Part shown: positions 1-64,000 of the stretch, in pieces
Numbering within the stretch: position 1 is the first letter of the stretch
How the letters are laid out: each line of letters begins with the position of its first letter
Assembly (NCBI RefSeq): GCF_016429255.1
Contig: NZ_JAELUG010000004.1
Span: forward strand, 62,001 to 126,000
Direction of reading: 5' to 3'
Source: Rhizobium sp. ASV8
Lineage (GTDB): Bacteria; Pseudomonadota; Alphaproteobacteria; Rhizobiales; Rhizobiaceae
DNA: 64,000 nt
The notes under the pieces: generated by a model
What the model was told of the DNA's origin: nothing
The model's input: the letters and a program-made list of their open reading frames with translations, nothing else
Database searches by the model: none
Made by a program: the position numbers and the translations under genes

Positions 1-196
1 TGTAGAGCAGACCGTCGAGCACCATCGGGCCGCAATCGTCGATATCGATATAATAGGTATCGATGCTCGGATTCTGGCCGTCATCCGGGCTCCAGCGATA
101 GACGCGGAATTCGCGCGTGTTCTTGGCGCCGACCGGCTTCGGCCAGACCTTGCCTTCGCGGATCTGAGAGTTCTTGGGGAGAGCGAGTTCAACCAT
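1..196 (-). CDS. sdhB: Succinate dehydrogenase iron-sulfur subunit, N-terminal part
   Basis: Only the first 65 codons are inside the window; the gene continues beyond base 1. The product is the iron-sulfur subunit of complex II, passing electrons from the flavoprotein SdhA to the membrane anchor. The visible N-terminus begins MVELALPKNSQ and contains the stretch VYRWSP...DTYYIDIDDCGPMVLD, as in alphaproteobacterial SdhB. The 2Fe-2S and 4Fe-4S cysteine motifs lie outside the window and cannot be checked. It starts 17 bases after the sdhA stop, with GAGGAA before the ATG, so it is the last of four sdh genes in one minus-strand operon. Confidence 0.95.
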   Translation of the reverse strand, partial: MVELALPKNSQIREGKVWPKPVGAKNTREFRVYRWSPDDGQNPSIDTYYIDIDDCGPMVLDGLLY

Positions 197-213
197 GGTC
201 AGTTCCTCTCAGA

Positions 214-2070
214 TCAGTACACGCGTGCCTTCGGCTCGATCTTGTGCGGATCGATGCCTTCGGCGATCAGGTCGGTGTGAACGGGACGATAGTCGAGCTT
301 CACGTCGCCGGCGTCGTTGACCCAGGCGAGCGTATGCTTGCGCCAGTTGTCGTCGTCGCGACCGGCAAACTTGCCCTCGGTGTAGTCCTCGCGGGCATGC
401 GAACCGCGGCTTTCCTTGCGAGCCTCGGCGCCGTAGATCGTCGTGATGGCGTTGGCCATCAGATTGTGAAGCTCCAGCGTCTCGACGAGATCCGAGTTCC
501 AAATCAGCGACCGGTCGGTAACCTTGATGTCGGCCATTTCCTTCCAGATCTCCGAAAGGCGGCGGCAGCCGGATTCCAGCGATTCCTGCGTGCGGAACAC
601 GGCGGCGTCTTCCTGCATGGCACGCTGCATCTTCTCGCGGAGCGCTGCCGTCGGCGTCGAGCCGCTGGCATGACGCAGGCGATCGAAGCGATCCATGATC
701 TTGTCGCAAGCGGCAACATTGACCGGCGGAACCGGACCGTCACGGTCGATGACCTGACCGGCGCGGATGGCAGCGGCACGGCCGAAGACGACAAGGTCGA
801 TCAGCGAGTTGGAGCCAAGGCGGTTGGCGCCGTGCACCGAAGCGCATCCGGCTTCGCCGACGGCCATCAGGCCCGGCAGCACGCGCTCGGGATTGCTGCT
901 GTCTGCGTTCAGCACTTCGCCCCAATAGTTCGTGGGAATGCCGCCCATGTTGTAGTGAACGGTCGGCAGGACCGGGATCGGGTCGCGGGTCACATCGACA
1001 CCGGCGAAGATACGGGCGCTCTCGGAAATGCCCGGCAGGCGCTCGTGCAACACGGCCGGATCGAGATGGTCGAGATGCAGGAAGATGTGGTCCTTGTTCT
1101 TGCCGACGCCGCGACCCTCACGAATCTCCAGCGTCATGCAGCGCGAAACCACGTCGCGCGATGCGAGGTCCTTCGCCGAAGGAGCATAGCGCTCCATGAA
1201 GCGCTCGCCCTCGGAATTGACGAGATAGCCGCCCTCGCCGCGTGCGCCTTCGGTGATCAGGCAGCCCGAGCCGTAGATGCCGGTCGGGTGGAACTGAACG
1301 AATTCCATGTCCTGCAAAGGCAGGCCGGCGCGAGCCACCATGCCGCCGCCGTCGCCGGTGCAGGTATGGGCAGACGTTGCCGAGAAATAGGCGCGGCCGT
1401 AGCCGCCGGTTGCCAGCACCACCATCTTGGCGGCGAAGCGATGGATCGTGCCGTCATCGAGGCACCAGGCGACAACGCCGGTGCAGCGGCTGCCATCGTC
1501 GGACATGATGAGGTCGAGCGCGAAATACTCGATGAAGAATTCTGCGTTGTTGCGCAGCGACTGGCCATAGAGCGTGTGCAGGATGGCATGGCCGGTACGG
1601 TCGGCAGCAGCACAGGTGCGTTGCACCGGCGGCCCCTCGCCGTAGTTCTGCATATGGCCGCCGAACGGACGCTGATAGATCTTGCCTTCCTCGTTGCGCG
1701 AGAAGGGCACGCCGTAGTGCTCGAGCTCGTAGACGGCCTTCGGCGCTTCCATGACCATGTACTGCATGGCGTCGACATCGCCGAGCCAGTCGGAGCCCTT
1801 GACGGTGTCATAGAGGTGCCACTGCCAGCTGTCCGGCGTCATGTTGCGCAGCGAAGCGGCGATGCCGCCCTGGGCGGCAACGGTGTGCGAGCGGGTCGGG
1901 AAGACCTTGGTGATGCAGGCGGTGCGGAAACCCTGCTCGGCCATGCCGAGCGTGGCGCGCAGGCCGGCGCCGCCGGCGCCGACGACGATCACGTCATAGG
2001 AGTGATCGACATATTTGTAGGCCTTGCCGTTTTGAGCAGCCCCATTCTGAGCGGATGAGTTCGGTGCCAT
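214..2070 (-). CDS. sdhA: Succinate dehydrogenase flavoprotein subunit
   Basis: This 618-residue protein is the catalytic subunit of complex II: it oxidises succinate to fumarate on covalently bound FAD, on the cytoplasmic face of the inner membrane. The dinucleotide-binding motif [13 protein letters not shown] is at about residues 28-40. The FAD-linking histidine is His62 in [11 protein letters not shown]. Active-site segments include [13 protein letters not shown] and [20 protein letters not shown]. Length matches the family (about 590-620). The first 20 residues, rich in Ala, Asn and Gln, are a variable extension. It lies 7 bases downstream of sdhD. The opposite strand is open for 604 codons, which is a codon-bias shadow. 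Confidence 0.98.
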
Positions 2071-2077
2071 GATGCAT

Positions 2078-2458
2078 TTATCCTACGAACGCGATCTTCA
2101 GAATGGCGAAAAGACAGAGCCCCGCCAGAATGACCGCGAAAAACGTGTTGAGCATGAGAAGAACGATCTTGCCGAATTCGCCGTGGACGTAGTCCTCGAT
2201 GATGACCTGCATGCCGAGCTTCATGTGAATGATGCCGGAGATCACCATCAGGCCGAAGATGACGGCGACGAGCGGGTTCGACAGCGCGTGCACGACTTCC
2301 GCATAGGGCGCGCCGGCATAGATCATCAGGAAGATGACGAAGAAAATGAAGAGCGGAACGTTGGCGACGGCGGTCAGGCGCTGGCGCCAGAAATGATCGG
2401 TGCCTTCCTTGGCGGAACCGAGACCGCGGACTTTGCCCAAAGGGGTGCGCATATCCAT
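2078..2458 (-). CDS. sdhD: Succinate dehydrogenase membrane anchor subunit
   Basis: This 126-residue small membrane subunit of complex II helps bind heme b and ubiquinone. Three hydrophobic segments are visible at about residues 30-50, 60-78 and 98-122. The segment [18 protein letters not shown] carries the histidine expected to ligate heme and the acidic/tyrosine residues of the quinone pocket. The N-terminus [19 protein letters not shown] is typical of alphaproteobacterial SdhD. It lies between sdhC and sdhA in the operon; a palindromic repeat fills the gap to sdhC. Confidence 0.95.
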
Positions 2459-2470
2459 GAGAAATATCCT

Positions 2471-2520
2471 CTAAAGCATAATCCCGAAAGGCATCCCTGC
2501 GCTTCCGGAAACGATCATGC
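2471..2520. repeat. Palindromic repeat in the sdhC-sdhD gap
   Basis: An imperfect palindrome, from GCATAATCCCGAAAGG to TTCCGGAAACGATCATGC, fills nearly all of the 66-base gap between the sdhC stop and the sdhD start. It resembles the other palindromes in this window built around a CCGAAAA / TTTTCGG core (for example 47499-47548). As RNA it could form a hairpin inside the sdh message. Confidence 0.6.
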
Positions 2521-2524
2521 CAGT

Positions 2525-2923
2525 TCAACCCAGCCGGATGGCGATGCCGATGACCCAGACCAGTACGGTCAGACAGATCGAGGCGATGATCGTGATCTTG
2601 GCCATCTTCGTCGAAACGGCAGGGTCGAAACCGTAGCCGAGATCCCAGACGAAATGGCGCATCCCGCCGAGCATGTGATGCAGCAGCGCCCAAGTATAGC
2701 CGAACAGGATGATCCGGCCGATGATCGAGCCCATGATCCAGTTGACCAGGTCGAAATAGCCCTGGCCGGTCGCAGCGGCAATCAGCCACCAGGCAACCAA
2801 CACCGTGCCGAAGTAGAGCGCGCCGCCGGTAATACGGTGGACGATCGACATGACCATGGTGGGAATGGGTTTGTAGATTTGCAGATGCGGCGACAAGGGC
2901 CGGTTTTGTGTGACGTTCGCCAT
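2525..2923 (-). CDS. sdhC: Succinate dehydrogenase cytochrome b556 subunit
   Basis: This 132-residue membrane anchor of complex II carries three predicted membrane helices. Family signatures are NRPLSPHLQIYKP near the N-terminus, MSIVHRITGG at the first helix, and LHHMLGGMRHFVWDLG, which includes the conserved histidines for heme b. It is the first gene of the sdhC-D-A-B operon, so the operon promoter should lie in the 302-base gap before 3226. Confidence 0.96.
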   Translation of the reverse strand: MANVTQNRPLSPHLQIYKPIPTMVMSIVHRITGGALYFGTVLVAWWLIAAATGQGYFDLVNWIMGSIIGRIILFGYTWALLHHMLGGMRHFVWDLGYGFDPAVSTKMAKITIIASICLTVLVWVIGIAIRLG

Positions 2924-3225
2924 CAGAACCTCGCGGCGTTACGATACGCTTAGAACCCGGAACTCCGGGGCAACGCGCGCACAGGACGTGCAGTGTGCGT
3001 TGCATCATTGCGACCATTAATCGCGGAAATGCCTATCGACAAGCACAATTGATGCCTGCATCGAATTTAATCGATTGGGATCGCCCTGCACTTTGGCGAG
3101 CAAGCAAACACGGGCTCCTCATTCCGGGCCGTTTACCATTTCATCAGCCCTGACGTGGACTTCGCACCGCTCTTGGGGCAATCTGCTGTTAAGATTTCAT
3201 TAACGAACTGAAACGGTGACGAATC
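2924..3225. other. Divergent intergenic region between sdhC and a secreted-protein gene
   Basis: This 302-base gap must carry the promoter of the sdh operon (minus) and that of the small secreted protein (plus). It is less GC-rich than its surroundings, with A/T-rich stretches around 3010-3080 and 3185-3210. No clear promoter boxes, riboswitch or RNA gene were recognised. Confidence 0.5.
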
Positions 3226-3627
3226 ATGAGCCCGCATCTTTTCAAGGCAGCAGTGCTCGTTTTGGCGGCAGCGACCGCAGTTTCGACCGCCTCGGCACTG
3301 GCTGGCGACTATCGCCATTGGCGCCATCACGATCATTCAGGCTTGGTGCGCTTGCCGCAGATAGCGCCTTCGCTGGGCTTCAAGCAGCAGCAACCGGCCA
3401 GAATCGTGCTCATGGAGAGGCATGAGGCGGCAAGCACCGGCACGTATGCCGGCACGGCGGATGTCTACCGGGCCAATGGCGGGACTTATGTCGTCGGTTA
3501 TAGCGACTATGACCCCTATGCACGCCCGGCAGCGCCGCAGCCGAGACCGCGCGCCAAGGTCATCAACATCCGCTATGCTCCAGACCCGTGTTCGCATGAA
3601 GCCGGTGTCTGCGTGATTCGCCCCTGA
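3226..3627 (+). CDS. Small secreted protein of unknown function
   Basis: This 133-residue protein begins with a clear signal peptide: MSPHLFKAAVLVLAAATAV, then STASALAG with a likely cleavage after Ala-Leu-Ala. The mature protein is about 108 residues, starts with a His/Arg-rich stretch (YRHWRHHDH), and has a Tyr/Pro-rich middle (YSDYDPYARPAAPQPRPR). Two cysteines near the C-terminus (DPCSHEAGVCVIRP) may form a disulfide. No known domain was recognised. It is probably periplasmic. It stands alone, divergent from sdh and convergent with the downstream methyltransferase gene. Confidence 0.75.
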   Translation: MSPHLFKAAVLVLAAATAVSTASALAGDYRHWRHHDHSGLVRLPQIAPSLGFKQQQPARIVLMERHEAASTGTYAGTADVYRANGGTYVVGYSDYDPYARPAAPQPRPRAKVINIRYAPDPCSHEAGVCVIRP

Positions 3628-3705
3628 GGGCCTCAAGACCAGATCAGCAAAAATGTGCCGGTGTTTCCCTCGGGAAGAGCCCAAGGTCCGGACGGATGAC
3701 CGCTC

Positions 3706-4356
3706 TCAGTCGGTGAGAAATCGCCAGACCGTCGTTTTCTTGACTTCGCTATCCTCCAGCGCCCGTGTGACAGGCACCTGATAGGTCGCCTGCGCCTCCA
3801 GGCGGTCTTTGGGAAGATAGGCCCGGCCGGGATCGCCGACCAGAACCGTCCTGGCCTCGCCCGCCAGTCCGCGGAACCAGGGGACGAGGCTCGCGGCAAA
3901 GTCGCGATCGTAGAAAACATCGCCGGCAAGAATGACATCCGCTTCGATCATGCGGCCAATGATGTCTTCTCCGGAAAAATCCAGGGCGACGCCGTTTTCG
4001 ACGGCATTCAGCCGGATCGCCGTTCCCGCCCAGGGATCGATATCGACCGCAAGCACATGGCTTGCACCCGCTCGCTTGGCCGCTATCGCGACAAGCCCGG
4101 ACCCGCTGGCGAAATCAAGTACGCTTCTGCCGGCAACACTTTCCGGATGATCGAGGATGTAGCGCGCCAATCCCTGGCCGCCCGCCCAGGCAAAGGCCCA
4201 GAAGGGCGGCGGCAAGCCAATCTCCTCCAGCTCTTCCTCGGTTTTCAGCCAGAGTTCGTGCGCTTCGCTCGCAAGATGCAGCCGGATTTCCGGCACATGC
4301 GGCGGCGCCATCAGACTGGTATTGGCGCGGATGAAACTTTCCGGATCGGTTTTCAA
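3706..4356 (-). CDS. Class I SAM-dependent methyltransferase (ETF-beta lysine methyltransferase-like)
   Basis: This 216-residue methyltransferase has the SAM-binding motif VLDFASGSGLVAIAAKRAGA followed by VLAVDIDP, and a later DVILAGDVFYDRDF. The last segment resembles the D-x-F-Y-D/E motif of the METTL20/ETFBKMT family, which methylates lysines of electron transfer flavoprotein beta; that target is inferred. The TTG at 4356 is chosen because GAGGA precedes it and it lies just after the stop of the EVE gene. A longer frame to 4422 would overlap that gene. It is the last gene of the tsaD-gpsA-yciI-EVE series. Some annotations of this type use the name nicotinamide N-methylase-like. Confidence 0.8.
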   Translation of the reverse strand: MKTDPESFIRANTSLMAPPHVPEIRLHLASEAHELWLKTEEELEEIGLPPPFWAFAWAGGQGLARYILDHPESVAGRSVLDFASGSGLVAIAAKRAGASHVLAVDIDPWAGTAIRLNAVENGVALDFSGEDIIGRMIEADVILAGDVFYDRDFAASLVPWFRGLAGEARTVLVGDPGRAYLPKDRLEAQATYQVPVTRALEDSEVKKTTVWRFLTD

Positions 4357-4373
4357 AGAATCCTCGAACCGGA

Positions 4374-4805
4374 TCAGACCGGCGGATTGTCCAGACCGCC
4401 CATGCGGCAGACTTCGAGCCACTCCTCATCCGTCACCGGCTGCACCGAAAGCCGCATGGAAGTGACAAGTGCCATCTGCGAGAGCTTCGGGTTGGCCTTG
4501 ACGTCCTTGAGGGATACCGGCTTCGGCATGTCGCGGACAGCGCGGATATCGACGCATTCCCAGCGAAGATCGTCCTTTGCGGTCGAATCCGGATTCGCCA
4601 GCGCGCAGACTTCGACAATGCCGACAATCTCCAGCCCGTCATTGGAGTGATAAAAGAAGCCTTTGTCGCCAATCTGCATGGCCCGCATATTGTTGCGGGC
4701 GAGATAGTTACGAACGCCGGTCCACTCGGTCCCCTTGTCGCCGGCATCCTTTTGCTGCTGCCAGGACCAGGAGGCCGGTTCGGATTTATAAAGCCAGTGC
4801 GCCAT
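4374..4805 (-). CDS. EVE domain-containing protein
   Basis: This 143-residue protein is a single EVE domain (PUA-like fold; thymocyte nuclear protein 1 family), thought to recognise modified bases in DNA or RNA. It starts MAHWLYKSEPASWSW and keeps the family pattern WTGVRNYLARNNMRAMQIGD, FFYHSNDG, IVGIVEV and LVTSMRLSVQPVT. It starts 3 bases after the yciI stop and is probably co-transcribed with it. The EVE-yciI-gpsA-tsaD order is common in rhizobia, which suggests a general housekeeping role rather than the restriction-linked role of some EVE fusions. Confidence 0.9.
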   Translation of the reverse strand: MAHWLYKSEPASWSWQQQKDAGDKGTEWTGVRNYLARNNMRAMQIGDKGFFYHSNDGLEIVGIVEVCALANPDSTAKDDLRWECVDIRAVRDMPKPVSLKDVKANPKLSQMALVTSMRLSVQPVTDEEWLEVCRMGGLDNPPV

Positions 4806-4808
4806 TCC

Positions 4809-5102
4809 TCATGCCTCCGGATTGTTGAAGACCCAGTTGAACGGCTTGATTTCGACGCTCTCGAACAGGCCGGCCTTGGTGTAGGGATCGGCATCGGCGA
4901 TCGCGACCGCGGCTTCGACGCTTTCGGCCTTCACGACCACCAGGCTGCCGTTCGGCTTTCCTTCGGCGTCCAGGAAAGGACCGGCCATCTTCAGTGTGCC
5001 CTCGGCATTGAGCTTGTTCAGATATTCCACATGCGCCGGGCGCGTCTCCATGCGGACGTTCAGGTAACCGGGCTTGTCCTTGCAGACAAAGGCGAACAGC
5101 AT
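4809..5102 (-). CDS. YciI-like protein
   Basis: This 97-residue protein matches the YciI family (dimeric alpha-beta-barrel fold related to muconolactone isomerase). It has the conserved N-terminal strand MLFAFVCKDKPG, the His-containing RPAHVEYLNKL, and the DADPYTKAGLFESVEIKPFN C-terminus with the family Asp-Pro pair. The enzymatic role is unproven in most members. In the operon it sits between the inserted toxin-antitoxin pair and the EVE gene. Confidence 0.9.
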   Translation of the reverse strand: MLFAFVCKDKPGYLNVRMETRPAHVEYLNKLNAEGTLKMAGPFLDAEGKPNGSLVVVKAESVEAAVAIADADPYTKAGLFESVEIKPFNWVFNNPEA

Positions 5103-5170
5103 TGTTTAATTCTCCCAAGAAAATCGAAACTATTGATACCGACGGATAATGCCTCAGCCGCGAGAGGTCA

Positions 5171-5602
5171 TCACATTTCTGCGCGAAGGGGATTGATGAT
5201 ACCGAGGCCCCAGAAATCAGCTTCGTTATGCGTAGCGATAATGCAATCGTTCGCAATTGCAACGGAGGCAATCAACATGTCCATCGGATCCCGTTGCCGC
5301 CCTGCCGCCTTGCCTTCCGCCATGAGTTGAGCCCAGATCAAAGCAGCATTCTCCTCGAAGGGGAGGATACGCCCGGCAAAATAGACTTGCGGTCCCTGAC
5401 TACCAAGGAACCAGGATTCGAGATCATCACGCTTGCGTCCCGTCGACATGATCAGGATGCCGCGCCGAATTTCGGCGATCGTGGACGCTGCGATGAAAAG
5501 ATTGTCATCCAGTTGAGCTTCAAACCATCGCACAAGATGCGGCGACGGTTCAGGTTTGATTGTGTTGCTGATGATATTGGTGTCCAGCAAGTAGCGCGTC
5601 AA
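5171..5602 (-). CDS. PIN-domain toxin, VapC/FitB-like
   Basis: This 143-residue PIN-domain protein is a probable RNase toxin of a type II system. The acidic residues expected for Mg2+ binding are present: Asp7 in YLLDTNIIS, Glu in STIAEIRRG, Asp in RDPMDMLIAS, and a C-terminal THNEADF. The start is a TTG whose last two bases are shared with the TGA of the upstream antitoxin (TTGA, 5599-5602), giving translational coupling. The pair separates gpsA from yciI, which are otherwise usually neighbours, so it looks like an insertion. Confidence 0.88.
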   Translation of the reverse strand: MTRYLLDTNIISNTIKPEPSPHLVRWFEAQLDDNLFIAASTIAEIRRGILIMSTGRKRDDLESWFLGSQGPQVYFAGRILPFEENAALIWAQLMAEGKAAGRQRDPMDMLIASVAIANDCIIATHNEADFWGLGIINPLRAEM

Positions 5603-5898
5603 AGATCGATCTCACGCACGTCGGCTCTTACCCTTTCGAGGTCAATATCCGCTCCGACGAGCGGCGAACTGCGCAGCCAGGCGTAAACGCCGCCCATTTT
5701 CGGCGGCTCTCCCGAAACGGTTTTCGTCAAAACATCGCGAAGCTCGGCCGACTGCGCACCACCCTCGGCCAATCGTCGCGCCATGTCTCTGATGAGAACC
5801 TTGTCGCTATCAAGCCCTAGCACCTCGAAACGCGCGAGACCGCGCTCGCCAAGACGGGAGCGGTAGTTTTGAATTGCGCGTTTTTGCGAGTTACTCAT
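5599..5898 (-). CDS. Antitoxin partner of the PIN toxin
   Basis: This 99-residue protein precedes and overlaps the PIN toxin by 4 bases, the usual antitoxin position. The ATG at 5898 is preceded by GGAGG; a longer frame to 5949 lacks support. The N-terminus MSNSQKRAIQNYRSRLGERG is basic and could bind DNA. The helical segment VLIRDMARRLAEGGAQSAELRDVL follows, and the C-terminal third (acidic) would be the toxin-binding part. No specific antitoxin family was recognised with certainty. Autoregulation of the pair is expected but no operator was identified. Confidence 0.8.
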   Translation of the reverse strand: MSNSQKRAIQNYRSRLGERGLARFEVLGLDSDKVLIRDMARRLAEGGAQSAELRDVLTKTVSGEPPKMGGVYAWLRSSPLVGADIDLERVRADVREIDL

Positions 5899-5950
5899 CA
5901 GTGCCTCCGATATATCCAGTAATATATCCAGAGCACCGCCGATATTCAAG

Positions 5951-6940
5951 CTATTCCGTGGTGATCGGCCGCGTCATCAATTGCCCGATGGCTGTGGAAA
6001 TGTCGAGCTTGCCGTCGATGATAGCCGAAACCGCGTCGGTGATCGGCATGTCGACGCCGAGTTCGCCGGCGAGTCGCGCAGCAATGGAAGCAGCATAGGC
6101 GCCTTCGACCAGCGTGCCGTGCGCGGGATCGACGGTGTCCCCCTCGCCAAGCGCGATACCGAATCTGAGATTGCGGGATTGATGGCTGGTGGCCGTCAGC
6201 ACGAGATCGCCGAGACCGGACAGACCGCGTACAGTTTCCGCCTTGCCGCCCTTGGCCGCGACGAAGCGCGACATCTCGGCAAGACCTCGGCTGATGAGCG
6301 CTGCACGCGCCGAATCACCAATGCCGCGGCCCTCGACGATGCCGCAGGCAATGGCGAGGACATTCTTCAGCGCGCCGCCGAGCTGTACGCCGATACGGTC
6401 ATCCGATGCGTAAAGGCGGAAGGTCGGACCGGAGATCGCCTGGGCGAGCCTTTCGGCGACGGTCATGTCAGCAGCCGCGATCGCCATGGCCGTCGGCAGA
6501 CCCTTGGCGATGTCGGCGGCAAAGCCCGGACCGGAAAGCACGGCGATGGCATGCTGCGGCAACTCCCGCTCGAGCATGTCTGTCAGCAGATCGCCGGAGA
6601 CCTTGTCGATGCCCTTGGCACATGTGACGACAATGGCATCCTTGGCAAGATAGGGTCCATAATGCCTGGCAGCATCGGCCTGCGCCTGCGAGGGCATGGC
6701 GAACAGAACGATGCCGGCACTGGAAATAGAGTCCGCCTCGGCCGAGAACCGAAGCGAATCCGGAAGTTCGATGCCGGGAAGAACCGCGTCATGCATGCGA
6801 TCTGCGGCGAGATCGCTCATCAGTCCGGCATTGCGTCCGACGAGCGTCACGTCGCTACGGCCTGTGAGCGCGATGACGGCGGCAAGCGCCGTGCCGAAGG
6901 CCCCGGCGCCGATGACTGCGATCCGTTCGTTGCCGCTCAT
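5951..6940 (-). CDS. gpsA: NAD(P)H-dependent glycerol-3-phosphate dehydrogenase
   Basis: This 329-residue cytoplasmic enzyme reduces dihydroxyacetone phosphate to sn-glycerol 3-phosphate for phospholipid synthesis. The N-terminal Rossmann motif is [16 protein letters not shown]. The catalytic and substrate-binding region includes [26 protein letters not shown] and [13 protein letters not shown]. Length is standard for GpsA. Its ATG overlaps the tsaD stop by 4 bases (6937-6940), indicating coupled translation. Confidence 0.97.
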
Positions 6941-8034
6941 GCCTTCGCTCCTCGTTTACCGTGGCCCAGGAGGGTTTCCGCCTTCTGATCCAGCGGCCAG
7001 CGCGAACGCGGTTGCACATCGAGATCGTCAGGCGCTGCACCCTTTGCCATGCGCTCGAGCCCCGCCCAGGCGATCATGACGGCATTGTCAGTACACAATC
7101 TCAATGGCGGCGCGATGAAACGGAAACCGTTGGCATCGCAAAGCTCCTGCAGCGTGCGGCGCAGCTCCAGATTAGCGGCAACGCCGCCAGCGACGACAAG
7201 CGACGGCTTTTCCTCGGTCTTCGGAAACTCCGTCTTGAAGCGTTGCAGACCACGGCCGATCCGGTCTTTCAAAGTCCGCGAAATGGCTTTCTGGAAGGAA
7301 GCGCAGATGTCGGCGATATCTTGCTCGGTGACGGGAGCAATCGCCGTCGCCGCCTGACGCACGGCTGTCTTCAGGCCGGAGAAGGAAAAATCGAGGCGCG
7401 CTTCGCCCACCAGCGGACGCGGGAGATCGAAGCGGTCCGGATCGCCATTTTTCGCAGCAGCCTCCACGGCCGGTCCCCCGGGATAGGGCAGTCCCAGCAG
7501 CTTGGCCGTCTTGTCAAAGGCTTCGCCCAGCGCATCGTCGATGGTCGTGCCCCAGCGTTCATAGTCTCCGACGCCGCGCACGAGGATAAGCTGCGTGTGG
7601 CCGCCGGAAACGAGCAGCATGAGATAGGGAAAAGCAAGTCCATCGGTCAGCCGCGCCGTAAGAGCATGGCCTTCCAGATGGTTGATGGCGTATAATGGTT
7701 TCCCTGTGGCGCGCGAAATCGCCTTGCCGGTCATCAACCCCACGAGCAAGCCACCGATGAGGCCCGGGCCGGAGGTGGCGGCAATGGCATCGACGTCTGA
7801 GAGCGACACATTGGCGCGTTTCAATGCTTCGTCGATCAGCGTATCGAGCGCCTCGACGTGTGCCCGCGCGGCAATTTCCGGCACAACGCCGCCATAGGCG
7901 CTATGCTCGTCCAGCTGGCTGAGGACGACATCGGAACAAACCGTAGGTGTACCGTCATCCCGGCGCTCGACAATGGCTGCAGCGGTTTCGTCGCAGCTTG
8001 TTTCGATGCCGAGAATACGAAGAATGGACGCCAT
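6937..8034 (-). CDS. tsaD: tRNA N6-adenosine threonylcarbamoyltransferase
   Basis: This 365-residue enzyme transfers the threonylcarbamoyl group to A37 of ANN-decoding tRNAs, with TsaB and TsaE. The N-terminus [17 protein letters not shown] is characteristic. The metal-binding histidines are in [12 protein letters not shown], followed by [11 protein letters not shown]. The ASKHA nucleotide-binding segments [14 protein letters not shown] and [13 protein letters not shown] are present. It is the first gene of the minus-strand operon that continues with gpsA, and it is divergent from hemC, an arrangement common in alphaproteobacteria. Confidence 0.98.
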
Positions 8035-8118
8035 GGAGAAAGTTCGTTGCCTACAGGTCGATTGCGGTAAAGCGGAAATATGGTTACGGGAACTGTCGGT
8101 AACAACGGATCAAAGCGG

Positions 8119-9048
8119 ATGCAAACAAAACCTTTCCGGATCGGCACGCGGGGCAGCCCGCTGGCGCTTGCCCAAGCGTACGAGGCGCGCGACCGTCTGA
8201 TGGCGGCGCATGGCCTTCCGGAGGAGATGTTCGAAATCGTCGTTCTGACCACCAAGGGCGACCGCATCACCGATCGCGCGCTGGCGGCGATCGGCGGCAA
8301 GGGCCTGTTCACGGAAGAGCTGGAAGAGAGGCTGACGTCTGGCGAACTCGACTTCGCCGTCCACTCGGCCAAGGACATGGCGACGAAACTGCCCGAGGGC
8401 CTGGCGCTGAACGCCTACATGCCCCGCGAGGACATCCGTGATTCCGTCATTGGCCGCACAGCACCGAAATTGACGGAACTGCCGCATGGCGCCACCGTCG
8501 GCTCTGCCTCGCTGCGCCGTCAGGCACTGATCCGCCGCCTGCGTCCGGATATTAATGTCATCACTTTTCGCGGTTCGGTTCAGACCCGCCTCCGCAAGCT
8601 GGAAGAAGGACAGGCCGATGCGACGCTGCTCGCCGTTGCCGGCTTGAAGCGGCTCGGCAATGTCGAGGTCATCACCGACATCCTCGATCCCGACGAATTC
8701 CCGCCGGCTCCGGCGCAGGGCGCGATCGCCATCGAAAGCCGCATCGAAGACAAAAGGATGAACGACCTGCTCGCCGCCATCAATGACGGGCCGACCTTCG
8801 ACGCCGTCTCCTGCGAGCGCGCCTTTCTGGCCGCACTCGACGGATCCTGTCGCACGCCGATCGCCGGCTACGCGATCTGCGAGGGCGATCACCTGCGTTT
8901 CTTCGGCATGATTCTTTCCCCGGACGGACAGAAGGTTCACACGACCACCATCGAAGGCCATCGCCGCGATGCCGAGGCGCTCGGCACCAATGCCGGTCAG
9001 GCTGTGCGTGCCGAGGCGGGCAGCACCTTCTTCGAAGACTGGGTCTGA
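8119..9048 (+). CDS. hemC: Hydroxymethylbilane synthase (porphobilinogen deaminase)
   Basis: This 309-residue enzyme joins four porphobilinogen molecules into hydroxymethylbilane in heme synthesis. Motifs include [15 protein letters not shown] at the start, [36 protein letters not shown] and the dipyrromethane cofactor cysteine in [12 protein letters not shown]. The chosen ATG at 8119 fits the family N-terminus; an in-frame ATG at 8080 would add 13 unconserved residues. hemD follows 6 bases later. Confidence 0.96.
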
Positions 9049-9054
9049 TATCCG

Positions 9055-9783
9055 ATGCGCGTCGTCGTCACCCGCCCCAGGCATTCGGGTGAACGCACCA
9101 TCAGCCGACTGACGCAGATGGGCCATGAGGCATCGTTGCTGCCGCTGGCCGAGCCGGTTCATCATGTCGCCGAAGCAAGGCGTGCGCTTTTTGAAACCCA
9201 CGGCGCCATCGCCGTTACCAGCGCCGAAGCGATTCGGGTTCTGGCTGCATTGGAGCACGATCTCGCCCCGCACCTCGCCCGCCCGATCTTTGCCGTCGGC
9301 AAGGCAACGGCCAAGGAGGCGGCCGGCCTTGGCTTCGCCGATATTATCGCATCGGAAGGCGGGGGGACGGAACTCGCCGCGCTGATCTCAAGCCCCGCAG
9401 CCAACAATCGCGACGCGCCGCTTCTCTATCTCGCAGGTTATCCTCGGGCCGCCGGTTTCGAAGCGGGATTGGCCGGCCTGCAACTGCCCTTTCGCACGGT
9501 CGAATGCTACCGGATGCAGGATATCATTCCCGATGACGCTACGCTTCGCCGGCTTTTCGCGGACCGGCCGGCAGACGCGGTGCTGCTCTACTCCCAGCAA
9601 ACGGCGCAGCGCTTTTTCGGACTTTCCTTCGTGCAAGAAAATCAAACCCTATTCGACGGGATACGCTTCCTCTGCCTGAGTGAAGCCATCGCTGAAGCGA
9701 TTCCCGTGGCTCTTCACCCACATGTCGCCATCGCCAGCACGCCGGATGAAGACGGACTTCTGGCGCTGCTTGTCGCTGAGTAA
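9055..9783 (+). CDS. hemD: Uroporphyrinogen-III synthase
   Basis: This 242-residue enzyme cyclises hydroxymethylbilane with inversion of ring D to give uroporphyrinogen III. The family is weakly conserved, but the N-terminal VVVTRPRHSGERTISRL, the inter-domain AITSAEAIRVL-like segment (AVTSAEAIRVLAAL), IFAVGKATAKEA and VLLYSQQTAQRF are typical. Position directly after hemC and the length agree. Upstream spacing of 6 bases implies co-transcription. Confidence 0.93.
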   Translation: MRVVVTRPRHSGERTISRLTQMGHEASLLPLAEPVHHVAEARRALFETHGAIAVTSAEAIRVLAALEHDLAPHLARPIFAVGKATAKEAAGLGFADIIASEGGGTELAALISSPAANNRDAPLLYLAGYPRAAGFEAGLAGLQLPFRTVECYRMQDIIPDDATLRRLFADRPADAVLLYSQQTAQRFFGLSFVQENQTLFDGIRFLCLSEAIAEAIPVALHPHVAIASTPDEDGLLALLVAE

Positions 9784-9862
9784 GGCCGCAATTTTGATCT
9801 AAGGTCTTTCCATAATCGCCGTGTCTGTCTAACTTCGTTGCAGCGCATGAAAAGAGGACCTC

Positions 9863-11128
9863 ATGGTACCGGGAAAACCGCCTAACCATTCGAAGCCCAA
9901 AAACGAGCCGGTCACGATCGACCTGGAAGCCGAAAAAACTGCGCAGGACGCAGCATCCGAGAGTTTAACGGAGCGCGGCCACAGCGAATCCGGTTCCTCC
10001 TCCGCCAATGAAGTGGAAATGCCACTGGAAGCGGACAAGGAACCGTTACGCGAGGACGACCGGGAACACATGTCCGGTCCGCCCCCTGAGGAGCCGGGAG
10101 CCGCTGCGGACCGGATACCTGATCCGGTATCTCCCCATCCCGAGCAACCAAGACGGGAAGGCGCAACATCCGGATTGATCGCCGCCGGCATCGTCGGCGG
10201 CTTGATTGCGCTCGTTTGCGCAGGCGCGGTCCAATATGCCGGCCTGCTGCCGGGCCGAGGTTCGGGCAAAGACAACTCCGCCGAGATCACGGCACTCAAC
10301 GCAGAAATCGACGGGCTGAAACAGAGCGTCGCCAATCTTGCCGCAGCCCCGGCGCCGGCTGCAAAACCGGACAGCGCACTTACGGCCCGTGTCGCGGCGC
10401 TCGAAACCACGGTAGCCAACGGTGTGTCGTCAGGCGGGTCGACGGGTGCTGCAAGCGGCGATGCCGATCAGAAGATCGCCACCCTGACTGCCCAACTCAG
10501 TCAGCTGAAAGCAGATCTCGGCAAGGCGACCCAGAGCCAGGCGACCTCGGACGCCGAGGTCAGCAAGCGCCTCGATGACGCCGAGAAGAAGCTGAGCGGC
10601 CCCAGCCAGGAAAGTGCGGTTGCCCGCGCCATTGCGGCCGCGGCGCTGAAGGCCGCGATCGATCGCGGCGGCCCCTTCCGCCCCGAACTCGAAACTTTCG
10701 CCAATGTCGCACCTGATGATCCGGCTGTCGCCGACCTCAAGAGCTTCGCCCAGACAGGCGTCCCCTCGCGCGCCGACCTGATCCGTCAGGTTACCGACGT
10801 CGCGACCGCCATCGTCGCCACGACGCAAAGCAGCGATCCGAACCAGAGCTGGACCGATCGATTGATGTCGGGTGCAAAATCCCTGGTGCAGGTGCGCCCT
10901 GTCGGTAACGTGCCGGGCGACAGCGTCGATGCGATCGCCGCGCGCTTCGAGGACAAGGTGAAGAATGGCGATCTGCCGGGCGCCGTCAACGAGTGGAACA
11001 GTCTGCCCGAGACGGCCAAATCCGCCTCCGCCGCCTTCAAGCAATCGCTGGAAGCTCGCATCCGCGTCGAGGATCTGGTGAGCGATGCGCTGTCGAAGGC
11101 AATCGCCAATACCGGGAAACAGAACTAA
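9863..11128 (+). CDS. Mic60/mitofilin-like membrane protein (COG4223)
   Basis: This 421-residue protein has a hydrophilic acidic N-terminus (about 100 residues), one membrane helix around residues 105-130 (GLIAAGIVGGLIALVCAGAV), a periplasmic coiled-coil region (EITALNAEIDGLKQSVANLA and further heptads to about 250), and a helical C-terminal domain. This layout and its place between hemD and hemY match the alphaproteobacterial COG4223 family, proposed as the bacterial relative of mitochondrial Mic60, a crista-junction protein. A direct role in heme synthesis is not known; membrane organisation is an inference from the family. Confidence 0.85.
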   Translation: MVPGKPPNHSKPKNEPVTIDLEAEKTAQDAASESLTERGHSESGSSSANEVEMPLEADKEPLREDDREHMSGPPPEEPGAAADRIPDPVSPHPEQPRREGATSGLIAAGIVGGLIALVCAGAVQYAGLLPGRGSGKDNSAEITALNAEIDGLKQSVANLAAAPAPAAKPDSALTARVAALETTVANGVSSGGSTGAASGDADQKIATLTAQLSQLKADLGKATQSQATSDAEVSKRLDDAEKKLSGPSQESAVARAIAAAALKAAIDRGGPFRPELETFANVAPDDPAVADLKSFAQTGVPSRADLIRQVTDVATAIVATTQSSDPNQSWTDRLMSGAKSLVQVRPVGNVPGDSVDAIAARFEDKVKNGDLPGAVNEWNSLPETAKSASAAFKQSLEARIRVEDLVSDALSKAIANTGKQN

Positions 11129-11143
11129 GGACGGAGCGCAGCA

Positions 11144-12751
11144 ATGATCAGACTGCTTATCTTCGCCATTCTCGTCCTGGCTCTCGGCTATGGCTTCTCG
11201 TGGCTCGCGGATCGGCCCGGCGACCTCTCGCTGGTCTGGGAAGGCCAGCTCTATCAGACCAGATTGATCGTGGCCGCAGCGATCCTGATCGCCTTGATTG
11301 CTGCCGTGATGATCGTGTGGTGGTTCATCCGGCTGATCTGGACCTCGCCGCATTCCGTGACCCGCTACTTCCGCGCCCGCAAGCGCGACCGCGGTTACCA
11401 GGCGCTATCGACCGGATTGATTGCCGCCGGTGCCGGCAATGCCCTGCTCGCTCGCAAGATGGCGGCACGCACGCGCGGCCTCATCCGCGCCGACCAGGAG
11501 CCGCTCATCAATCTGCTGGAAGCACAGGCCGCCCTGATCGAGGGCAAGAACGACGAGGCGCGTCAGAAGTTCGAGCTGATGGCCAACGATCCCGAAACGC
11601 GCGAGCTCGGCCTGCGCGGGCTCTATCTCGAAGCCAAGCGTCTTGGAGCGCACGAAGCCGCGCGGCAATATGCCGAGAAGGCTGCAGATCAGGCGCCATA
11701 TCTGCCCTGGGCAGCGCAGGCGACGCTGGAATATCGCAGCCAGGCCGGCCGTTGGGATGATGCCATCAAGCTTCTCGACCAGCAGAAGGTCGCGCATGTC
11801 GTCGACAAGACCACGGCCAACCGCCAGCGCGCCGTGCTTTTGACGGCCCGCGCTAACGACCGGCTGGAAAGCGATCCGAACGGCGCCCGCGACGACGCGC
11901 TGGCGGCACTGAAGCTCGTGGCCGATTTCGTGCCCGCAGCCTTGATTGCCGCCAAGGCCCTGTTTCGCGAAGACAAGGTGCGCAAGGCGGCATCCATGCT
12001 CGAGCAGGTCTGGAAGACACATCCGCACCCCGAGATCGGCAAGGCTTATGTGCGTGCACGCAGCGGCGATTCCGTCACCGACCGCCTGAAGCGTGCCGAA
12101 CGGCTGGAGGCCATTCGCCCCAACAATGTCGAAGCCCTGCTTTTGACGGCAAAGGCGGCGCTGGATGCCGGCGATTTCAGCAAGGCCCGGAACAAGGCCG
12201 AAGCAGCCGCAAGGATCGATGCTCGCGAAGGCGCTTTCCTGCTGCTGGCCGACATCGAGGAAGCCGAAACCGGCGATCAGGGCCGTGTTCGGCACTGGAT
12301 GGCGCAGGCGCTGCGTGCTCCGCGCGACCCTGCCTGGGTCGCTGATGGTTTCGTCTCCGAAAAATGGCTGCCGCTTTCGCCCGTGACCGGCCGCCTCGAC
12401 GCCTTCGAATGGAAGGCGCCTTTCGGTCAGATCGAAGGACCTGTGGAAGAGGGAACAACCGTATCCGTCGATGCCGCGCTGAAATCGCTGCCGCCCGTAC
12501 GCGGGACCGTCTCCGCAACCGCGCCGGAGACATCGGCTTCACCGAAAGTTGCATCGCCGCCATCCGATACCTATGTCATGGAATTGGAGCCACCTGCGGC
12601 AAAGCCCTCGCCGAGCACGACCGCCGCGGCGCCGGGACCGACAAAGGAAGAGCCGGAACCGCGGCCCTTCTTTGGTGGCGCTCCGGATGATCCGGGCGTG
12701 AAAAAACCTAAACTTGAACCGGAACCCAAGACGCGGCTCAAGTTGTTCTAG
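11144..12751 (+). CDS. hemY: HemY-like heme biosynthesis-associated protein
   Basis: This 535-residue inner-membrane protein begins with two membrane helices (about residues 1-20 and 40-66), then has the HemY N-terminal domain with the segment RARKRDRGYQALSTGLIAAGAGN, followed by tetratricopeptide-like helical repeats. A Pro/Ala-rich tail (after about 430) ends with KTRLKLF. HemY of this type is a scaffold of the late porphyrin pathway and is not the protoporphyrinogen oxidase also called HemY in Gram-positives. It starts 15 bases after the Mic60-like gene. Its TAG stop is the first part of a repeat (12750-12813). Confidence 0.93.
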   Translation: MIRLLIFAILVLALGYGFSWLADRPGDLSLVWEGQLYQTRLIVAAAILIALIAAVMIVWWFIRLIWTSPHSVTRYFRARKRDRGYQALSTGLIAAGAGNALLARKMAARTRGLIRADQEPLINLLEAQAALIEGKNDEARQKFELMANDPETRELGLRGLYLEAKRLGAHEAARQYAEKAADQAPYLPWAAQATLEYRSQAGRWDDAIKLLDQQKVAHVVDKTTANRQRAVLLTARANDRLESDPNGARDDALAALKLVADFVPAALIAAKALFREDKVRKAASMLEQVWKTHPHPEIGKAYVRARSGDSVTDRLKRAERLEAIRPNNVEALLLTAKAALDAGDFSKARNKAEAAARIDAREGAFLLLADIEEAETGDQGRVRHWMAQALRAPRDPAWVADGFVSEKWLPLSPVTGRLDAFEWKAPFGQIEGPVEEGTTVSVDAALKSLPPVRGTVSATAPETSASPKVASPPSDTYVMELEPPAAKPSPSTTAAAPGPTKEEPEPRPFFGGAPDDPGVKKPKLEPEPKTRLKLF

Positions 12752-12813
12752 AGCACGTCCAGCAAGAGCGCGCAGCGGTTTTGCTGGATGTGCGTGAAAC
12801 GAAAAGATCGAGC
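12750..12813. repeat. Rhizobial palindromic repeat, AGAGCAYGTC family
   Basis: The element begins AGAGCACGTCCAGCAAGAG and has the core CGCAGCGGTTTTGCTGGATGTGCGTGAAA. It is a shortened, diverged relative of the copies at 55020-55125 and 29689-29794 (inverted). The TAG stop of hemY overlaps its first bases. Confidence 0.7.
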
Positions 12814-12860
12814 ATGGTGCCCCAAGAACCTTGCTCCGCTTGTATTGAGAACGGATACGG

Positions 12861-13346
12861 ATGTTTGAACGCTTTCAGGAATTTCTTCACAACCTGACCC
12901 AGGACCACCCGAAATCCGGCTTTGCACCCGACGACCCGCGCGTCGCGGTCGCGGCGCTCTGTATCCAGGTCATGGAGGCGGACGGCAAGATCGAGAACAG
13001 CGAGAAGAAGAGGCTGCGCAAGCTTCTGAAGGAGCAATATGGTCTTGAAGGCCGCAAGCTCGATGCGCTGATCGCCGCCGGCGAGGAGGCCGAAAGCGAG
13101 GCAGTCGACTACTATAGGTTCACTTCGGATCTGAAGCGTCATCTCGACAGCGCCCAGCGGCTCGAGCTGCTCGGCATTCTCTGGGATATCGTCTATGCCG
13201 ATGGCGAGCGCAGCGAGATGGAAGATCACGCGATCTGGCGCATCGCCGACCTCATGGGCATATCCGACCGCGAACGCATCATGAAACGCCAGGAGGCAGC
13301 TGCTCGCGCACCCGGCTTCAGGGTGGAGACAGGCAATGATGATTGA
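12861..13346 (+). CDS. TerB-like tellurite resistance family protein
   Basis: This 161-residue, mostly helical protein fits the TerB/DjlA N-terminal family: AALCIQVMEADGKIENSEKKR in the first half and the matching second repeat LGILWDIVYADGERSEMEDH, each with the acidic D-G-x motif that may bind a metal. Such proteins are common in rhizobia; the tellurite link is only by family name. Its end overlaps the next gene by 11 bases, so the two are probably co-translated. Confidence 0.88.
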   Translation: MFERFQEFLHNLTQDHPKSGFAPDDPRVAVAALCIQVMEADGKIENSEKKRLRKLLKEQYGLEGRKLDALIAAGEEAESEAVDYYRFTSDLKRHLDSAQRLELLGILWDIVYADGERSEMEDHAIWRIADLMGISDRERIMKRQEAAARAPGFRVETGNDD

Positions 13347-14064
13347 AGCGCCGAAGCGCGCCGGGCGACCCATACTGATCGTGCTTCATCAGGAGCGTTC
13401 GAGCCCCGGCCGCGTCGGCCAGATGCTGCTGGAAAAGGGCTACGACCTCGATATCCGCCGCCCTGTTCTCGGTGACCGGCTGCCCTCGACGCTTGCCGCG
13501 CATGCTGGCGCCGTCATCTTCGGCGGCCCGATGAGCGCCAACGATCCCGACGATTTCGTCAAGGCCGAGATCGACTGGCTGAAAGTGCCGCTCAAGGAAA
13601 ACCGTCCTTACCTCGGGATCTGTCTTGGCGCACAGATGCTTGCCCGCCATCTCGGCGCCAAGGTGAAAGCGCGCGACGACGGCAAGACCGAGATCGGATG
13701 GTATGCGCTGAACCCCACGGAGAAGGGCCGGCTGCTGATGCGCTGGCCGCAGATGGTCTACCATTTTCACCGGGAAGGCTTCGAGCTGCCCCATGGTGCC
13801 GACCTGCTTGCGACTGCGGAAACCTATCCTAATCAGGCCTATCGTTACGGCGCCAATGCCTGGGGCCTGCAGTTCCATGCCGAACTCACGCGCGCCATGA
13901 TGCAGCGCTGGGTCGTACATGGCGAGCACCGCTTCTGCATGCCGAATGCGCAGCAGGGCCGCGAGCATCTGGAAGGCCGCATGATCTTCGACGGCGCGCT
14001 CAAGGCGTGGCTGTCGGAGTTCCTCGATCTGGTCTTCGAGGGCAAGCAGGCGATGGCGGCTTAA
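13336..14064 (+). CDS. Class I glutamine amidotransferase-like protein
   Basis: This 242-residue protein has a complete GATase1 triad: the nucleophile cysteine in GICLGAQMLARHLG, and the His/Glu pair in LQFHAELTRAM. The GGPMSAND oxyanion-type segment is also present. Stand-alone members of this family are often called GMP synthase-like, but no synthetase domain is present and the amino acceptor is unknown. ATG codons at 13336 and 13339 are both possible. It overlaps the TerB-like gene. The AT-rich ParA-SIR2 island begins downstream. Confidence 0.87.
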   Translation: MMIEAPKRAGRPILIVLHQERSSPGRVGQMLLEKGYDLDIRRPVLGDRLPSTLAAHAGAVIFGGPMSANDPDDFVKAEIDWLKVPLKENRPYLGICLGAQMLARHLGAKVKARDDGKTEIGWYALNPTEKGRLLMRWPQMVYHFHREGFELPHGADLLATAETYPNQAYRYGANAWGLQFHAELTRAMMQRWVVHGEHRFCMPNAQQGREHLEGRMIFDGALKAWLSEFLDLVFEGKQAMAA

Positions 14065-14291
14065 AGCGGCTTTGTAATCTCGTTATCAAAGGTTACCTCA
14101 TGACACGCATCGCTCTCGCTGCAGCGCAATCCTGTAATCAATCCACCTCAGTCGACATCGAAGCGACTAATGGATCACTAAGCTACTTGAAAAACGGCAA
14201 CAATTGAGTCCCTAAGAATTATCATGCTTATTCTCTTACTGATTGCTCTATCTCACCTGAATAAGCTGCTCGGGAAAAGGTCTGCATGTTT

Positions 14292-15182
14292 TCACTTTTC
14301 TGATTTCGCAAGGAACGCAGCAAATATCTCACGGCGCCGAGCTTCAGCCGCTAGACTAAGCTCGTTGATTAGCACTGGCAATTGGGAGTGGTTGTCAGAA
14401 GTATCATATTGAATTATCTGAAGTTTCCTAAGGCGGCGATTAATCTCCACGATGTTTGAGGGTACTCCGTGAGCTGAGAAAATATAATGCGGCCGCGCCT
14501 TCTCATAACGCAATGCATATAACTCCATAAGCGATGTAATTGCTGGATCTTCCATGGAAAATCCAATAAATAGAAAGGTATAATTAAGAAGAAGAGTCTC
14601 TAAAAATGAAGCATATTCAGAATTACCAAATGCAAGCCTGATATACTCAGACCGCGAGAACACAAGACTCTGCACATCGTCAACTGTTCCGTGAATCTTC
14701 ACGAGATATTTTGTTGAATGGCTTTTAAATATATTAAATATAGAACGATCTATTCGCGAAATTACCGTTGGCAGATGAGTTGCATTCCCAAGGCGATTTT
14801 CCCAAGACACCTCAATCAGCTTATCAAAATTCGTCGTGAGAATAATTCTTTGGTCAAGGGCTACGATTGCCTCGTGCAGAGGGGATGGATCAGCCATCTG
14901 CCCAAATTCTTTCGAGACAAGCTCCTCCCACTGATCCTGTAAAGCTCGTTGGAGTATCTCGCAAGCAAGCAAGAAATCTCTTTGATTTAGTAAATCGGCA
15001 ACCTGTTCCTTTACGTCTTGCTCAGCAAGCTGGCTCGCGTCAGAAAGAAACTGCTGCCACGTTTTTATGCGGCCGTTGGCGCGTGTGGTCGCACTATTAG
15101 AAACGCCAGCACCTAAGAACAGCGCTACGCGTTGCCGGGCAAGGTCCTCTAGCAAATCCGGATTAAATACATTCTCAGCCAC
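14292..15182 (-). CDS. Stand-alone SIR2-like NAD-binding protein
   Basis: This 296-residue protein is almost entirely a SIR2-like domain. Motifs in order are VALFLGAGVS (residues 19-28), ILTTNFDKLIEV with Asn118 and Asp120, LVKIHGTVDD with the predicted catalytic His164, SLVFSRSEYIRL, and FLFIGFSMEDPAI. These are the NAD-binding and hydrolysing positions of SIR2 proteins used as NADase effectors in phage defence (Thoeris ThsA, DSR, SIR2-HerA). The GTG at 15182 is chosen because it overlaps the stop of the upstream ParA gene by 8 bases (GTGGCTGA); a longer frame runs to 15224. Codon use is much more A/T-rich than in neighbouring genes, suggesting transfer. NADase activity and defence function are inferred. 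Confidence 0.85.
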   Translation of the reverse strand: MAENVFNPDLLEDLARQRVALFLGAGVSNSATTRANGRIKTWQQFLSDASQLAEQDVKEQVADLLNQRDFLLACEILQRALQDQWEELVSKEFGQMADPSPLHEAIVALDQRIILTTNFDKLIEVSWENRLGNATHLPTVISRIDRSIFNIFKSHSTKYLVKIHGTVDDVQSLVFSRSEYIRLAFGNSEYASFLETLLLNYTFLFIGFSMEDPAITSLMELYALRYEKARPHYIFSAHGVPSNIVEINRRLRKLQIIQYDTSDNHSQLPVLINELSLAAEARRREIFAAFLAKSEK

Positions 15183-16281
15183 GATCGAGCAAACCACCAA
15201 GATTTTCAAGATAACGAGCGGCAATTACTCGATAAATCTCTCGTGCCTGCTTACGAAGTTGAGTATAACTTCCCGTACCACTTACACCAATCATTGGCTC
15301 ATGTTGACTTTGAGATTTTGGCGCCAAACTGCCAAGATGCCTGATATCACCTAAATGCGGATCAACTTTATTCGCGTCATAAAATCTATTTAGGCTAGTT
15401 GCGATCTGTAAAGGGAAACTCTCGCTGATATTTTTATATGCTTGAACGATGCGTTTTTTGACCGCATCTTCACCATTGTCCGGATCCGGTTCGGTACCCG
15501 TCCGTTCTTTATGTTGCTGTGTTACGTAGCCGACAAATCGAAGAGTTCGAGCTTGATCGATTGCCGGAATTTCAGACGGATCCTCAGATAGGGAGATGCC
15601 GGTTCGGAGTTCCTTTTGCCAAACGGTCACGGTGGAGCCAATATTTTTGATTGCCCAGCCAGAAAAAATATCAATGGCCATCGGAACTACAAAAAAATCC
15701 ATCGCAAGTAAGATAGATCGATTGATTGCTCCAAGTGATGGCCCCATGTCAAAGAAAACAAAATCATAGTTAAGCTCCCTTGCTTTCGCTACAAGATCAG
15801 CAAAAACAAAAGTCGTTCTCAACCCTCGCATACCACCGGCTTTTGCATCTCGCCAGTCTTGCGCCAACAAGTCTTCCTGAAGTGCTAGTCTTGGATCGCC
15901 GATAATCAGATCGAAACCGAACTTTGGCACTGTACGGATAGGTAACGTTTCACCATAGCCTTTTCCGAGCGTTAGCGGACGAATAACGCTATAAACGCTT
16001 GAAGGATCTGCCTCACTATATGTAATTAATGCATCTTCATCATCCAACACATACTGTGTCAAATTGCATTGTGGGTCACCATCAACGACCAATACTTTAG
16101 CTCCGAAGCTTTGCGCAAGCTCAGCCGCTAAGTTAGCAACGAGTGTTGTTTTCCCAACACCTCCTTTGTTATTGAAGAAACATGTTGCGTAGCCGCCATT
16201 CTCCTTCAACGGCTTGAATAGCGCCTCATGCTCAGGGAGCAAGGGCAAACCAACCTTTTTACGTCGATTTTGCTTCGCCAT
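15175..16281 (-). CDS. ParA/MinD-type ATPase, partner of the SIR2-like protein
   Basis: This 368-residue P-loop ATPase has the deviant Walker A box FFNNKGGVGKTTLVAN with signature Lys39 and Lys44, switch I-like VVDGDPQCNLTQYVL (Asp67, Asp69), and the Walker B-like VFFDMGPSLGAINRS (Asp178). A basic 30-residue N-terminal extension precedes the ATPase core and about 150 residues follow it. No ParB, parS-like site or replication gene is nearby, so plasmid partitioning is unlikely. RBS AGAGGAAAG precedes the ATG. It is translationally coupled to the SIR2-like gene, which suggests it senses a trigger or restrains the SIR2 effector. It could also be a domesticated relic of a plasmid module. Confidence 0.88.
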   Translation of the reverse strand: MAKQNRRKKVGLPLLPEHEALFKPLKENGGYATCFFNNKGGVGKTTLVANLAAELAQSFGAKVLVVDGDPQCNLTQYVLDDEDALITYSEADPSSVYSVIRPLTLGKGYGETLPIRTVPKFGFDLIIGDPRLALQEDLLAQDWRDAKAGGMRGLRTTFVFADLVAKARELNYDFVFFDMGPSLGAINRSILLAMDFFVVPMAIDIFSGWAIKNIGSTVTVWQKELRTGISLSEDPSEIPAIDQARTLRFVGYVTQQHKERTGTEPDPDNGEDAVKKRIVQAYKNISESFPLQIATSLNRFYDANKVDPHLGDIRHLGSLAPKSQSQHEPMIGVSGTGSYTQLRKQAREIYRVIAARYLENLGGLLDRG

Positions 16282-16303
16282 TTCTTTCCTCTAATGTAAC
16301 CTT

Positions 16304-16319
16304 TGCGCGTAGATGCGCA
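16304..16319. promoter_or_regulatory. Small palindrome in the leader of the ParA-SIR2 operon
   Basis: TGCGC and GCGCA arms of 5 bases flank a 6-base centre, between the proposed -10 box and the ParA start codon. It could be an operator or a leader hairpin; the short arms make chance a real alternative. Confidence 0.3.
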
Positions 16320-16327
16320 CTACAGCC

Positions 16328-16356
16328 TATAAAATTTAATATCTGCCAAAAGACAA
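16328..16356 (-). promoter_or_regulatory. Possible promoter of the ParA-SIR2 operon
   Basis: On the minus strand a TTGTCT (-35, 16356-16351) and a TTTATA (-10, 16333-16328) are separated by 17 bases in a markedly A/T-rich stretch 47 bases upstream of the ParA ATG. This is a by-eye match to a sigma-70-type promoter. Confidence 0.4.
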
Positions 16357-16527
16357 AATAATCTTCATAGATCGCCTGGTAATTTTTACGGAATTGTCTC
16401 GCGAAGGAGGTTCATATAGCCACCTAACCCATTTCGCTGCAGTTCCATTCGATGGCAGGCACAGGGAACACGCGTGTAGCTAACAATATCTATTGGTATG
16501 GAAGACGTGAAAGGTGACTGTAGTTTC

Positions 16528-17784
16528 CTACGCCGGCTGCGGGTCGCCGTCGCGATCCGGCGCATTCAAACTGTCGATCCGGCGAAGCTGTGGGAAGCCG
16601 GTCGCCCAGAGAAAGGCAACAGCAAGCGTGCCGAGACCGCCGACGACCACGGCGGGGATAGCACCGAAATAATGCGCCATGATGCCGGCACGGAATTCGC
16701 CGAGTTCGTTCGATGCCCCAACGAAGACCATGTTGACCGCATTGACCCGCCCGCGGACATGATCCGGCGTCCAGAGCGTGATCAGCGTCTCGCGGACATA
16801 GACCGAAATCAGATCCGATGCGCCCATGATGGCAAGGGCGACGATCGACAACCACGGCGAATGTGAGATGCCGAAGATCAGCGTCCCCACGCCAAACATG
16901 GCAACGCCGATGAACATGCAAATGCCGGCACGATTGCGAATGGGGTAGGTCGCCAGGAACACGCCCATGGCGATCGCGCCAAAGCTTGGCGCGGCGCGCA
17001 GCATACCAAGACCCCAGGGACCGAGCGTCAGGATATCCCGCGCATAGACGGGCATCAGTGCGACTGCGCCGCCGAGCAGCACCGCGAAAAGATCGAGAGA
17101 GACCGCGCCGAGCACCACCTTTTCCGACCAGATGAAGCGGAAGCCGGCAAGCATTTCGCTCAGGCTGCGCTTCTCATGCGCCACACGTTGCTGCGGCTTC
17201 GGAATGAGGAAGGTCAACACCGAGCCGGACGCAAAGAAAAGCACGGCCACGGTGTAAGCAACGCTGGGGCCGACGCCGTAAAGCAAGCCGCCTGCCACCG
17301 GACCGAGAATGGCGGCGGCATCCCAAGACATCGAGTTCCAGGTAATGGCGTTCGTCAGGTCCGCAGGCGGGATAAGATTGGGCGCCAGCGATTGCATCGC
17401 CGGCGTCATGAAGGCGCGCTCGATGCCGAAGACCACGAGGATCATGAAGACCGGAAGCGGCGCAAACCCGCCCGAGACGGTGAGAAACAGCAGCGCCGCC
17501 GCGCAGAGAGTGCCGACGAAAATGCAGATCGCCGCAATCAGGCGCCTGTTGTAGCGATCGGCGACTGTGCCCGTCACCAGAATCAGCAGCAGCGACGGCA
17601 GAAACTGCACCAGACCGATCAGGCCGAGATAGAGTGGCTGGCCCGTGTGCTCGTACATCTGCCAACCGACGGAGACGCTGACGACCTGCGTGGCAAAGGC
17701 GGTGAGGAAGCGCGCGAAAAAGAAATAGGCATAGGCGATATGCCTGAAGGCAGCAAACCGGTCTCCGCTGGCAGCGAACGACAT
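16528..17784 (-). CDS. MFS transporter, EntS-like
   Basis: This 418-residue protein has about 12 hydrophobic segments and the MFS motif GTVADRYNRRLIAA after the second helix. Segments such as VSVSVGWQMYEHTGQPLYLGLIGLVQFLP and the second-half LGALVFGIS-like helices resemble the enterobactin exporter EntS group (MFS_3). The substrate is unknown. The ATG at 17784 gives the family N-terminus MSFAASGDRFAAFRH; an ATG 11 codons earlier is less likely. It lies upstream of the ParA-SIR2 island on the same strand, with a 246-base gap. Confidence 0.85.
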   Translation of the reverse strand: MSFAASGDRFAAFRHIAYAYFFFARFLTAFATQVVSVSVGWQMYEHTGQPLYLGLIGLVQFLPSLLLILVTGTVADRYNRRLIAAICIFVGTLCAAALLFLTVSGGFAPLPVFMILVVFGIERAFMTPAMQSLAPNLIPPADLTNAITWNSMSWDAAAILGPVAGGLLYGVGPSVAYTVAVLFFASGSVLTFLIPKPQQRVAHEKRSLSEMLAGFRFIWSEKVVLGAVSLDLFAVLLGGAVALMPVYARDILTLGPWGLGMLRAAPSFGAIAMGVFLATYPIRNRAGICMFIGVAMFGVGTLIFGISHSPWLSIVALAIMGASDLISVYVRETLITLWTPDHVRGRVNAVNMVFVGASNELGEFRAGIMAHYFGAIPAVVVGGLGTLAVAFLWATGFPQLRRIDSLNAPDRDGDPQPA

Positions 17785-18710
17785 GGGGCAGAACTTTCCG
17801 GGCCGCGGCCAGCGCAAACACGCTCGCCATTAAAACATGATCCAGCACGCTCTTGAGCGCGGGACGTCCGTTAGTCGCCAATGCCCCCCATCCTGTCAAC
17901 ATGAAACTGGGACTTGCGTGTTCATGCGGGAGCATTCCCAGGAAAACTGCGCAGCGATTTTCTGTCAAAAATGCGCAAAGAAACAAAAGGATAGAGCATT
18001 CTCGCGTCTCAAGGAAAAGCGGAAACATTTGATGGCGCTGACGGATTGCCAAGTTCGCATCTCGCTGCCACCAACCACACGGCGCCACGGTCTGCAAACC
18101 GCTATGCTATATCTTGGTATAGGATAGTTGCTCTACTGTATAAAGAATAACCGACAATATAGCCTTTGTTTTACTGTGAGATATTGCTATGTGCTGGATG
18201 TCGGCCTGCAAAAGCCGACTCCCAAAGGAACTTGTTTATGTCGCCCGACAGTAGTCGAACAGTCGCGCCGAAGAGGCTGCATCATCAGGGTTAACTGCCC
18301 GTCTCGATGATGCGACCTCGCGAGGCGCAATCGAGGTACGAGATGATCGATAAACTGCTTTCTTCACGCCCATCGCGCTCCGGACCAAGGTCTTCCTTAT
18401 ACGCCTCGACGCGACATCGAACGTAACTTCACTCGCCTCAAATCGTCAGATCATGCGGTACGGAGCCAACCGGCTTCAAACCTCCTTGGCATCGGGCTAC
18501 CCCGATGCCCATCGGATCTTGATGGGCGGAGCGCAAAGGCGACCCGAAGCCCAAGGCCCCGAATACCTCTGGATTGACGAGAGACAATATCGTTAGCCGG
18601 CGCAACATCAATCGACTCCCGAACGCGTCGAATAGCCGGCAATCATTCACCTGCGTGCCTCAGGCTGAACGCAGCACAGAACGGCACAGGCCAGACTTGG
18701 AGTAATCCTC
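17785..18710. other. Long non-coding stretch with one repeat
   Basis: About 925 bases without a convincing gene. It contains the GAGCATT-type repeat at 17930-18027. Short open frames cross the repeat and lack Shine-Dalgarno sequences or recognisable products. The part 18120-18200 is A/T-rich and may hold a promoter. No tRNA or known RNA was recognised. Confidence 0.5.
17930..18027. repeat. Rhizobial GAGCATT repeat, copy 1
   Basis: This element of about 98 bases begins GGAGCATTCCCAGGAAAACT and ends with AAGGAAAAGCGGAAAC. It aligns over its whole length with 33402-33501, sharing the blocks CAGCG-TTTTC, AATGCG-AAA and the GAGC-TT-TCGCG centre. It is an interspersed mosaic repeat. Confidence 0.75.
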
Positions 18711-19139
18711 ATGCGTCTTCTCATCAGCGGTGGCAGACACTTTGCCGACACGACCGTCATTCGCAAGGAACTCGACCACATACAGAACGCATCGCCGATA
18801 TCTGTCCTGATCCATGGCGGTCTGCCCGCGCTCGGCGTGGAGGCCGAGAATTGGGCGCGCGAACACAACATACACGTGATCAGGTATCCCGCGAATTGGT
18901 CCCTGCTCGGCAAGCATGCCGAGGCCAGGAGAAACGCATTCATGCTGGAGGATAGCCGCCCCGATATCATCCTGATGTTTCCGGGCGGGCGCCAAACCGC
19001 TTTCTTCGAGCGCACCGTTAGGGAATTGCGCATTCCGATGACGGTTGTCGGTCAGTCGAATGCGACCGCTATATCGCAAGAGGATGCCGAGCATCCCTGG
19101 GCGCCGTCGTCTCAGCCTCGGCAATCCATGCATATTTGA
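18711..19139 (+). CDS. SLOG-family DUF2493 (YspA-like) protein, copy A
   Basis: This 142-residue protein has the DUF2493/YspA pattern: RLLISGGRHFADTTVI, LIHGGLPALGVEAENWARE, RYPANWSLLGKHAEARRNAFML and DIILMFPGGRQTAFFERTV. The SLOG superfamily binds nucleotides or nucleotide-derived ligands. The Gly-Gly and R-N residues of the predicted ligand pocket are intact. ATG 18711 is preceded by GGAG. A paralogue on the opposite strand (19313-19858) faces it. The function is unknown; a ligand sensor or nucleosidase-like role is inferred from the fold. Confidence 0.82.
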   Translation: MRLLISGGRHFADTTVIRKELDHIQNASPISVLIHGGLPALGVEAENWAREHNIHVIRYPANWSLLGKHAEARRNAFMLEDSRPDIILMFPGGRQTAFFERTVRELRIPMTVVGQSNATAISQEDAEHPWAPSSQPRQSMHI

Positions 19140-19204
19140 GGCGAAGCATTCTCCGAAGCGCGCCGCAGTCTTTCAGATTGAGCTGTGGTGCTTTGGCCTC
19201 TGAT

Positions 19205-19252
19205 CTCGCGCCTGATGCCGAAAAATGTGAGCGGCTTTCGGCATCATGCTCT
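19205..19252. repeat. CCGAAAA/TTTCGG palindromic repeat between the two DUF2493 genes
   Basis: CTGATGCCGAAAAA and CTTTCGGCATCATG form an imperfect hairpin about 46 bases long, of the same type as 47499-47548, 53354-53404 and 62252-62300. It lies in the convergent gap and could act in transcription termination. Confidence 0.65.
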
Positions 19253-19312
19253 GCGTCTCTGATTTGTGAGCCGGACGATTTTTACCGCGCCTCACGCGCA
19301 CCACTGGAATTG

Positions 19313-19858
19313 CTACGGCGTAACGCGGTTCGATCCCACTGTCTGCGAACGGGAACGCGCCGTTCGCCGATGGTCCGCCGTGCCCGCGCTTTTCAAGCTG
19401 TGAAGTGACGGCGGCCGGCACATTTGGTCCTCCTGCAACTCGACATCCGCTCGATCGCCTTGTTTGCCCAGCCCGGCGATCGCCCTGTAGCCCGCGAGAC
19501 GCCCCTGACGATTGAGCCTCACGACGATAACGGGGATGGCAAGCTGATCGGCAGCGCGGTGAAGAGCGATCTCCGACCCATCGCAGGGTAACTGAAGAAT
19601 AATATCGGGTCTGGAATCACGCAGCATCAGCGATATCCATCTCGTCTCGCTGTCCGGCCCCTGTATCGACCAGTTTGCGGGATAGCGGAGCGCATCGACC
19701 GCGTTCTCCCGCGCCCATCTATCGACCGCAACCCGCACGGTCGGCGCTTCGCCGTGAATGATGAGGGAAATGCCGCGGCGAGCATGAATGCGGTCGAGTG
19801 CGGTTTGGATCGGGCTGAGGCGCGCAACGCCATTGCCGCCATGTATCAATAGACGCAT
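19313..19858 (-). CDS. SLOG-family DUF2493-like protein, copy B (diverged)
   Basis: This 181-residue protein aligns with copy A over about 125 residues: RLLIHGGNGVARLSPIQ, IIHGEAPTVRVAVDRWAREN, RYPANWSIQG, MLRDSRPDIILQLP. Several signature residues differ: the FPGG motif of copy A is LPCDG here, and the A-R-R-N-x-F segment is T-R-W-I-S-L, so ligand binding may be lost or altered. The last 50 residues, basic and Ser/Thr-rich, are not part of the domain. ATG 19858 is preceded by GGAGA. It is convergent with copy A and lies upstream of mgtA's 3' end. Confidence 0.7.
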   Translation of the reverse strand: MRLLIHGGNGVARLSPIQTALDRIHARRGISLIIHGEAPTVRVAVDRWARENAVDALRYPANWSIQGPDSETRWISLMLRDSRPDIILQLPCDGSEIALHRAADQLAIPVIVVRLNRQGRLAGYRAIAGLGKQGDRADVELQEDQMCRPPSLHSLKSAGTADHRRTARSRSQTVGSNRVTP

Positions 19859-20017
19859 GTTTGGTCTCCAGGTCGGATTGATTTCCAGATTTGTCGGAGC
19901 GATTTCGCGCTGCGGCGTCCGCAGCGCGGGGCAAAGCTATTTGGGCGAAACAGGAACGAGCCGGACTTCCGTGAAGGATCGAACGAGAATGCTCGCCCGC
20001 CGGTGCCCGTTCGGTGC

Positions 20018-22717
20018 TCAATACCACTGCTTGAATGCTCGCATGTAGAGCATCTTCGCCGTCTGGGCGACGATGCAGTAGCTCAGCAAGGTGCCGGCGA
20101 GCCATGGGAAGTAGGGCCACGGAAGCGGCTGCAGGCCGATGATCGTTCCAAAGGGAGAGAACGGGACATAGATACCGACTGCCATGACCAATGTGGTCAT
20201 GAGCATGACCGGTAGCGCCGCAGTGCTCTGGATGAAGGGAATTTTCTGCGTCCGCAACATATGGACGACCAGTGTCTGCGACAGCAGGCCCTCGATGAAC
20301 CATCCCGACTGGAAGAGCGTCTGATGCTCCACAGAGTTTGCACCGAAGACGAACCACATCAGCGCAAACGTGGTTATGTCGAAGATGGACGAGGTCGGCC
20401 CGATCCAGATCATGAAGCGGCTGATGTTCTTGGCATCCCATTTGCGTGGCTTGCGCAGGAATTCCTCATCCATCCGATCCCATGGCAGGGAAAGCTGGGA
20501 GATATCGTACATCAGGTTCTGCACGAGCAGCTGGATGGCGAGCATCGGCAGGAAGGGAATGAAGGCACTTGCAACCAGAACCGAGAATACGTTCCCGAAA
20601 TTGGAGCTTGCCGTCATATTGAGGTATTTCATGATGTTGCCGAAGGTCTCGCGACCCTGGATCACCCCCTCTTCGAGCACCATCAGGCTTTTCTCGAGCA
20701 GGATGATATCGGCGGATTCCTTGGCGATATCCGCACCGCTGTCGACGGAGATGCCAACATCTGCATCCCTCAATGCCGGCGCGTCGTTGATGCCATCGCC
20801 GAGGAAGCCGACGGTATGGCCATTCTGCTGAAGCGCCTTCAGCACGCGGGATTTCTGCAGCGGCGTCAGCTTGGCAAAGACGGTGCGCGATTCCACCAGC
20901 GTCGCCAGTTCTTCCTCGCTCATCTTCTCAAGATCGCGGCCAAGGATCGGCACGCCCGGCTCAAGCCCGACCTCCCGGCATATCTTCGCCGTCACGACGG
21001 CATTGTCGCCGGTCAAGACCTTGACGGTAACGCCATGTTCCTTGAGGGCGCGGATAGCGGAAACGGCTGATTCCTTGGGCGGGTCGAGGAAGGTCAGGAA
21101 GCCGCGGATCGTCAGGTTCTTCTCCACGCTGCTATTGTAGCGCTTGGCCTCCTCTTCCAGCCCGATCTCCCTTGTCGCAACGATCAGCACGCGGAAACCG
21201 TCCTCATTATAGGTGCGTGAAAGATCCATCAGCTGCCGACGGCGCTCGTCGTCGAGGGGCCTGATATCCAGCCCGTCGCGAAAATGCGTCGAGATCGCAA
21301 GCATCTCTTCGACCGCACCCTTGCAGACGAGAAGATGCTTCTGGTCTCGCCCCTCGACGATGATCGACAGGCGCCGACGCACAAAGTCGAACGGCAGTTC
21401 GTCGACCTTCGTGTAGTCAACCATCTTGGCGATATCGGACTTCTCCGTGGCAAAGCGGACGACGGCCTGGTCCATCAGGTTGCGCATGCCGCTCTGATGA
21501 TGGCTGTTCAGCCAAGCCAGCGAAAGAACCTCTTCATCAGCGCGCCCGTTTACATCGACATGATGCTCGAGGATGATGCGATCCTGCGTCAGCGTGCCGG
21601 TCTTGTCGGTGCACAAGATATCCATCGCTCCGAAATTCTGCACTGCGTTGAGACGCTTCACCACGACCTTGCGCCGGGCCATAGAAACGGCACCTTTGGC
21701 GAGGTTCGACGAGACGATCATCGGCAACATTTCCGGCGTCAATCCCACGGCCACGGCGACGGCGAACAGGAAGGCATCCATCCAGTTGCCCTTTGTGAAA
21801 CCATTGATCAGGAAGACGATGGGAACCATGACCAGCATGAAGCGGATCAGAAGCAGGCTGACGCTATTCACACCACGGTCGAACGAGGTCTGAGCCCTCG
21901 TGCCGACGATAGACTTGGCAAGGGACCCGAAATATGTGCGAGGGCCGGTGGCGACCACAAGCGCCGTGGCAGTGCCGCTCACCACATTCGTGCCCATGAA
22001 GCAGATATTGGGAAGATCCAGCAGATCGACACGGTCTGAAACGACCGCGATCGCCGATTTCTCCGCAACGGCGCCGAGCGTATCGTATTTCTCGACCGGA
22101 AGCGCCTCGCCCGTCAGCACGGCCTGGCTGACGAAGAGATCGCGGGATTCGATCAGCCGCACGTCGGCCGGGATCATGTCGCCCGCCGAGAGCTGGACGA
22201 CATCTCCCGCGACGAGTTCGCGCATGGGGATTTCAATGCGTTCCGGCTTGGTGTCATAGCGATGACGGCGCAGGACGGTGGCCGTGGTACGCACCATCGC
22301 CTTCAAGGCTTCCGCCGCCCTCGCGGACCTGTATTCCTGCCAGAAACGCAGCAGCGCGCTGATCGTCACCATTGTCACGATGATGGTAACGCCGGTAATA
22401 TCCGGATCGTCGCCCGATTGAAGCGGTAGCCAGTAATCGGTGAAGAATGAAATGCCGGCAAGCAACAGCAATACGCCGATGAACGGGTTCTTGAAGGCCA
22501 GAAGCAATTGGATGATCGCATGCGGCGGCTTGTCATGCGCCACCTCATTGGCGCCATCCCTGACGAGACGCTCCCCCGCTTCCTTATATGTGATGCCGTC
22601 GACCCGGCTTGCGACGTTTGCCAGCGTCGCATCGAGGCTGTTCTGCGCCTCGATGATCGCCCGCATCGACAGCCTTCTGCTGTCTTTCAACTCGGTCTTC
22701 TTGTCGATTATTTTCAT
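20018..22717 (-). CDS. mgtA: Magnesium-transporting P-type ATPase
   Basis: This 899-residue P-type ATPase of the Mg2+ importer (MgtA/MgtB, class IIIB) group sits in the inner membrane. It has the phosphorylation motif ILCTDKTGTLTQD, the TGD-type segment VKVLTGDNAVVTAKI, the hinge VGFLGDGINDAPALRDADVGI, and LTGEALPVEKY in the actuator domain. Ten membrane helices are expected. Start 22717 is chosen for the AGGAGG just upstream; a frame 11 codons longer exists. In enterobacteria such genes are under Mg2+-sensing leaders; no such leader was recognised here. Confidence 0.95.
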   Translation of the reverse strand: MKIIDKKTELKDSRRLSMRAIIEAQNSLDATLANVASRVDGITYKEAGERLVRDGANEVAHDKPPHAIIQLLLAFKNPFIGVLLLLAGISFFTDYWLPLQSGDDPDITGVTIIVTMVTISALLRFWQEYRSARAAEALKAMVRTTATVLRRHRYDTKPERIEIPMRELVAGDVVQLSAGDMIPADVRLIESRDLFVSQAVLTGEALPVEKYDTLGAVAEKSAIAVVSDRVDLLDLPNICFMGTNVVSGTATALVVATGPRTYFGSLAKSIVGTRAQTSFDRGVNSVSLLLIRFMLVMVPIVFLINGFTKGNWMDAFLFAVAVAVGLTPEMLPMIVSSNLAKGAVSMARRKVVVKRLNAVQNFGAMDILCTDKTGTLTQDRIILEHHVDVNGRADEEVLSLAWLNSHHQSGMRNLMDQAVVRFATEKSDIAKMVDYTKVDELPFDFVRRRLSIIVEGRDQKHLLVCKGAVEEMLAISTHFRDGLDIRPLDDERRRQLMDLSRTYNEDGFRVLIVATREIGLEEEAKRYNSSVEKNLTIRGFLTFLDPPKESAVSAIRALKEHGVTVKVLTGDNAVVTAKICREVGLEPGVPILGRDLEKMSEEELATLVESRTVFAKLTPLQKSRVLKALQQNGHTVGFLGDGINDAPALRDADVGISVDSGADIAKESADIILLEKSLMVLEEGVIQGRETFGNIMKYLNMTASSNFGNVFSVLVASAFIPFLPMLAIQLLVQNLMYDISQLSLPWDRMDEEFLRKPRKWDAKNISRFMIWIGPTSSIFDITTFALMWFVFGANSVEHQTLFQSGWFIEGLLSQTLVVHMLRTQKIPFIQSTAALPVMLMTTLVMAVGIYVPFSPFGTIIGLQPLPWPYFPWLAGTLLSYCIVAQTAKMLYMRAFKQWY

Positions 22718-22964
22718 GATTGTGCCTCCTGCCGCTTCAAGGCGGGGCACAATGCGTCACGCTCGATTGGAGGCGCGCGACAACGTGCCCAACCAGCGTG
22801 TCGCGGTCGGGTTCGATATTGGTATTTTCGCTGGGAAAGCTCGCCGCAGTCGGTTGAGATCAGCGATTGCGACGAGCCAGACTATGTCCGTGTCCAAGAG
22901 AGTCTCTTGAGGTTCGCTGCAGATGGGCCTGCAGCAAAAGGAATTGATGAGGGTGGCCGGCCGT
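22718..22964. other. Upstream region of mgtA
   Basis: This 247-base gap precedes mgtA on the minus strand and follows the 98-residue unknown gene. It should hold the mgtA promoter and leader, but no Mg2+ riboswitch-like structure or leader peptide was recognised by eye. Confidence 0.35.
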
Positions 22965-23261
22965 TCAGATGGCGTCGACGGTCCGCAAACGCCGCGGCGT
23001 CAGCATCCCCATCAGCCTGTCAAATGAGGCGACCACCCATCGCAATCCTATCTCGTCGTCCGTCAGGTGCCATCGCATCTCGAGGCGGCCTGTTCCGGAG
23101 TTGACGTGCCAGTGCGCGCAAAGATGCGGCCGGGGAGCCGGCAAGTTGCCGGCGGCCTCCCGCAGCTTGGTCGACGATGAGCCCGCACGCGAACTTTCAG
23201 CCGATGCCGGCGCAAACTTGACGATATTCGAACGAGGGAATTTCTGAAATTCATATGTCAC
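22965..23261 (-). CDS. Small protein of unknown function
   Basis: This 98-residue protein starts with a GTG preceded by GGGAG. It begins VTYEFQKFPRSNIVKFAP, has a central HLCAHWHVNSGTGRLEMRWHL and ends VASFDRLMGMLTPRRLRTVDAI. The Cys-His-Trp-His cluster followed by a Gly-rich turn and a second Trp resembles small conserved rhizobial proteins, but no named family was recognised. Composition and the Shine-Dalgarno sequence support a real gene; the function is unknown. Confidence 0.55.
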   Translation of the reverse strand: MTYEFQKFPRSNIVKFAPASAESSRAGSSSTKLREAAGNLPAPRPHLCAHWHVNSGTGRLEMRWHLTDDEIGLRWVVASFDRLMGMLTPRRLRTVDAI

Positions 23262-23858
23262 GGTTGATCTCCCGTTCGGCCACGGCCTGAAGGAGCTGTT
23301 TGATCACCGCATTTCAGCGATCAAGCATACCGGCAGACCGAGACCAACACTTCTCATTCGCATCTCTCCCGGCAAGCTCCTGTGCTTGATCCGCGAGAAG
23401 ATGACGTTCGATGAATCGCGTATTACGATTTTGAGAAAATGGCCTAGTCCAACCTAGACAGGTACGCGATACAGAGACCGCCTGCGGCTGTCAAGGCTCT
23501 TTTGCCTCAATCTACGCATGTCCTGGCAACCCTATCGGAACCAAGATTTTCGGACAGATGAAGGATCGCGAGCGCTCCGCCTCGCGACTGCAGGACCCGG
23601 CGCCTCGGCGGCCGCCTCAATTCCGCTGAGCTTTTGCAGGACGTAATTCTTGGTGCTGTGTTCAACACCACTTATCTATTGTCGCGTGGAATGATACTGC
23701 GGACAACAAGCGCCCGTTTTCTCACCCATGGATGGATGATGCCCGGCAATCGATGATCGAACCAGCGGGCAAAATTCATCAATGAAATCAAATAGAAAAC
23801 GATATTGACAACGCGTAGCGCAAACAATAATTTGCGGAACCGCGAAATGGAGACGGAC
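23262..23858. other. Gene-free stretch upstream of yggT
   Basis: About 600 bases with no supported gene. From about 23270 to 23456 one plus-strand frame stays open but has no plausible start codon, so it may be a gene remnant. The A/T-rich part 23780-23840 may hold the yggT promoter. Confidence 0.4.
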
Positions 23859-24152
23859 ATGCTCGCCTTATTTCAAACCATTGATCTGGCTTTGAATCTT
23901 TATACTTGGGTGCTGATCGCCAGCGCCATCTTTTCATGGCTCTACGCTTTCAACGTCATCAATTCGAGCAATCAGTTCGTCAACTCCGTCGGCAGCTTCC
24001 TCTATGCGGTCACCGAGCCGGCGTTGCGCCCGATCCGCCGCATCCTGCCCGATCTCGGCGGCATCGACATTTCGCCCGTCATCCTGCTTCTGCTGATCTT
24101 CTTCATCCGCTCGCTGATGTGGAATTCGCTGGTTCCGCTGTTCCTGCGGTGA
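23859..24152 (+). CDS. YggT family membrane protein
   Basis: This 97-residue protein has two hydrophobic segments (about residues 8-30 and 70-92) separated by the family motif [28 protein letters not shown]. YggT proteins are small inner-membrane proteins linked to osmotic stress and, in some bacteria, to cell-division or pilus loci; the precise role is unknown. ATG 23859 is chosen for the GGAGA 5 bases upstream. Its TGA overlaps the GTG of the DUF167 gene. Confidence 0.92.
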
Positions 24153-24463
24153 GCAGGCCCTGGCAGGCCTCTTCGGATCACCTGCGGCTGTCCGTGCGTC
24201 TCACGCCCAATGGCGGGCGTGACGCGATCGACGGCGTCGAGGTGGGCAGCGATGGCGAAAGCTATCTGAAGGCGCGCGTCTCCGTCGCGCCGGAAAAGGG
24301 CAAGGCCAACAAGGCGCTGATCGCGCTGCTTGCCAAGAGCCTCGGCATCCCAAAATCCTCGCTTGCATTCCTCAGCGGTGAAACTGCGCGTAAAAAAATC
24401 CTCCGGATCGAGGGCGAACCGGAGGATCTGATGGTGAAATTAACTGCTATCGCGAAGAGCTGA
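24149..24463 (+). CDS. DUF167 (YggU) family protein
   Basis: This 104-residue protein starts at a GTG that overlaps the yggT stop (GTGA, 24149-24152). It has the YggU pattern [39 protein letters not shown] and [14 protein letters not shown]. The function of this family is unknown, although it is widely conserved next to yggT. It ends 2 bases before the stop of ppa on the opposite strand. Confidence 0.93.
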
Positions 24464-24465
24464 TA

Positions 24466-25002
24466 TCAGGCCTTCGCCTTCTTGGCACGCTCGATAGCTT
24501 CGACGATCAACTCGCCTGCTTCCTTGGAGCCACCCCAGCCATAGATCTTAACCCACTTGCCGGGCTCCAGATCCTTGTAGTGCTCGAAGAAGTGCTCGAT
24601 CTGCTTCAGCGTGATTTCCGGCAGGTCGGTATGTTCCTTGACCTTCTCGTAGCGCAGCGTCAGCTTCGGCGAGGGAACGGCGATGATCTTCTCGTCCTTG
24701 CCGGAATTGTCTTCCATCTTCAGCACGCCGATCGGGCGAACATTGATGACGCAGCCGGGAACGAGCGGACGGGTGCTGGCGATCAGCACGTCAATCGGGT
24801 CGCCGTCTTCGGAGAGTGTGTGAGGAACGAAGCCGTAATTGCCCGGGTAGGTCATCGGCGTATAGAGGAAACGGTCGACGACCAGCGTACCGGCGTCCTT
24901 GTCCATTTCATATTTGATCGGATGACCGCCGACCGGCACTTCAACGATGACGTTGACGTCTTCGGGCGGGTTCTTGCCAATGGAAATCGCGTCGATGCGC
25001 AT
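24466..25002 (-). CDS. ppa: Inorganic pyrophosphatase
   Basis: This 178-residue soluble family I pyrophosphatase hydrolyses PPi to two phosphates. The active-site signature DGDPIDVLI (with the catalytic Asp residues) follows [10 protein letters not shown]; the [18 protein letters not shown] segment and the K-V-K-E-H...D-L-P sequence are also family-typical. Length is normal for the hexameric bacterial enzyme. It has its own upstream region and is convergent with the DUF167 gene. Confidence 0.97.
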
Positions 25003-25099
25003 GCGTGTCCCCTAATAAGGATGGTTGCCGCCAGCCAAATAATAGGATTCATGCCGCAACGCAACAACACATCGGAAAACCGGCGGATTTAGTTGCCGC

Positions 25100-25606
25100 T
25101 CACGGCCAGACGAAACCAATCTTTTTCAGCTGTCTGTGATCGAAGGTCTCGATGCCCTCGCAGAAATCGGCGCCGCCCTGGCCGCGGTAGAAGCGGTAAG
25201 CGTTCTCATTTTCCTCGAGGCACCAGACCACCAGCCCCTTGCAGCCGAGCGACTTGAGGAGCCGGCGAGCTTCGCCGAACAGCATGCGGCCCAAGCCCAG
25301 CCCCTGATATTGCGGGCGCAGGTAAAGTTCGTAGATCTCGCCTTCCTGCGGGAGAGCACGCGCACGGTTGAGGCCGAGCGTCGCATAGCCGGCGATCTCG
25401 CCAGCAACATCCAGAACCAGCAGCGTGGCAGGCCCGCTGGTCGCCTTGCGCCACCAGGCCTCGCCGCGACGTTCGATCATCTGGCCAAGCGCGCGATGCG
25501 GAATGATGCCGGCATAGGTGTACTGCCACGCCTGGCGGTGCACCTCCGAAATGGCCCGGGCATCATGGGGTTCTGCCCGCCGAACATCGATCGACAACGT
25601 CTTCAT
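25100..25606 (-). CDS. GNAT family N-acetyltransferase
   Basis: This 168-residue protein has the GNAT core: an N-terminal segment VRRAEPHDARAISEVHRQAW, the strand IAGYATLG, and the acetyl-CoA loop LRPQYQGLGLGRMLFGEARR, followed by VVWCLEENENAYRFYRGQGG. It resembles the RimI/MnaT-like group, but the acceptor is unknown. It is monocistronic between ppa and typA. Confidence 0.9.
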   Translation of the reverse strand: MKTLSIDVRRAEPHDARAISEVHRQAWQYTYAGIIPHRALGQMIERRGEAWWRKATSGPATLLVLDVAGEIAGYATLGLNRARALPQEGEIYELYLRPQYQGLGLGRMLFGEARRLLKSLGCKGLVVWCLEENENAYRFYRGQGGADFCEGIETFDHRQLKKIGFVWP

Positions 25607-25753
25607 AACGTCTACTTTGGTCTCGCGAGCCCGAATTAACCATCCTCATCCATAAAGATGGCAAACTTGCCCACAGGCTTTATCCGTGGATCATTACCAA
25701 AAATTAACGACTTTTTAACCTCTAGGACAAGGGCTCAAAAACCGAACACACAA

Positions 25754-25782
25754 ATAAAAACCCCGGCGCGATGGCCGGGGTT
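25754..25782 (-). terminator. Rho-independent terminator of typA
   Basis: On the minus strand a stem of CCCCGGC pairs with GCCGGGG and is followed by TTTTTATTTG. It lies 31 bases downstream of the typA stop. Confidence 0.85.
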
Positions 25783-25812
25783 GGATGATTCGAAGCGATA
25801 CAGTCTTTGCCG

Positions 25813-27639
25813 TTACGCGCTACGCGACTTTTCGAAGCGCTTGCGCTCGTTCGGGTCGAGATACATCTTGCGCAGGCGAATCGACTTCGGCGTCACTTCC
25901 ATCAGCTCGTCGTCCTGGATCCAAGAAAGCGCGCGGTCGAGCGTCATGCGGATCGGCGGGGTCAGCTTCACGGCTTCATCCTTGCCGGCGGCGCGGATGT
26001 TGGTCAGCTGCTTACCCTTGAGCACGTTGACTTCAAGGTCGTTGTCGCGGGAGTGAATGCCGATGATCATGCCGGCATAGACCTTTTCGCCCGGTTCGAT
26101 GATCATCGGACCGCGGTCTTCCAGGTTGAACATCGCGTAGGCGACGGCTTCGCCCGAAGCATTGGAGAGCAGGACACCGTTGGTGCGGCCGCCGATCGCG
26201 CCCTTGAAGGGCTGATAGTCATGGAACAAGCGGTTCATGATGGCCGTGCCGCGGGTATCCGTCAGCAGTTCCGACTGATAGCCGATGAGACCGCGGGTCG
26301 GCGCGAAGAACTTCAGGCGCAAGCGATTGCCGCCGGACGGGCGAAGCTCGACCATTTCGGCCTTACGCTCCGACATCTTCTGGACAACGACACCAGAATG
26401 CTCTTCGTCGACGTCGATGACGACTTCTTCGATCGGCTCCAGCATCAGGCCGGTGGCTTCATCCTTGTGCATGACGACGCGCGGACGCGATACGGCAAGC
26501 TCGAAGCCTTCGCGGCGCATGGTTTCGATCAGAACGGCGAGCTGCAATTCGCCGCGGCCGGAGACGTAGAACGAATCCTTGCCTTCGGCTTCTTCGATCT
26601 TCAGCGCAACGTTGCCTTCGGCTTCCTTGAACAGGCGGTCGCGAATGACGCGCGAGGTAACCTTGTCGCCTTCGGTGCCGGCCAGCGGGCTGTCGTTAAC
26701 GATGAACGACATGGTGACGGTCGGCGGATCGATCGGCTGGGCGTGCAGCGCCTCGGTGACGGACGGATCGCAGAATGTATCGGCGACGGTGCCCTTGGAC
26801 AGGCCGGCGATGGCGACGATGTCGCCTGCATGGGCTTCTTCGATCGGCGTGCGCTCGATACCGCGGAAGGCGAGAATCTTGGAAATACGGCCGGATTCGA
26901 TCAGCTTGCCATCCTGGCCCAGAACCTTGACGGCCTGGTTCGGCTTGATCGAGCCGGAATGAATGCGGCCGGTGATGACGCGGCCAAGAAAGGGATTGGA
27001 TTCGAGCAGCGTGCCGATCATGCGGAACGCGCCGTCTTCTTCGCCGACACTCGGCTCCGGCACATGCTTCAGCACGAGGTCGAGAAGCGGGCCAAGGCCA
27101 TCCTCAACCGGGCCATCCGGCGAATAGTTCATCCAGCCGGCGCGGCCCGAGCCGTAAAGGATCGGGAAATCGAGCTGCTCGTCGGTGGCGTCGAGCGCTG
27201 CAAAGAGATCGAAGACTTCGTTGATGACTTCTTCGTGGCGAGCATCCGGACGGTCGATCTTGTTGATCGCGACGATCGGACGAAGGCCAACCTTCAGCGC
27301 CTTGCCGACCACGAACTTGGTCTGCGGCATCGGGCCTTCCGAGGAGTCGACCAGCACGATGGCGCCATCGACCATCGACAGGATGCGCTCGACTTCGCCG
27401 CCGAAGTCGGCGTGGCCGGGCGTGTCGACGATGTTGACGCGAACGCCCTTCCAGACGACCGAAGTCGCCTTGGCCAGAATGGTGATGCCACGCTCTTTTT
27501 CCAGATCGTTGGAATCCATCATGCGCTCAACGGTGCGCTGGTTCTCGCGGAAGGAGCCGGACTGCTTCAGGAGCTCGTCGACGAGGGTGGTTTTCCCATG
27601 GTCAACGTGCGCGATGATCGCGATGTTGCGAAGTGCCAT
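25813..27639 (-). CDS. typA: Ribosome-associated GTPase TypA/BipA
   Basis: This 608-residue translational GTPase acts in ribosome assembly and stress responses. The G motifs are [15 protein letters not shown] (G1), [14 protein letters not shown] (G3) and NKIDRPDAR (G4), followed by EF-G-like domains and the BipA C-terminal domain ([27 protein letters not shown]). Length is standard. A strong terminator follows it. A 622-codon open frame on the other strand is a shadow. Confidence 0.97.
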
Positions 27640-27876
27640 ATGTCTTTATCTCTGAGGCTGGGGCGCAGTGTGTAGTGAACACGCCAATTGCATTTGGCGC
27701 GCTCATACCCTTTTTTTCGCGAATGCGAAAGGGGGGAGGCAAGAAAGCAGCGGAAAGCCTGCATTTCCCGCCTCAAGAACGCATCAGCCTCACGCGCCCA
27801 GACAGCCAAACTCTCCCCGGTCGCATCGTCAATTCAGATGCATGCCATCGCCTCGATCGGGATTTGCGCTAATCCG

Positions 27877-28560
27877 TCAGGCGGCATGTTTCAGCAGGAA
27901 CGCATCATGTTTCAGCAGAAAGGCTTTGAGGCGCTCGGGATAGTCGTACGTCACCGCGTCTCGCACGCTTTGCCGCGATGCCAACTCCGCGCGCCATGCT
28001 TTGACACGCGGCAGCCCATCGAAAACGCCGGTCGGCGTGATGGTGTCGAACACGTCGAAGTAACGGAAGATCGGCGCAAAGACCGCATCGACCAGGCTGA
28101 ACGCCTCGCCCGCGAAAAACGGACCATGTTTCAATTCCGCCTCGACACGAGCAAACTTCTCGATCAGCGCCTTGCGCTTGGTTTCGTAGATTTCTTCGTC
28201 CTTGGCTGTTTCGAATCCCCACAGGTCCGAAAGAATGGAAGAGCCGAACTCGATCCAGCCGCGATGGCGAGCGCGTGCGAGCGGATCGGCCGGATGGAGC
28301 TTAGCGCCAGATTGGGTTTCCTCGAGATACTCGCAGATGACGGCGCTCTCGAACAGGACCGCTTCCACGCCGTCATCCTGTCGCACGATCAGAAGAGGCA
28401 CCTTGCCGAGCGGGGAAATGGCCAGAAACCAATCGGGCTTGGCCGACAGATCGACATAGCGGATCTCGAACGGCGTACCCTTTTCGACAAGCGTGATGGC
28501 TGCCCGCTGAACGTAGGGGCAGAGATGATGGCTGATAAGGATCAGTTTTGCGTCAGACAT
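27877..28560 (-). CDS. Glutathione S-transferase family protein
   Basis: This 227-residue protein has a thioredoxin-like N-terminal domain with the possible catalytic cysteine in SHHLCPYVQRAAITLVEKG, GKVPLLIV and the E-S-x-I segment VLFESAVICEYLEE, and a helical C-terminal domain. The C-P-Y motif places it near omega/beta-like or YfcG-type GSTs. ATG 28560 follows AGGAGA; a longer frame to 28605 would run through the operator. It is divergent from a MarR regulator with two shared palindromes, so it is very likely the regulator's target. Confidence 0.9.
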   Translation of the reverse strand: MSDAKLILISHHLCPYVQRAAITLVEKGTPFEIRYVDLSAKPDWFLAISPLGKVPLLIVRQDDGVEAVLFESAVICEYLEETQSGAKLHPADPLARARHRGWIEFGSSILSDLWGFETAKDEEIYETKRKALIEKFARVEAELKHGPFFAGEAFSLVDAVFAPIFRYFDVFDTITPTGVFDGLPRVKAWRAELASRQSVRDAVTYDYPERLKAFLLKHDAFLLKHAA

Positions 28561-28585
28561 AATCGGATCTCCTGGAGCCTTCGCT

Positions 28586-28613
28586 CGATATAGATGTAAT
28601 TGCATCTATATCG
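28586..28613. promoter_or_regulatory. Palindromic MarR-type operator 1
   Basis: Two perfect 11-base arms, CGATATAGATG (28586-28596) and CATCTATATCG (28603-28613), flank TAATTG. This is 26 bases before the GST start and is the longer of two nearly identical sites in the GST/marR gap. Confidence 0.8.
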
Positions 28614-28634
28614 ACACTTGTCATCTCGGTCAAT

Positions 28635-28654
28635 ATAGATGTAATTGCATCTAT
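28635..28654. promoter_or_regulatory. Palindromic MarR-type operator 2, overlapping the marR start
   Basis: The 20-base core (arms ATAGATG and CATCTAT, centre TAATTG) is identical to that of operator 1, 45 bases away. It covers the first bases of the marR start codon, which points to autorepression. Confidence 0.8.
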
Positions 28655-29117
28655 GTCCGATCATTCAGATGCCGAAACCCCGCAGCCTTCGCCCGCGATC
28701 ACGCGAGCGTGGATACGCCTCATGCGCACTCAGCAGATCGTCCTCGCGGCGATCGAGCAGGACCTGAAGATGGCGGGCCTGCCGCCACTGGGATGGTATG
28801 ATGTGCTGCTGGAGCTGGAGCGGGCCGCAGGCGGAAAACTTCGCCCCTATGAGATCGAAGAACGCACGCTTCTCGCGCAACATAACCTCTCCCGCCTGCT
28901 TGACCGGATGGAGAAAGCCGCTTTTGTCCGCCGCGAGATGTTTTCGGAGGATGGCCGCGGCCGCTGGGTCGTCATCACGGAGGCAGGGGTTGGTATGCGA
29001 AAGCGCGCATGGACCGTCTATGCCTCGGCACTTCAGCGTCACCTCGGCAACAAGCTGGATGACGCACAGGCCGATCAACTGGCCGAGCTTTTAGCCGCGC
29101 TTTCGCGCAATTCCTGA
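28653..29117 (+). CDS. MarR family transcriptional regulator
   Basis: This 154-residue winged-helix regulator has the MarR layout: [39 protein letters not shown], a recognition-helix region [20 protein letters not shown] and a wing [21 protein letters not shown]. The ATG overlaps operator 2. It is divergent from the GST gene and very likely controls it and itself, perhaps in response to an electrophile or xenobiotic. Confidence 0.92.
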
Positions 29118-29241
29118 TCGTCACGGTCACACCGATTCAGGCAGAACGCGGCCACATCAAGCGGCGGCAAGCTGGCCTTCGGGCGGCAGGTATGCCAATT
29201 TCACTCCGCTCGAAAGCAACCGCCACCTCTCAGAGGCGCAC

Positions 29242-29691
29242 ATGTCCAAGATCCTGTACCAGGGCGATCTCTTTGCCGATTACTTCCAAATATATCTGCG
29301 CGACGAAGCCCATCCGGACCTGCCTGACGACTATACGGAAGACGTGATAGCACGCCGCCTCGCTGTCGGCCCCAATGCGATCATTCTTCATACGGCGCGC
29401 AATACTACCGTGCCGGTGCACGTTGAATGGCACGATCAACGCCCGGCAACTGGCCTCGACGCCTACCAGCATGTGACTGAAGCCACGTTCGACTGCCCTT
29501 CCGGCCAGCTTGTTTTGGCTGGATTGACGGATTACGAACCGGACGCCGCGCGCCTTGCTGTGAGGGCCGGACGGCTGGGTGTGCGCTTGTGCATATCCGG
29601 TATCGATACCCTCAGTGAAGACGGGCTCGATGGAGACGACCGCTACCTCGTGCAGCTTTGGCCAGAAGCCGAAACGAACGGCGGTCGCTAA
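29242..29691 (+). CDS. ComJ-like protein
   Basis: This 149-residue soluble protein shows a pattern like ComJ of Bacillus, the inhibitor of the DNA-entry nuclease NucA: YFQIYLRD near the N-terminus, [28 protein letters not shown] in the middle, then [12 protein letters not shown] and [10 protein letters not shown] at the end. Identity is low and judged by eye. No nucA-like partner lies nearby, so a role in competence is not supported by context. An alternative is an unrelated rhizobial protein. Its TAA stop is the first part of a repeat. Confidence 0.6.
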
Positions 29692-29794
29692 AGCGCGTCG
29701 CGATCTCTAAGATTCGCTTCACGCGCTTTAGCTCTTTGATTTCACGCATGTCGTAGTCGCAAAACCGATGCACACTTTTGCGCGACATGCCCTA
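29689..29794. repeat. Rhizobial AGAGCATGTC repeat, inverted copy
   Basis: This element of about 106 bases is the reverse complement of the type at 55020-55125: it reads from TAAAGCGCGTCGCGATCTC to TTTTGCGCGACATGCCCTA. The two copies match over nearly their full length. The stop codon of the ComJ-like gene lies at its edge. Confidence 0.8.
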
Positions 29795-29836
29795 GTTAAA
29801 GCGTCCGCCATCCGGATTTCGTGTCTGGCAGCCCGA

Positions 29837-31900
29837 TCAGGCCGCCAGCCCTTTCTTCTTCAGCATCGCATCCGGGCTCGGCAGTTTGCCGCGGAAGGCC
29901 TTGTAGGTCTCCTCCGGATCGATCGAGCCGCCGACAGAGTAGATGTTGCCTTTCAGTCTTGCTGCCATGTCGGGATTGAAAGCATCGCCGGTTTCCTCGA
30001 AAGCGGCGAATGCGTCGGCATCGAGCACTTCCGACCACATGTAGGAATAATAACCGGCCGAATAGCCGTCGCCGGAGAACACATGCTGGAAGTGCGGCGT
30101 CGCATGACGCATGACGATCGCCTTCGGCATGCCGATCTCATCAAGCACTTCCGCCTGCACCGCCATTGGATCCGCCACCGCGCCGCGGGTATGGAACGCC
30201 ATATCGACCAGCGCCGAGGACGTAAACTCGACCGTGTTGAAGCCGGCATTGAAGGTTCGGGCCGCCAGCACCTTGTCCAGCAGCGTCTGCGGGATCGGCG
30301 CGCCGGTCTCGTAATGAACGGCATATTCCTTGAGGATGGCCGGCACCGTCAGCCAGTGCTCGTAGAGCTGCGACGGCAGTTCGACGAAATCGCGGGAAAC
30401 GCCGGTGCCGGATACCGAGGGATAGGTGACATTGGAAAGCATGCCGTGCAGGGCGTGGCCGAACTCGTGGAACAGCGTGCGCGCATCGTCGAGCGACAGC
30501 AGCGCCGGCTTGCCCTCCGCCGGCTTGGCGAAATTGCAGACATTATAGATGATCGGCAGTTCGCCGACCTGACCGTCCTTGAGCGGCAGCTTGTGTTGCG
30601 ACTGGAACGAGCTCATCCAGGCGCCCGAGCGCTTCGAGCTGCGGGCGAAGTAGTCGCCGAGGAACAGCGCAACGAGCTTGTCGGAGCCGTCGCGGATTTC
30701 GAAGACGCGCACATCGGGATGATAGGCGGGGACGCCCTTCTGCTCGACAGCCTTGATGCCGAACAGGCGGCCGGCAACATCGAAGCAGGCAGCGATGATC
30801 TTTTCGAGCTGCAGATAGGGCTTCAGCTCCGTTTCGGAGAAATCGAACTTCCGCGTCCGGATTTTCTCGGCGTAGTGCCGCCAGTCCCAAGGCATGACCT
30901 CATGATTGCGGCCCTCCTCTGTGATCAGCGCGGCAATATCCTTTTCCTCTTCGCCGGCGCGAGCCGCCGCCTTCGACCATACCGCTCTCAGCAGCTCGTT
31001 CACGGCCGTCGGCGTCTTCGCCATGGTGTTGTCGAGCTTCAGCTCCGCGAAGTTGCCATAGCCGAGCAGCTTGGCTTTCTCGGCTCTCAAGGCCAGCGTC
31101 TCGCGGATGATCTCGCGATTGTCCGTCTTGCCGCCATTGGCACCGCGCGCCACCCAGGCGTTGAAAGCCTGTTCGCGCAGATCGCGGCGCTCCGATGAGG
31201 TCAGGAACGGTTCGATGATCGAACGCGACAGAGTGACGGCATATTTGCCCTCTTCGCCGCGCTCGCGCGCCGCGGCGGCCATCGCGTCACGCAGATAGTC
31301 CGGAAGCCCGGCAAGATCAGCTTCTTCAGACAGCAGAAGCGCCCAGCTCTTTTCATCGGCAAGCACGTTCTGGCCGAACTGCGCACCGAGACCGGCGAGC
31401 TTCTCGTTGATTCCAGAAAGACGCTCCTGCTCCGCCTTCGGGAGCTTGGCACCGGCTTTCACGAAGCCCTTCCAATGCCGCTCGAGCACGCGGGTCTCTT
31501 CCAGCGTCAGGCCAAGCTTGTCGCGGCCTTCCCAAAGCGCGTCGATGCGTGCAAAGAGCGCGGCATTCGTGCCGATCTTCGAATAATGCCGCGCCATCTT
31601 CGGTGCGATCTCGCGCTCCAGCGCCTGGATGGTATCGTTGGTGTGGGCACCGGCCTTGTTCCAGAACAGCGCCGAAATGCGCGAGAGTTCATCGCCGGCA
31701 AGTTCGAGCGCGGTCACGGTATTGGCGAAGGTCGGAGCCTCGCTCTGACCGGCAATCACATCGATTTCCGCCTCATGCGCCGCGAGCGCCGCGTCGAAAG
31801 CGACGGCAAAATCCGAATCTTTCACCGCGTCGAAGCGCGGCAAGCCCTGATGTCCGGTCCATTCGATAAGCGCGGGATTGACGGCGGTAAGGGAAGACAT
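29837..31900 (-). CDS. M3 family metallopeptidase (oligopeptidase A / dipeptidyl carboxypeptidase type)
   Basis: This 687-residue zinc peptidase degrades peptides in the cytoplasm. The zinc motif is LFHEFGHALHGML (HExxH), with the third ligand in a downstream E-F-x-S-A-L-V-D segment (NTVEFTSSALVDMAFH). The C-terminal SYMWSEVLDADAFAAFEETG is typical of the family. Start 31900 is chosen over an ATG 8 codons upstream because AAAGGA precedes it. Whether it is of the PrlC/OpdA or Dcp type cannot be settled from the sequence. Confidence 0.95.
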   Translation of the reverse strand: MSSLTAVNPALIEWTGHQGLPRFDAVKDSDFAVAFDAALAAHEAEIDVIAGQSEAPTFANTVTALELAGDELSRISALFWNKAGAHTNDTIQALEREIAPKMARHYSKIGTNAALFARIDALWEGRDKLGLTLEETRVLERHWKGFVKAGAKLPKAEQERLSGINEKLAGLGAQFGQNVLADEKSWALLLSEEADLAGLPDYLRDAMAAAARERGEEGKYAVTLSRSIIEPFLTSSERRDLREQAFNAWVARGANGGKTDNREIIRETLALRAEKAKLLGYGNFAELKLDNTMAKTPTAVNELLRAVWSKAAARAGEEEKDIAALITEEGRNHEVMPWDWRHYAEKIRTRKFDFSETELKPYLQLEKIIAACFDVAGRLFGIKAVEQKGVPAYHPDVRVFEIRDGSDKLVALFLGDYFARSSKRSGAWMSSFQSQHKLPLKDGQVGELPIIYNVCNFAKPAEGKPALLSLDDARTLFHEFGHALHGMLSNVTYPSVSGTGVSRDFVELPSQLYEHWLTVPAILKEYAVHYETGAPIPQTLLDKVLAARTFNAGFNTVEFTSSALVDMAFHTRGAVADPMAVQAEVLDEIGMPKAIVMRHATPHFQHVFSGDGYSAGYYSYMWSEVLDADAFAAFEETGDAFNPDMAARLKGNIYSVGGSIDPEETYKAFRGKLPSPDAMLKKKGLAA

Positions 31901-32044
31901 GCGAGGCATCCTTTCGACAGACATCTGATCGAAGCACGATATAAGGCTACCCCCGCCGAATTGGTATGGCGGGACGAAACAAATTCATTCGAGCGTCGTG
32001 CTTCCTTTCGGAAACGCAAAGACGCTCTATCTCTTTGAAACTAC

Positions 32045-32084
32045 GCGTCGGTCCGAAAATCGATTCCGATTTTAGGACCGACGC
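32045..32084. terminator. Hairpin between the M3 peptidase and lysE genes
   Basis: GCGTCGGTCC (32045-32054) pairs with GGACCGACGC (32075-32084), with a further internal pairing of AAAATCG and CGATTTT. It lies just beyond the stop of lysE (minus strand) and has no T-run, so it may be a repeat element or a stabilising or factor-dependent hairpin. Confidence 0.5.
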
Positions 32085-32094
32085 TGTGGGAAGA

Positions 32095-32736
32095 TCAGGC
32101 CTTGCGCCAGCCGAGCAGGCCGGGCGTCGCGTGCCAGAGCGCCTGCACCGCAAAGCCCATGAAGAGCACACCCGAACAACGCACGATCAGCCGCTCATGC
32201 GCGCGATAGAAACGCCGCACGGCGCTCGCTCCGATGATGCTGACGAGAATGACATCGGCTGTTATGAAGCCGGCGAAGGAAACCGTCAGCAACAGCGGCA
32301 GCGCGCTGAACGTCAATGCGCCGGCAGAGCCTGCGACGAGCGCCGTGAACGTAGCCAGCGCAACGGGATATCCTTTCGGATTGGTGACGCCAAAAATGAG
32401 ACCGCGGCGGAACGGACGATCGACATTGATGAGCGCCTGGCCATCGCCCTTCGGCTTGGCGGTGACGGCATTCCAGCCGATCCAGGCGAGATAGAAACCG
32501 CATAGCAATCCGAGCAGGTCGAAGACGAATGTGCCGATGGCTTTGGCGCCGACGATGGCGACCAAGGCGAGCGTCGACCAGACGAGGTCGCCCAACAGAT
32601 GGCCGCTGACGAAGAAGGCGCCAGCCTTGCGTCCCTGCCCCGCTCCGATGCCAAGCAGCGCCAGAAAAGCAGGTCCGGGAATCAGCACATAGAACAGCGC
32701 CGCCAGAAAAGCGCCGACAACAAGCGATTGCGTCAT
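32095..32736 (-). CDS. LysE family translocator
   Basis: This 213-residue inner-membrane protein has six hydrophobic segments and the LysE/RhtB signature LIPGPAFLALLGIGAGQGRKAG near the N-terminus, with WIGWNAVTAKPKG and FGVTNPKGYPVALATFTAL. Such proteins export amino acids or related metabolites; the substrate is unknown. It is divergent from a MarR regulator, which probably controls it. Confidence 0.92.
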   Translation of the reverse strand: MTQSLVVGAFLAALFYVLIPGPAFLALLGIGAGQGRKAGAFFVSGHLLGDLVWSTLALVAIVGAKAIGTFVFDLLGLLCGFYLAWIGWNAVTAKPKGDGQALINVDRPFRRGLIFGVTNPKGYPVALATFTALVAGSAGALTFSALPLLLTVSFAGFITADVILVSIIGASAVRRFYRAHERLIVRCSGVLFMGFAVQALWHATPGLLGWRKA

Positions 32737-32900
32737 GACCGGGGGAATCCCTACTGCTGATCGTAGAAGACTAGCGATATCCTGAACAGGGTCAAGTTGC
32801 CGTTCGCTTTATGACTGAAGAAGACGTTGTGTTCATGGGTGTAAACCAATATGAACGTCGTGGGGCCCCAGAAATGAAAAGCGTAGGTAGGGAAACGCTT

Positions 32901-33383
32901 ATGAACAGCAGGATTAATACGGATTCGCTCGCTTTTCTTGTGAGCGATTGCGCCCGTTTGATCAGGACGGCCTTCGAGCGACGCATCCTCGTCGCTGGCC
33001 TCGGCCTGACGGCGGGCGAAGCAAGAACCTTGATGCAGGTCGCCGCCATCAACGGCAGTCGCCAACTCGACATCGCTTCCAGAATGGGGCTGGAGCCAAT
33101 GACGGTCAGCGCCTTTCTGGACAAGTTGCAGGCACGAGGCCTGATCGAACGCCAGCCCGATCCGCTCGACCGTCGCGCCAAGAGGATTGTGCTTTCAGAC
33201 TCGGCCGAAGCCAAGCTGAAGCAGATCGACAGAGAGGTCTGCGAGGTCGAGCGCAATGCGACGCAGGGGTTCGATCAAGGACTGCAAATGCAGTTGCATG
33301 ATGCGCTCTGTGCATTCCGCAGCAATCTGCAGAAAGTCGAGTTGCCTGCGGAGATCGAACGCGAACTGAGGCCGGTGGATTAA
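32901..33383 (+). CDS. MarR family transcriptional regulator
   Basis: This 160-residue winged-helix protein has SLAFLVSDCARLIRTAFERR, LTAGEARTLMQVAAINGS, the recognition region RMGLEPMTVSAFLDKLQARGLIER (in shorter pieces) and the wing DPLDRRAKRIVLSDSA. ATG 32901 has GGGAAA before it; in-frame ATGs at 32811, 32835 and 32874 would add up to 30 unconserved residues. It is divergent from lysE. A short inverted pair, GTTCAT (32831) and ATGAAC (32851), lies in the gap. Confidence 0.9.
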   Translation: MNSRINTDSLAFLVSDCARLIRTAFERRILVAGLGLTAGEARTLMQVAAINGSRQLDIASRMGLEPMTVSAFLDKLQARGLIERQPDPLDRRAKRIVLSDSAEAKLKQIDREVCEVERNATQGFDQGLQMQLHDALCAFRSNLQKVELPAEIERELRPVD

Positions 33384-33401
33384 ACGCCAACAGCCTCCCT
33401 G

Positions 33402-33501
33402 GAGCATTTCCAGGAAAAGTGCACAGCGGTTTTCCGTCCGGAATGCGTAAACACAAGAAGATTGAGCGTTTTCGCGATTCGATGAAAAGCAGAAACGCTC
33501 C
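33402..33501. repeat. Rhizobial GAGCATT repeat, copy 2
   Basis: It begins GAGCATTTCCAGGAAAAGTG and ends AAAAGCAGAAACGCTC, and matches copy 1 at 17930-18027 along its length. Both lie in intergenic DNA. Confidence 0.8.
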
Positions 33502-33512
33502 AGCTTCGGCAA

Positions 33513-33549
33513 AGAAAAACCCGCCTCCGGTCTCCGGAGGCGGGTTTCT
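33513..33549 (-). terminator. Rho-independent terminator of argG
   Basis: On the minus strand AACCCGCCTCCGGAG pairs with CTCCGGAGGCGGGTT around a 2-to-4 base loop, followed by TTTTCTTT. It starts 16 bases downstream of the argG stop. Confidence 0.9.
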
Positions 33550-33564
33550 TCGTTTCAATGATGC

Positions 33565-34788
33565 TTACTTCGACAGGTTGCGCTTGCCGAGCGTGCGCAG
33601 ACGCAGTGCATTCAGCTTGATGAAGCCGGCCGCATCCTTCTGATCGTAGGCGCCCTGGTCGTCTTCGAACGTCACCAATTTGTCGGAATAGAGCGACTTC
33701 GGGCTTTCGCGGCCGATGGTCATGACATTGCCCTTGTAGAGCTTCAGCGTCACTTCGCCTTCGACATGCTCCTGGCTCTTGTCGATCAGCGCCTGCAGCA
33801 TTTCGCGCTCCGGCGAGAACCAGAAGCCGTAATAGATGAGTTCTGCGTAACGCGGCATCAGCTCGTCCTTGAGGTGCGCGGCACCGCGATCGAGCGTGAT
33901 GGATTCGATGGCGCGGTGTGCCGCGAGCAGGATCGTGCCGCCGGGGGTCTCGTAGACGCCGCGCGACTTCATGCCAACGAAGCGATTCTCGACGAGGTCG
34001 AGACGGCCGATGCCATTGTCGCGTCCATATTCGTTCAGCTTCGCAAGCAGCGTTGCCGGGCTCAGGCGCTGACCGTTGATCGAAACGGCGTCGCCCTTTT
34101 CAAAGCCGACCTTGATGATCGTGGCCTTGTCGGGCGCGGCTTCCGGAGAAATCGTGCGCATATGCACATATTCCGGTGCTTCCTGGGCCGGATCTTCCAG
34201 AACCTTACCTTCGGAGGAGGAGTGCAACAGATTGGCGTCGACGGAGAACGGCGCTTCGCCCTTCTTGTCCTTGGCAACCGGGATCTGATGCTTCTCGGCG
34301 AATTCGAGCAGATCGGTACGGCTCTTGAACGACCAGTCGCGCCATGGAGCGATGATCTTGATATCCGGGTTCAAGGCATAGGCCGAAAGCTCGAAGCGAA
34401 CCTGGTCGTTGCCCTTCCCGGTCGCGCCGTGCGCGATGGCGTCGGCGCCGGTCTTCTTGGCGATCTCGATCAGGTGCTTGGAGATCAGCGGGCGAGCGAT
34501 CGAGGTGCCGAGCAGATAGACGCCTTCGTAGACGGCGTTGGCACGGAACATCGGGAAGACGAAATCGCGCACGAATTCCTCGCGCACGTCCTCGATGTAG
34601 ATTTCCTTGATGCCGAGCAATTCGGCCTTCTTGCGCGCCGGCTCCAGCTCTTCACCCTGGCCGAGATCGGCGGTGAAGGTCACGACTTCGGCGCCAAGCT
34701 CGGTCTGCAGCCACTTCAGGATAATCGAGGTGTCGAGACCGCCGGAATAGGCGAGAACGACTTTCTTCACGTCTTTATGTGATGCCAT
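33565..34788 (-). CDS. argG: Argininosuccinate synthase
   Basis: This 407-residue enzyme condenses citrulline and aspartate using ATP in arginine synthesis. The N-type ATP pyrophosphatase motif [18 protein letters not shown] is at the N-terminus; [15 protein letters not shown] and APWRDW follow. Start 34788 (MASHKDVKK) is the family N-terminus; a frame 14 codons longer exists. It is monocistronic with a strong terminator. Confidence 0.97.
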
Positions 34789-34979
34789 GATGAGTTCCGT
34801 TTCAAGGCGAGCCAGGGGAGAGGCCCGCAAACCTGTATCGCGGAACTTTTAGCGAGATTATCGTGAGGCGCAAGGGGAAGCAGGGTGGAGCGCCGCGTGG
34901 GGATGCGACGTGTGTTTGACTCGCCTTCGGAAAGCCCCATATTCGGCGGCAAGCAAGCTATGCCTCGGAGGGCACGTCT

Positions 34980-35834
34980 TTGACCGATATTCAAGCCATT
35001 TTCAGGAAATCCAATGTTGCCGTCATCACCGGCGGCGCGTCCGGTATCGGCTTTGCGGCCGCCAAATATTTCGCCTCGCTCGGCATGAGCGTCGCCATTG
35101 CCGACCTCGGAGGCGATCGGCTGGCGCAGGCCGCCGCCGAACTTAAGACGATCACAGGCGAAGAGCATGTGCTGGCTGTCGAGACCGATGTCGCCAGCAG
35201 GCAAGCGCTGGAAGCATTGGAGCGCACGGTTCTGCAGCGCTTCGGCCGCGTGCATGTGCTGATGAACAATGCCGGCATCGGCCCGGAAACCTCGATCTTC
35301 AGCGATCAGTCCGGCTGGGACGCCATTCTCGGCGTCAATCTGCTCGGCGTCATCAATGGCACGCGCGTCTTCGGGCCTGGCATGATTGCCCATGGCGAAG
35401 CAGGCGTCATCATCAACACCGGTTCGAAGCAGGGCATCACCACGCCTCCCGGCAACCCCGCCTACAATGTCTCCAAGGCCGGCGTGAAGGTCTTCACCGA
35501 AGCGCTGCAGCACGAGCTGCGCAACACGGAAGGCGCAAAGATTTCGGCCCACCTTCTCATTCCCGGCTTCGTCTTCACTGGCCTCACCAAGGGCGAGCGC
35601 ACGGAAAAGCCGGCCGGCGCCTGGACGCCGGAACAGACGGTCGACTTCATGGTAGAAAGCCTGAAGCGCGGCGATTTCTACATCCTCTGCCCGGATAATG
35701 ACGTGGCCCGCCCTGTCGACGAACGCCGCATGCTCTGGGCAGCCGGCGATATCGTCGAGAACCGGCCGCCGCTATCGCGCTGGCATCCGGATTATGCCGA
35801 TCAATTCAAGGCATTCCTCGAAAAGAAGGATTGA
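34980..35834 (+). CDS. SDR family NAD(P)-dependent oxidoreductase
   Basis: This 284-residue short-chain dehydrogenase has the cofactor motif VITGGASGIGFAAAKYFA, the MNNAGIG motif, and the catalytic Tyr/Lys in NPAYNVSKAGVKVFTEAL after INTGSKQG. The start is a TTG with GGAGGG upstream. The substrate is unknown. A lysE-type gene follows after a hairpin, on the same strand. Confidence 0.94.
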   Translation: MTDIQAIFRKSNVAVITGGASGIGFAAAKYFASLGMSVAIADLGGDRLAQAAAELKTITGEEHVLAVETDVASRQALEALERTVLQRFGRVHVLMNNAGIGPETSIFSDQSGWDAILGVNLLGVINGTRVFGPGMIAHGEAGVIINTGSKQGITTPPGNPAYNVSKAGVKVFTEALQHELRNTEGAKISAHLLIPGFVFTGLTKGERTEKPAGAWTPEQTVDFMVESLKRGDFYILCPDNDVARPVDERRMLWAAGDIVENRPPLSRWHPDYADQFKAFLEKKD

Positions 35835-35845
35835 TTTGCAATCCA

Positions 35846-35887
35846 CCGAAAGCCGGATAGAAAAAGCCACCCCCTTCCGGCTTTCGG
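35846..35887 (+). promoter_or_regulatory. Perfect-stem hairpin between SDR and lysE-like genes
   Basis: CCGAAAGCCGG (35846-35856) pairs perfectly with CCGGCTTTCGG (35877-35887) around a 20-base loop. No T-run follows. The 3' arm ends inside the Shine-Dalgarno GGAG (35886-35889) of the next gene, whose GTG is at 35897, so folding could lower ribosome access. It may also stabilise the SDR mRNA end. Confidence 0.6.
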
Positions 35888-35896
35888 AGCATTCTC

Positions 35897-36538
35897 GTGG
35901 ACTTCATACCCAGCCTGCCGACCCTTCTTGCTTTTTCCGCAGCGAGCCTGCTGCTGGCGATGACACCGGGCCCCGACATGACGCTGTCGATCAGCCGCGC
36001 GCTGGCGCAAGGCAAAAAGGCAGCGCTTTTCGTCGTGCTCGGCACCACACTCGGGGTTGTCGTCCACACCTGCCTGGTGGCATTCGGCATCTCGGCGCTG
36101 ATTACAGCCTCGCCCATTGCGTTCACGATCCTGAAGACCGGCGGCGCCGCCTATTTGCTGTGGCTGGCGATCCAGGCGATCCGCTTCGGCTCAAGCCTTT
36201 CGGTCAAGAAGGTCGATGCCGTCGCCGGAACGCCGCTCGCCAACATCTCGAACGGCTTCTGGGTCAATCTGCTGAACCCCAAGGTCATCATCTTCTTCAT
36301 GACCTTCCTGCCGCAGTTCGTTACATCAGGCGATCCCGCCGTCACGCACAAGCTGCTGTTCCTCGGCTTCTTCTTCATCGTCATCGGCATGCCGGTGAAC
36401 GCGCTCGTTGTTCTTGCCGCCGACGGCCTGTCGTCCTGGCTGCAGCGCAACCGTGGCGTGATGCGCGGCCTCGACTATGCCTTTGCCGGCGTGTTCTCGA
36501 TCTTCGCGGTCAAAATCTTCTTCACTCAGTCTCGCTGA
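35897..36538 (+). CDS. LysE family translocator
   Basis: This 213-residue membrane protein has the LysE/RhtB signature AMTPGPDMTLSISRALAQGK, then six hydrophobic segments and GFWVNLLNPKVIIFFMTFLP. It is a probable exporter of an amino acid or homoserine-lactone-like compound; the substrate is unknown. The start is GTG. Its 3' end overlaps the convergent membrane-protein gene by 17 bases. Confidence 0.92.
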   Translation: MDFIPSLPTLLAFSAASLLLAMTPGPDMTLSISRALAQGKKAALFVVLGTTLGVVVHTCLVAFGISALITASPIAFTILKTGGAAYLLWLAIQAIRFGSSLSVKKVDAVAGTPLANISNGFWVNLLNPKVIIFFMTFLPQFVTSGDPAVTHKLLFLGFFFIVIGMPVNALVVLAADGLSSWLQRNRGVMRGLDYAFAGVFSIFAVKIFFTQSR

Positions 36539-36950
36539 GAACGACGCCACGTCCGGCGAACCGGCCCGCGATCCACCAATAGACGGTGGCGCTTGCGGCT
36601 CCCAGGAAGGCGAAGCAGATCGCGATGGTGATGAGATTGAGAGGCTGCGGCCGCTCGATGCCGCCTGAAATCAGGACGGACGCCACCGCCGACAACACGG
36701 CTCCATAGATCGCGTAGCCGTACCAGCGGCGCATTCCCAGCCATTCCAGAATCGGGATAACAACGATCGATGGAAGGACACTGACGATCATGGCAAGCTT
36801 GGTGAGCGCAATCGTCAGGGCGAAAACCTCAGGTGCGGCCGTCTCCGGCATCGTCCATGCGGCAACGCAGGCGAGCACGAAGCCCATCAGGGCGCAAGCG
36901 GCGAGATAGCCCCAGAGGAGCCTGATCGGCCTGCGCAGTCTGACGATCAT
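36522..36950 (-). CDS. Hypothetical membrane protein
   Basis: This 142-residue protein has four hydrophobic segments (about residues 10-32, 43-65, 75-95 and 105-128), beginning MIVRLRRPIRLLWGYLAACA. No family was recognised. The ATG at 36950 is 6 bases after the rlmN stop, so it is probably co-transcribed with rlmN; a longer frame would run inside rlmN. Its end overlaps the convergent lysE-like gene. Confidence 0.8.
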   Translation of the reverse strand: MIVRLRRPIRLLWGYLAACALMGFVLACVAAWTMPETAAPEVFALTIALTKLAMIVSVLPSIVVIPILEWLGMRRWYGYAIYGAVLSAVASVLISGGIERPQPLNLITIAICFAFLGAASATVYWWIAGRFAGRGVVLSETE

Positions 36951-36955
36951 CAATC

Positions 36956-38191
36956 TCAGTCCTCGCCGTGATTGGCGATCATCATCGCTTCGAACGCCAG
37001 TCGTTCGGTCTTGCGCATGCGCTCGGATTCGGACTTCAACTGGCCGCAGGCGGCAAGAATGTCGCGGCCGCGCGGCGTGCGGATCGGTGAGGCGTAACCT
37101 GCCGAATTGATGAAATCGGCGAACTTTTCGATCTGCTCCCAGTCGGAACACTGGTAATTCGTGCCGGGCCAGGGATTGAAGGGGATGAGGTTGATCTTGG
37201 CCGGAACGCCCTTCAGGAGCTGGATCAGCCCCTTGGCATCCTCGAGGCTGTCGTTGACGCCCTTCAGCATCACATATTCGAAGGTAATGCGCCGCGCGTT
37301 CGAAAGGCCAGGATAGGCGCGGCAGGCGTCCATCAGCTCTTTCAGAGGATACTTCTTGTTGATCGGCACCAGCATGTCGCGCAGGTCGTCCCTGACGGCA
37401 TGCAGCGAGATCGCCAGCATGACGCCGATCTCCTCGCCGGTGCGGTAGATCTCAGGCACGACGCCCGAGGTCGAAAGCGTGATGCGTCGCTTCGAAAGCG
37501 ATAGACCGTCACCATCGGAGGCGATCAGCAGCGCCGTCTTGACGCTGTCGAAATTGTAGAGCGGCTCGCCCATGCCCATCATGACGATATTGCTGACCTT
37601 GCGTCCCTCAGCCGGCATGATCGTGCCCTGCGGCGCTTCACGATCCGGAAAATCGCCGAGGCGGTCGCGCGCCAGAAGCAGCTGCGACAGGATCTCTTCG
37701 GCCGTCAGGTTGCGCACGAGCCGCTGCGTGCCGGTGTGACAGAAGGAACAGGTGAGCGAACAGCCGACCTGGCTGGAAATGCAGAGCGTGCCGCGGCCCT
37801 CTTCCGGAATGTAGACGGTCTCGACCTCGACGGGACGGCCGGCGCCGCGCGGCGGATAGCGCAGCAGCCATTTGCGGGTGCCGTCGTTGGAGACCTGTTC
37901 CTCAACGATCTCGGGACGCGCAATGGTGAAATGCGTCTTCAGCATCTCGCGCATGTCCTTCGAGACATTTGCCATGGCGTCGAAATCCGAGACGCCGCGC
38001 ACATAGATCCAGTTCCAGAGCTGGCTGACGCGCATCTTGATCTGCTTGTCGGCAACGCCCTTTTCCTTGAGCGCCGCCGCCATTTCCTCACGCGTCAGGC
38101 CGATCAGCGACGGTTTTGGCGCAAGCTCGACCGGCTGCGACACGGGCATCGGCTTGAGCTTTGAGTGGGTTATGACATCAGTGGCGGACAT
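36956..38191 (-). CDS. rlmN: 23S rRNA (A2503-C2) and tRNA (A37-C2) methyltransferase
   Basis: This 411-residue radical SAM enzyme methylates C2 of A2503 in 23S rRNA and A37 in certain tRNAs. The 4Fe-4S cluster motif is [16 protein letters not shown]. The catalytic cysteine in the C-terminal [11 protein letters not shown]-like segment ([12 protein letters not shown]) and the MGMGEPLYN motif are present. Start 38191 ([11 protein letters not shown]) follows GGAAC; a frame 22 codons longer exists. Confidence 0.95.
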
Positions 38192-38404
38192 AGGATCGTT
38201 CCAACGGTTCATATCGGCGATGCCGCAAAAGCTGACGAAAGCTGCGGATGCGGGCAACGCACGGAAATCTGAAGATTCATGCGGCGGCCGGGCAAGCTAT
38301 CTTCAAGCTGTCTGCCGGACACCTGCTATTGGCGCGGCCTTTAGCATTATTTTCCGCTCGCGTCATCCCTTTCCCTCAAAAGCAAAGAGTGGCCTCAAAA
38401 AGCG

Positions 38405-38431
38405 AAAGGCCGGTCGACATGACCGGCCTTA
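38405..38431 (-). terminator. Terminator downstream of ialB
   Basis: On the minus strand AAGGCCGGTC pairs with GACCGGCCTT around GACAT/ATGTC, followed by T-rich TTCGCTTTTTG. It lies 59 bases downstream of the ialB stop. Confidence 0.75.
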
Positions 38432-38489
38432 TTCATTGCGGTCGTGGCCACAGGAAGATCACATTATCGTGATCCGCCGATACCCGATC

Positions 38490-39041
38490 TTACTTGCAGC
38501 CTTCGATCTTCTTGAGAGCAGCGCTCACACCCTTCAGCGAATAGGTGTAGGACGTCGCCGTACCCTTCTTCGAAGTCGCCGTTACCTTCAGGGAATGGCC
38601 CGATTTCAGCGCCGCTACCAGCGCTGGCTCCTGTGCCGCATTTTCGACCCAGGCGCCCTTGTCCTTGGTGAACATCACAAAGGTCTTGTTGTCGATGACG
38701 ACGTTGACCTTGGAGTTCTCCTTCAGCGGATATCCCATCATCGCCTGCGGCTCATAGGAAATGTTCTGACCCGGACGCTGCGAGACGATGAAGAAGTTAT
38801 CGCCATGGTCGATGCCCGAAGGCGGCGACTTTACCGTCGGCACGGAGAGAACATAGCAGACCTTGCCGCCGGCAGACTGGTAGGAGTAGGCGCCCCAGGC
38901 GTCGAACTGCTGGATAGGCGTGGGAGCCGTGGGGGCTGCTGCAGCTGCCTGCGTCTGCTTCGGCTTCTTGGTCTGCGCGGACGCGATGCCGGTGCCGGCC
39001 AGAACGAGCGAGAGGGCGATTGCGAAGCTTTTTACAAACAT
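38490..39041 (-). CDS. Invasion-associated locus B (IalB) family protein
   Basis: This 183-residue protein has a signal peptide (MFVKSFAIALSLVLAGTGIASAQ) and then an IalB domain: FDAWGAYSYQSAGGKVCYVLS, FFIVSQRPGQNISYEPQAMMGYPL and SLKVTATSKKGT (read in parts). IalB was first found in Bartonella as an erythrocyte-invasion factor, but the family is widespread in rhizobia as a periplasmic or surface protein of unknown role. ATG 39041 starts the signal peptide; the frame extends 18 codons upstream without need. Confidence 0.9.
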   Translation of the reverse strand: MFVKSFAIALSLVLAGTGIASAQTKKPKQTQAAAAAPTAPTPIQQFDAWGAYSYQSAGGKVCYVLSVPTVKSPPSGIDHGDNFFIVSQRPGQNISYEPQAMMGYPLKENSKVNVVIDNKTFVMFTKDKGAWVENAAQEPALVAALKSGHSLKVTATSKKGTATSYTYSLKGVSAALKKIEGCK

Positions 39042-39374
39042 GTTTTCCTGCCGATTTTGTGCGGTCCAGAGCTCATGGCGATTCGATTGACGCACGCCTA
39101 TGCTCGTGAGCTGCCCTATTTTGACTTTATTCAGGTTACCAAACCGTCAACGGAGCGCTGACCTCTCTCGGCTCCGTTCCATTTCAATCCAGGTATTGAA
39201 CGGAGTTTGAAACGCATCAGAAGGAGTTGGAAAACCCGGATGATGAAGTACCACCCTACAGGTCAGATTTAAGACAGAAAGATTCGGGCAAGAATTTGAC
39301 CTCGCTAAAATCAGGGAGGCCTCATAAAGGTCTGGAAACCCGAGAGGAATCAGATCGCCCCCACAAAGCGGCCA
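39042..39374. other. Gap between ialB and ykvA-like gene
   Basis: These 333 bases contain the ialB promoter region (minus strand). No gene, repeat or structured RNA was recognised; short frames have no plausible product. Confidence 0.4.
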
Positions 39375-39764
39375 TCAAGCCGTCTTCATTGCCTCCGGCT
39401 CGCTCTCCAAAGCCCGGTCGGCGGCATCGTAATGCTCCTGGCGGATATGGCCCCTGATCATGCTGAAGGCGAGCGTCAGCACGGCCACATCGTCCGTGTA
39501 GCCGATGACGGCGAAAAAATCGGGGATGATGTCGACCGGCATGACGAAGTAGCCGAGCGCCGCCAGCAATATGCCGCGCACGCGGGTCGGCGTCTGCGGG
39601 TCGAGCGCGCAATAGAAAGCGGCCACGACATCGCGCGAAAAAGGGATGTGACGAGCCGCCTTTCGCAAGGTCGGCCAGAATTTGCTGCGCACCGATTTTT
39701 CCTGCTTCTTCTGGGTCTCTTCATCACCAGGCATCAGGATTTCCCCGTACTTGATGTCATCCAT
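39375..39764 (-). CDS. YkvA family (DUF1232) protein
   Basis: This 129-residue protein contains the DUF1232 domain: VAAFYCALDPQTPTRVRGIL, then ALGYFVMPVDIIPDFFAVIGYTDD with the conserved P-x-D-x-I-P-D and D-D motifs, and a C-terminal helix. It is likely membrane-associated; the function is unknown. ATG 39764 follows AGAGG; a frame 15 codons longer exists. It is followed downstream of the pterin dehydratase gene on the same strand. Confidence 0.9.
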   Translation of the reverse strand: MDDIKYGEILMPGDEETQKKQEKSVRSKFWPTLRKAARHIPFSRDVVAAFYCALDPQTPTRVRGILLAALGYFVMPVDIIPDFFAVIGYTDDVAVLTLAFSMIRGHIRQEHYDAADRALESEPEAMKTA

Positions 39765-39830
39765 TCCATTTACCTCTACTCGTGCCGGTCGCCCGGACCG
39801 TGTAAACATATGGTGATCGTGGATCCCGAT

Positions 39831-40136
39831 TCAATCGAGCCGGCGCAGAGCCGCCCTCTCCATCGCCTTCGCCATCTTGATGTCGTGGTCGGTCAGGCCA
39901 CCGACGTCATGCGTCGTCAGCTTCACTTCGACGCGGGAATAGACGTTGAACCATTCGGGGTGATGATTGAACTTCTCCGCCGCGAGTGCAGCCTCGGTCA
40001 TGAAACCGAAGGCCTCGACGAAGCTGCGGAACTTGAAGGTCTTCGAAATGGAAAGGCCATCGGCCGCAAGCGCCCAGCCTGAAAGCTCGGCAAGATTTTC
40101 TTCGATTGCTGCCGGGTTCAGCTTCTCGTATTTCAT
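39831..40136 (-). CDS. phhB: Pterin-4a-carbinolamine dehydratase
   Basis: This 101-residue enzyme dehydrates 4a-hydroxytetrahydrobiopterin after aromatic amino acid hydroxylation and may have other roles in rhizobia. The active-site signature [19 protein letters not shown] and [15 protein letters not shown] is complete. The gene symbol is given by family; no phenylalanine hydroxylase gene is nearby. The next gene upstream, the phosphatase, is divergent. Confidence 0.93.
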
Positions 40137-40229
40137 GATAGATCACTCCTCTCTGGAGCGGTTCACTCCTCTTGGAATATCCGAACCGCTCGGCTTTATC
40201 GTTTCACGCAATTCCGGACGAAAAATAGC

Positions 40230-40712
40230 ATGGATCGCCATAGGGTACTTTTCGTCTGCGCCGGCAATATCTGCCGCTCGCCCCTTGCCGAAGGCATCTT
40301 CCGGCATCTGGTAGAGCAGGCCGGCCGCTCATCGGAATTTGAGATCGATTCTGCCGGCACCGGCGGCTGGCATCAGGGCGAGCCCCCCGACCGCCGCTCG
40401 ATCGCCGTTGCGGCCGGACACGGCGTGGATATTTCCAACCAACGCGCTCGCCGCATCGCATCAGACGATTTCGGCAGGTTCGATCTGATCCTGGCAATGG
40501 ATCAAGACAATTTGAAGAACTTGCGCAAGGTGGCGCCCGCCGACACACTCGGCAGGCTATACCTCTTCAATGCCTTAGCGCTCGGCAGCAACAGGGATAT
40601 TCCCGATCCCTATTACGGCAGCCGCGAGGATTTCGAGGCCGTCTACACCATGCTCTTGGCTGGCTGCAGCGCACTGTTGCCCAAGGCCGGGAAAGCGCTG
40701 CGGGACTCGTGA
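40230..40712 (+). CDS. Low-molecular-weight protein-tyrosine phosphatase
   Basis: This 160-residue phosphatase has the P-loop FVCAGNICRSPLAEG with the CX5R nucleophile motif near the N-terminus and the general acid aspartate in IPDPYYGSREDFEAVY. In bacteria such enzymes act on tyrosine kinases of exopolysaccharide synthesis or on arginine phosphate; no kinase gene is near. The last 70 bases overlap the 3' end of thpR on the other strand. Confidence 0.93.
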   Translation: MDRHRVLFVCAGNICRSPLAEGIFRHLVEQAGRSSEFEIDSAGTGGWHQGEPPDRRSIAVAAGHGVDISNQRARRIASDDFGRFDLILAMDQDNLKNLRKVAPADTLGRLYLFNALALGSNRDIPDPYYGSREDFEAVYTMLLAGCSALLPKAGKALRDS

Positions 40713-41239
40713 AGCGGGAATATCTCTTCGGTGAGATACGGGCCGCCGCCAACCGATTCGCGAGAGGACAGAAGCACGAACCGTCCGACCGTGAATGGCT
40801 GGGTATAGAAATTGCCGCGGCCGGAGAGATAGTGCACGACATCGTCGACCCGCGAGGATTTCAGCCTGGCGAGCGTGACGTGCGGCGTGAACTTGCGAGG
40901 ATCGGGCTGCAGGCCGATACGCTGGCAGATGCGCTCGATCTCACCTTGCAGCGCGAACATATCCGGTGACTGCGAGACCCCGGCCCAAACCGAATGCGGT
41001 TTTTTGGAACCGAAGGAACCGATGCCCTCCAGCCGCAGCTGGAACTCAGGGCGATCTATCCGGTCCAGCCGGTCGACGATCTCATCCGCCGTGCGGCCAT
41101 CGACATCGCCGATGAAGCGCAAAGTGATGTGATAATTTTCAACGTCGATCCACCTGGCTCCCGGGAGACCACCGCGCAACAATGACAGGCTCATGGCCGC
41201 GTTGCGCGGAATTTCGAGGGCGGTAAAAAGTCTCGGCAT
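40643..41239 (-). CDS. thpR: RNA 2',3'-cyclic phosphodiesterase
   Basis: This 198-residue 2H-phosphoesterase opens 2',3'-cyclic phosphates of RNA ends. Both HxTx-type motifs are present: NYHITLRFIGD and TPHVTLARLK. The start at 41239 (MPRLFTALEIP) is the family N-terminus; a longer frame exists to 41284. The C-terminal 23 codons lie inside the 3' end of the phosphatase gene on the opposite strand. Confidence 0.93.
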   Translation of the reverse strand: MPRLFTALEIPRNAAMSLSLLRGGLPGARWIDVENYHITLRFIGDVDGRTADEIVDRLDRIDRPEFQLRLEGIGSFGSKKPHSVWAGVSQSPDMFALQGEIERICQRIGLQPDPRKFTPHVTLARLKSSRVDDVVHYLSGRGNFYTQPFTVGRFVLLSSRESVGGGPYLTEEIFPLHESRSAFPALGNSALQPAKSMV

Positions 41240-41307
41240 GACGAGCACTCCCCGAATCTCTTGCAGGTATAAGCAGGGAATCACGCATTTGCAGTCGGTG
41301 CAAGCAT

Positions 41308-41958
41308 CTATTTCGCACCTGCGTCAATCATCCCTACAAACTTGATAACGGCCGGTAAGATACGCTCGACCATGACATCGACACCCCTGGGGTTCGGATG
41401 CATGCCGTCGGCGAGCTGTAGATCCGCCTGGGCGGCGACGCCGTCAAGGAAGAACGGATAGAGCGCAAGCTGGTATTTTTCGGCCAGACGCTTGTAGATC
41501 GGATTGAATTTCTCGGCATAGTCCGGCCCCATGTTCGGCGGCGCCAGCATGCCGGCGAGGAAGATCGGGATCTTCCTTTCCTTCAACCGCTCGATCATCG
41601 TTTCCAGGTTCTTCTCCGTCTGCTCCGGCGGTATCCCGCGAAGCGCGTCATTGGCGCCAAGCTCAAGGATCACGCCGTCCGTGCCGTCAGGCACCGACCA
41701 ATCGATGCGCGAAAGCCCGCCGGATGTCGTATCTCCCGACACGCCGGCATCGGCCACGGTCATGTCCAACCCCTTCGCCTTCAAGGCAGCCTCCAGTTTG
41801 GCGGGAAAGCCATCGCCCGGCGGCAACTGATAGCCGGCCATCAGACTATCGCCGAAGCCGACGAGCTGAATGGTTCGGGCCTCGGCGGCGCCCGCCGCGC
41901 CAAACAAAAGACTGAAAGTGATGACAGCGAAGTGAAACGCAGCAACTTTAAAACTCAT
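41308..41958 (-). CDS. SGNH/GDSL arylesterase (TesA-like)
   Basis: This 216-residue exported esterase starts with a signal peptide (FHFAVITFSLLFGAAGAAEA) and has block I GFGDSLMAGYQLPPG with the serine nucleophile, block III GANDALRG and the Asp-x-x-His block V DGMHPNPRG. It belongs to the TesA (thioesterase I/lysophospholipase L1) family and is periplasmic. It is divergent from the ABC transporter genes, a common pairing (tesA next to ybbA/ybbP). Confidence 0.93.
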   Translation of the reverse strand: MSFKVAAFHFAVITFSLLFGAAGAAEARTIQLVGFGDSLMAGYQLPPGDGFPAKLEAALKAKGLDMTVADAGVSGDTTSGGLSRIDWSVPDGTDGVILELGANDALRGIPPEQTEKNLETMIERLKERKIPIFLAGMLAPPNMGPDYAEKFNPIYKRLAEKYQLALYPFFLDGVAAQADLQLADGMHPNPRGVDVMVERILPAVIKFVGMIDAGAK

Positions 41959-42040
41959 GATCCATTCCCTAAATTCGCTGCTCGGGCCAAATCGCGCCCG
42001 CCATTATCTCTGATGCTCACTGATATATAGGGCGTTCGCA

Positions 42041-42751
42041 TTGGCAAAAACCATCATCGAGCTGAAGAAGGCAGATTTGACACTCGGCAATGCTGCCGCG
42101 TCAGTCCATGTGCTGAAGGATATCGACCTCACCATCATGGAGGGTGAGGCGGTCGGAATCGTCGGTCCCTCCGGCTCCGGCAAGTCGACGCTGCTGATGG
42201 TGCTGGCCGGCCTCGAGAAGCTCGATAGCGGCGAGCTTCTGATCAGCGATACGCCGCTGCACAGCCTGAGCGAAGATCGCATCGCCGATTTCCGCGGCCG
42301 CAATATCGGCATTGTCTTCCAGTCATTCCACCTCATCGCCAATATGACGGCGCTGGAAAACGTCGCGGTTCCACTGGAGCTTGCCAATACCAGGGACGCC
42401 TTCGATATCGCCCGGCGCGAGCTCGAAGCCGTGGGGCTGGGCGAGCGGCTCAATCACTATCCCGGCCAGTTGTCCGGCGGCGAGCAGCAGCGCGTGGCGA
42501 TCGCCCGCGCCCTTGCGCCTTCGCCCGCCGTTCTCATCGCCGACGAACCGACAGGCAATCTCGACACCGATACCGGGCGCCAGATCGCCGACCTGCTGTT
42601 CGCCCAGCAGGCCGAGCGCGGCACGACCATGCTGCTCGTCACACACGATCCGGCACTTGCCGCGCGCTGCTCGCGCCAGATTCGCGTCCGCTCCGGTGAA
42701 ATCGAGAATGACAGCGCTCAGCCACGCGTCAATCAGGCGGCCATCGCGTGA
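42041..42751 (+). CDS. ABC transporter ATP-binding protein, YbbA-like
   Basis: This 236-residue ATPase has Walker A GPSGSGKSTLL, the Q-loop in IVFQSFHLI, the signature LSGGEQQRVAIARAL and Walker B VLIADEPTGNLD. It belongs to the LolD/MacB/YbbA group of ATPases that pair with FtsX-type permeases. The start codon is TTG with AGGG upstream. Its stop overlaps the GTG of the permease gene (GTGA). The location divergent from the tesA-like gene matches the ybbA-ybbP locus; the substrate is unknown. Confidence 0.93.
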   Translation: MAKTIIELKKADLTLGNAAASVHVLKDIDLTIMEGEAVGIVGPSGSGKSTLLMVLAGLEKLDSGELLISDTPLHSLSEDRIADFRGRNIGIVFQSFHLIANMTALENVAVPLELANTRDAFDIARRELEAVGLGERLNHYPGQLSGGEQQRVAIARALAPSPAVLIADEPTGNLDTDTGRQIADLLFAQQAERGTTMLLVTHDPALAARCSRQIRVRSGEIENDSAQPRVNQAAIA

Positions 42752-45297
42752 CGAGTGCGGCACGAATGCGACTGTCACTCGCCTTCCGTCTTGCCTTGCG
42801 CGAACTGCGCGGTGGCCTTGGCGGCTTTTACATTTTCCTTGCCTGCATCGCGCTCGGCACCGGCGCTATTGCCGCCGTCAACTCCGTGTCGCGCTCGATC
42901 ACCGATGCGATCTCGACCCAGGGACAATCGCTGCTGGCGGGTGACGTTCGTTTCGAGTTGCGCAATCGCGAGGCAACGCCTGAGGAACTCGCCTTTCTGC
43001 AAGGCCTCGGCAAGCTCTCACGCTCGACCAATCTGCGCTCGATGTCCCGCCTGCCCGACGGCTCCGACCAGGCATTGGTCGAGGTCAAGGCGGTTGATGA
43101 CGCCTATCCACTCTACGGCACCTTTGAAGCCGATCCCAACCAGCCGATCTCGGCTCTGCTCGCCACCAAGGATGGCGGCTATGGCGCCGTCGTCGCCCCG
43201 TTGCTGCTCGAACGCCTGAACCTCAAGGTCGGCGACGACCTGCTGCTCGGCAATGCGAAGCTGCACATATCAGGCACCATCAAGAATGAACCGGACGCTG
43301 TCTCCGAAGGTTTCGGCTTCGCTCCGCGCCTGCTCACCAGCCGCGAGGCGCTGACGGCTTCCGGCCTGATTACAACGGGCAGCCTCGTCGAGCAGGCCTA
43401 CAGGATCCGCATGGACGATCCTGCGAGCGGCCTGAGCAACATCGGCGATCGCGCTAAAGCCGCCTTCCCGCAGGCCGGCTGGTCGATCCGCACCAGCGCC
43501 CGCGCCGCTCCCGAACTTGCCGACAACGTGACGCGCTTCTCGCAGTTCCTGACGTTGGTCGGGCTGGCTGCGCTCATCGTCGGCGGCGTGGGCGTCGCAA
43601 ACGCCGTGCGCGCCTTCCTTGATTCGAAGCGCACCACCATCGCCACCTTCAAATGCCTCGGCGCTCCGGCCTTCGTCGTCGTGCTGATCTATCTCATCCA
43701 GATCGCCGTCATCGCGCTTGCCGGCGTCGCCATCGGCTTGGTTCTCGGCGCCATCGCGCCCATCATCGCTTCGCAGTTCATGGCGGAATTCCTGCCGATA
43801 TCGACGGCGCCGCGGCTCTATCCCGGCCCATTGGCGCTGGCAGCCGTGTTCGGGCTGCTGACGACGCTTGCCTTTGCCATTCCGCCGCTCGGCCATGCCC
43901 GAGAAGTACCGGCAACCGCGCTCTTCCGCGAACAGGGCTTCGAGACGCGCCGCCTGCCCGGCTGGCCTTATCTGCTTGCCGCTGGCCTGCTGATGGCAGC
44001 GCTTGCGGCTTTGGCGATCGTCACCGCCTATGACCGCTTCATCGCCATCGTCTTCGTCGTCTCGATCGCCGCCGCTTTCGTCGTGCTGCGCGTCGTCGCA
44101 GCCCTGCTCTCCTGGCTTGCGCGCCGCAGTCCGCGCGTGCGCTCGCCGGCCCTGCGGCTGGCGATCGGCAATATCCATCGCCCGGGCGCGCTCACCTCAT
44201 CGGTCGTGCTGTCGCTCGGCCTCGGCCTGGCGCTGCTGGTAACCCTGACATTGATTGACGGCAACATGCGCAGCGAACTCATGGGACGCATGAGCGAGAA
44301 GGCGCCGAATTTCTTCTTCGTCGATATCCAGGGGCCGGAACTCGAGGGCTTCCGCAAGATCGTCCTCAACGAGGATCCCAAGGGTAAACTCGTCGAAGCG
44401 CCGATGCTGCGCGGCCGGATCGTCGCCTTCAACGGCGAGGATGTCACCAAGATGAAAGTGCCGGCCGCGGGGCAATGGGTGCTGCGCGGCGATCGCGGCA
44501 TCACCTACGCCGAAACAGTGCCGGAAAACGCATCGGTCACCGAAGGCAAATGGTGGGACAAGGACTATGGCGGCGAGCCGCTGGTGTCCTTTTCGGAAGA
44601 AGAAGGCAAGGCGCTTGGCCTGAAGCTTGGCGACAAAGTCACCGTCAACGTACTCGGCCGCAATATTACCGCCAAGATCGCCAGCTTCCGCAAGGTGCAA
44701 TGGCAGTCGCTGTCCATCAATTTCGTGATGATCTTCTCGCCAAACACCTTTAAGGGCGCGCCGCACGCCTGGCTTGCGACCCTGACGGATACCTCCGCGA
44801 CCTCGGAGCAGGAAGCGGCAATTCTCAGGAAAGTCACCAACGCCTACCCGACCATAACAAGCGTCCGCGTCAAGGATGCCCTCGATGTCGTCAACACGCT
44901 GGTAGGACAGCTCGCAACGGCGATCCGCGCCGCCGCCTCGGTCGCACTCATCGCCTCGGTGCTGGTGCTGGCCGGTGCACTGGCGGCCGGAAACCGTGCC
45001 CGCACCCATGATGCCGTCATTCTCAAAACGCTCGGCGCAACCCGGGCGATGCTGATTCGCGCCTTCAGCTACGAATATCTGATCCTGGGTGCCGCGACCG
45101 CGATCTTCGCATTGATCGCCGGTTCCGCCTCCGCCTGGTATATCGTCAGCCGCATCATGAAGCTGCCTTCCACCTTCATGCCCGATGTCGCGCTCTCCAC
45201 CCTCGTCATCGCCCTGGTGCTGACGGTCGGGATCGGACTCATCGGCACATGGCGCATCCTGGGTCAGAAAGCGGCACCCGTTCTGCGTGAGCTATGA
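42748..45297 (+). CDS. FtsX-type ABC transporter permease, YbbP-like
   Basis: This 849-residue membrane protein starts with a GTG overlapping the ATPase stop. It has an N-terminal helix (GGFYIFLACIALGTGAIAAV), a large periplasmic MacB-like domain, a cluster of helices at about 265-415 and 430-520, a second periplasmic domain, and a C-terminal FtsX domain with three helices (about 730-845). This is the duplicated layout of YbbP. The transporter probably moves a lipid or hydrophobic compound across the envelope; the substrate is unknown. Confidence 0.93.
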   Translation: MTSAARMRLSLAFRLALRELRGGLGGFYIFLACIALGTGAIAAVNSVSRSITDAISTQGQSLLAGDVRFELRNREATPEELAFLQGLGKLSRSTNLRSMSRLPDGSDQALVEVKAVDDAYPLYGTFEADPNQPISALLATKDGGYGAVVAPLLLERLNLKVGDDLLLGNAKLHISGTIKNEPDAVSEGFGFAPRLLTSREALTASGLITTGSLVEQAYRIRMDDPASGLSNIGDRAKAAFPQAGWSIRTSARAAPELADNVTRFSQFLTLVGLAALIVGGVGVANAVRAFLDSKRTTIATFKCLGAPAFVVVLIYLIQIAVIALAGVAIGLVLGAIAPIIASQFMAEFLPISTAPRLYPGPLALAAVFGLLTTLAFAIPPLGHAREVPATALFREQGFETRRLPGWPYLLAAGLLMAALAALAIVTAYDRFIAIVFVVSIAAAFVVLRVVAALLSWLARRSPRVRSPALRLAIGNIHRPGALTSSVVLSLGLGLALLVTLTLIDGNMRSELMGRMSEKAPNFFFVDIQGPELEGFRKIVLNEDPKGKLVEAPMLRGRIVAFNGEDVTKMKVPAAGQWVLRGDRGITYAETVPENASVTEGKWWDKDYGGEPLVSFSEEEGKALGLKLGDKVTVNVLGRNITAKIASFRKVQWQSLSINFVMIFSPNTFKGAPHAWLATLTDTSATSEQEAAILRKVTNAYPTITSVRVKDALDVVNTLVGQLATAIRAAASVALIASVLVLAGALAAGNRARTHDAVILKTLGATRAMLIRAFSYEYLILGAATAIFALIAGSASAWYIVSRIMKLPSTFMPDVALSTLVIALVLTVGIGLIGTWRILGQKAAPVLREL

Positions 45298-45493
45298 ATT
45301 CTCCTCGCGGATTAACCGAACGCCGCGAAAACGGCGCGATATTACATCGATTTAACATCGGTCAGGCCGCTTGACCCTTGTCTACAAGGCCTGAAAGCCT
45401 CATATTCTGTGCAGGCATGCTGGAGCTCCGCAGCGGCGCCTGGGCCTGAATGGCCCGACACCGTTCCCAAATCGGAGCTTGAAAGAGGAAAAC

Positions 45494-46234
45494 ATGGCTG
45501 ACTTTCGCAATTACCAAAACCGGGCGCAGAGCGGTGCGCAATCGGGTGCGATGATAGACGAGGGCCTTCGAGCCTACATGCTCAAGGTCTATAACCTGAT
45601 GGCGCTGGGTCTGGCGATCACGGGTGTTGCCGCTTATCTCGCTTTCTCTCTGGCTTTCGCAAACGGACAGATCACGGCTTTCGGCCAGGCGATCTATCTC
45701 AGCCCGCTGAAGTGGGTTGTCATTCTCGCTCCGCTGGCGATGGTCTTCTTCCTGAGCTTCAGGATCAACCGCATGAGCGTGGCCGCCGCGACGACGACCT
45801 TCTGGGTCTACGCCGCGCTGGTGGGCCTGTCGCTGTCGTCGATCTTCATCATCTACACCGGCCAGAGCGTCGTGCAGACCTTCTTCGTGACAGCCGCCTC
45901 CTTCGGCGCGCTGTCGCTCTACGGCTACACGACCAAGCGTGATCTCTCGGCGATGGGCTCGTTCCTGATGATGGGTCTCTTCGGCCTGATCATCGCGTCG
46001 CTGGTCAACATCTTCCTGGCTTCGTCCGCCATGCAGTTCGCCATCTCGGTGATCGGCGTGCTGATCTTCGCGGGCCTCACCGCCTACGATACGCAGCGGA
46101 TCAAGGAAATGTACTACGATGCCGATGATGCAACCGTGGCTGGCCGCAAGGCGATCATGGGTGCCCTGTCGCTCTACCTGGACTTCATCAACCTGTTCAT
46201 GTTCCTGCTGCGTTTCATGGGCAACCGCAACTAA
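45494..46234 (+). CDS. Bax inhibitor-1/YccA family protein
   Basis: This 246-residue inner-membrane protein has seven hydrophobic segments and the family motifs RAYMLKVYNLMALGLAITG and AYDTQRIKEMYYD near the C-terminus, which carries the pH-sensing di-aspartyl-type region. Members leak Ca2+ or interact with FtsH. ATG 45494 follows AGAGGAAAAC. A strong terminator follows. Confidence 0.94.
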   Translation: MADFRNYQNRAQSGAQSGAMIDEGLRAYMLKVYNLMALGLAITGVAAYLAFSLAFANGQITAFGQAIYLSPLKWVVILAPLAMVFFLSFRINRMSVAAATTTFWVYAALVGLSLSSIFIIYTGQSVVQTFFVTAASFGALSLYGYTTKRDLSAMGSFLMMGLFGLIIASLVNIFLASSAMQFAISVIGVLIFAGLTAYDTQRIKEMYYDADDATVAGRKAIMGALSLYLDFINLFMFLLRFMGNRN

Positions 46235-46255
46235 GCGCAACTCGAATAACGATCG

Positions 46256-46283
46256 AAAAGGCGGCTCCGGCCGCCTTTTTGTT
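46256..46283 (+). terminator. Rho-independent terminator of the Bax-inhibitor-1 gene
   Basis: AAAAGGCGGC pairs with GCCGCCTTTT around TCCG, followed by TTGTTTG, 21 bases after the stop. Confidence 0.9.
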
Positions 46284-46350
46284 TGCCTGATAAAGAGGCC
46301 TGCGATTTGATGGCAGCCATCGCCACAGCACATCAGGCAGCAAGAAACAC

Positions 46351-46908
46351 ATGTCCGTCCGCCTCCGCAGCGCAACCTTAGACGACCTGCCCCACATAAC
46401 CGCCATCTACCGCGATTCCGTGCTGAACGGCACGGCAAGCTACGAGATCGCTCCTCCAAGCGAAGAGGAGATGGCAGGCCGCTTTCGCGCGATCCAGGAA
46501 AAAGCTTACCCCTATATCGTCGCCGAGGATGCGGAGGGAACATTCCTCGGCTATGCCTATGCCTCGTCCTTCCGCACGCGTCCGGCCTATCGCTGGATGG
46601 TGGAGGATTCGATCTACCTTGCTCCGGAGGCCCGCGGACGAGGGATCGGCAAGCTGCTGCTGAACGCCTTGGTGGAAAGCTGTCAGACGCTGGGTTTTCG
46701 CCAGATGGTCGCCGTTATCGGCGGTGCGCATCCAGCCTCCGTCGCCTTGCATCGAGCCGCAGGATTTGCCGAAATCGGACTGCTCAAAGGCACGGGCTAC
46801 AAGCATGGCCGGTGGCTGGATACGATGCTGATGCAGAAGGCGCTCGGCCACGGTGCGGAGAACGACCCCGACCCGAGCGTTTATCCTGGGACGCTGTTTG
46901 AGGGTTAG
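46351..46908 (+). CDS. GNAT acetyltransferase, phosphinothricin acetyltransferase-like
   Basis: This 185-residue GNAT protein has the Pat/MddA pattern: LPHITAIYRDSVLNGTASYE, YAYASSFRTRPAYRWMVEDSIYL, the acetyl-CoA loop APEARGRGIGKLLLNALVE and the C-terminal KHGRWLDTMLMQKALG. Enzymes of this group acetylate methionine sulfone/sulfoximine or phosphinothricin; the natural substrate is inferred. Confidence 0.92.
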   Translation: MSVRLRSATLDDLPHITAIYRDSVLNGTASYEIAPPSEEEMAGRFRAIQEKAYPYIVAEDAEGTFLGYAYASSFRTRPAYRWMVEDSIYLAPEARGRGIGKLLLNALVESCQTLGFRQMVAVIGGAHPASVALHRAAGFAEIGLLKGTGYKHGRWLDTMLMQKALGHGAENDPDPSVYPGTLFEG

Positions 46909-46961
46909 ATTCTCGCTCGCATTGAGCCTTCGATATCCCTCAGTCCTCCAATGCGGAGAAA

Positions 46962-47363
46962 CTACTTCTCCACCAGCTTCAGCTGCTTGTCGAAAACCTT
47001 CAAGACTTGGCTGAGGTCATGCCCGCGCTTCAATGTCATCCCGTTGGTATTGATGACGGAGAAAGCACCCTGCTTGGCGGCCAGTTTCGGGTTCTTTTCG
47101 ATGCGGAAGAGCGGCATCTCGCCGGAACGCTTGAAGACGGAGAAGACCGCCTTTTCCTTCAGGTGGTCGATCGCGTAATCCCGCCACTCGCCCTCGCCGA
47201 CCATACGGCCGTAAATCCAGAGAATGGCATCCAGCTCGCGGCGATGGAACGTCACCGGCAACGGATCCTTGCTCTGTTTGTATTCTTTGAGATCGACGAC
47301 GACGGAGGTGTTATTTTCCACGGAGCGGCTTTCGCTATGTCGCAAATCCGGCTGATCAGTCAT
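46962..47363 (-). CDS. DUF2794 domain-containing protein
   Basis: This 133-residue protein is a DUF2794 member, a family conserved in alphaproteobacteria. Segments VTFHRRELDAILWIYGRMV, EWRDYAIDHLKEKAVFSVFK and PLFRIEKNPKLAAKQGAFSV (in parts) are family-typical. The function is unknown; it is soluble. ATG 47363 follows GGGGGATTG. It is monocistronic, and its upstream gap is filled by repeats. Confidence 0.92.
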   Translation of the reverse strand: MTDQPDLRHSESRSVENNTSVVVDLKEYKQSKDPLPVTFHRRELDAILWIYGRMVGEGEWRDYAIDHLKEKAVFSVFKRSGEMPLFRIEKNPKLAAKQGAFSVINTNGMTLKRGHDLSQVLKVFDKQLKLVEK

Positions 47364-47827
47364 CAATCCCCCAAGGGCTATCTCATGACAGGAGAATGAC
47401 AGTTTGCCTCAGCCGCATCAAATTGCAAGACGTCTAGAGTCGGATGATTTCAGGTCTGTTCGACCTGAAATATGAATCCGCTCTAGAATCAAAGATGTAG
47501 AGCGTGATGTCATCCGAAAACCGCATACACTTTTCGGCATCACGCTCTGGCGGCTCACAATTTCTTTCCCATGCCCAAAAGCGTCTCCGCAGCGCCGCAT
47601 TTCAGTCAAAACCACGCCAAATTTGCGGGAAGTATAGGCAGCCGCTTGGCGCCGCCGCGCCAAGCCGCCCGGCCGGGACGTATCGATAAACCCCAGCCCC
47701 GAATGCGTCCTTGCCGGGCACCTCCCCTTCTTGGCATCAGCCAAAATAGGGAAACTTTTGGCATATGCCAAAGCGGAGACCCTTTCGATGGTAGCCGAAA
47801 TAGAAGGCTTCCCGCCAAAGGATAGGC
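47364..47827. other. Repeat-containing gap between DUF2794 and DUF1223 genes
   Basis: These 464 bases hold the two-part palindromic repeat 47433-47548. The rest (47560-47820) is GC-rich with no convincing gene; the phrases CCAAAATAGGGAAACTTTTGGC and CATATGCCAAAGCGG around 47740-47775 contain small inverted TTTGGC/GCCAAA words. Confidence 0.45.
47433..47548. repeat. Two-part palindromic mosaic repeat, copy 1
   Basis: Part 1 (47433-47487) runs from TCTAGAGTCGGATGATTTCAG to CTGAAATATGAATCCGCTCTAGA; part 2 (47499-47548) from AGAGCGTGATGTCATCCGAAAA to TTTTCGGCATCACGCTCT. Each part is a hairpin. The same two parts occur in the same order at 62186-62300. Confidence 0.8.
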
Positions 47828-48571
47828 TCAGCCGTCCGAGCCCACCGTCAGAACAGTCGCGCCGATGATGGCCGAGGGATCGCCTGAAGGCGACGACGAT
47901 TGCAGAAGCACCGCAAGTCCCCTGCGCCCCGCCTTGCTCAGCACATTCGCGGGCAGCACGATATTCATCGCCTTCCCATCCCACATGCCGACTGTCTCGA
48001 CATCGGAAACCGCGTGCATGTAAGCAATCTGCTGGCCGTTGTTTTCACCGCCCTTGGGAGCGACCATCTGCTCCTTGTCGAAATAGACGACGACGACATT
48101 CGCCTTGCCTTGGCCAGCGCCGATCTTGATCGAAAGCTCATCGTCCTTCATCGCAGCATTCACCGGAATGGTCAGGCCCTCGCCATTGCGCTGGAATGTA
48201 TCAATCTTGACGTTGATCGCATTGAGGTCGGCACCGTTCATATGATCACGGCCATTGACGATGGCCTGCGGCGTATAGACCCCGCTACGCCCGAGCGTGC
48301 GTGCATAGGCATATTGGCGCGCCGTGTTGTCCTTGGACGCCATGGTGTCGCTCCAGCCTAGATAGTTCCAGTAGTCGACATGATAGGCGAGCGCCACGAC
48401 GTCGCCCTGGCGAATCAGCTTGCGGAAGGCCGCGTCGGCCGGCGGACAGGAAGCGCAGCCCTGTGCGGTGAAAAGCTCGACCACGCCCTTGATCTTCGCA
48501 GCCTCCTGCGCATGCAGCGAACTTGCGAGCGCTATGCCTGCCAGAAGTGGAACCGAAAATCGAAGGCGCAT
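47828..48571 (-). CDS. DUF1223 domain-containing secreted protein
   Basis: This 247-residue protein has a signal peptide (MRLRFSVPLLAGIALASSLHAQ) and a thioredoxin-like DUF1223 domain with VVELFTAQGCASCPPADAAF (Cys-x-x-Cys), ALAYHVDYWNYLGWSD and a VYTPQAIVNGRDHMNG segment. It is probably a periplasmic redox or binding protein; the function is unknown. The reading frame ends just before the repeat-containing gap. Confidence 0.92.
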   Translation of the reverse strand: MRLRFSVPLLAGIALASSLHAQEAAKIKGVVELFTAQGCASCPPADAAFRKLIRQGDVVALAYHVDYWNYLGWSDTMASKDNTARQYAYARTLGRSGVYTPQAIVNGRDHMNGADLNAINVKIDTFQRNGEGLTIPVNAAMKDDELSIKIGAGQGKANVVVVYFDKEQMVAPKGGENNGQQIAYMHAVSDVETVGMWDGKAMNIVLPANVLSKAGRRGLAVLLQSSSPSGDPSAIIGATVLTVGSDG

Positions 48572-48769
48572 TCTATCTTACCTCTGCATCAAATTTCGCC
48601 GGCCGCCTGCGCAGCCTCCGAAACATTCACGCTCTTTGGGGCGGTAAGGCCATATCAAGCCCGAAAAACCTGAAACAAGAGATAATAGCTAAGCGTGATG
48701 ACGCAAAGTCACGATGGGGTGAGGCCAAGGCCGCATGGCAGGTGCGCCGAACACATCCCCGTGAAAAAG

Positions 48770-48803
48770 AAGAGGCCGCCGGAAGAGTTTTCCGGCGGCC
48801 TCC
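48770..48803 (-). terminator. Rho-independent terminator of acnA
   Basis: On the minus strand GAGGCCGCCGGAA pairs with TTCCGGCGGCCTC, followed by TTCTTTTTC. It lies about 22 bases downstream of the acnA stop. Confidence 0.9.
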
Positions 48804-48824
48804 TAAGATCAGCGTCGATAGCTA

Positions 48825-51515
<2,691 letters not shown>

Positions 51516-51776
51516 GAGATACCCCGTTTCTGATAGCCAACACAGTCGTGCGAACGCCTATGCACTTTATGCACATCAGGATGCGGGTACGGCCATTTCC
51601 GCTGTCCGCACGTAAGGAGAATACCTTAAGTTCGGCGCAAGGATGAAATTCACGCCGACCGCTGGCGTGGTTGCAGGTCTTATAGATAATTTCGTAAAGA
51701 CTTGCCAGAGTGACAAGATGCAAATTTGGACAATTTTTTGCGCATTGCGGTAAAGAAATAGGGAAAGCCTGAGCGA
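51516..51776. other. Divergent gap between acnA and ccmA
   Basis: These 261 bases carry both promoter regions. The part 51670-51750 is A/T-rich. No clear iron-responsive box (Irr, RirA or Fur type) could be assigned by eye. Confidence 0.4.
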
Positions 51777-52424
51777 ATGCATCTAAGCGCTGAAAATCTG
51801 GCGGCACGGCGGGGCGAGGACCTGATTTTCTCGAATGTTTCCCTCAACTTGACGGATGGCGAAGCCCTGGTTCTGACAGGCCGCAACGGGTCGGGAAAAT
51901 CAACGCTTTTGCGCGTTGTCGCAGGCCTTCTCAGGCAAGAAAAAGGCCGCATCACATTCATCGGAAATGACGGCGAATCGGGCCGGCCGGCGGGCGAAGC
52001 CAGCCACTATCTCGGCCATCGCAATGCGATGAAATCCGAGCTGACCGTCGCGGAAAACCTGACCTTCTGGAAGACCTTCCTTCGCGACATGCCCGGCGGC
52101 TTCGGCTTGAGTGCGGATGAAGCGGCTGACGCCGTCGGCCTCGCCGACATCACGCATCTGCCCTTCGGCTACCTCTCTGCCGGTCAGCAGCGGCGAATCG
52201 CCTTCGCCAAACTCCTCGTCGCCTACCGCCCGATCTGGATCCTCGACGAACCGACGGCGGCGCTGGACAGCTCGGCGGACCAGCTCTTCGCGCAGCTGAT
52301 CATGGCGCATCAGAAAAGTGGTGGCATCGTACTTGCTGCAACGCACCAACCGCTGGGGCTGGAGGTGGCGCAGGAGATGCACATGACCGGGTTTACCGGG
52401 GTGAATGAAGGGATATGGGGATGA
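51777..52424 (+). CDS. ccmA: Heme exporter ATP-binding protein CcmA
   Basis: This 215-residue ATPase is part of the CcmABCD complex of cytochrome c maturation system I, which frees heme-loaded CcmE. Walker A is TGRNGSGKSTLLRV, the signature is LSAGQQRRIAFAKLL and Walker B is IWILDEPTAALD. It starts MHLSAENLAARRGEDLIF, typical of CcmA. A composite repeat separates it from ccmB. Confidence 0.95.
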   Translation: MHLSAENLAARRGEDLIFSNVSLNLTDGEALVLTGRNGSGKSTLLRVVAGLLRQEKGRITFIGNDGESGRPAGEASHYLGHRNAMKSELTVAENLTFWKTFLRDMPGGFGLSADEAADAVGLADITHLPFGYLSAGQQRRIAFAKLLVAYRPIWILDEPTAALDSSADQLFAQLIMAHQKSGGIVLAATHQPLGLEVAQEMHMTGFTGVNEGIWG

Positions 52425-52452
52425 TGCCGATGGTGCTCAACTTGCCGAACCT

Positions 52453-52648
52453 GCGTCACCCCCCTCTGTCACTTCGTGACATCTCCCCCACAAGGGGAGA
52501 GATTGTTGGGAGTTCGCAGCATCCGCTTACAAAACCGTTGAGTTCCGTCTCTGCAGAGTCGATGTTGGATGCGGACTTGTGCGCGCTACAAATTACCAAT
52601 CTCCCCCCTTGTGGGGGAGATGTCCCGAAAGGGACAGAGGAGGGTATC
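52453..52648. repeat. Composite inverted repeat between ccmA and ccmB
   Basis: A left arm (52453-52504: GCGTCACCCCCCTCTGTC, GACATCTCCCCCACAAGGGG) and a right arm (52599-52648: ATCTCCCCCCTTGTGGGGGAGATGTCC, GGGACAGAGGAGGG, read in parts) are reverse complements, separated by about 95 bases. The same arms occur inside ftsY (57737-57789 and 57961-58013). The right arm is open in the ccmB frame, which extends the ccmB open frame upstream to 52579. Confidence 0.85.
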
Positions 52649-52671
52649 GTGCCTCATATTCGGTGCCATGC

Positions 52672-53331
52672 ATGACCGCCCTTTTCCTCCGCGACCTCAA
52701 ACTTTCGGTGCGCGCCGGTGGCGGGGCGTTGATCGGCATCCTCTTCTTCCTCACCGTTGTCGCCGTTATCCCCTTTGGTGTCGGCCCGGACCTAAAACTC
52801 CTCTCGCGCATCGGGCCGGCTATCGTCTGGATCGGCGCGCTGCTCGCAAGCCTTCTCGGCCTCGACCGGCTGTTCCAGGCCGAGCGTGACGACGGCTCGC
52901 TCGATCTGCTCGTCATGCAGGAAACGCCGCTGGTCCTCACGGTTTTCATCAAATGCGCAGCGCATTGGGTGGCGACCGGCCTGCCGCTCGTCATCGCCTC
53001 CCCCCTGCTCGGCCTCTTTATGAATATGAACGAGACGGCGATCGGCGCGACCGCACTGACGTTGCTCGTCGGCTCTCCGGCGATCACCTTCATCGGCGCG
53101 GTGGGTGCCGCCGTGGCTGTGGCGCTGCCGCGCGGCGGGCTGCTGGTCTCGATCCTCGTGCTGCCGCTCACCATTCCCGTACTGATCTTCGGCGTCAGCG
53201 CCACCTATGCGGCCGTCGAAGGGCCACAGCCCTTCCTGCCGCCGTTCCTCATACTGATCGCGCTCACATTGTTCTTCGCCGTCCTCGGTCCGGCCGCAGC
53301 CGCCCTCGCCTTGCGCAACACGACTGATTGA
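52672..53331 (+). CDS. ccmB: Heme exporter protein CcmB
   Basis: This 219-residue permease subunit of the CcmABCD complex has six hydrophobic segments. It begins MTALFLRDLKLSVRAGGGAL and has LLSRIGPAIVWIGALLASLLGLDRLF and LPLVIASPLLGLFMNM in the expected order. The start at 52672 is the family N-terminus; the in-frame codons upstream to 52579 come from the composite repeat. No good Shine-Dalgarno is seen at 52672, which leaves some doubt over the start. Confidence 0.93.
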   Translation: MTALFLRDLKLSVRAGGGALIGILFFLTVVAVIPFGVGPDLKLLSRIGPAIVWIGALLASLLGLDRLFQAERDDGSLDLLVMQETPLVLTVFIKCAAHWVATGLPLVIASPLLGLFMNMNETAIGATALTLLVGSPAITFIGAVGAAVAVALPRGGLLVSILVLPLTIPVLIFGVSATYAAVEGPQPFLPPFLILIALTLFFAVLGPAAAALALRNTTD

Positions 53332-53353
53332 TCCGCTCGGGAATCAAAGAGGT

Positions 53354-53404
53354 GAAGCGCGATATCCTCCGAAAATCACCTGCACTTTTCGGCGTCACGC
53401 TCTA
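53354..53404. repeat. CCGAAAA/TTTTCGG palindromic repeat after ccmB
   Basis: GAAGCGCGATATCCTCCGAAAA and TTTTCGGCGTCACGCTC form an imperfect hairpin in the ccmB-ccmC gap, of the same family as 47499-47548 and 62252-62300. Confidence 0.7.
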
Positions 53405-53477
53405 AGAGATACTGTTTCGTCGATCTGAGACAATGCGGTCGATTGCCGGAAAAGCCATATCGGGTTAAACAAACCGC

Positions 53478-54239
53478 ATGAGCGACATCAGCCCTGCGAT
53501 CAGCCGTTTTTCCGACCTCGCCAACCCCACGCGGTTTCTGGCCTTTTCGGCGCGTCTCATACCCTGGCTGGCGGCCATCTCGGCCGTGCTTTTCGCAATC
53601 GGCCTCTATCTGTCCTTTACGACCTCGGGCGACTACCAGCAGGGCGATACCGTCCGTATCATGTATATTCACGTTCCCGCCGCTTGGCTGTCGATGATGT
53701 GCTACACGATCATGAGCATGTCGGCGATCGGCACGCTGGTCTGGCGCCATCCGCTGGCCGACGTCGCCGGCAAGACCGCCGCTCCGCTCGGCGCCGCCTT
53801 CACGCTGATCGCGCTGGTCACCGGCTCGCTCTGGGGCAAGCCGATGTGGGGCACCTACTGGGTCTGGGATGCGCGCCTGACCTCAGTCTTCATTCTTTTT
53901 CTTATGTATCTCGGCCTGATCGCGCTCAACCGCGCCATGGACGACCCGTCGAAAGCGGCCCGCGTCGCATCGATCCTGACGCTGGTCGGGTTCGTCAATA
54001 TCCCGATCATCAAGTTTTCGGTCGACTGGTGGAACACCCTGCATCAGTCGGAAAGCATCATGCGCATGGATGGCCCTGCCATCGACGCTGAATTCCTCCG
54101 GCCGCTCTTCATCATGGCGCTGGCCTTCACGCTGCTGTTTTTCACGCTGCATCTGATGGCGATCCGCAACGAAATCTGGCGCCGGCGCATCGCCGCGCAA
54201 CGCCGCATCGCCGCACGCATGGCCGCCCGGGAGGAGTAA
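53478..54239 (+). CDS. ccmC: Heme transport protein CcmC
   Basis: This 253-residue membrane protein transfers heme to CcmE. It has six hydrophobic segments and the heme-handling tryptophan-rich motif [18 protein letters not shown], plus conserved periplasmic histidines ([24 protein letters not shown]). The position between ccmB and ccmD fits. Confidence 0.96.
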
Positions 54240-54240
54240 G

Positions 54241-54414
54241 ATGAGCCATCCCTTCTACGTCTTCGGCTCCTATGGCTTTGCCGCCTTCATGATCCTCGCC
54301 ATCATCGCCTGGGTATGGATCGACGGACGCCTGCGCCGCCGCGAACTTGCCGCATTGGAAGCCTCCGGCATCCGCCGCCGCTCGCAGCGCGCGTCCGAAG
54401 GCGAAACGAAATGA
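54241..54414 (+). CDS. ccmD: Heme exporter protein CcmD
   Basis: This 57-residue protein has one membrane helix: [40 protein letters not shown], then a basic tail. It is the small CcmD subunit that helps release holo-CcmE from the CcmABC complex. It starts 1 base after the ccmC stop and its stop overlaps the ccmG start (ATGA, 54411-54414), which fixes its frame. Confidence 0.93.
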
Positions 54415-55022
54415 CTGCCGATACCGACAATAAAGAACAGCCGAAATCGGGTGGCACCGCGCGCTATCTGCTGGCGCTGATCCCGCTCATCGTCTTTGCC
54501 TGCATCGCGCTTGCCGTCGGCAAAGTCATGTATGATCAGGAAGTGCACGGCACCGACATCTCCGCCATCCCCTCGGCGCTTATCGGTACGAAAGCGCCAA
54601 AACTGGCTCTGCCCCCACTCGAAGGTTCCAACCTGCCGGCGCTGACAGATGATGCCATCAAGGGCAAGCTGACCCTCGTCAATGTCTTTGCCTCCTGGTG
54701 CATTCCCTGCCGCGACGAACATCCGGTGCTGAAGGAACTCGCCAAGAGCGGTCAGCTCAACATCGTGGCCATCAATTACAAGGACACGAGCGAGAACGCG
54801 CTCCGCTTCCTCGGCGAACTCGGCAACCCCTACAAAGCGATCGGCATTGACCCGAATGGCACCGCCGCCATCGACTGGGGCGTCTACGGCATTCCGGAAT
54901 CTTATCTTGTCTCTCCGGACGGTACGATCCTCTACAAGCAGGTCGGCCCTTTCACGCCCACCAGCCTGAAGGAAGGGCTCTATCCGGCGATTGAGAAGGC
55001 GATTGGGAAGGCGGGCGCCTAG
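54411..55022 (+). CDS. ccmG: Periplasmic thiol:disulfide oxidoreductase CcmG (DsbE)
   Basis: This 203-residue protein has an N-terminal anchor helix ([19 protein letters not shown], about residues 19-37) and a thioredoxin domain with [17 protein letters not shown]. It reduces apocytochrome c thiols for heme attachment. The ATG overlaps the ccmD stop; a longer frame to 54315 lies inside ccmD. Its TAG stop is the first part of a repeat. Confidence 0.95.
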
Positions 55023-55125
55023 AGCATGTCGCGCAAAAGTGTACAGCGGTTTTGCGACTACGACATGCGTGAAATCAAAGAGCGAAAGCGCGTGAAGCGA
55101 ATCTTAGAGATCGCGACGCGCTTTA
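55020..55125. repeat. Rhizobial AGAGCATGTC repeat, full-length copy
   Basis: The element runs TAGAGCATGTCGCGCAAAAG to GATCGCGACGCGCTTTAG. It is the reverse complement of 29689-29794 over its full length and related to 12750-12813. The ccmG stop is in its first three bases. Confidence 0.85.
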
Positions 55126-55157
55126 GCCACTTTCTCCCTTTTGGGCGGACCACCCGC

Positions 55158-55309
55158 CCTCGTGGTTCGAGGCTCCAGCCCTGCGGGCCTCCGCACCTCA
55201 CCATGAGGGTTAGTCTCTGCCTCTTAACTGGGGAGGCCCACTCCACCTCATGGTGAGGTGCCCAGTTGCCGAAGCGATAGTGCAGGCGATTGGGCCTCGA
55301 ACCACGAGG
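55158..55309. repeat. Long nested inverted repeat
   Basis: Outer arms CCTCGTGGTTCGAGGC (55158-55173) and GCCTCGAACCACGAGG (55294-55309) and inner arms GCACCTCACCATGAGG (55193-55208) and CCTCATGGTGAGGTGC (55246-55261) are perfect reverse complements. The whole is a 152-base cruciform-type structure in the convergent gap between ccmG and the DUF2585 gene. Such elements are repeated in rhizobia, but only one copy is in this window. Confidence 0.8.
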
Positions 55310-55337
55310 TGGCCACGGAGCCAGCCTCAAAATCCTC

Positions 55338-55928
55338 TCAAATCCCGCCTTGCCAGGTCTTGATCGCCTCGAGCGGCCAGACGAGCATCAGCACGTTGAG
55401 CGTGAGATTGTCGCGGATCAGCCAGCCGGTGAGCAGCTCGAAGAAGATCGCGATGGCAATCGTCACCACCACCGGGGCGCGCCAGGCAAACAGGAAGCCC
55501 ACCACCATGAAAACGGCATCCATCGCCGAATTGAGGATGCTGTCACCGACATAGTCGAGCGAGATCGTCGCCGCGCGGTAGCGATTGATGATGATCGGGG
55601 AATTTTCCAGAAGTTCCCAGCCGGATTCGATCAACATGGCAACGAAGAGCCGTATCGATAGCGGCTTGCCGCGCATGATGAGATGCGTCAGCCCGAAGAA
55701 GAGGAAGCCGTGGATGATATGCGACGGCGTGTACCAATCGGCGATATGCTGCGAGTTGCCGCTGGATTTCACGACCGGCTCGAAGAGCTTTACATAGCCG
55801 CAGGTGCAGATCCACACGCGGCCCATCATGTGTTCCGCGACGATCTGCACGAGCAGAATGACGGCACAGGCGATGAACCAGAAGCTTTGTTGCTGGTGGC
55901 GGCTGCGGTCAGCGACCGTTTCCGTCAT
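55338..55928 (-). CDS. UPF0314 / DUF2585 membrane protein
   Basis: This 196-residue membrane protein has the DUF2585 signature [35 protein letters not shown] and [20 protein letters not shown] with five or so hydrophobic segments. The function is unknown. Its start overlaps the stop of yciB by 4 bases (55925-55928), so it is the last gene of the dapF-mtaB-ftsY-yciB run. Confidence 0.92.
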
Positions 55929-56644
55929 TTACCGTTTTCCGATGGCTGCTCGATCGTATGCTTCATGATCAACGGCATCTGCGACAATGTGAAGAGGATG
56001 GTGATCGGCATCGTTCCCCAGACCTTGAAGTTGACCCAGAGATTGTCCGCAGCCTTGGCGTCGGGAAGGTAAAGCCAGTTTGAGCCACGCCAGACCACTT
56101 CGTTGAGCACGGCGAGGACGAAGAAGAAAATGCCCCAGCGCAGCGTCAACTTCCGCCAGCCTTCGGCATCCAGCTGAAAGGCCGCATTGAAGACGTAGCC
56201 CAGCAGCGACTTGCCGAACGCAAGACCGCCGAGCAACACCACGCCGAATAACGCATTGACGATGGTCGGCTTCATCTTGATGAAGGTTTCGTTCTGGAGA
56301 TAGATGCCGAGCGCGCCGAAGACCAGGACGACAATGCCCGACACGAAGGGCATCAGTGGCAGATGGCCGAGCATGACCTTCGAGACGATGAGAGAAAGTA
56401 CCGTTGCGGCCATGAACAGGCCGGTGGCAACGAAAAGCGGGCCGCCGAGCGTCGCCAATTGCGGGAAATGCTGTACCAGCCACTCGCCGCGCAGATTGCC
56501 GAAGAAGAATACCAGCAGCGGCCCGAGCTCCAGAACCAGCTTGAGCATCGGGTGATGCTTATCGGCGGCGCTTGGGGTGAGTTCGTTGTCGCTGGTCGTC
56601 ATCGCGGCACTTTCGCTATCGTCGAATCTGTTCTTGTCGTTCAT
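55925..56644 (-). CDS. yciB: Inner membrane-spanning protein YciB (septation protein A family)
   Basis: This 239-residue protein has a 30-residue hydrophilic N-terminus, then five to six membrane helices: [47 protein letters not shown] (in parts), and [19 protein letters not shown]. YciB takes part in envelope and septum integrity. The ATG overlaps the ftsY stop (ATGA). A downstream in-frame ATG (residue 15) is also possible. Confidence 0.93.
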
Positions 56645-58176
56645 TGGTTGCTTCCGGCACCAGTGCCTGCGATGGCGTTGGCGAAATCTTCAGCCTCAAA
56701 CGGCTCGAGATCGTCTACACCTTCTCCGACACCGATGAAATAGACAGGCAGCTTGTGCTTCGCCGAGATCGCCACGAGGATGCCGCCTCGCGCCGTGCCG
56801 TCGAGCTTGGTCATGATCAGCCCGTTGACCCCGGCGACGTTGCGGAAGATCTCCACCTGGTTCAAGGCGTTCTGGCCGGTGGTGGCATCGAGCGTCTGCA
56901 GTACGGTATGCGGTGCATCCGGATCGAGCTTGCCGAGCACGCGGACGATCTTTTCGAGCTCGGCCATCAGCTCCGCCTTGTTCTGCAGGCGGCCGGCGGT
57001 GTCGATGATCAGCACGTCGCTCTTGTTGGCCTTGGCCTGCTGAAAGGCATCGAAAGCGAGGCCGGCGGCGTCCGCGCCGAGCTTCGTGCCGATGAATTCC
57101 GACTTGGTTCGGTCGGCCCAGATCTTCAGCTGTTCGATGGCGGCGGCGCGGAACGTATCGCCCGCTGCGACCATGACCTTCAGTCCGGCGCCTGAAAGCT
57201 TGGCCGCCAGCTTGCCGATCGTGGTGGTCTTGCCGGTGCCATTGACGCCGACCACGAGGATGACATGCGGCTTGTGGCTGAGATCGAGCTGCAAGGGCTT
57301 GGCGACGGGCTTCAGCACCTTGGCGATTTCCTGCGCCATGATGCGGCCGACATCCTCGCTGGTCACATCCTTGCCATAGCGCTCGGAGGCCAGCGTATCG
57401 GTGACGCGCATCGCGGTTTCAACGCCGAGATCGGCCTGGATCAGCAGATCCTCCAGATCCTGCAGCGTCTGATCATCGAGCTTGCGCTTGGTGAAGAGCG
57501 CCGCGATCTGGCCGGTCAGCTGCGACGAGGTGCGCGCAAGCCCGGCGCGCAGGCGCTGGAACCAGGAAAGTTTCTGCTTTGGGGCTTCAGGAGCTGGTGC
57601 CGGAGCCGAGGCGGCGGTGGAGAAGCCTTTGGGCAGGATGGGGGCTGCGGCTGGGGTATCAGTGTTTTCGGAGGAAGGTTCCGGATTAGCTCGAGTTTCC
57701 GTTTTCTCCGACGGAGGTTCCGAGCTTGTTGGAGCTGCGTCACCCCCCTCTGTCCTGTCGGACATCTCCCCCACAACGGGGGAGATCGGTTCCGAGGGGG
57801 CTTCCCCTGAAACCACATTGGCTTCTGTAGCGGCGGATTGTTCCGACTCAACCGCCTGCTCTTCTGCATCCTGCGTCTTCGTATCAGGTTCAACGAAAGC
57901 AACTGGCTCTGCGACCTGCTCAGCCTCTAGCTCTTGCTCAGCCGGCGCCTCGCTCTCCAAGCGATCTCCCCCCTTGTGGGGGAGATGTCCCGAAGGGACA
58001 GAGGGGGGTGCCGAAGGTTCGACCAACTCGGAAGCCGGCGAAACATCTGCAACAGGCAGCACCTCCTGCTCGACGACAGGCGTTTCAACCTTCGGTGAAA
58101 CCTCCGCGGGCGCCTGCTCCTCGGCCGGCTTTTCGCGGCCGAAGGTGAAGACTTTTTTGATGAAACCGAGCGCCAT
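56641..58176 (-). CDS. ftsY: Signal recognition particle receptor FtsY, with repeat-derived inserts
   Basis: This 511-residue GTPase docks the SRP-ribosome complex at the membrane. The C-terminal NG domain is normal: [22 protein letters not shown]1 [52 protein letters not shown] and [12 protein letters not shown]. The acidic N-terminal region (about 200 residues) is variable in the family, and here it contains two copies of the composite repeat in frame: [17 protein letters not shown] (residues about 55-72) and [18 protein letters not shown] (about 130-147). Length is above that of many FtsY proteins. It is co-transcribed with yciB downstream and mtaB upstream. Confidence 0.96.
57737..57789. 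repeat. Composite repeat arm A inside ftsY
   Basis: CGTCACCCCCCTCTGTC and GACATCTCCCCCACAACGGG match the left arm of the ccmA-ccmB repeat at 52453-52504. Here the arm is read in frame in ftsY and encodes residues about 130-147. Confidence 0.85.
57961..58013. repeat. Composite repeat arm B inside ftsY
   Basis: GATCTCCCCCCTTGTGGGGG and GGGACAGAGGGGGGTG match the right arm at 52599-52648 and are the reverse complement of arm A. It encodes FtsY residues about 55-72. The two arms are 171 bases apart and are a coding inverted repeat. Confidence 0.85.
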
Positions 58177-58194
58177 GAAGTATCCGTTGAAGCA

Positions 58195-59469
58195 TTAGGC
58201 CGCGTCAGCGGCCAGAAGTTGCATGTCGAGGTGCTTGCCATTGTGGCCGGTGATTGCGACCTGCACAAGGTCGCGCGGGCAAAGGCCGGGGGCGGCGACA
58301 AGCGTGAAGTTTTCCGTATGCGCCAGCCCGTTATTCTCCACAAGCAGCCATTGCCGCGTGCCGACCATCTTGTCCAGATGGGTCTGGTGCAATCTTTGTC
58401 CAGCCTCGCGCAGACGAGCGGCGCGATCCTTGATCAGGCCGCGGTCGAGTTGCGGCATGCGAGCCGCCGGTGTGCCTGGGCGCGGGCTATAGGGAAAGAC
58501 ATGCAGATGCGCGATGCCGGCCTCTTCAGCCAGACCGACGGCATTGGCGAACATCTCTTCCGTTTCCGTCGGAAAGCCGGCGATCATATCGGCGCCGAAG
58601 CTTGTCTCGGGGCGCATGCGGCGCACATCCTCGATGAAGCGCAGAGCATCGGCGCGTGAGTGCCGGCGCTTCATGCGCTTGAGGATCATATCGTCGCCGT
58701 GCTGCAGCGAGAGATGCAGATGCGGCATGAAGCGCGGCTCGTCGGCGATGAGATCCATCAGATGCTGATCGGCCTCGATGCTGTCGATCGAGGACAGTCG
58801 CAACCGGCGGATTTCCGGGATCTGCTTCAGCAGCGTCTTGGCAAGCAGGCCGAGCGTCGGCGTTCCCGGCAGATCGGCGCCGTAGCTCGTGGCATCGACG
58901 CCGGTCAGCACGATTTCGCGATAACCGCTTTCGACGAGATTGCGGGCCTGATCGACGACGGCGCCCATCGGCACCGAGCGCGAATTGCCGCGGCCATAGG
59001 GAATGATGCAGAAGGTGCAGCGATGGTCGCAGCCGTTCTGTACCTGGATGAAGGCGCGTACATGGCCGTCGATATGGCGGATCATCTGCGGGGCGGTCGC
59101 CCGCACGCTCATGATATCGTTGACGCGCAGCTTCTCTTCGGCAGAAACGCCGAAATCCGGTAGGGAACGATACGAGGCGCTCTTCAGCTTCTCCTCGTTG
59201 CCGAGCACGGCATCCACTTCGGCCATCTCGGCAAAGGTTTGCTTCTCGGTCTGCGCCGCGCAGCCTGTGACGATGATGCGCGCATGCGGGTTGTCGCGGC
59301 GAGCGCGGCGGATCGCCTGCCGCGCCTGGCGCACGGCTTCGCCCGTCACGGCGCAGGTGTTGACCAGAATGGCATTGTTGAGTCCGGCTTTTTCAGCCTC
59401 GGCCCTCATCACTTCGGATTCATAGGTATTGAGGCGACAGCCGAAGGTAATGACCTCGACCCCGCTCAC
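58195..59469 (-). CDS. mtaB: tRNA (t6A37-C2)-methylthiotransferase
   Basis: This 424-residue radical SAM enzyme converts t6A37 to ms2t6A37 in tRNA. The N-terminal UPF0004 domain has [30 protein letters not shown] and VTGCAAQ; the radical SAM cluster motif is [18 protein letters not shown]. The C-terminal TRAM-like end is short. It overlaps the dapF stop by 4 bases (59466-59469) and is 18 bases before ftsY. Confidence 0.94.
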
Positions 59470-60371
59470 CGCGCCTGAGCCCCCTGCTCTTCATCGCGCG
59501 AGAAGCTGCCCGTGACCGGATCGACCATGCCGGACCATTCCCATTCGGCAGGCCCCGTCATGACGACATGGTCGTTGCTTTCAAGCCATTCGATGGTGAG
59601 CTTGCCCGGCGCCGGTGCGGAGGCAACATCGATCGTCACCTTGCGGCCGGTACGGCCGGTCCGGGCGGCGCTGACGGCAGTCGCGCAAGCCGCCGAACCG
59701 CAGGCAAGCGTCAAGCCGGCGCCGCGCTCCCAGGTGCGTGTACGGACAAGCGTCGGCGAAAGCACCTGCGCCAGCGTGATATTGGCACGCTCGGGAAACA
59801 TCGGATGGTTTTCGAGCAAAGGGCCGAAGCGATCGAGGTCGAAGGACATCGGGTCCTTGTCCACCCAGAAGATCGCATGCGGATTGCCCATCGAAGCCAC
59901 CGAAGGCGAATGCAGGATCGGATTGTCGATCGGCCCAATCTGCAACTCGATGCGGCTGGTATCGGCAAATTCCTCGGCAAGTGGGATCTTGTCCCAGGCG
60001 AAGACCGGCTTGCCCATATCGACCGATATCGTGCCGTCTTCGTGCTCTCTCGCATTGAGGATGCCGGCAACGGTCTGGAAGGTGAAGGCATGTCTGCCGG
60101 TTTCGGACGCTAGCGCCTGCACGACGCAGCGCGTGCCGTTGCCGCAGGCCTGCGCCTTCGTGCCATCGCAATTGAGGATATCGATCCAGGCATCGGTGCC
60201 CTCTGCCTTGGGATCGTGGATCGCCATGATCTGGTCGAACTGGGTGGCCGGATCGGCATCGAGCGCAATCGCCGCCGTCGCCGTCACCACATCCTTACGG
60301 CCGCGCATGTCGACAACCAGGATCTTGTTGCCAAGCCCGTTCATCCTCGCGAATTCGACCATATTGCTCAT
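59466..60371 (-). CDS. dapF: Diaminopimelate epimerase
   Basis: This 301-residue enzyme converts LL- to meso-diaminopimelate for lysine and peptidoglycan. The two catalytic cysteines are in CGNGTRCVV and [27 protein letters not shown] is the N-terminal motif, so start 60371 (MSNMVEF) is chosen; a frame to 60533 would add 54 unconserved residues. It is the first gene of the run to ftsY. Confidence 0.96.
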
Positions 60372-60573
60372 GGGATCATTCCTATTGTCGAGCTGTATAT
60401 GGCGGAAACCTGGGGGAATTACCAGTGGGATGATGGTCTCTCGGCATCGTGCAGCGAGAGACAGGAAGCGACCGCATCGTCGCCGGTGTGTCGGCGGAGG
60501 CGCCGCCGTTGCTGTGTCGGCGGCGTCGGGCACTTGGGCACGACGACGCCGGGATCTTGGTTATTGGACCCAG

Positions 60574-61026
60574 CTATCGGGCAGCAGCCGCCATGGCGCG
60601 CTCGTCCTCGGACGCTTCCTTGATCGGAAACGCCCAATCATAGGCAATGTTGAAGACGAAGGCGTAAACCAGATAGAAGGTGACCACTGCAATATCCATC
60701 AGAAGCGCCGCAAAGAGCGTGATCTGAAGATACCAGGCAATGAACGGGATCAGGATGACCACGAGGCCCGCTTCGAAAAGTACGGTGTGGATGATCCGGA
60801 TACCGATGGTCTTCTGGACCTTGCCGCGCAAACGCATCAGCGCGCGGTCGAAGCCGAGATTATAGATGAAGTTCCATAGTGTCGCCGCGGTCGCCCCGAC
60901 CACGCCGATGACGCCCATATGGGCGATGGGCTGATTGAAGACGATTGCCGCAAGCGGCGTGAAGGTGGCCAGGCCGATAAGTTCAAACAGGACGGCGTGC
61001 CGAACACGATCTCCGAAACTGCGCAT
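60574..61026 (-). CDS. PACE family efflux protein
   Basis: This 150-residue membrane protein has four helices in two tandem pairs: RSFGDRVRHAVLFELIGLA with N-F-I-Y-N in LWNFIYNLGFDRAL, and RIIHTVLFEAGLVVILIPF with YLVYAFVFNIAYDWAFP. This is the duplicated transmembrane-pair layout of PACE efflux proteins such as AceI, which export chlorhexidine or diamines. The natural substrate is unknown. It is divergent from a LysR regulator, its likely controller. Confidence 0.92.
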   Translation of the reverse strand: MRSFGDRVRHAVLFELIGLATFTPLAAIVFNQPIAHMGVIGVVGATAATLWNFIYNLGFDRALMRLRGKVQKTIGIRIIHTVLFEAGLVVILIPFIAWYLQITLFAALLMDIAVVTFYLVYAFVFNIAYDWAFPIKEASEDERAMAAAAR

Positions 61027-61061
61027 TTTTCAAATTCCTACTCTATGTTGTCGGCCTGCCT

Positions 61062-61074
61062 TCTATCAGATAGA
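61062..61074. promoter_or_regulatory. Palindrome 1 in the PACE/LysR gap
   Basis: TCTATCAGATAGA is a 13-base perfect palindrome with a central A, in the 88-base gap. With the second site it suggests a LysR-type regulator binding region. Confidence 0.6.
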
Positions 61075-61095
61075 TTGAGGCAATAAAGTTAGAAA

Positions 61096-61114
61096 CTATC
61101 TGGAATTCTGATAG
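61096..61114. promoter_or_regulatory. Palindrome 2, next to the LysR start
   Basis: CTATC and GATAG arms flank a 9-base centre; the right arm ends at the base before the lysR ATG. It repeats the CTATC/GATAG words of palindrome 1 and probably serves autoregulation. Confidence 0.55.
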
Positions 61115-62029
61115 ATGGATGTTTCGCTGGAGCAATTGGAAGCTTTCGTCGCGGCTGCGGAAAACGGGTCCTTCTCGGCCGCCGCACGGCGCCTTCGCAA
61201 GGCCCAGTCCGCAGTCAGCCTCTTGATCTCCTCCTTGGAAGACGATCTCGGCATCAAGCTCTTCAGCCGCGCGACGAGAAACCCGACCCTCACCGAAGCA
61301 GGAACAAGACTGCTCCCGGAGGCCAAGCTGCTGCTGGACCGGCGCGAGCACCTGATCGGCGTTGCCAGGAGCTTTGACGAGCACATCGAGACACGTCTGG
61401 TCGTCGCAATCGACGAATTCTATCCCGAGCCTGCGATCGGCAGCCTCTTTGCCGACTTCGCGGATCGATTTCCGCATGTCGAGCTGGAACTCCTGTCTCC
61501 CCACTCGCAGGCCATCACCGGAATGGTTCTCGAAGGCGAGGCCGATATCGGAGTGATGTGGCGGGAAGAACAGCTCCCGCCCGAGCTCGACTTCGTCACC
61601 ATCGGTTGGGTTCCGCTGATCATGGTCTGCGGGCGCGATCATCCGCTTGCGGAAAGCACCGTCAGCTGGGAGGACCTGAAGCGCCATCGCCAGATCATGG
61701 TCACCAAGCGCCGTGACGTCGCCAGAAGGCACCAGGTCAGGGTTGCCGCCGAGGTCTGGTGGGTCGAGAGCCATTGGGTCATTCTTCAGATATTGCGGCA
61801 GGGCATCGGCTGGGCGCTCATCCCGGCCCATATTCTGGCGAATTCGCAGCTGGCGCCGGAACTGGCAACGCCCCGGCCACTCTTCGATAGCGGCGCCCAT
61901 CCGGTCGCCCTCGAGCTTGTCTGGCACAAACAAAGGCCGGCAGGCCCGGCGGCAAAATGGCTGAGGGAGCATTTCGTCGCCAATGGCAACAAGCATGGAA
62001 TCCTGGAGGCGAGCGCCGCGCGTCGGTAA
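61115..62029 (+). CDS. LysR family transcriptional regulator
   Basis: This 304-residue regulator has the N-terminal winged helix: SLEQLEAFVAAAENGSFSAAARRLRKAQSAVSLLISSLE (in parts), followed by LFSRATRNPTLTEAG and a two-lobe effector domain. The effector is unknown. It is divergent from the PACE efflux gene with two palindromes in the gap. Confidence 0.94.
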   Translation: MDVSLEQLEAFVAAAENGSFSAAARRLRKAQSAVSLLISSLEDDLGIKLFSRATRNPTLTEAGTRLLPEAKLLLDRREHLIGVARSFDEHIETRLVVAIDEFYPEPAIGSLFADFADRFPHVELELLSPHSQAITGMVLEGEADIGVMWREEQLPPELDFVTIGWVPLIMVCGRDHPLAESTVSWEDLKRHRQIMVTKRRDVARRHQVRVAAEVWWVESHWVILQILRQGIGWALIPAHILANSQLAPELATPRPLFDSGAHPVALELVWHKQRPAGPAAKWLREHFVANGNKHGILEASAARR

Positions 62030-62185
62030 GTGCCGCACGACCGAGGCATGCCTTGGCGATTGTTGCGCCTTCGGGCATGGCAACCGCCGGCTTCCGACAT
62101 ATCTCATACCTATCCGGTTTCATGCTGACGAACATTTTTCGAAAAAACATCGACCCTGTGTCGGATCGCTGAAAGTTCGCCCGTC

Positions 62186-62300
62186 CTAGAGACGGATGAC
62201 TTTGGGTCCATCAGGCCTAAAATCTGAATCCGCTCTAGAAACTCAAGAAATAGAGCACGATGTCGCCCGAAAACCGCACACACTTTTCGGCATCGCGCTC
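62186..62300. repeat. Two-part palindromic mosaic repeat, copy 2
   Basis: Part 1 (62186-62239) and part 2 (62252-62300) match those at 47433-47487 and 47499-47548 in the same order, with a few changes (GGGTCCATCAGGCC in the first loop). The element fills most of the gap between lysR and the SRPBCC gene. No other gene was seen in that 310-base gap. Confidence 0.8.
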
Positions 62301-62339
62301 CAGGCTCGTCCACTCCGTCCATTCAGAAGGAACATAGCC

Positions 62340-62783
62340 ATGCCGAATACCATACGCCTGCACCGTGTCCTGGCCACCAGCCCGGAGAAGGTCTATCGCG
62401 CATTCATCGAGGCGGACGCGCTCGCCAAGTGGCTCCCGCCGAACGGCTTTGCCTGCACCGTGCACCATATGGAACCGAGCGTCGGCGGCACGTTCAAAAT
62501 GTCGTTCCGCAACTTCACGACAGGGCAAAGCCACTCCTTCGGCGGCGATTTCCGCGAGCTCATTCCCGGCGAACTCGTGCGCTACACCGACAAGTTCGAC
62601 GACCCGAACCTGCCTGGCGAAATGGAAGTGACCGTGACTTTGAAGAAGGTCTTGGTCGGCACCGAAGTGAATATCACCCAGGCCGGCGTGCCTGATGTCA
62701 TTCCGCCGGAAGCCTGCTATCTCGGTTGGCAGGAATCGCTGCGCAATCTGGCAAAGCTGGTCGAGCCTGAAATCAACCAGTAA
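62340..62783 (+). CDS. SRPBCC/AHSA1 family protein
   Basis: This 147-residue protein has the START-like fold of the AHSA1 group: IRLHRVLATSPEKVYRAFIE, ALAKWLPPNGFAC, MEPSVGGTFKMSF and the C-terminal WQESLRNLAKLVEPEI. It probably binds a hydrophobic ligand; the function is unknown. ATG 62340 follows AGAAGGA; the open frame upstream runs through the repeat. Confidence 0.9.
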   Translation: MPNTIRLHRVLATSPEKVYRAFIEADALAKWLPPNGFACTVHHMEPSVGGTFKMSFRNFTTGQSHSFGGDFRELIPGELVRYTDKFDDPNLPGEMEVTVTLKKVLVGTEVNITQAGVPDVIPPEACYLGWQESLRNLAKLVEPEINQ

Positions 62784-62804
62784 GGTCCACCGTACTGGAG
62801 CTCC

Positions 62805-62908
62805 TGCATAATTCCTTAAATCGGAATCGATTTGAGGATAAAATTATGCAGTAGATTTAGAGTGCTACAGCGACCTTTGCGCGTCATGTATGACGCGCGG
62901 CGCTGTAG
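62805..62908. repeat. Paired-hairpin rhizobial intergenic repeat
   Basis: Hairpin 1 (62805-62850) pairs TGCATAATT with AATTATGCA around an AAATCG/CGATTT core. Hairpin 2 (62865-62908) pairs CTACAGCG with CGCTGTAG and GCGCGTCA with TGACGCGC. Together they are the familiar rhizobial CTACAGCG-GCGCGTC repeat unit; only one copy is in this window. Confidence 0.75.
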
Positions 62909-62912
62909 TAGC

Positions 62913-62945
62913 AAAAGCCGCCTCGAAGAACAGGGCGGCTTTTTT
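62913..62945 (+). terminator. Terminator of the SRPBCC gene, possibly bidirectional
   Basis: AGCCGCC (62916-62922) pairs with GGCGGCT (62934-62940), followed by TTTTTT on the plus strand. On the other strand the same stem is followed by TTTTGC, so it may also serve the convergent MBL-fold gene. Confidence 0.85.
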
Positions 62946-62967
62946 GCGTGACCATGAAGGTCGCGGC

Positions 62968-63975
62968 TTAAACGGCGGGCACGTCGAAGATTTCGCCGGC
63001 CCGCAGCGGGCGAAACCGATCCGATTCCACACCCTCAGCCTTCAACGCCACATCGAGCGCATGAACGGGTTCGTCAATGCCTTCATCCGTCAGCTGGAAC
63101 GTCGCGAAGTGATGCCCGGCGACATAGGCTGCGTTGCAGAGCTTCATGCCCTTCACCGCCTCTTCCGGATTTTGGTGCTGCCCCTTCATGAACCAGCGCG
63201 GCTCGTAAGCGCCGAATGGGAGGATAGCGAGGCGAAAACCGCCGTGCTTGCGGGCAGCCGCTTCGTAATTGATGCCATCGTGAAAGCCGGTGTCACCGAC
63301 ATGATAGATCTTGCCAACTGGCGTGGTCAGCACGAATGCCGCCCAGAGCGCCATGCGCCGGTCGCCCATACCGCGCGCCGACCAGTGATGGCAGGGCTCG
63401 ACATCGATGGTCACACCAGCATCGAAGACGATGCGATCGCCCCAGTCGACAACGGCAATCTCGGCATCGGGAACGGCGCGCCGGATGATCGTGTCGTTGC
63501 CGAGCGGCGTCACGATCCTGGGCCGGTGTGCCTGATGCAGGCGAGCCAGCGTTTCAAGATCGAGATGATCGTAGTGATTATGCGTCACCAGCACGAGGTC
63601 GATATGCGGCAGGTCTTCGAACCGGATGCCAGGCGGCACCACGCGCTTCGGCCCCATGGAGCGAAAGGGGCTGACCCGCTCCGACCAGACGGGATCGGTC
63701 AAGATGTTCAACCCTGCAATCTGCACCAGCATCGAAGCATGGCCGACCATCGTCACCCGCATCTGCTCGCCGAAGACGTGGCGATCGGGCCTTGCCGGGG
63801 GAAAGGCTGTCATGACGGGATTGGGCCAACGCACCCGCCCGCCACCGAACTGCCATCTCAGCAAAGCTAGAATATTGCCCGGCGCGACACCGCGGGGATT
63901 GAAGAAGCGACGGCCGTCGAAATGTTCAGAAACCGGGCCCTGGTAATAGGGATTCTTCTTATCCGAGACGGTCAT
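62968..63975 (-). CDS. Metallo-beta-lactamase-fold hydrolase (UlaG/NAPE-PLD-like)
   Basis: This 335-residue protein has the MBL motif LVTHNHYDHLDLETL (HxHxDH), GHASMLVQIAGLNILTDPVWSERVSP and further ligands in CHHWSARGMGDRRMAL and HVGDTGFHDG. The layout resembles the NAPE-hydrolysing phospholipase D/outer-membrane lipoprotein RomA group. The substrate is unknown. It begins 25 bases before the window end, so its upstream region is not seen. Confidence 0.93.
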   Translation of the reverse strand: MTVSDKKNPYYQGPVSEHFDGRRFFNPRGVAPGNILALLRWQFGGGRVRWPNPVMTAFPPARPDRHVFGEQMRVTMVGHASMLVQIAGLNILTDPVWSERVSPFRSMGPKRVVPPGIRFEDLPHIDLVLVTHNHYDHLDLETLARLHQAHRPRIVTPLGNDTIIRRAVPDAEIAVVDWGDRIVFDAGVTIDVEPCHHWSARGMGDRRMALWAAFVLTTPVGKIYHVGDTGFHDGINYEAAARKHGGFRLAILPFGAYEPRWFMKGQHQNPEEAVKGMKLCNAAYVAGHHFATFQLTDEGIDEPVHALDVALKAEGVESDRFRPLRAGEIFDVPAV

Positions 63976-64000
63976 GGCGTATCGGTTTCCTGCGATCCCG

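Follow-up and report, generated by a model that had tools for sequence, protein, structure and literature searches.

A clade of small SLOG proteins is usually encoded downstream of the magnesium transporter gene mgtA, on the same strand, in Alphaproteobacteria and Gammaproteobacteria. The linkage to mgtA is clade-wide, and it is a more valuable result than the loss of motif residues in one Rhizobium member. Two proteins of this mgtA-linked clade, A and B, are encoded in the window, the whole stretch of 64,000 nucleotides from Rhizobium sp. ASV8 that we analysed; they are paralogous small single-domain SLOG (YAcAr) proteins. In our main reading, to which we give a probability of roughly 0.4, the clade is linked to Mg2+, the motif-complete A binds a ligand, and B, diverged yet selected in the position downstream of mgtA, acts as a modulating partner.

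The locus comprises the following features.
18711-19139, plus strand: copy A, a motif-complete YAcAr (PF10686) SLOG protein of 142 aa (PF10686, 68.1 bits)
19313-19858, minus strand: copy B, a YAcAr paralogue of 181 aa without the motif residues (PF10686, 48.0 bits)
20018-22750, minus strand: mgtA, for a magnesium-translocating P-type ATPase, on the strand of B and upstream of it (NF011702, TIGR01524)
22965-23261, minus strand: orf98, a 98-aa protein of an unnamed family, upstream of mgtA (E 1.2e-8 with a profile built without the Rhizobium row)
18691-23474, no strand: the block A-B-mgtA-orf98, alike in R. tropici PTD1, where the flanks differ
19210-19249, no strand: a palindrome in the A-B spacer, with 14-nt arms (93% complementary) and a 12-nt loop

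The open reading frames of A and B are convergent (tail to tail), and 173 nt separate their ends. Both proteins exceed the Pfam cut-off of 28.2 bits for PF10686 and span profile positions 1-64 of 66; YAcAr, the YspA, cpYpsA-related SLOG family, is the same as DUF2493. In a single BLASTP comparison they share 44% identity over 113 aa (E 2e-30). The earlier note had described them as convergent SLOG/DUF2493 paralogues, and the position, the profile scores and the identity all bear this out. They are the only PF10686 matches in the 7.9 Mb host genome, and scans with Pfam and PADLOC returned no further domain and no defence match for either protein. The translations also contain the motif contrast drawn in that note, FPGG and ARRN in A against LPCDG and TRWI in B. 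In full, A has IHGG, RYPANWS, EARRN, DSRPDIIL and FPGG, and the corresponding segments of B are IHGE, RYPANWS, ETRWI, DSRPDIIL and LPCDG.

The neighbouring mgtA product scores 1704 bits with NF011702 (cut-off 975) and 1381 bits with TIGR01524 (cut-off 611). The pair had been placed in a gene-poor region beside mgtA; mgtA indeed adjoins, but what matters is that B, downstream of it on the same strand, occupies the usual place of the clade. A does not hold this position, and since it is convergent to the mgtA unit, its co-expression with mgtA is not implied. We notice that the residues conserved across the clade (R58, Y59, P60, W63, M78, D81 and S82, of which W63 and M78 are family-wide and the rest are not) are all present in both A and B.

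The first set of loci contains 12 at which MgtA precedes the SLOG gene on the same strand, either immediately or with a single gene in the gap. A further set has MgtA upstream on the same strand at 33 of 34 loci, two of which repeat records of the first set, and these linkage counts, which include many related genomes, are not independent events. Phyllobacterium sp. 628 and T1293 show the order mgtA, small ORF, DUF2493, MgtC/SapB, and four Rahnella plasmids (from ten with a match) the order mgtA, Na/Pi cotransporter, DUF2493. SLOG genes downstream of mgtA were also found in the genomes G433, G294, G518, G816, G1023 and G1242. In the genus of G294, the SLOG gene occurs in 5 of 20 genomes, all five with the order mgtA, SLOG, MgtC, although two of them are apparently the Phyllobacterium sp. 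628 and T1293 records again.

The genus of G1023 is probably Pseudomonas or close to it. There, a SLOG match occurs in 32 of 149 genomes, and in 31 of the 32 the gene follows MgtA on the same strand, either immediately or after an intervening Na/Pi cotransporter gene. The gaps between SLOG and MgtA genes range from 13 to 3070 nt, the widest of which may hold a further gene. The exception, G1318, is also the weakest match (36% identity). The IMG/VR contig L179 carries a SLOG gene, too, closely preceded by the final 72 residues of an MgtA (71-76% identical). Phage matches of B amount to 56 records, all below 60% identity.

Clade members without adjoining mgtA are G734, G1211, the third copy of PTD1 (C28) and the Methylobacterium type. 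The genomes G734 and G1211 contain no MgtA over the cut-off, and two Methylobacterium plasmids have the order hisE, NRAMP, Na/Pi, SLOG. With two members in genomes short of such an MgtA and others beside NRAMP and Na/Pi genes or a hisE-like gene, the link of the clade is not to MgtA alone. The third clade member of PTD1 (L049 9524-10749) adjoins a gene for a hisE/PRA-PH-type nucleotide pyrophosphohydrolase near the contig end. A separate observation concerns the NRAMP protein at L123 4280-5953, which reaches 269 bits with Pfam Nramp and 96 bits with the MntH model, far below the cut-off of 430; it is perhaps an Mg2+-type NRAMP relative. An MgtC-like stretch in G1211 disagreed with the longest open frame there and was left out of the counts.

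More distant YAcAr proteins, with identities to A of 45% or less, behave differently: at 0 of 15 loci does MgtA, MgtC, Na/Pi or NRAMP occur in the flanks covered, which extend to at most about 10 kb per side. Matches on Azospirillum and Methylorubrum plasmids sit amid phage-like and plasmid replication genes, not by mgtA; we took them as distant YAcAr proteins, and they stand outside this count of 15. In searches of the open-licence PMC literature, of which the broadest covered the best-ranked 15 of 714 papers, we found no link of DUF2493 or SLOG with mgtA or magnesium transporters; judged by their titles, three of the DUF2493 papers there concern phages and one Bradyrhizobium mutants.

The gene is accessory, with members of the clade in 32 of 149 genomes in the genus of G1023 and A orthologues in 3 of 148 in the window's own genus. 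Such a minority distribution would suit a hitchhiker that merely accompanies the mgtA cluster and has no role in Mg2+ biology. We consider this improbable, because order and strand stay constant in Alphaproteobacteria and Gammaproteobacteria while the companions between the two genes vary (Na/Pi cotransporter, small ORF or nothing), and because G734 keeps the SLOG gene by the small ORF even though no MgtA over the cut-off is left there. A Mg2+-linked role of the clade is the reading that we prefer.

Other genes recur in the mgtA cluster. The orf98 family has a match at 42 of the 50 loci covered, counting two that duplicate other records. The protein has no Pfam match, is 70% identical in PTD1 and contains a conserved W-R...G-L stretch towards the C-terminus. 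In G734, an ORF of this family overlaps the start of the SLOG gene, and orf98 possibly serves as a partner to either MgtA or the SLOG protein. Meanwhile, a porin-like gene lies downstream of SLOG at 23 of 31 loci in the genus of G1023 (for example L161 10256-11029), one of them broken in two; its product matches PF13609 below the cut-off. We infer that the porin-like and small proteins are orthologues of PA4824 and PA4826 of P. aeruginosa.

A search of 148 genomes of the window's own genus for the pair, as the earlier note had proposed, recovered it in three. B has matches at E ≤0.001 in 6 of the 148 and at more than 70% identity in 3, namely the window's own genome, G103 (Rhizobium sp. ASV20; B 80%, A 94%) and G141 (R. 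tropici PTD1; B 76%, A 78%). A accompanies B in all three, likewise convergent, and orthologues of the two occur only together. Against NF011702, 10 of the 148 genomes are above the cut-off, the top three at 1704, 1698 and 1689 bits and the next at 1159; these top three are exactly the genomes with the A/B pair. When the window stretch 13300-24500 was compared with the PTD1 stretch by blastn, only 18691-19049 and 19465-23474 matched. This likeness, limited to 18691-23474, indicates that the four genes, from A to orf98, move or are retained as a unit. ASV20 resembles the window further out on the side of A as well, with a match over 16532-23100 at 88%.

The two genes had been said to face each other across a palindromic repeat. 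The palindrome exists, but it is not a specific or constant part of the arrangement. Its core, CCGAAAAnTGnGnRCGG, has 12 matches in the genome (19210-19249 and 11 elsewhere) against 0 for a reversed control. The A-B spacer of ASV20 holds a related stem; that of PTD1, where the A and B ORFs overlap at their ends, has none. The palindrome is therefore incidental to the pair, a dispersed element, and its copy number together with its absence in PTD1 ruled it out as a pair feature. We take it to be reminiscent of the dispersed intergenic palindromes of rhizobia. A scan of 18000-20100 for sigma-70 promoters and terminators gave 0 of each, and a search with Rfam over 17800-23800, aimed at a leader or riboswitch of mgtA, returned one match far below the gathering score (E 0.73).

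By comparing A and B with 30 other YAcAr proteins, in which 21 positions are at least 90% conserved, we found 19 of the 21 family columns kept in A and 13 in B. A departs from the family at A89 and A103 only, and R9, A70, R74, N75, G92 and G93 are retained in all three A orthologues. In B, A70, R74, N75, G92 and G93 are lost in all three orthologues, where S70, W74, I75, C92 and D/E93 stand instead, and R9 is lost in two, being present only in PTD1. Further losses of B are A89 and, in PTD1, P91; W48, W63, G67, M78, P84 and D85 are retained. The R-N and G-G residues that mark the family are thus found in A and missing from B, which is, on its sequence, a relative of the YAcAr family without its motif.

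B might be regarded as a decaying, pseudogene-like copy of A that has no function. Eight of the 21 family-wide columns are gone from it, and its C-terminus is ragged and unconserved after about aa 150. The substitution pattern, however, contradicts functionless decay, and we rejected this candidate, to which we attach hardly any credence. In three pairwise comparisons (Nei-Gojobori), dN/dS is 0.11-0.15 for B and 0.07-0.10 for A; as far as about residue 150, most changes in B affect the third base of the codon, a pattern absent beyond, and the frame is open in all three genomes. Moreover, a tail at aa 114-131 (LNRQGRLAGxRAIAGLG) is identical at 16 of 18 positions across the three orthologues, compared with 90 of 113 for the B domain; A has only 5 of 18 residues over these positions. 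These patterns indicate that B is under purifying selection and possesses a conserved tail of its own, which A lacks. The earlier description of B as degenerate is correct for the signature residues, but B is not simply degenerate, given its dN/dS, its orthologues and its conserved tail.

The origin of B is harder to place. In the tree, in which the row G904b is a shortened reading of its protein, B sits on a branch of roughly 1.0 substitution per site, and its placement apart from the A group is weakly supported. An AU test of six trees rejected none of them, with p 0.454 for A and B as sisters and 0.247 for B with distant YAcAr proteins. Five residue states common to A and B are present in at most 3 of 15 other clade members. 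B shares no rare state with the G433/Phyllobacterium, G734/G816 or Rahnella groups and one each with two other pairs. Local duplication, the question put by the earlier note, fits these data (AU 0.454, five rare states), and the tree assigns B no firm deep position. That note had named, as the outcome against a degenerate copy, that B would group within a separate intact DUF2493 family; no such family was seen.

B could also be a separate copy belonging to the mgtA operon, with A as a second, independently acquired clade member. This origin, which we hold to be doubtful though well worth keeping in mind, agrees with the position of B in the tree and the survival of every tested placement, with the usual clade position held by B, and with the third clade member of PTD1 on another contig. 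It has difficulty with the five rare states that join A and B while none links B with G433/Phyllobacterium or G734/G816, and with the co-occurrence of A and B orthologues without exception in the 148 genomes. We therefore favour, with moderate confidence, the view that B is probably an old local duplicate of A followed by fast change.

The predicted model of A has a mean pLDDT of 76.4 (7 sequences) and is weak after residue 115. In this model, strands 2-7 and 86-90 are directly followed by positions 9, 92 and 93, and helix 68-82 includes positions 70-75. The motif positions lost in B appear to sit on the face that commonly receives the ligand in Rossmann-like folds. The B model has a mean pLDDT of 71.1, and the order of its core elements is much as in A. 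Foldseek with the A model returned nothing at E ≤0.001, and a clade profile run against the sequences of solved structures gave chance-level matches only (best E 0.12). With no structure matched by sequence, it is Pfam and the model that tie the clade to SLOG structures.

In VIA-align comparisons, A matches a mix of CARF, LOG, DprA and other Rossmann-like chains (Z 7-10). For B, VC1899 and CARF chains come first (Z 10-11), a difference from A that carries no claim, and the absence of LOG and DprA among the best 50 matches listed excludes nothing. The fold of the A model matches the LOG structures 5its (Z 8.5, rmsd 3.8, 115 residues aligned), 5wq3 (Z 8.2, 3.0, 107) and 5zbj (Z 8.2, 4.4, 118), which might suggest that A is a LOG-type enzyme, a nucleoside 5'-monophosphate phosphoribohydrolase, recycling bases when Mg2+ is scarce, with B as an inactive companion. 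However, these LOG chains (Z 8.2-8.5) are surrounded by numerous others at Z 7.4-9.8, and many unrelated Rossmann-like chains reach an equal range. The LOG motif is PGGxGTxxE; the corresponding stretches are PGGRQTAFF in A and PCDGSEIAL in B. All 13 aligned clade members lack the last E and the G that precedes T, and T is kept in 9 of 13. With the glutamate and this glycine missing throughout, catalytic LOG activity is unlikely, and the enzyme interpretation as a whole seems to us very unlikely. We retain A as a putative ligand binder.

Two papers describe SLOG domains as modules that act on adenine-nucleoside compounds or sense cADPR-type molecules (PMC9503650; PMC7824862). Given its neighbours mgtA, MgtC and Na/Pi transport, the clade protein would most simply be a cytosolic sensor of nucleotide state during Mg2+ starvation. 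It would act in the starvation response alongside mgtA, phosphate uptake and MgtC, bind a nucleotide-type ligand whose state tracks Mg2+ availability, and signal onward to a partner, which may be the pump, a transporter or a regulator. For the three Rhizobium genomes, we speculate, as a weaker inference, that the job is split. A would bind the ligand, and B, made together with MgtA at low Mg2+, would be a pocketless partner that tunes the signal, pairing either with A in a mixed dimer or with the target of A. The more specific proposal of a dedicated SLOG module for Mg2+ homeostasis with mgtA, Na/Pi and MgtC, split in some Rhizobium into a binding A and a pocketless, tail-bearing B, is tentative, and we would sooner bet against it than for it.

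Bacteria starved of Mg2+ must fit pump activity to their ATP and phosphate pools. A small nucleotide-fold protein by mgtA in unrelated genera is a candidate link from nucleotide state to Mg2+ uptake, one that is concrete and easily deleted. The A/B pair provides a natural contrast between a motif-complete and a motif-less copy. The presence of two such related genes next to the pump gene, one without the usual motifs and yet under selection, suggests that Mg2+ uptake may have a further, so far undescribed level of control.

Among known systems, the SIR2-SLOG protein ThsA of Thoeris differs from A and B, which carry PF10686 only and have no PADLOC match. Elsewhere in the window, at 14292-16281 on the minus strand, we observed a SIR2_2 protein (PF13289; PADLOC ThsA-like, 96.5 bits), the ORF of which overlaps that of a ParA-type ATPase (AAA_31); the stretch 14061-16531 corresponds to about 650 bases in ASV20 and looks like a small defence-type insertion. 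LOG phosphoribohydrolases appear similar in fold to the A model and differ in the motif PGGxGTxxE, which is absent from A and B.

Another parallel is the PA4824-PA4826 region of P. aeruginosa. According to the available text of one study, only PA4824-PA4826 (PA4825 being mgtA) change in expression on addition of Mg2+ among the candidate genes studied; deletion of mgtA or of PA4824, a predicted beta-barrel gene in one operon with it, lowers intracellular Mg2+ in fungal spent medium, and deletion of the neighbouring PA4826 leaves fitness in co-culture unaffected (PMC11218974). Both that region, with mgtA, a beta-barrel gene and a third neighbour, and the loci in the genus of G1023, with a small upstream ORF and a porin-like gene, share this layout; in contrast, the same text mentions no SLOG gene for the operon (PMC11218974). 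By sequence, A and B match the PF10686 YAcAr family itself, whose curated cut-off they exceed over nearly the whole profile. B departs from that family in lacking its R-N and G-G residues, and the clade as a whole is set apart by its small single-domain proteins, the conserved R58-Y59-P60 and D81-S82, and its usual linkage to mgtA.
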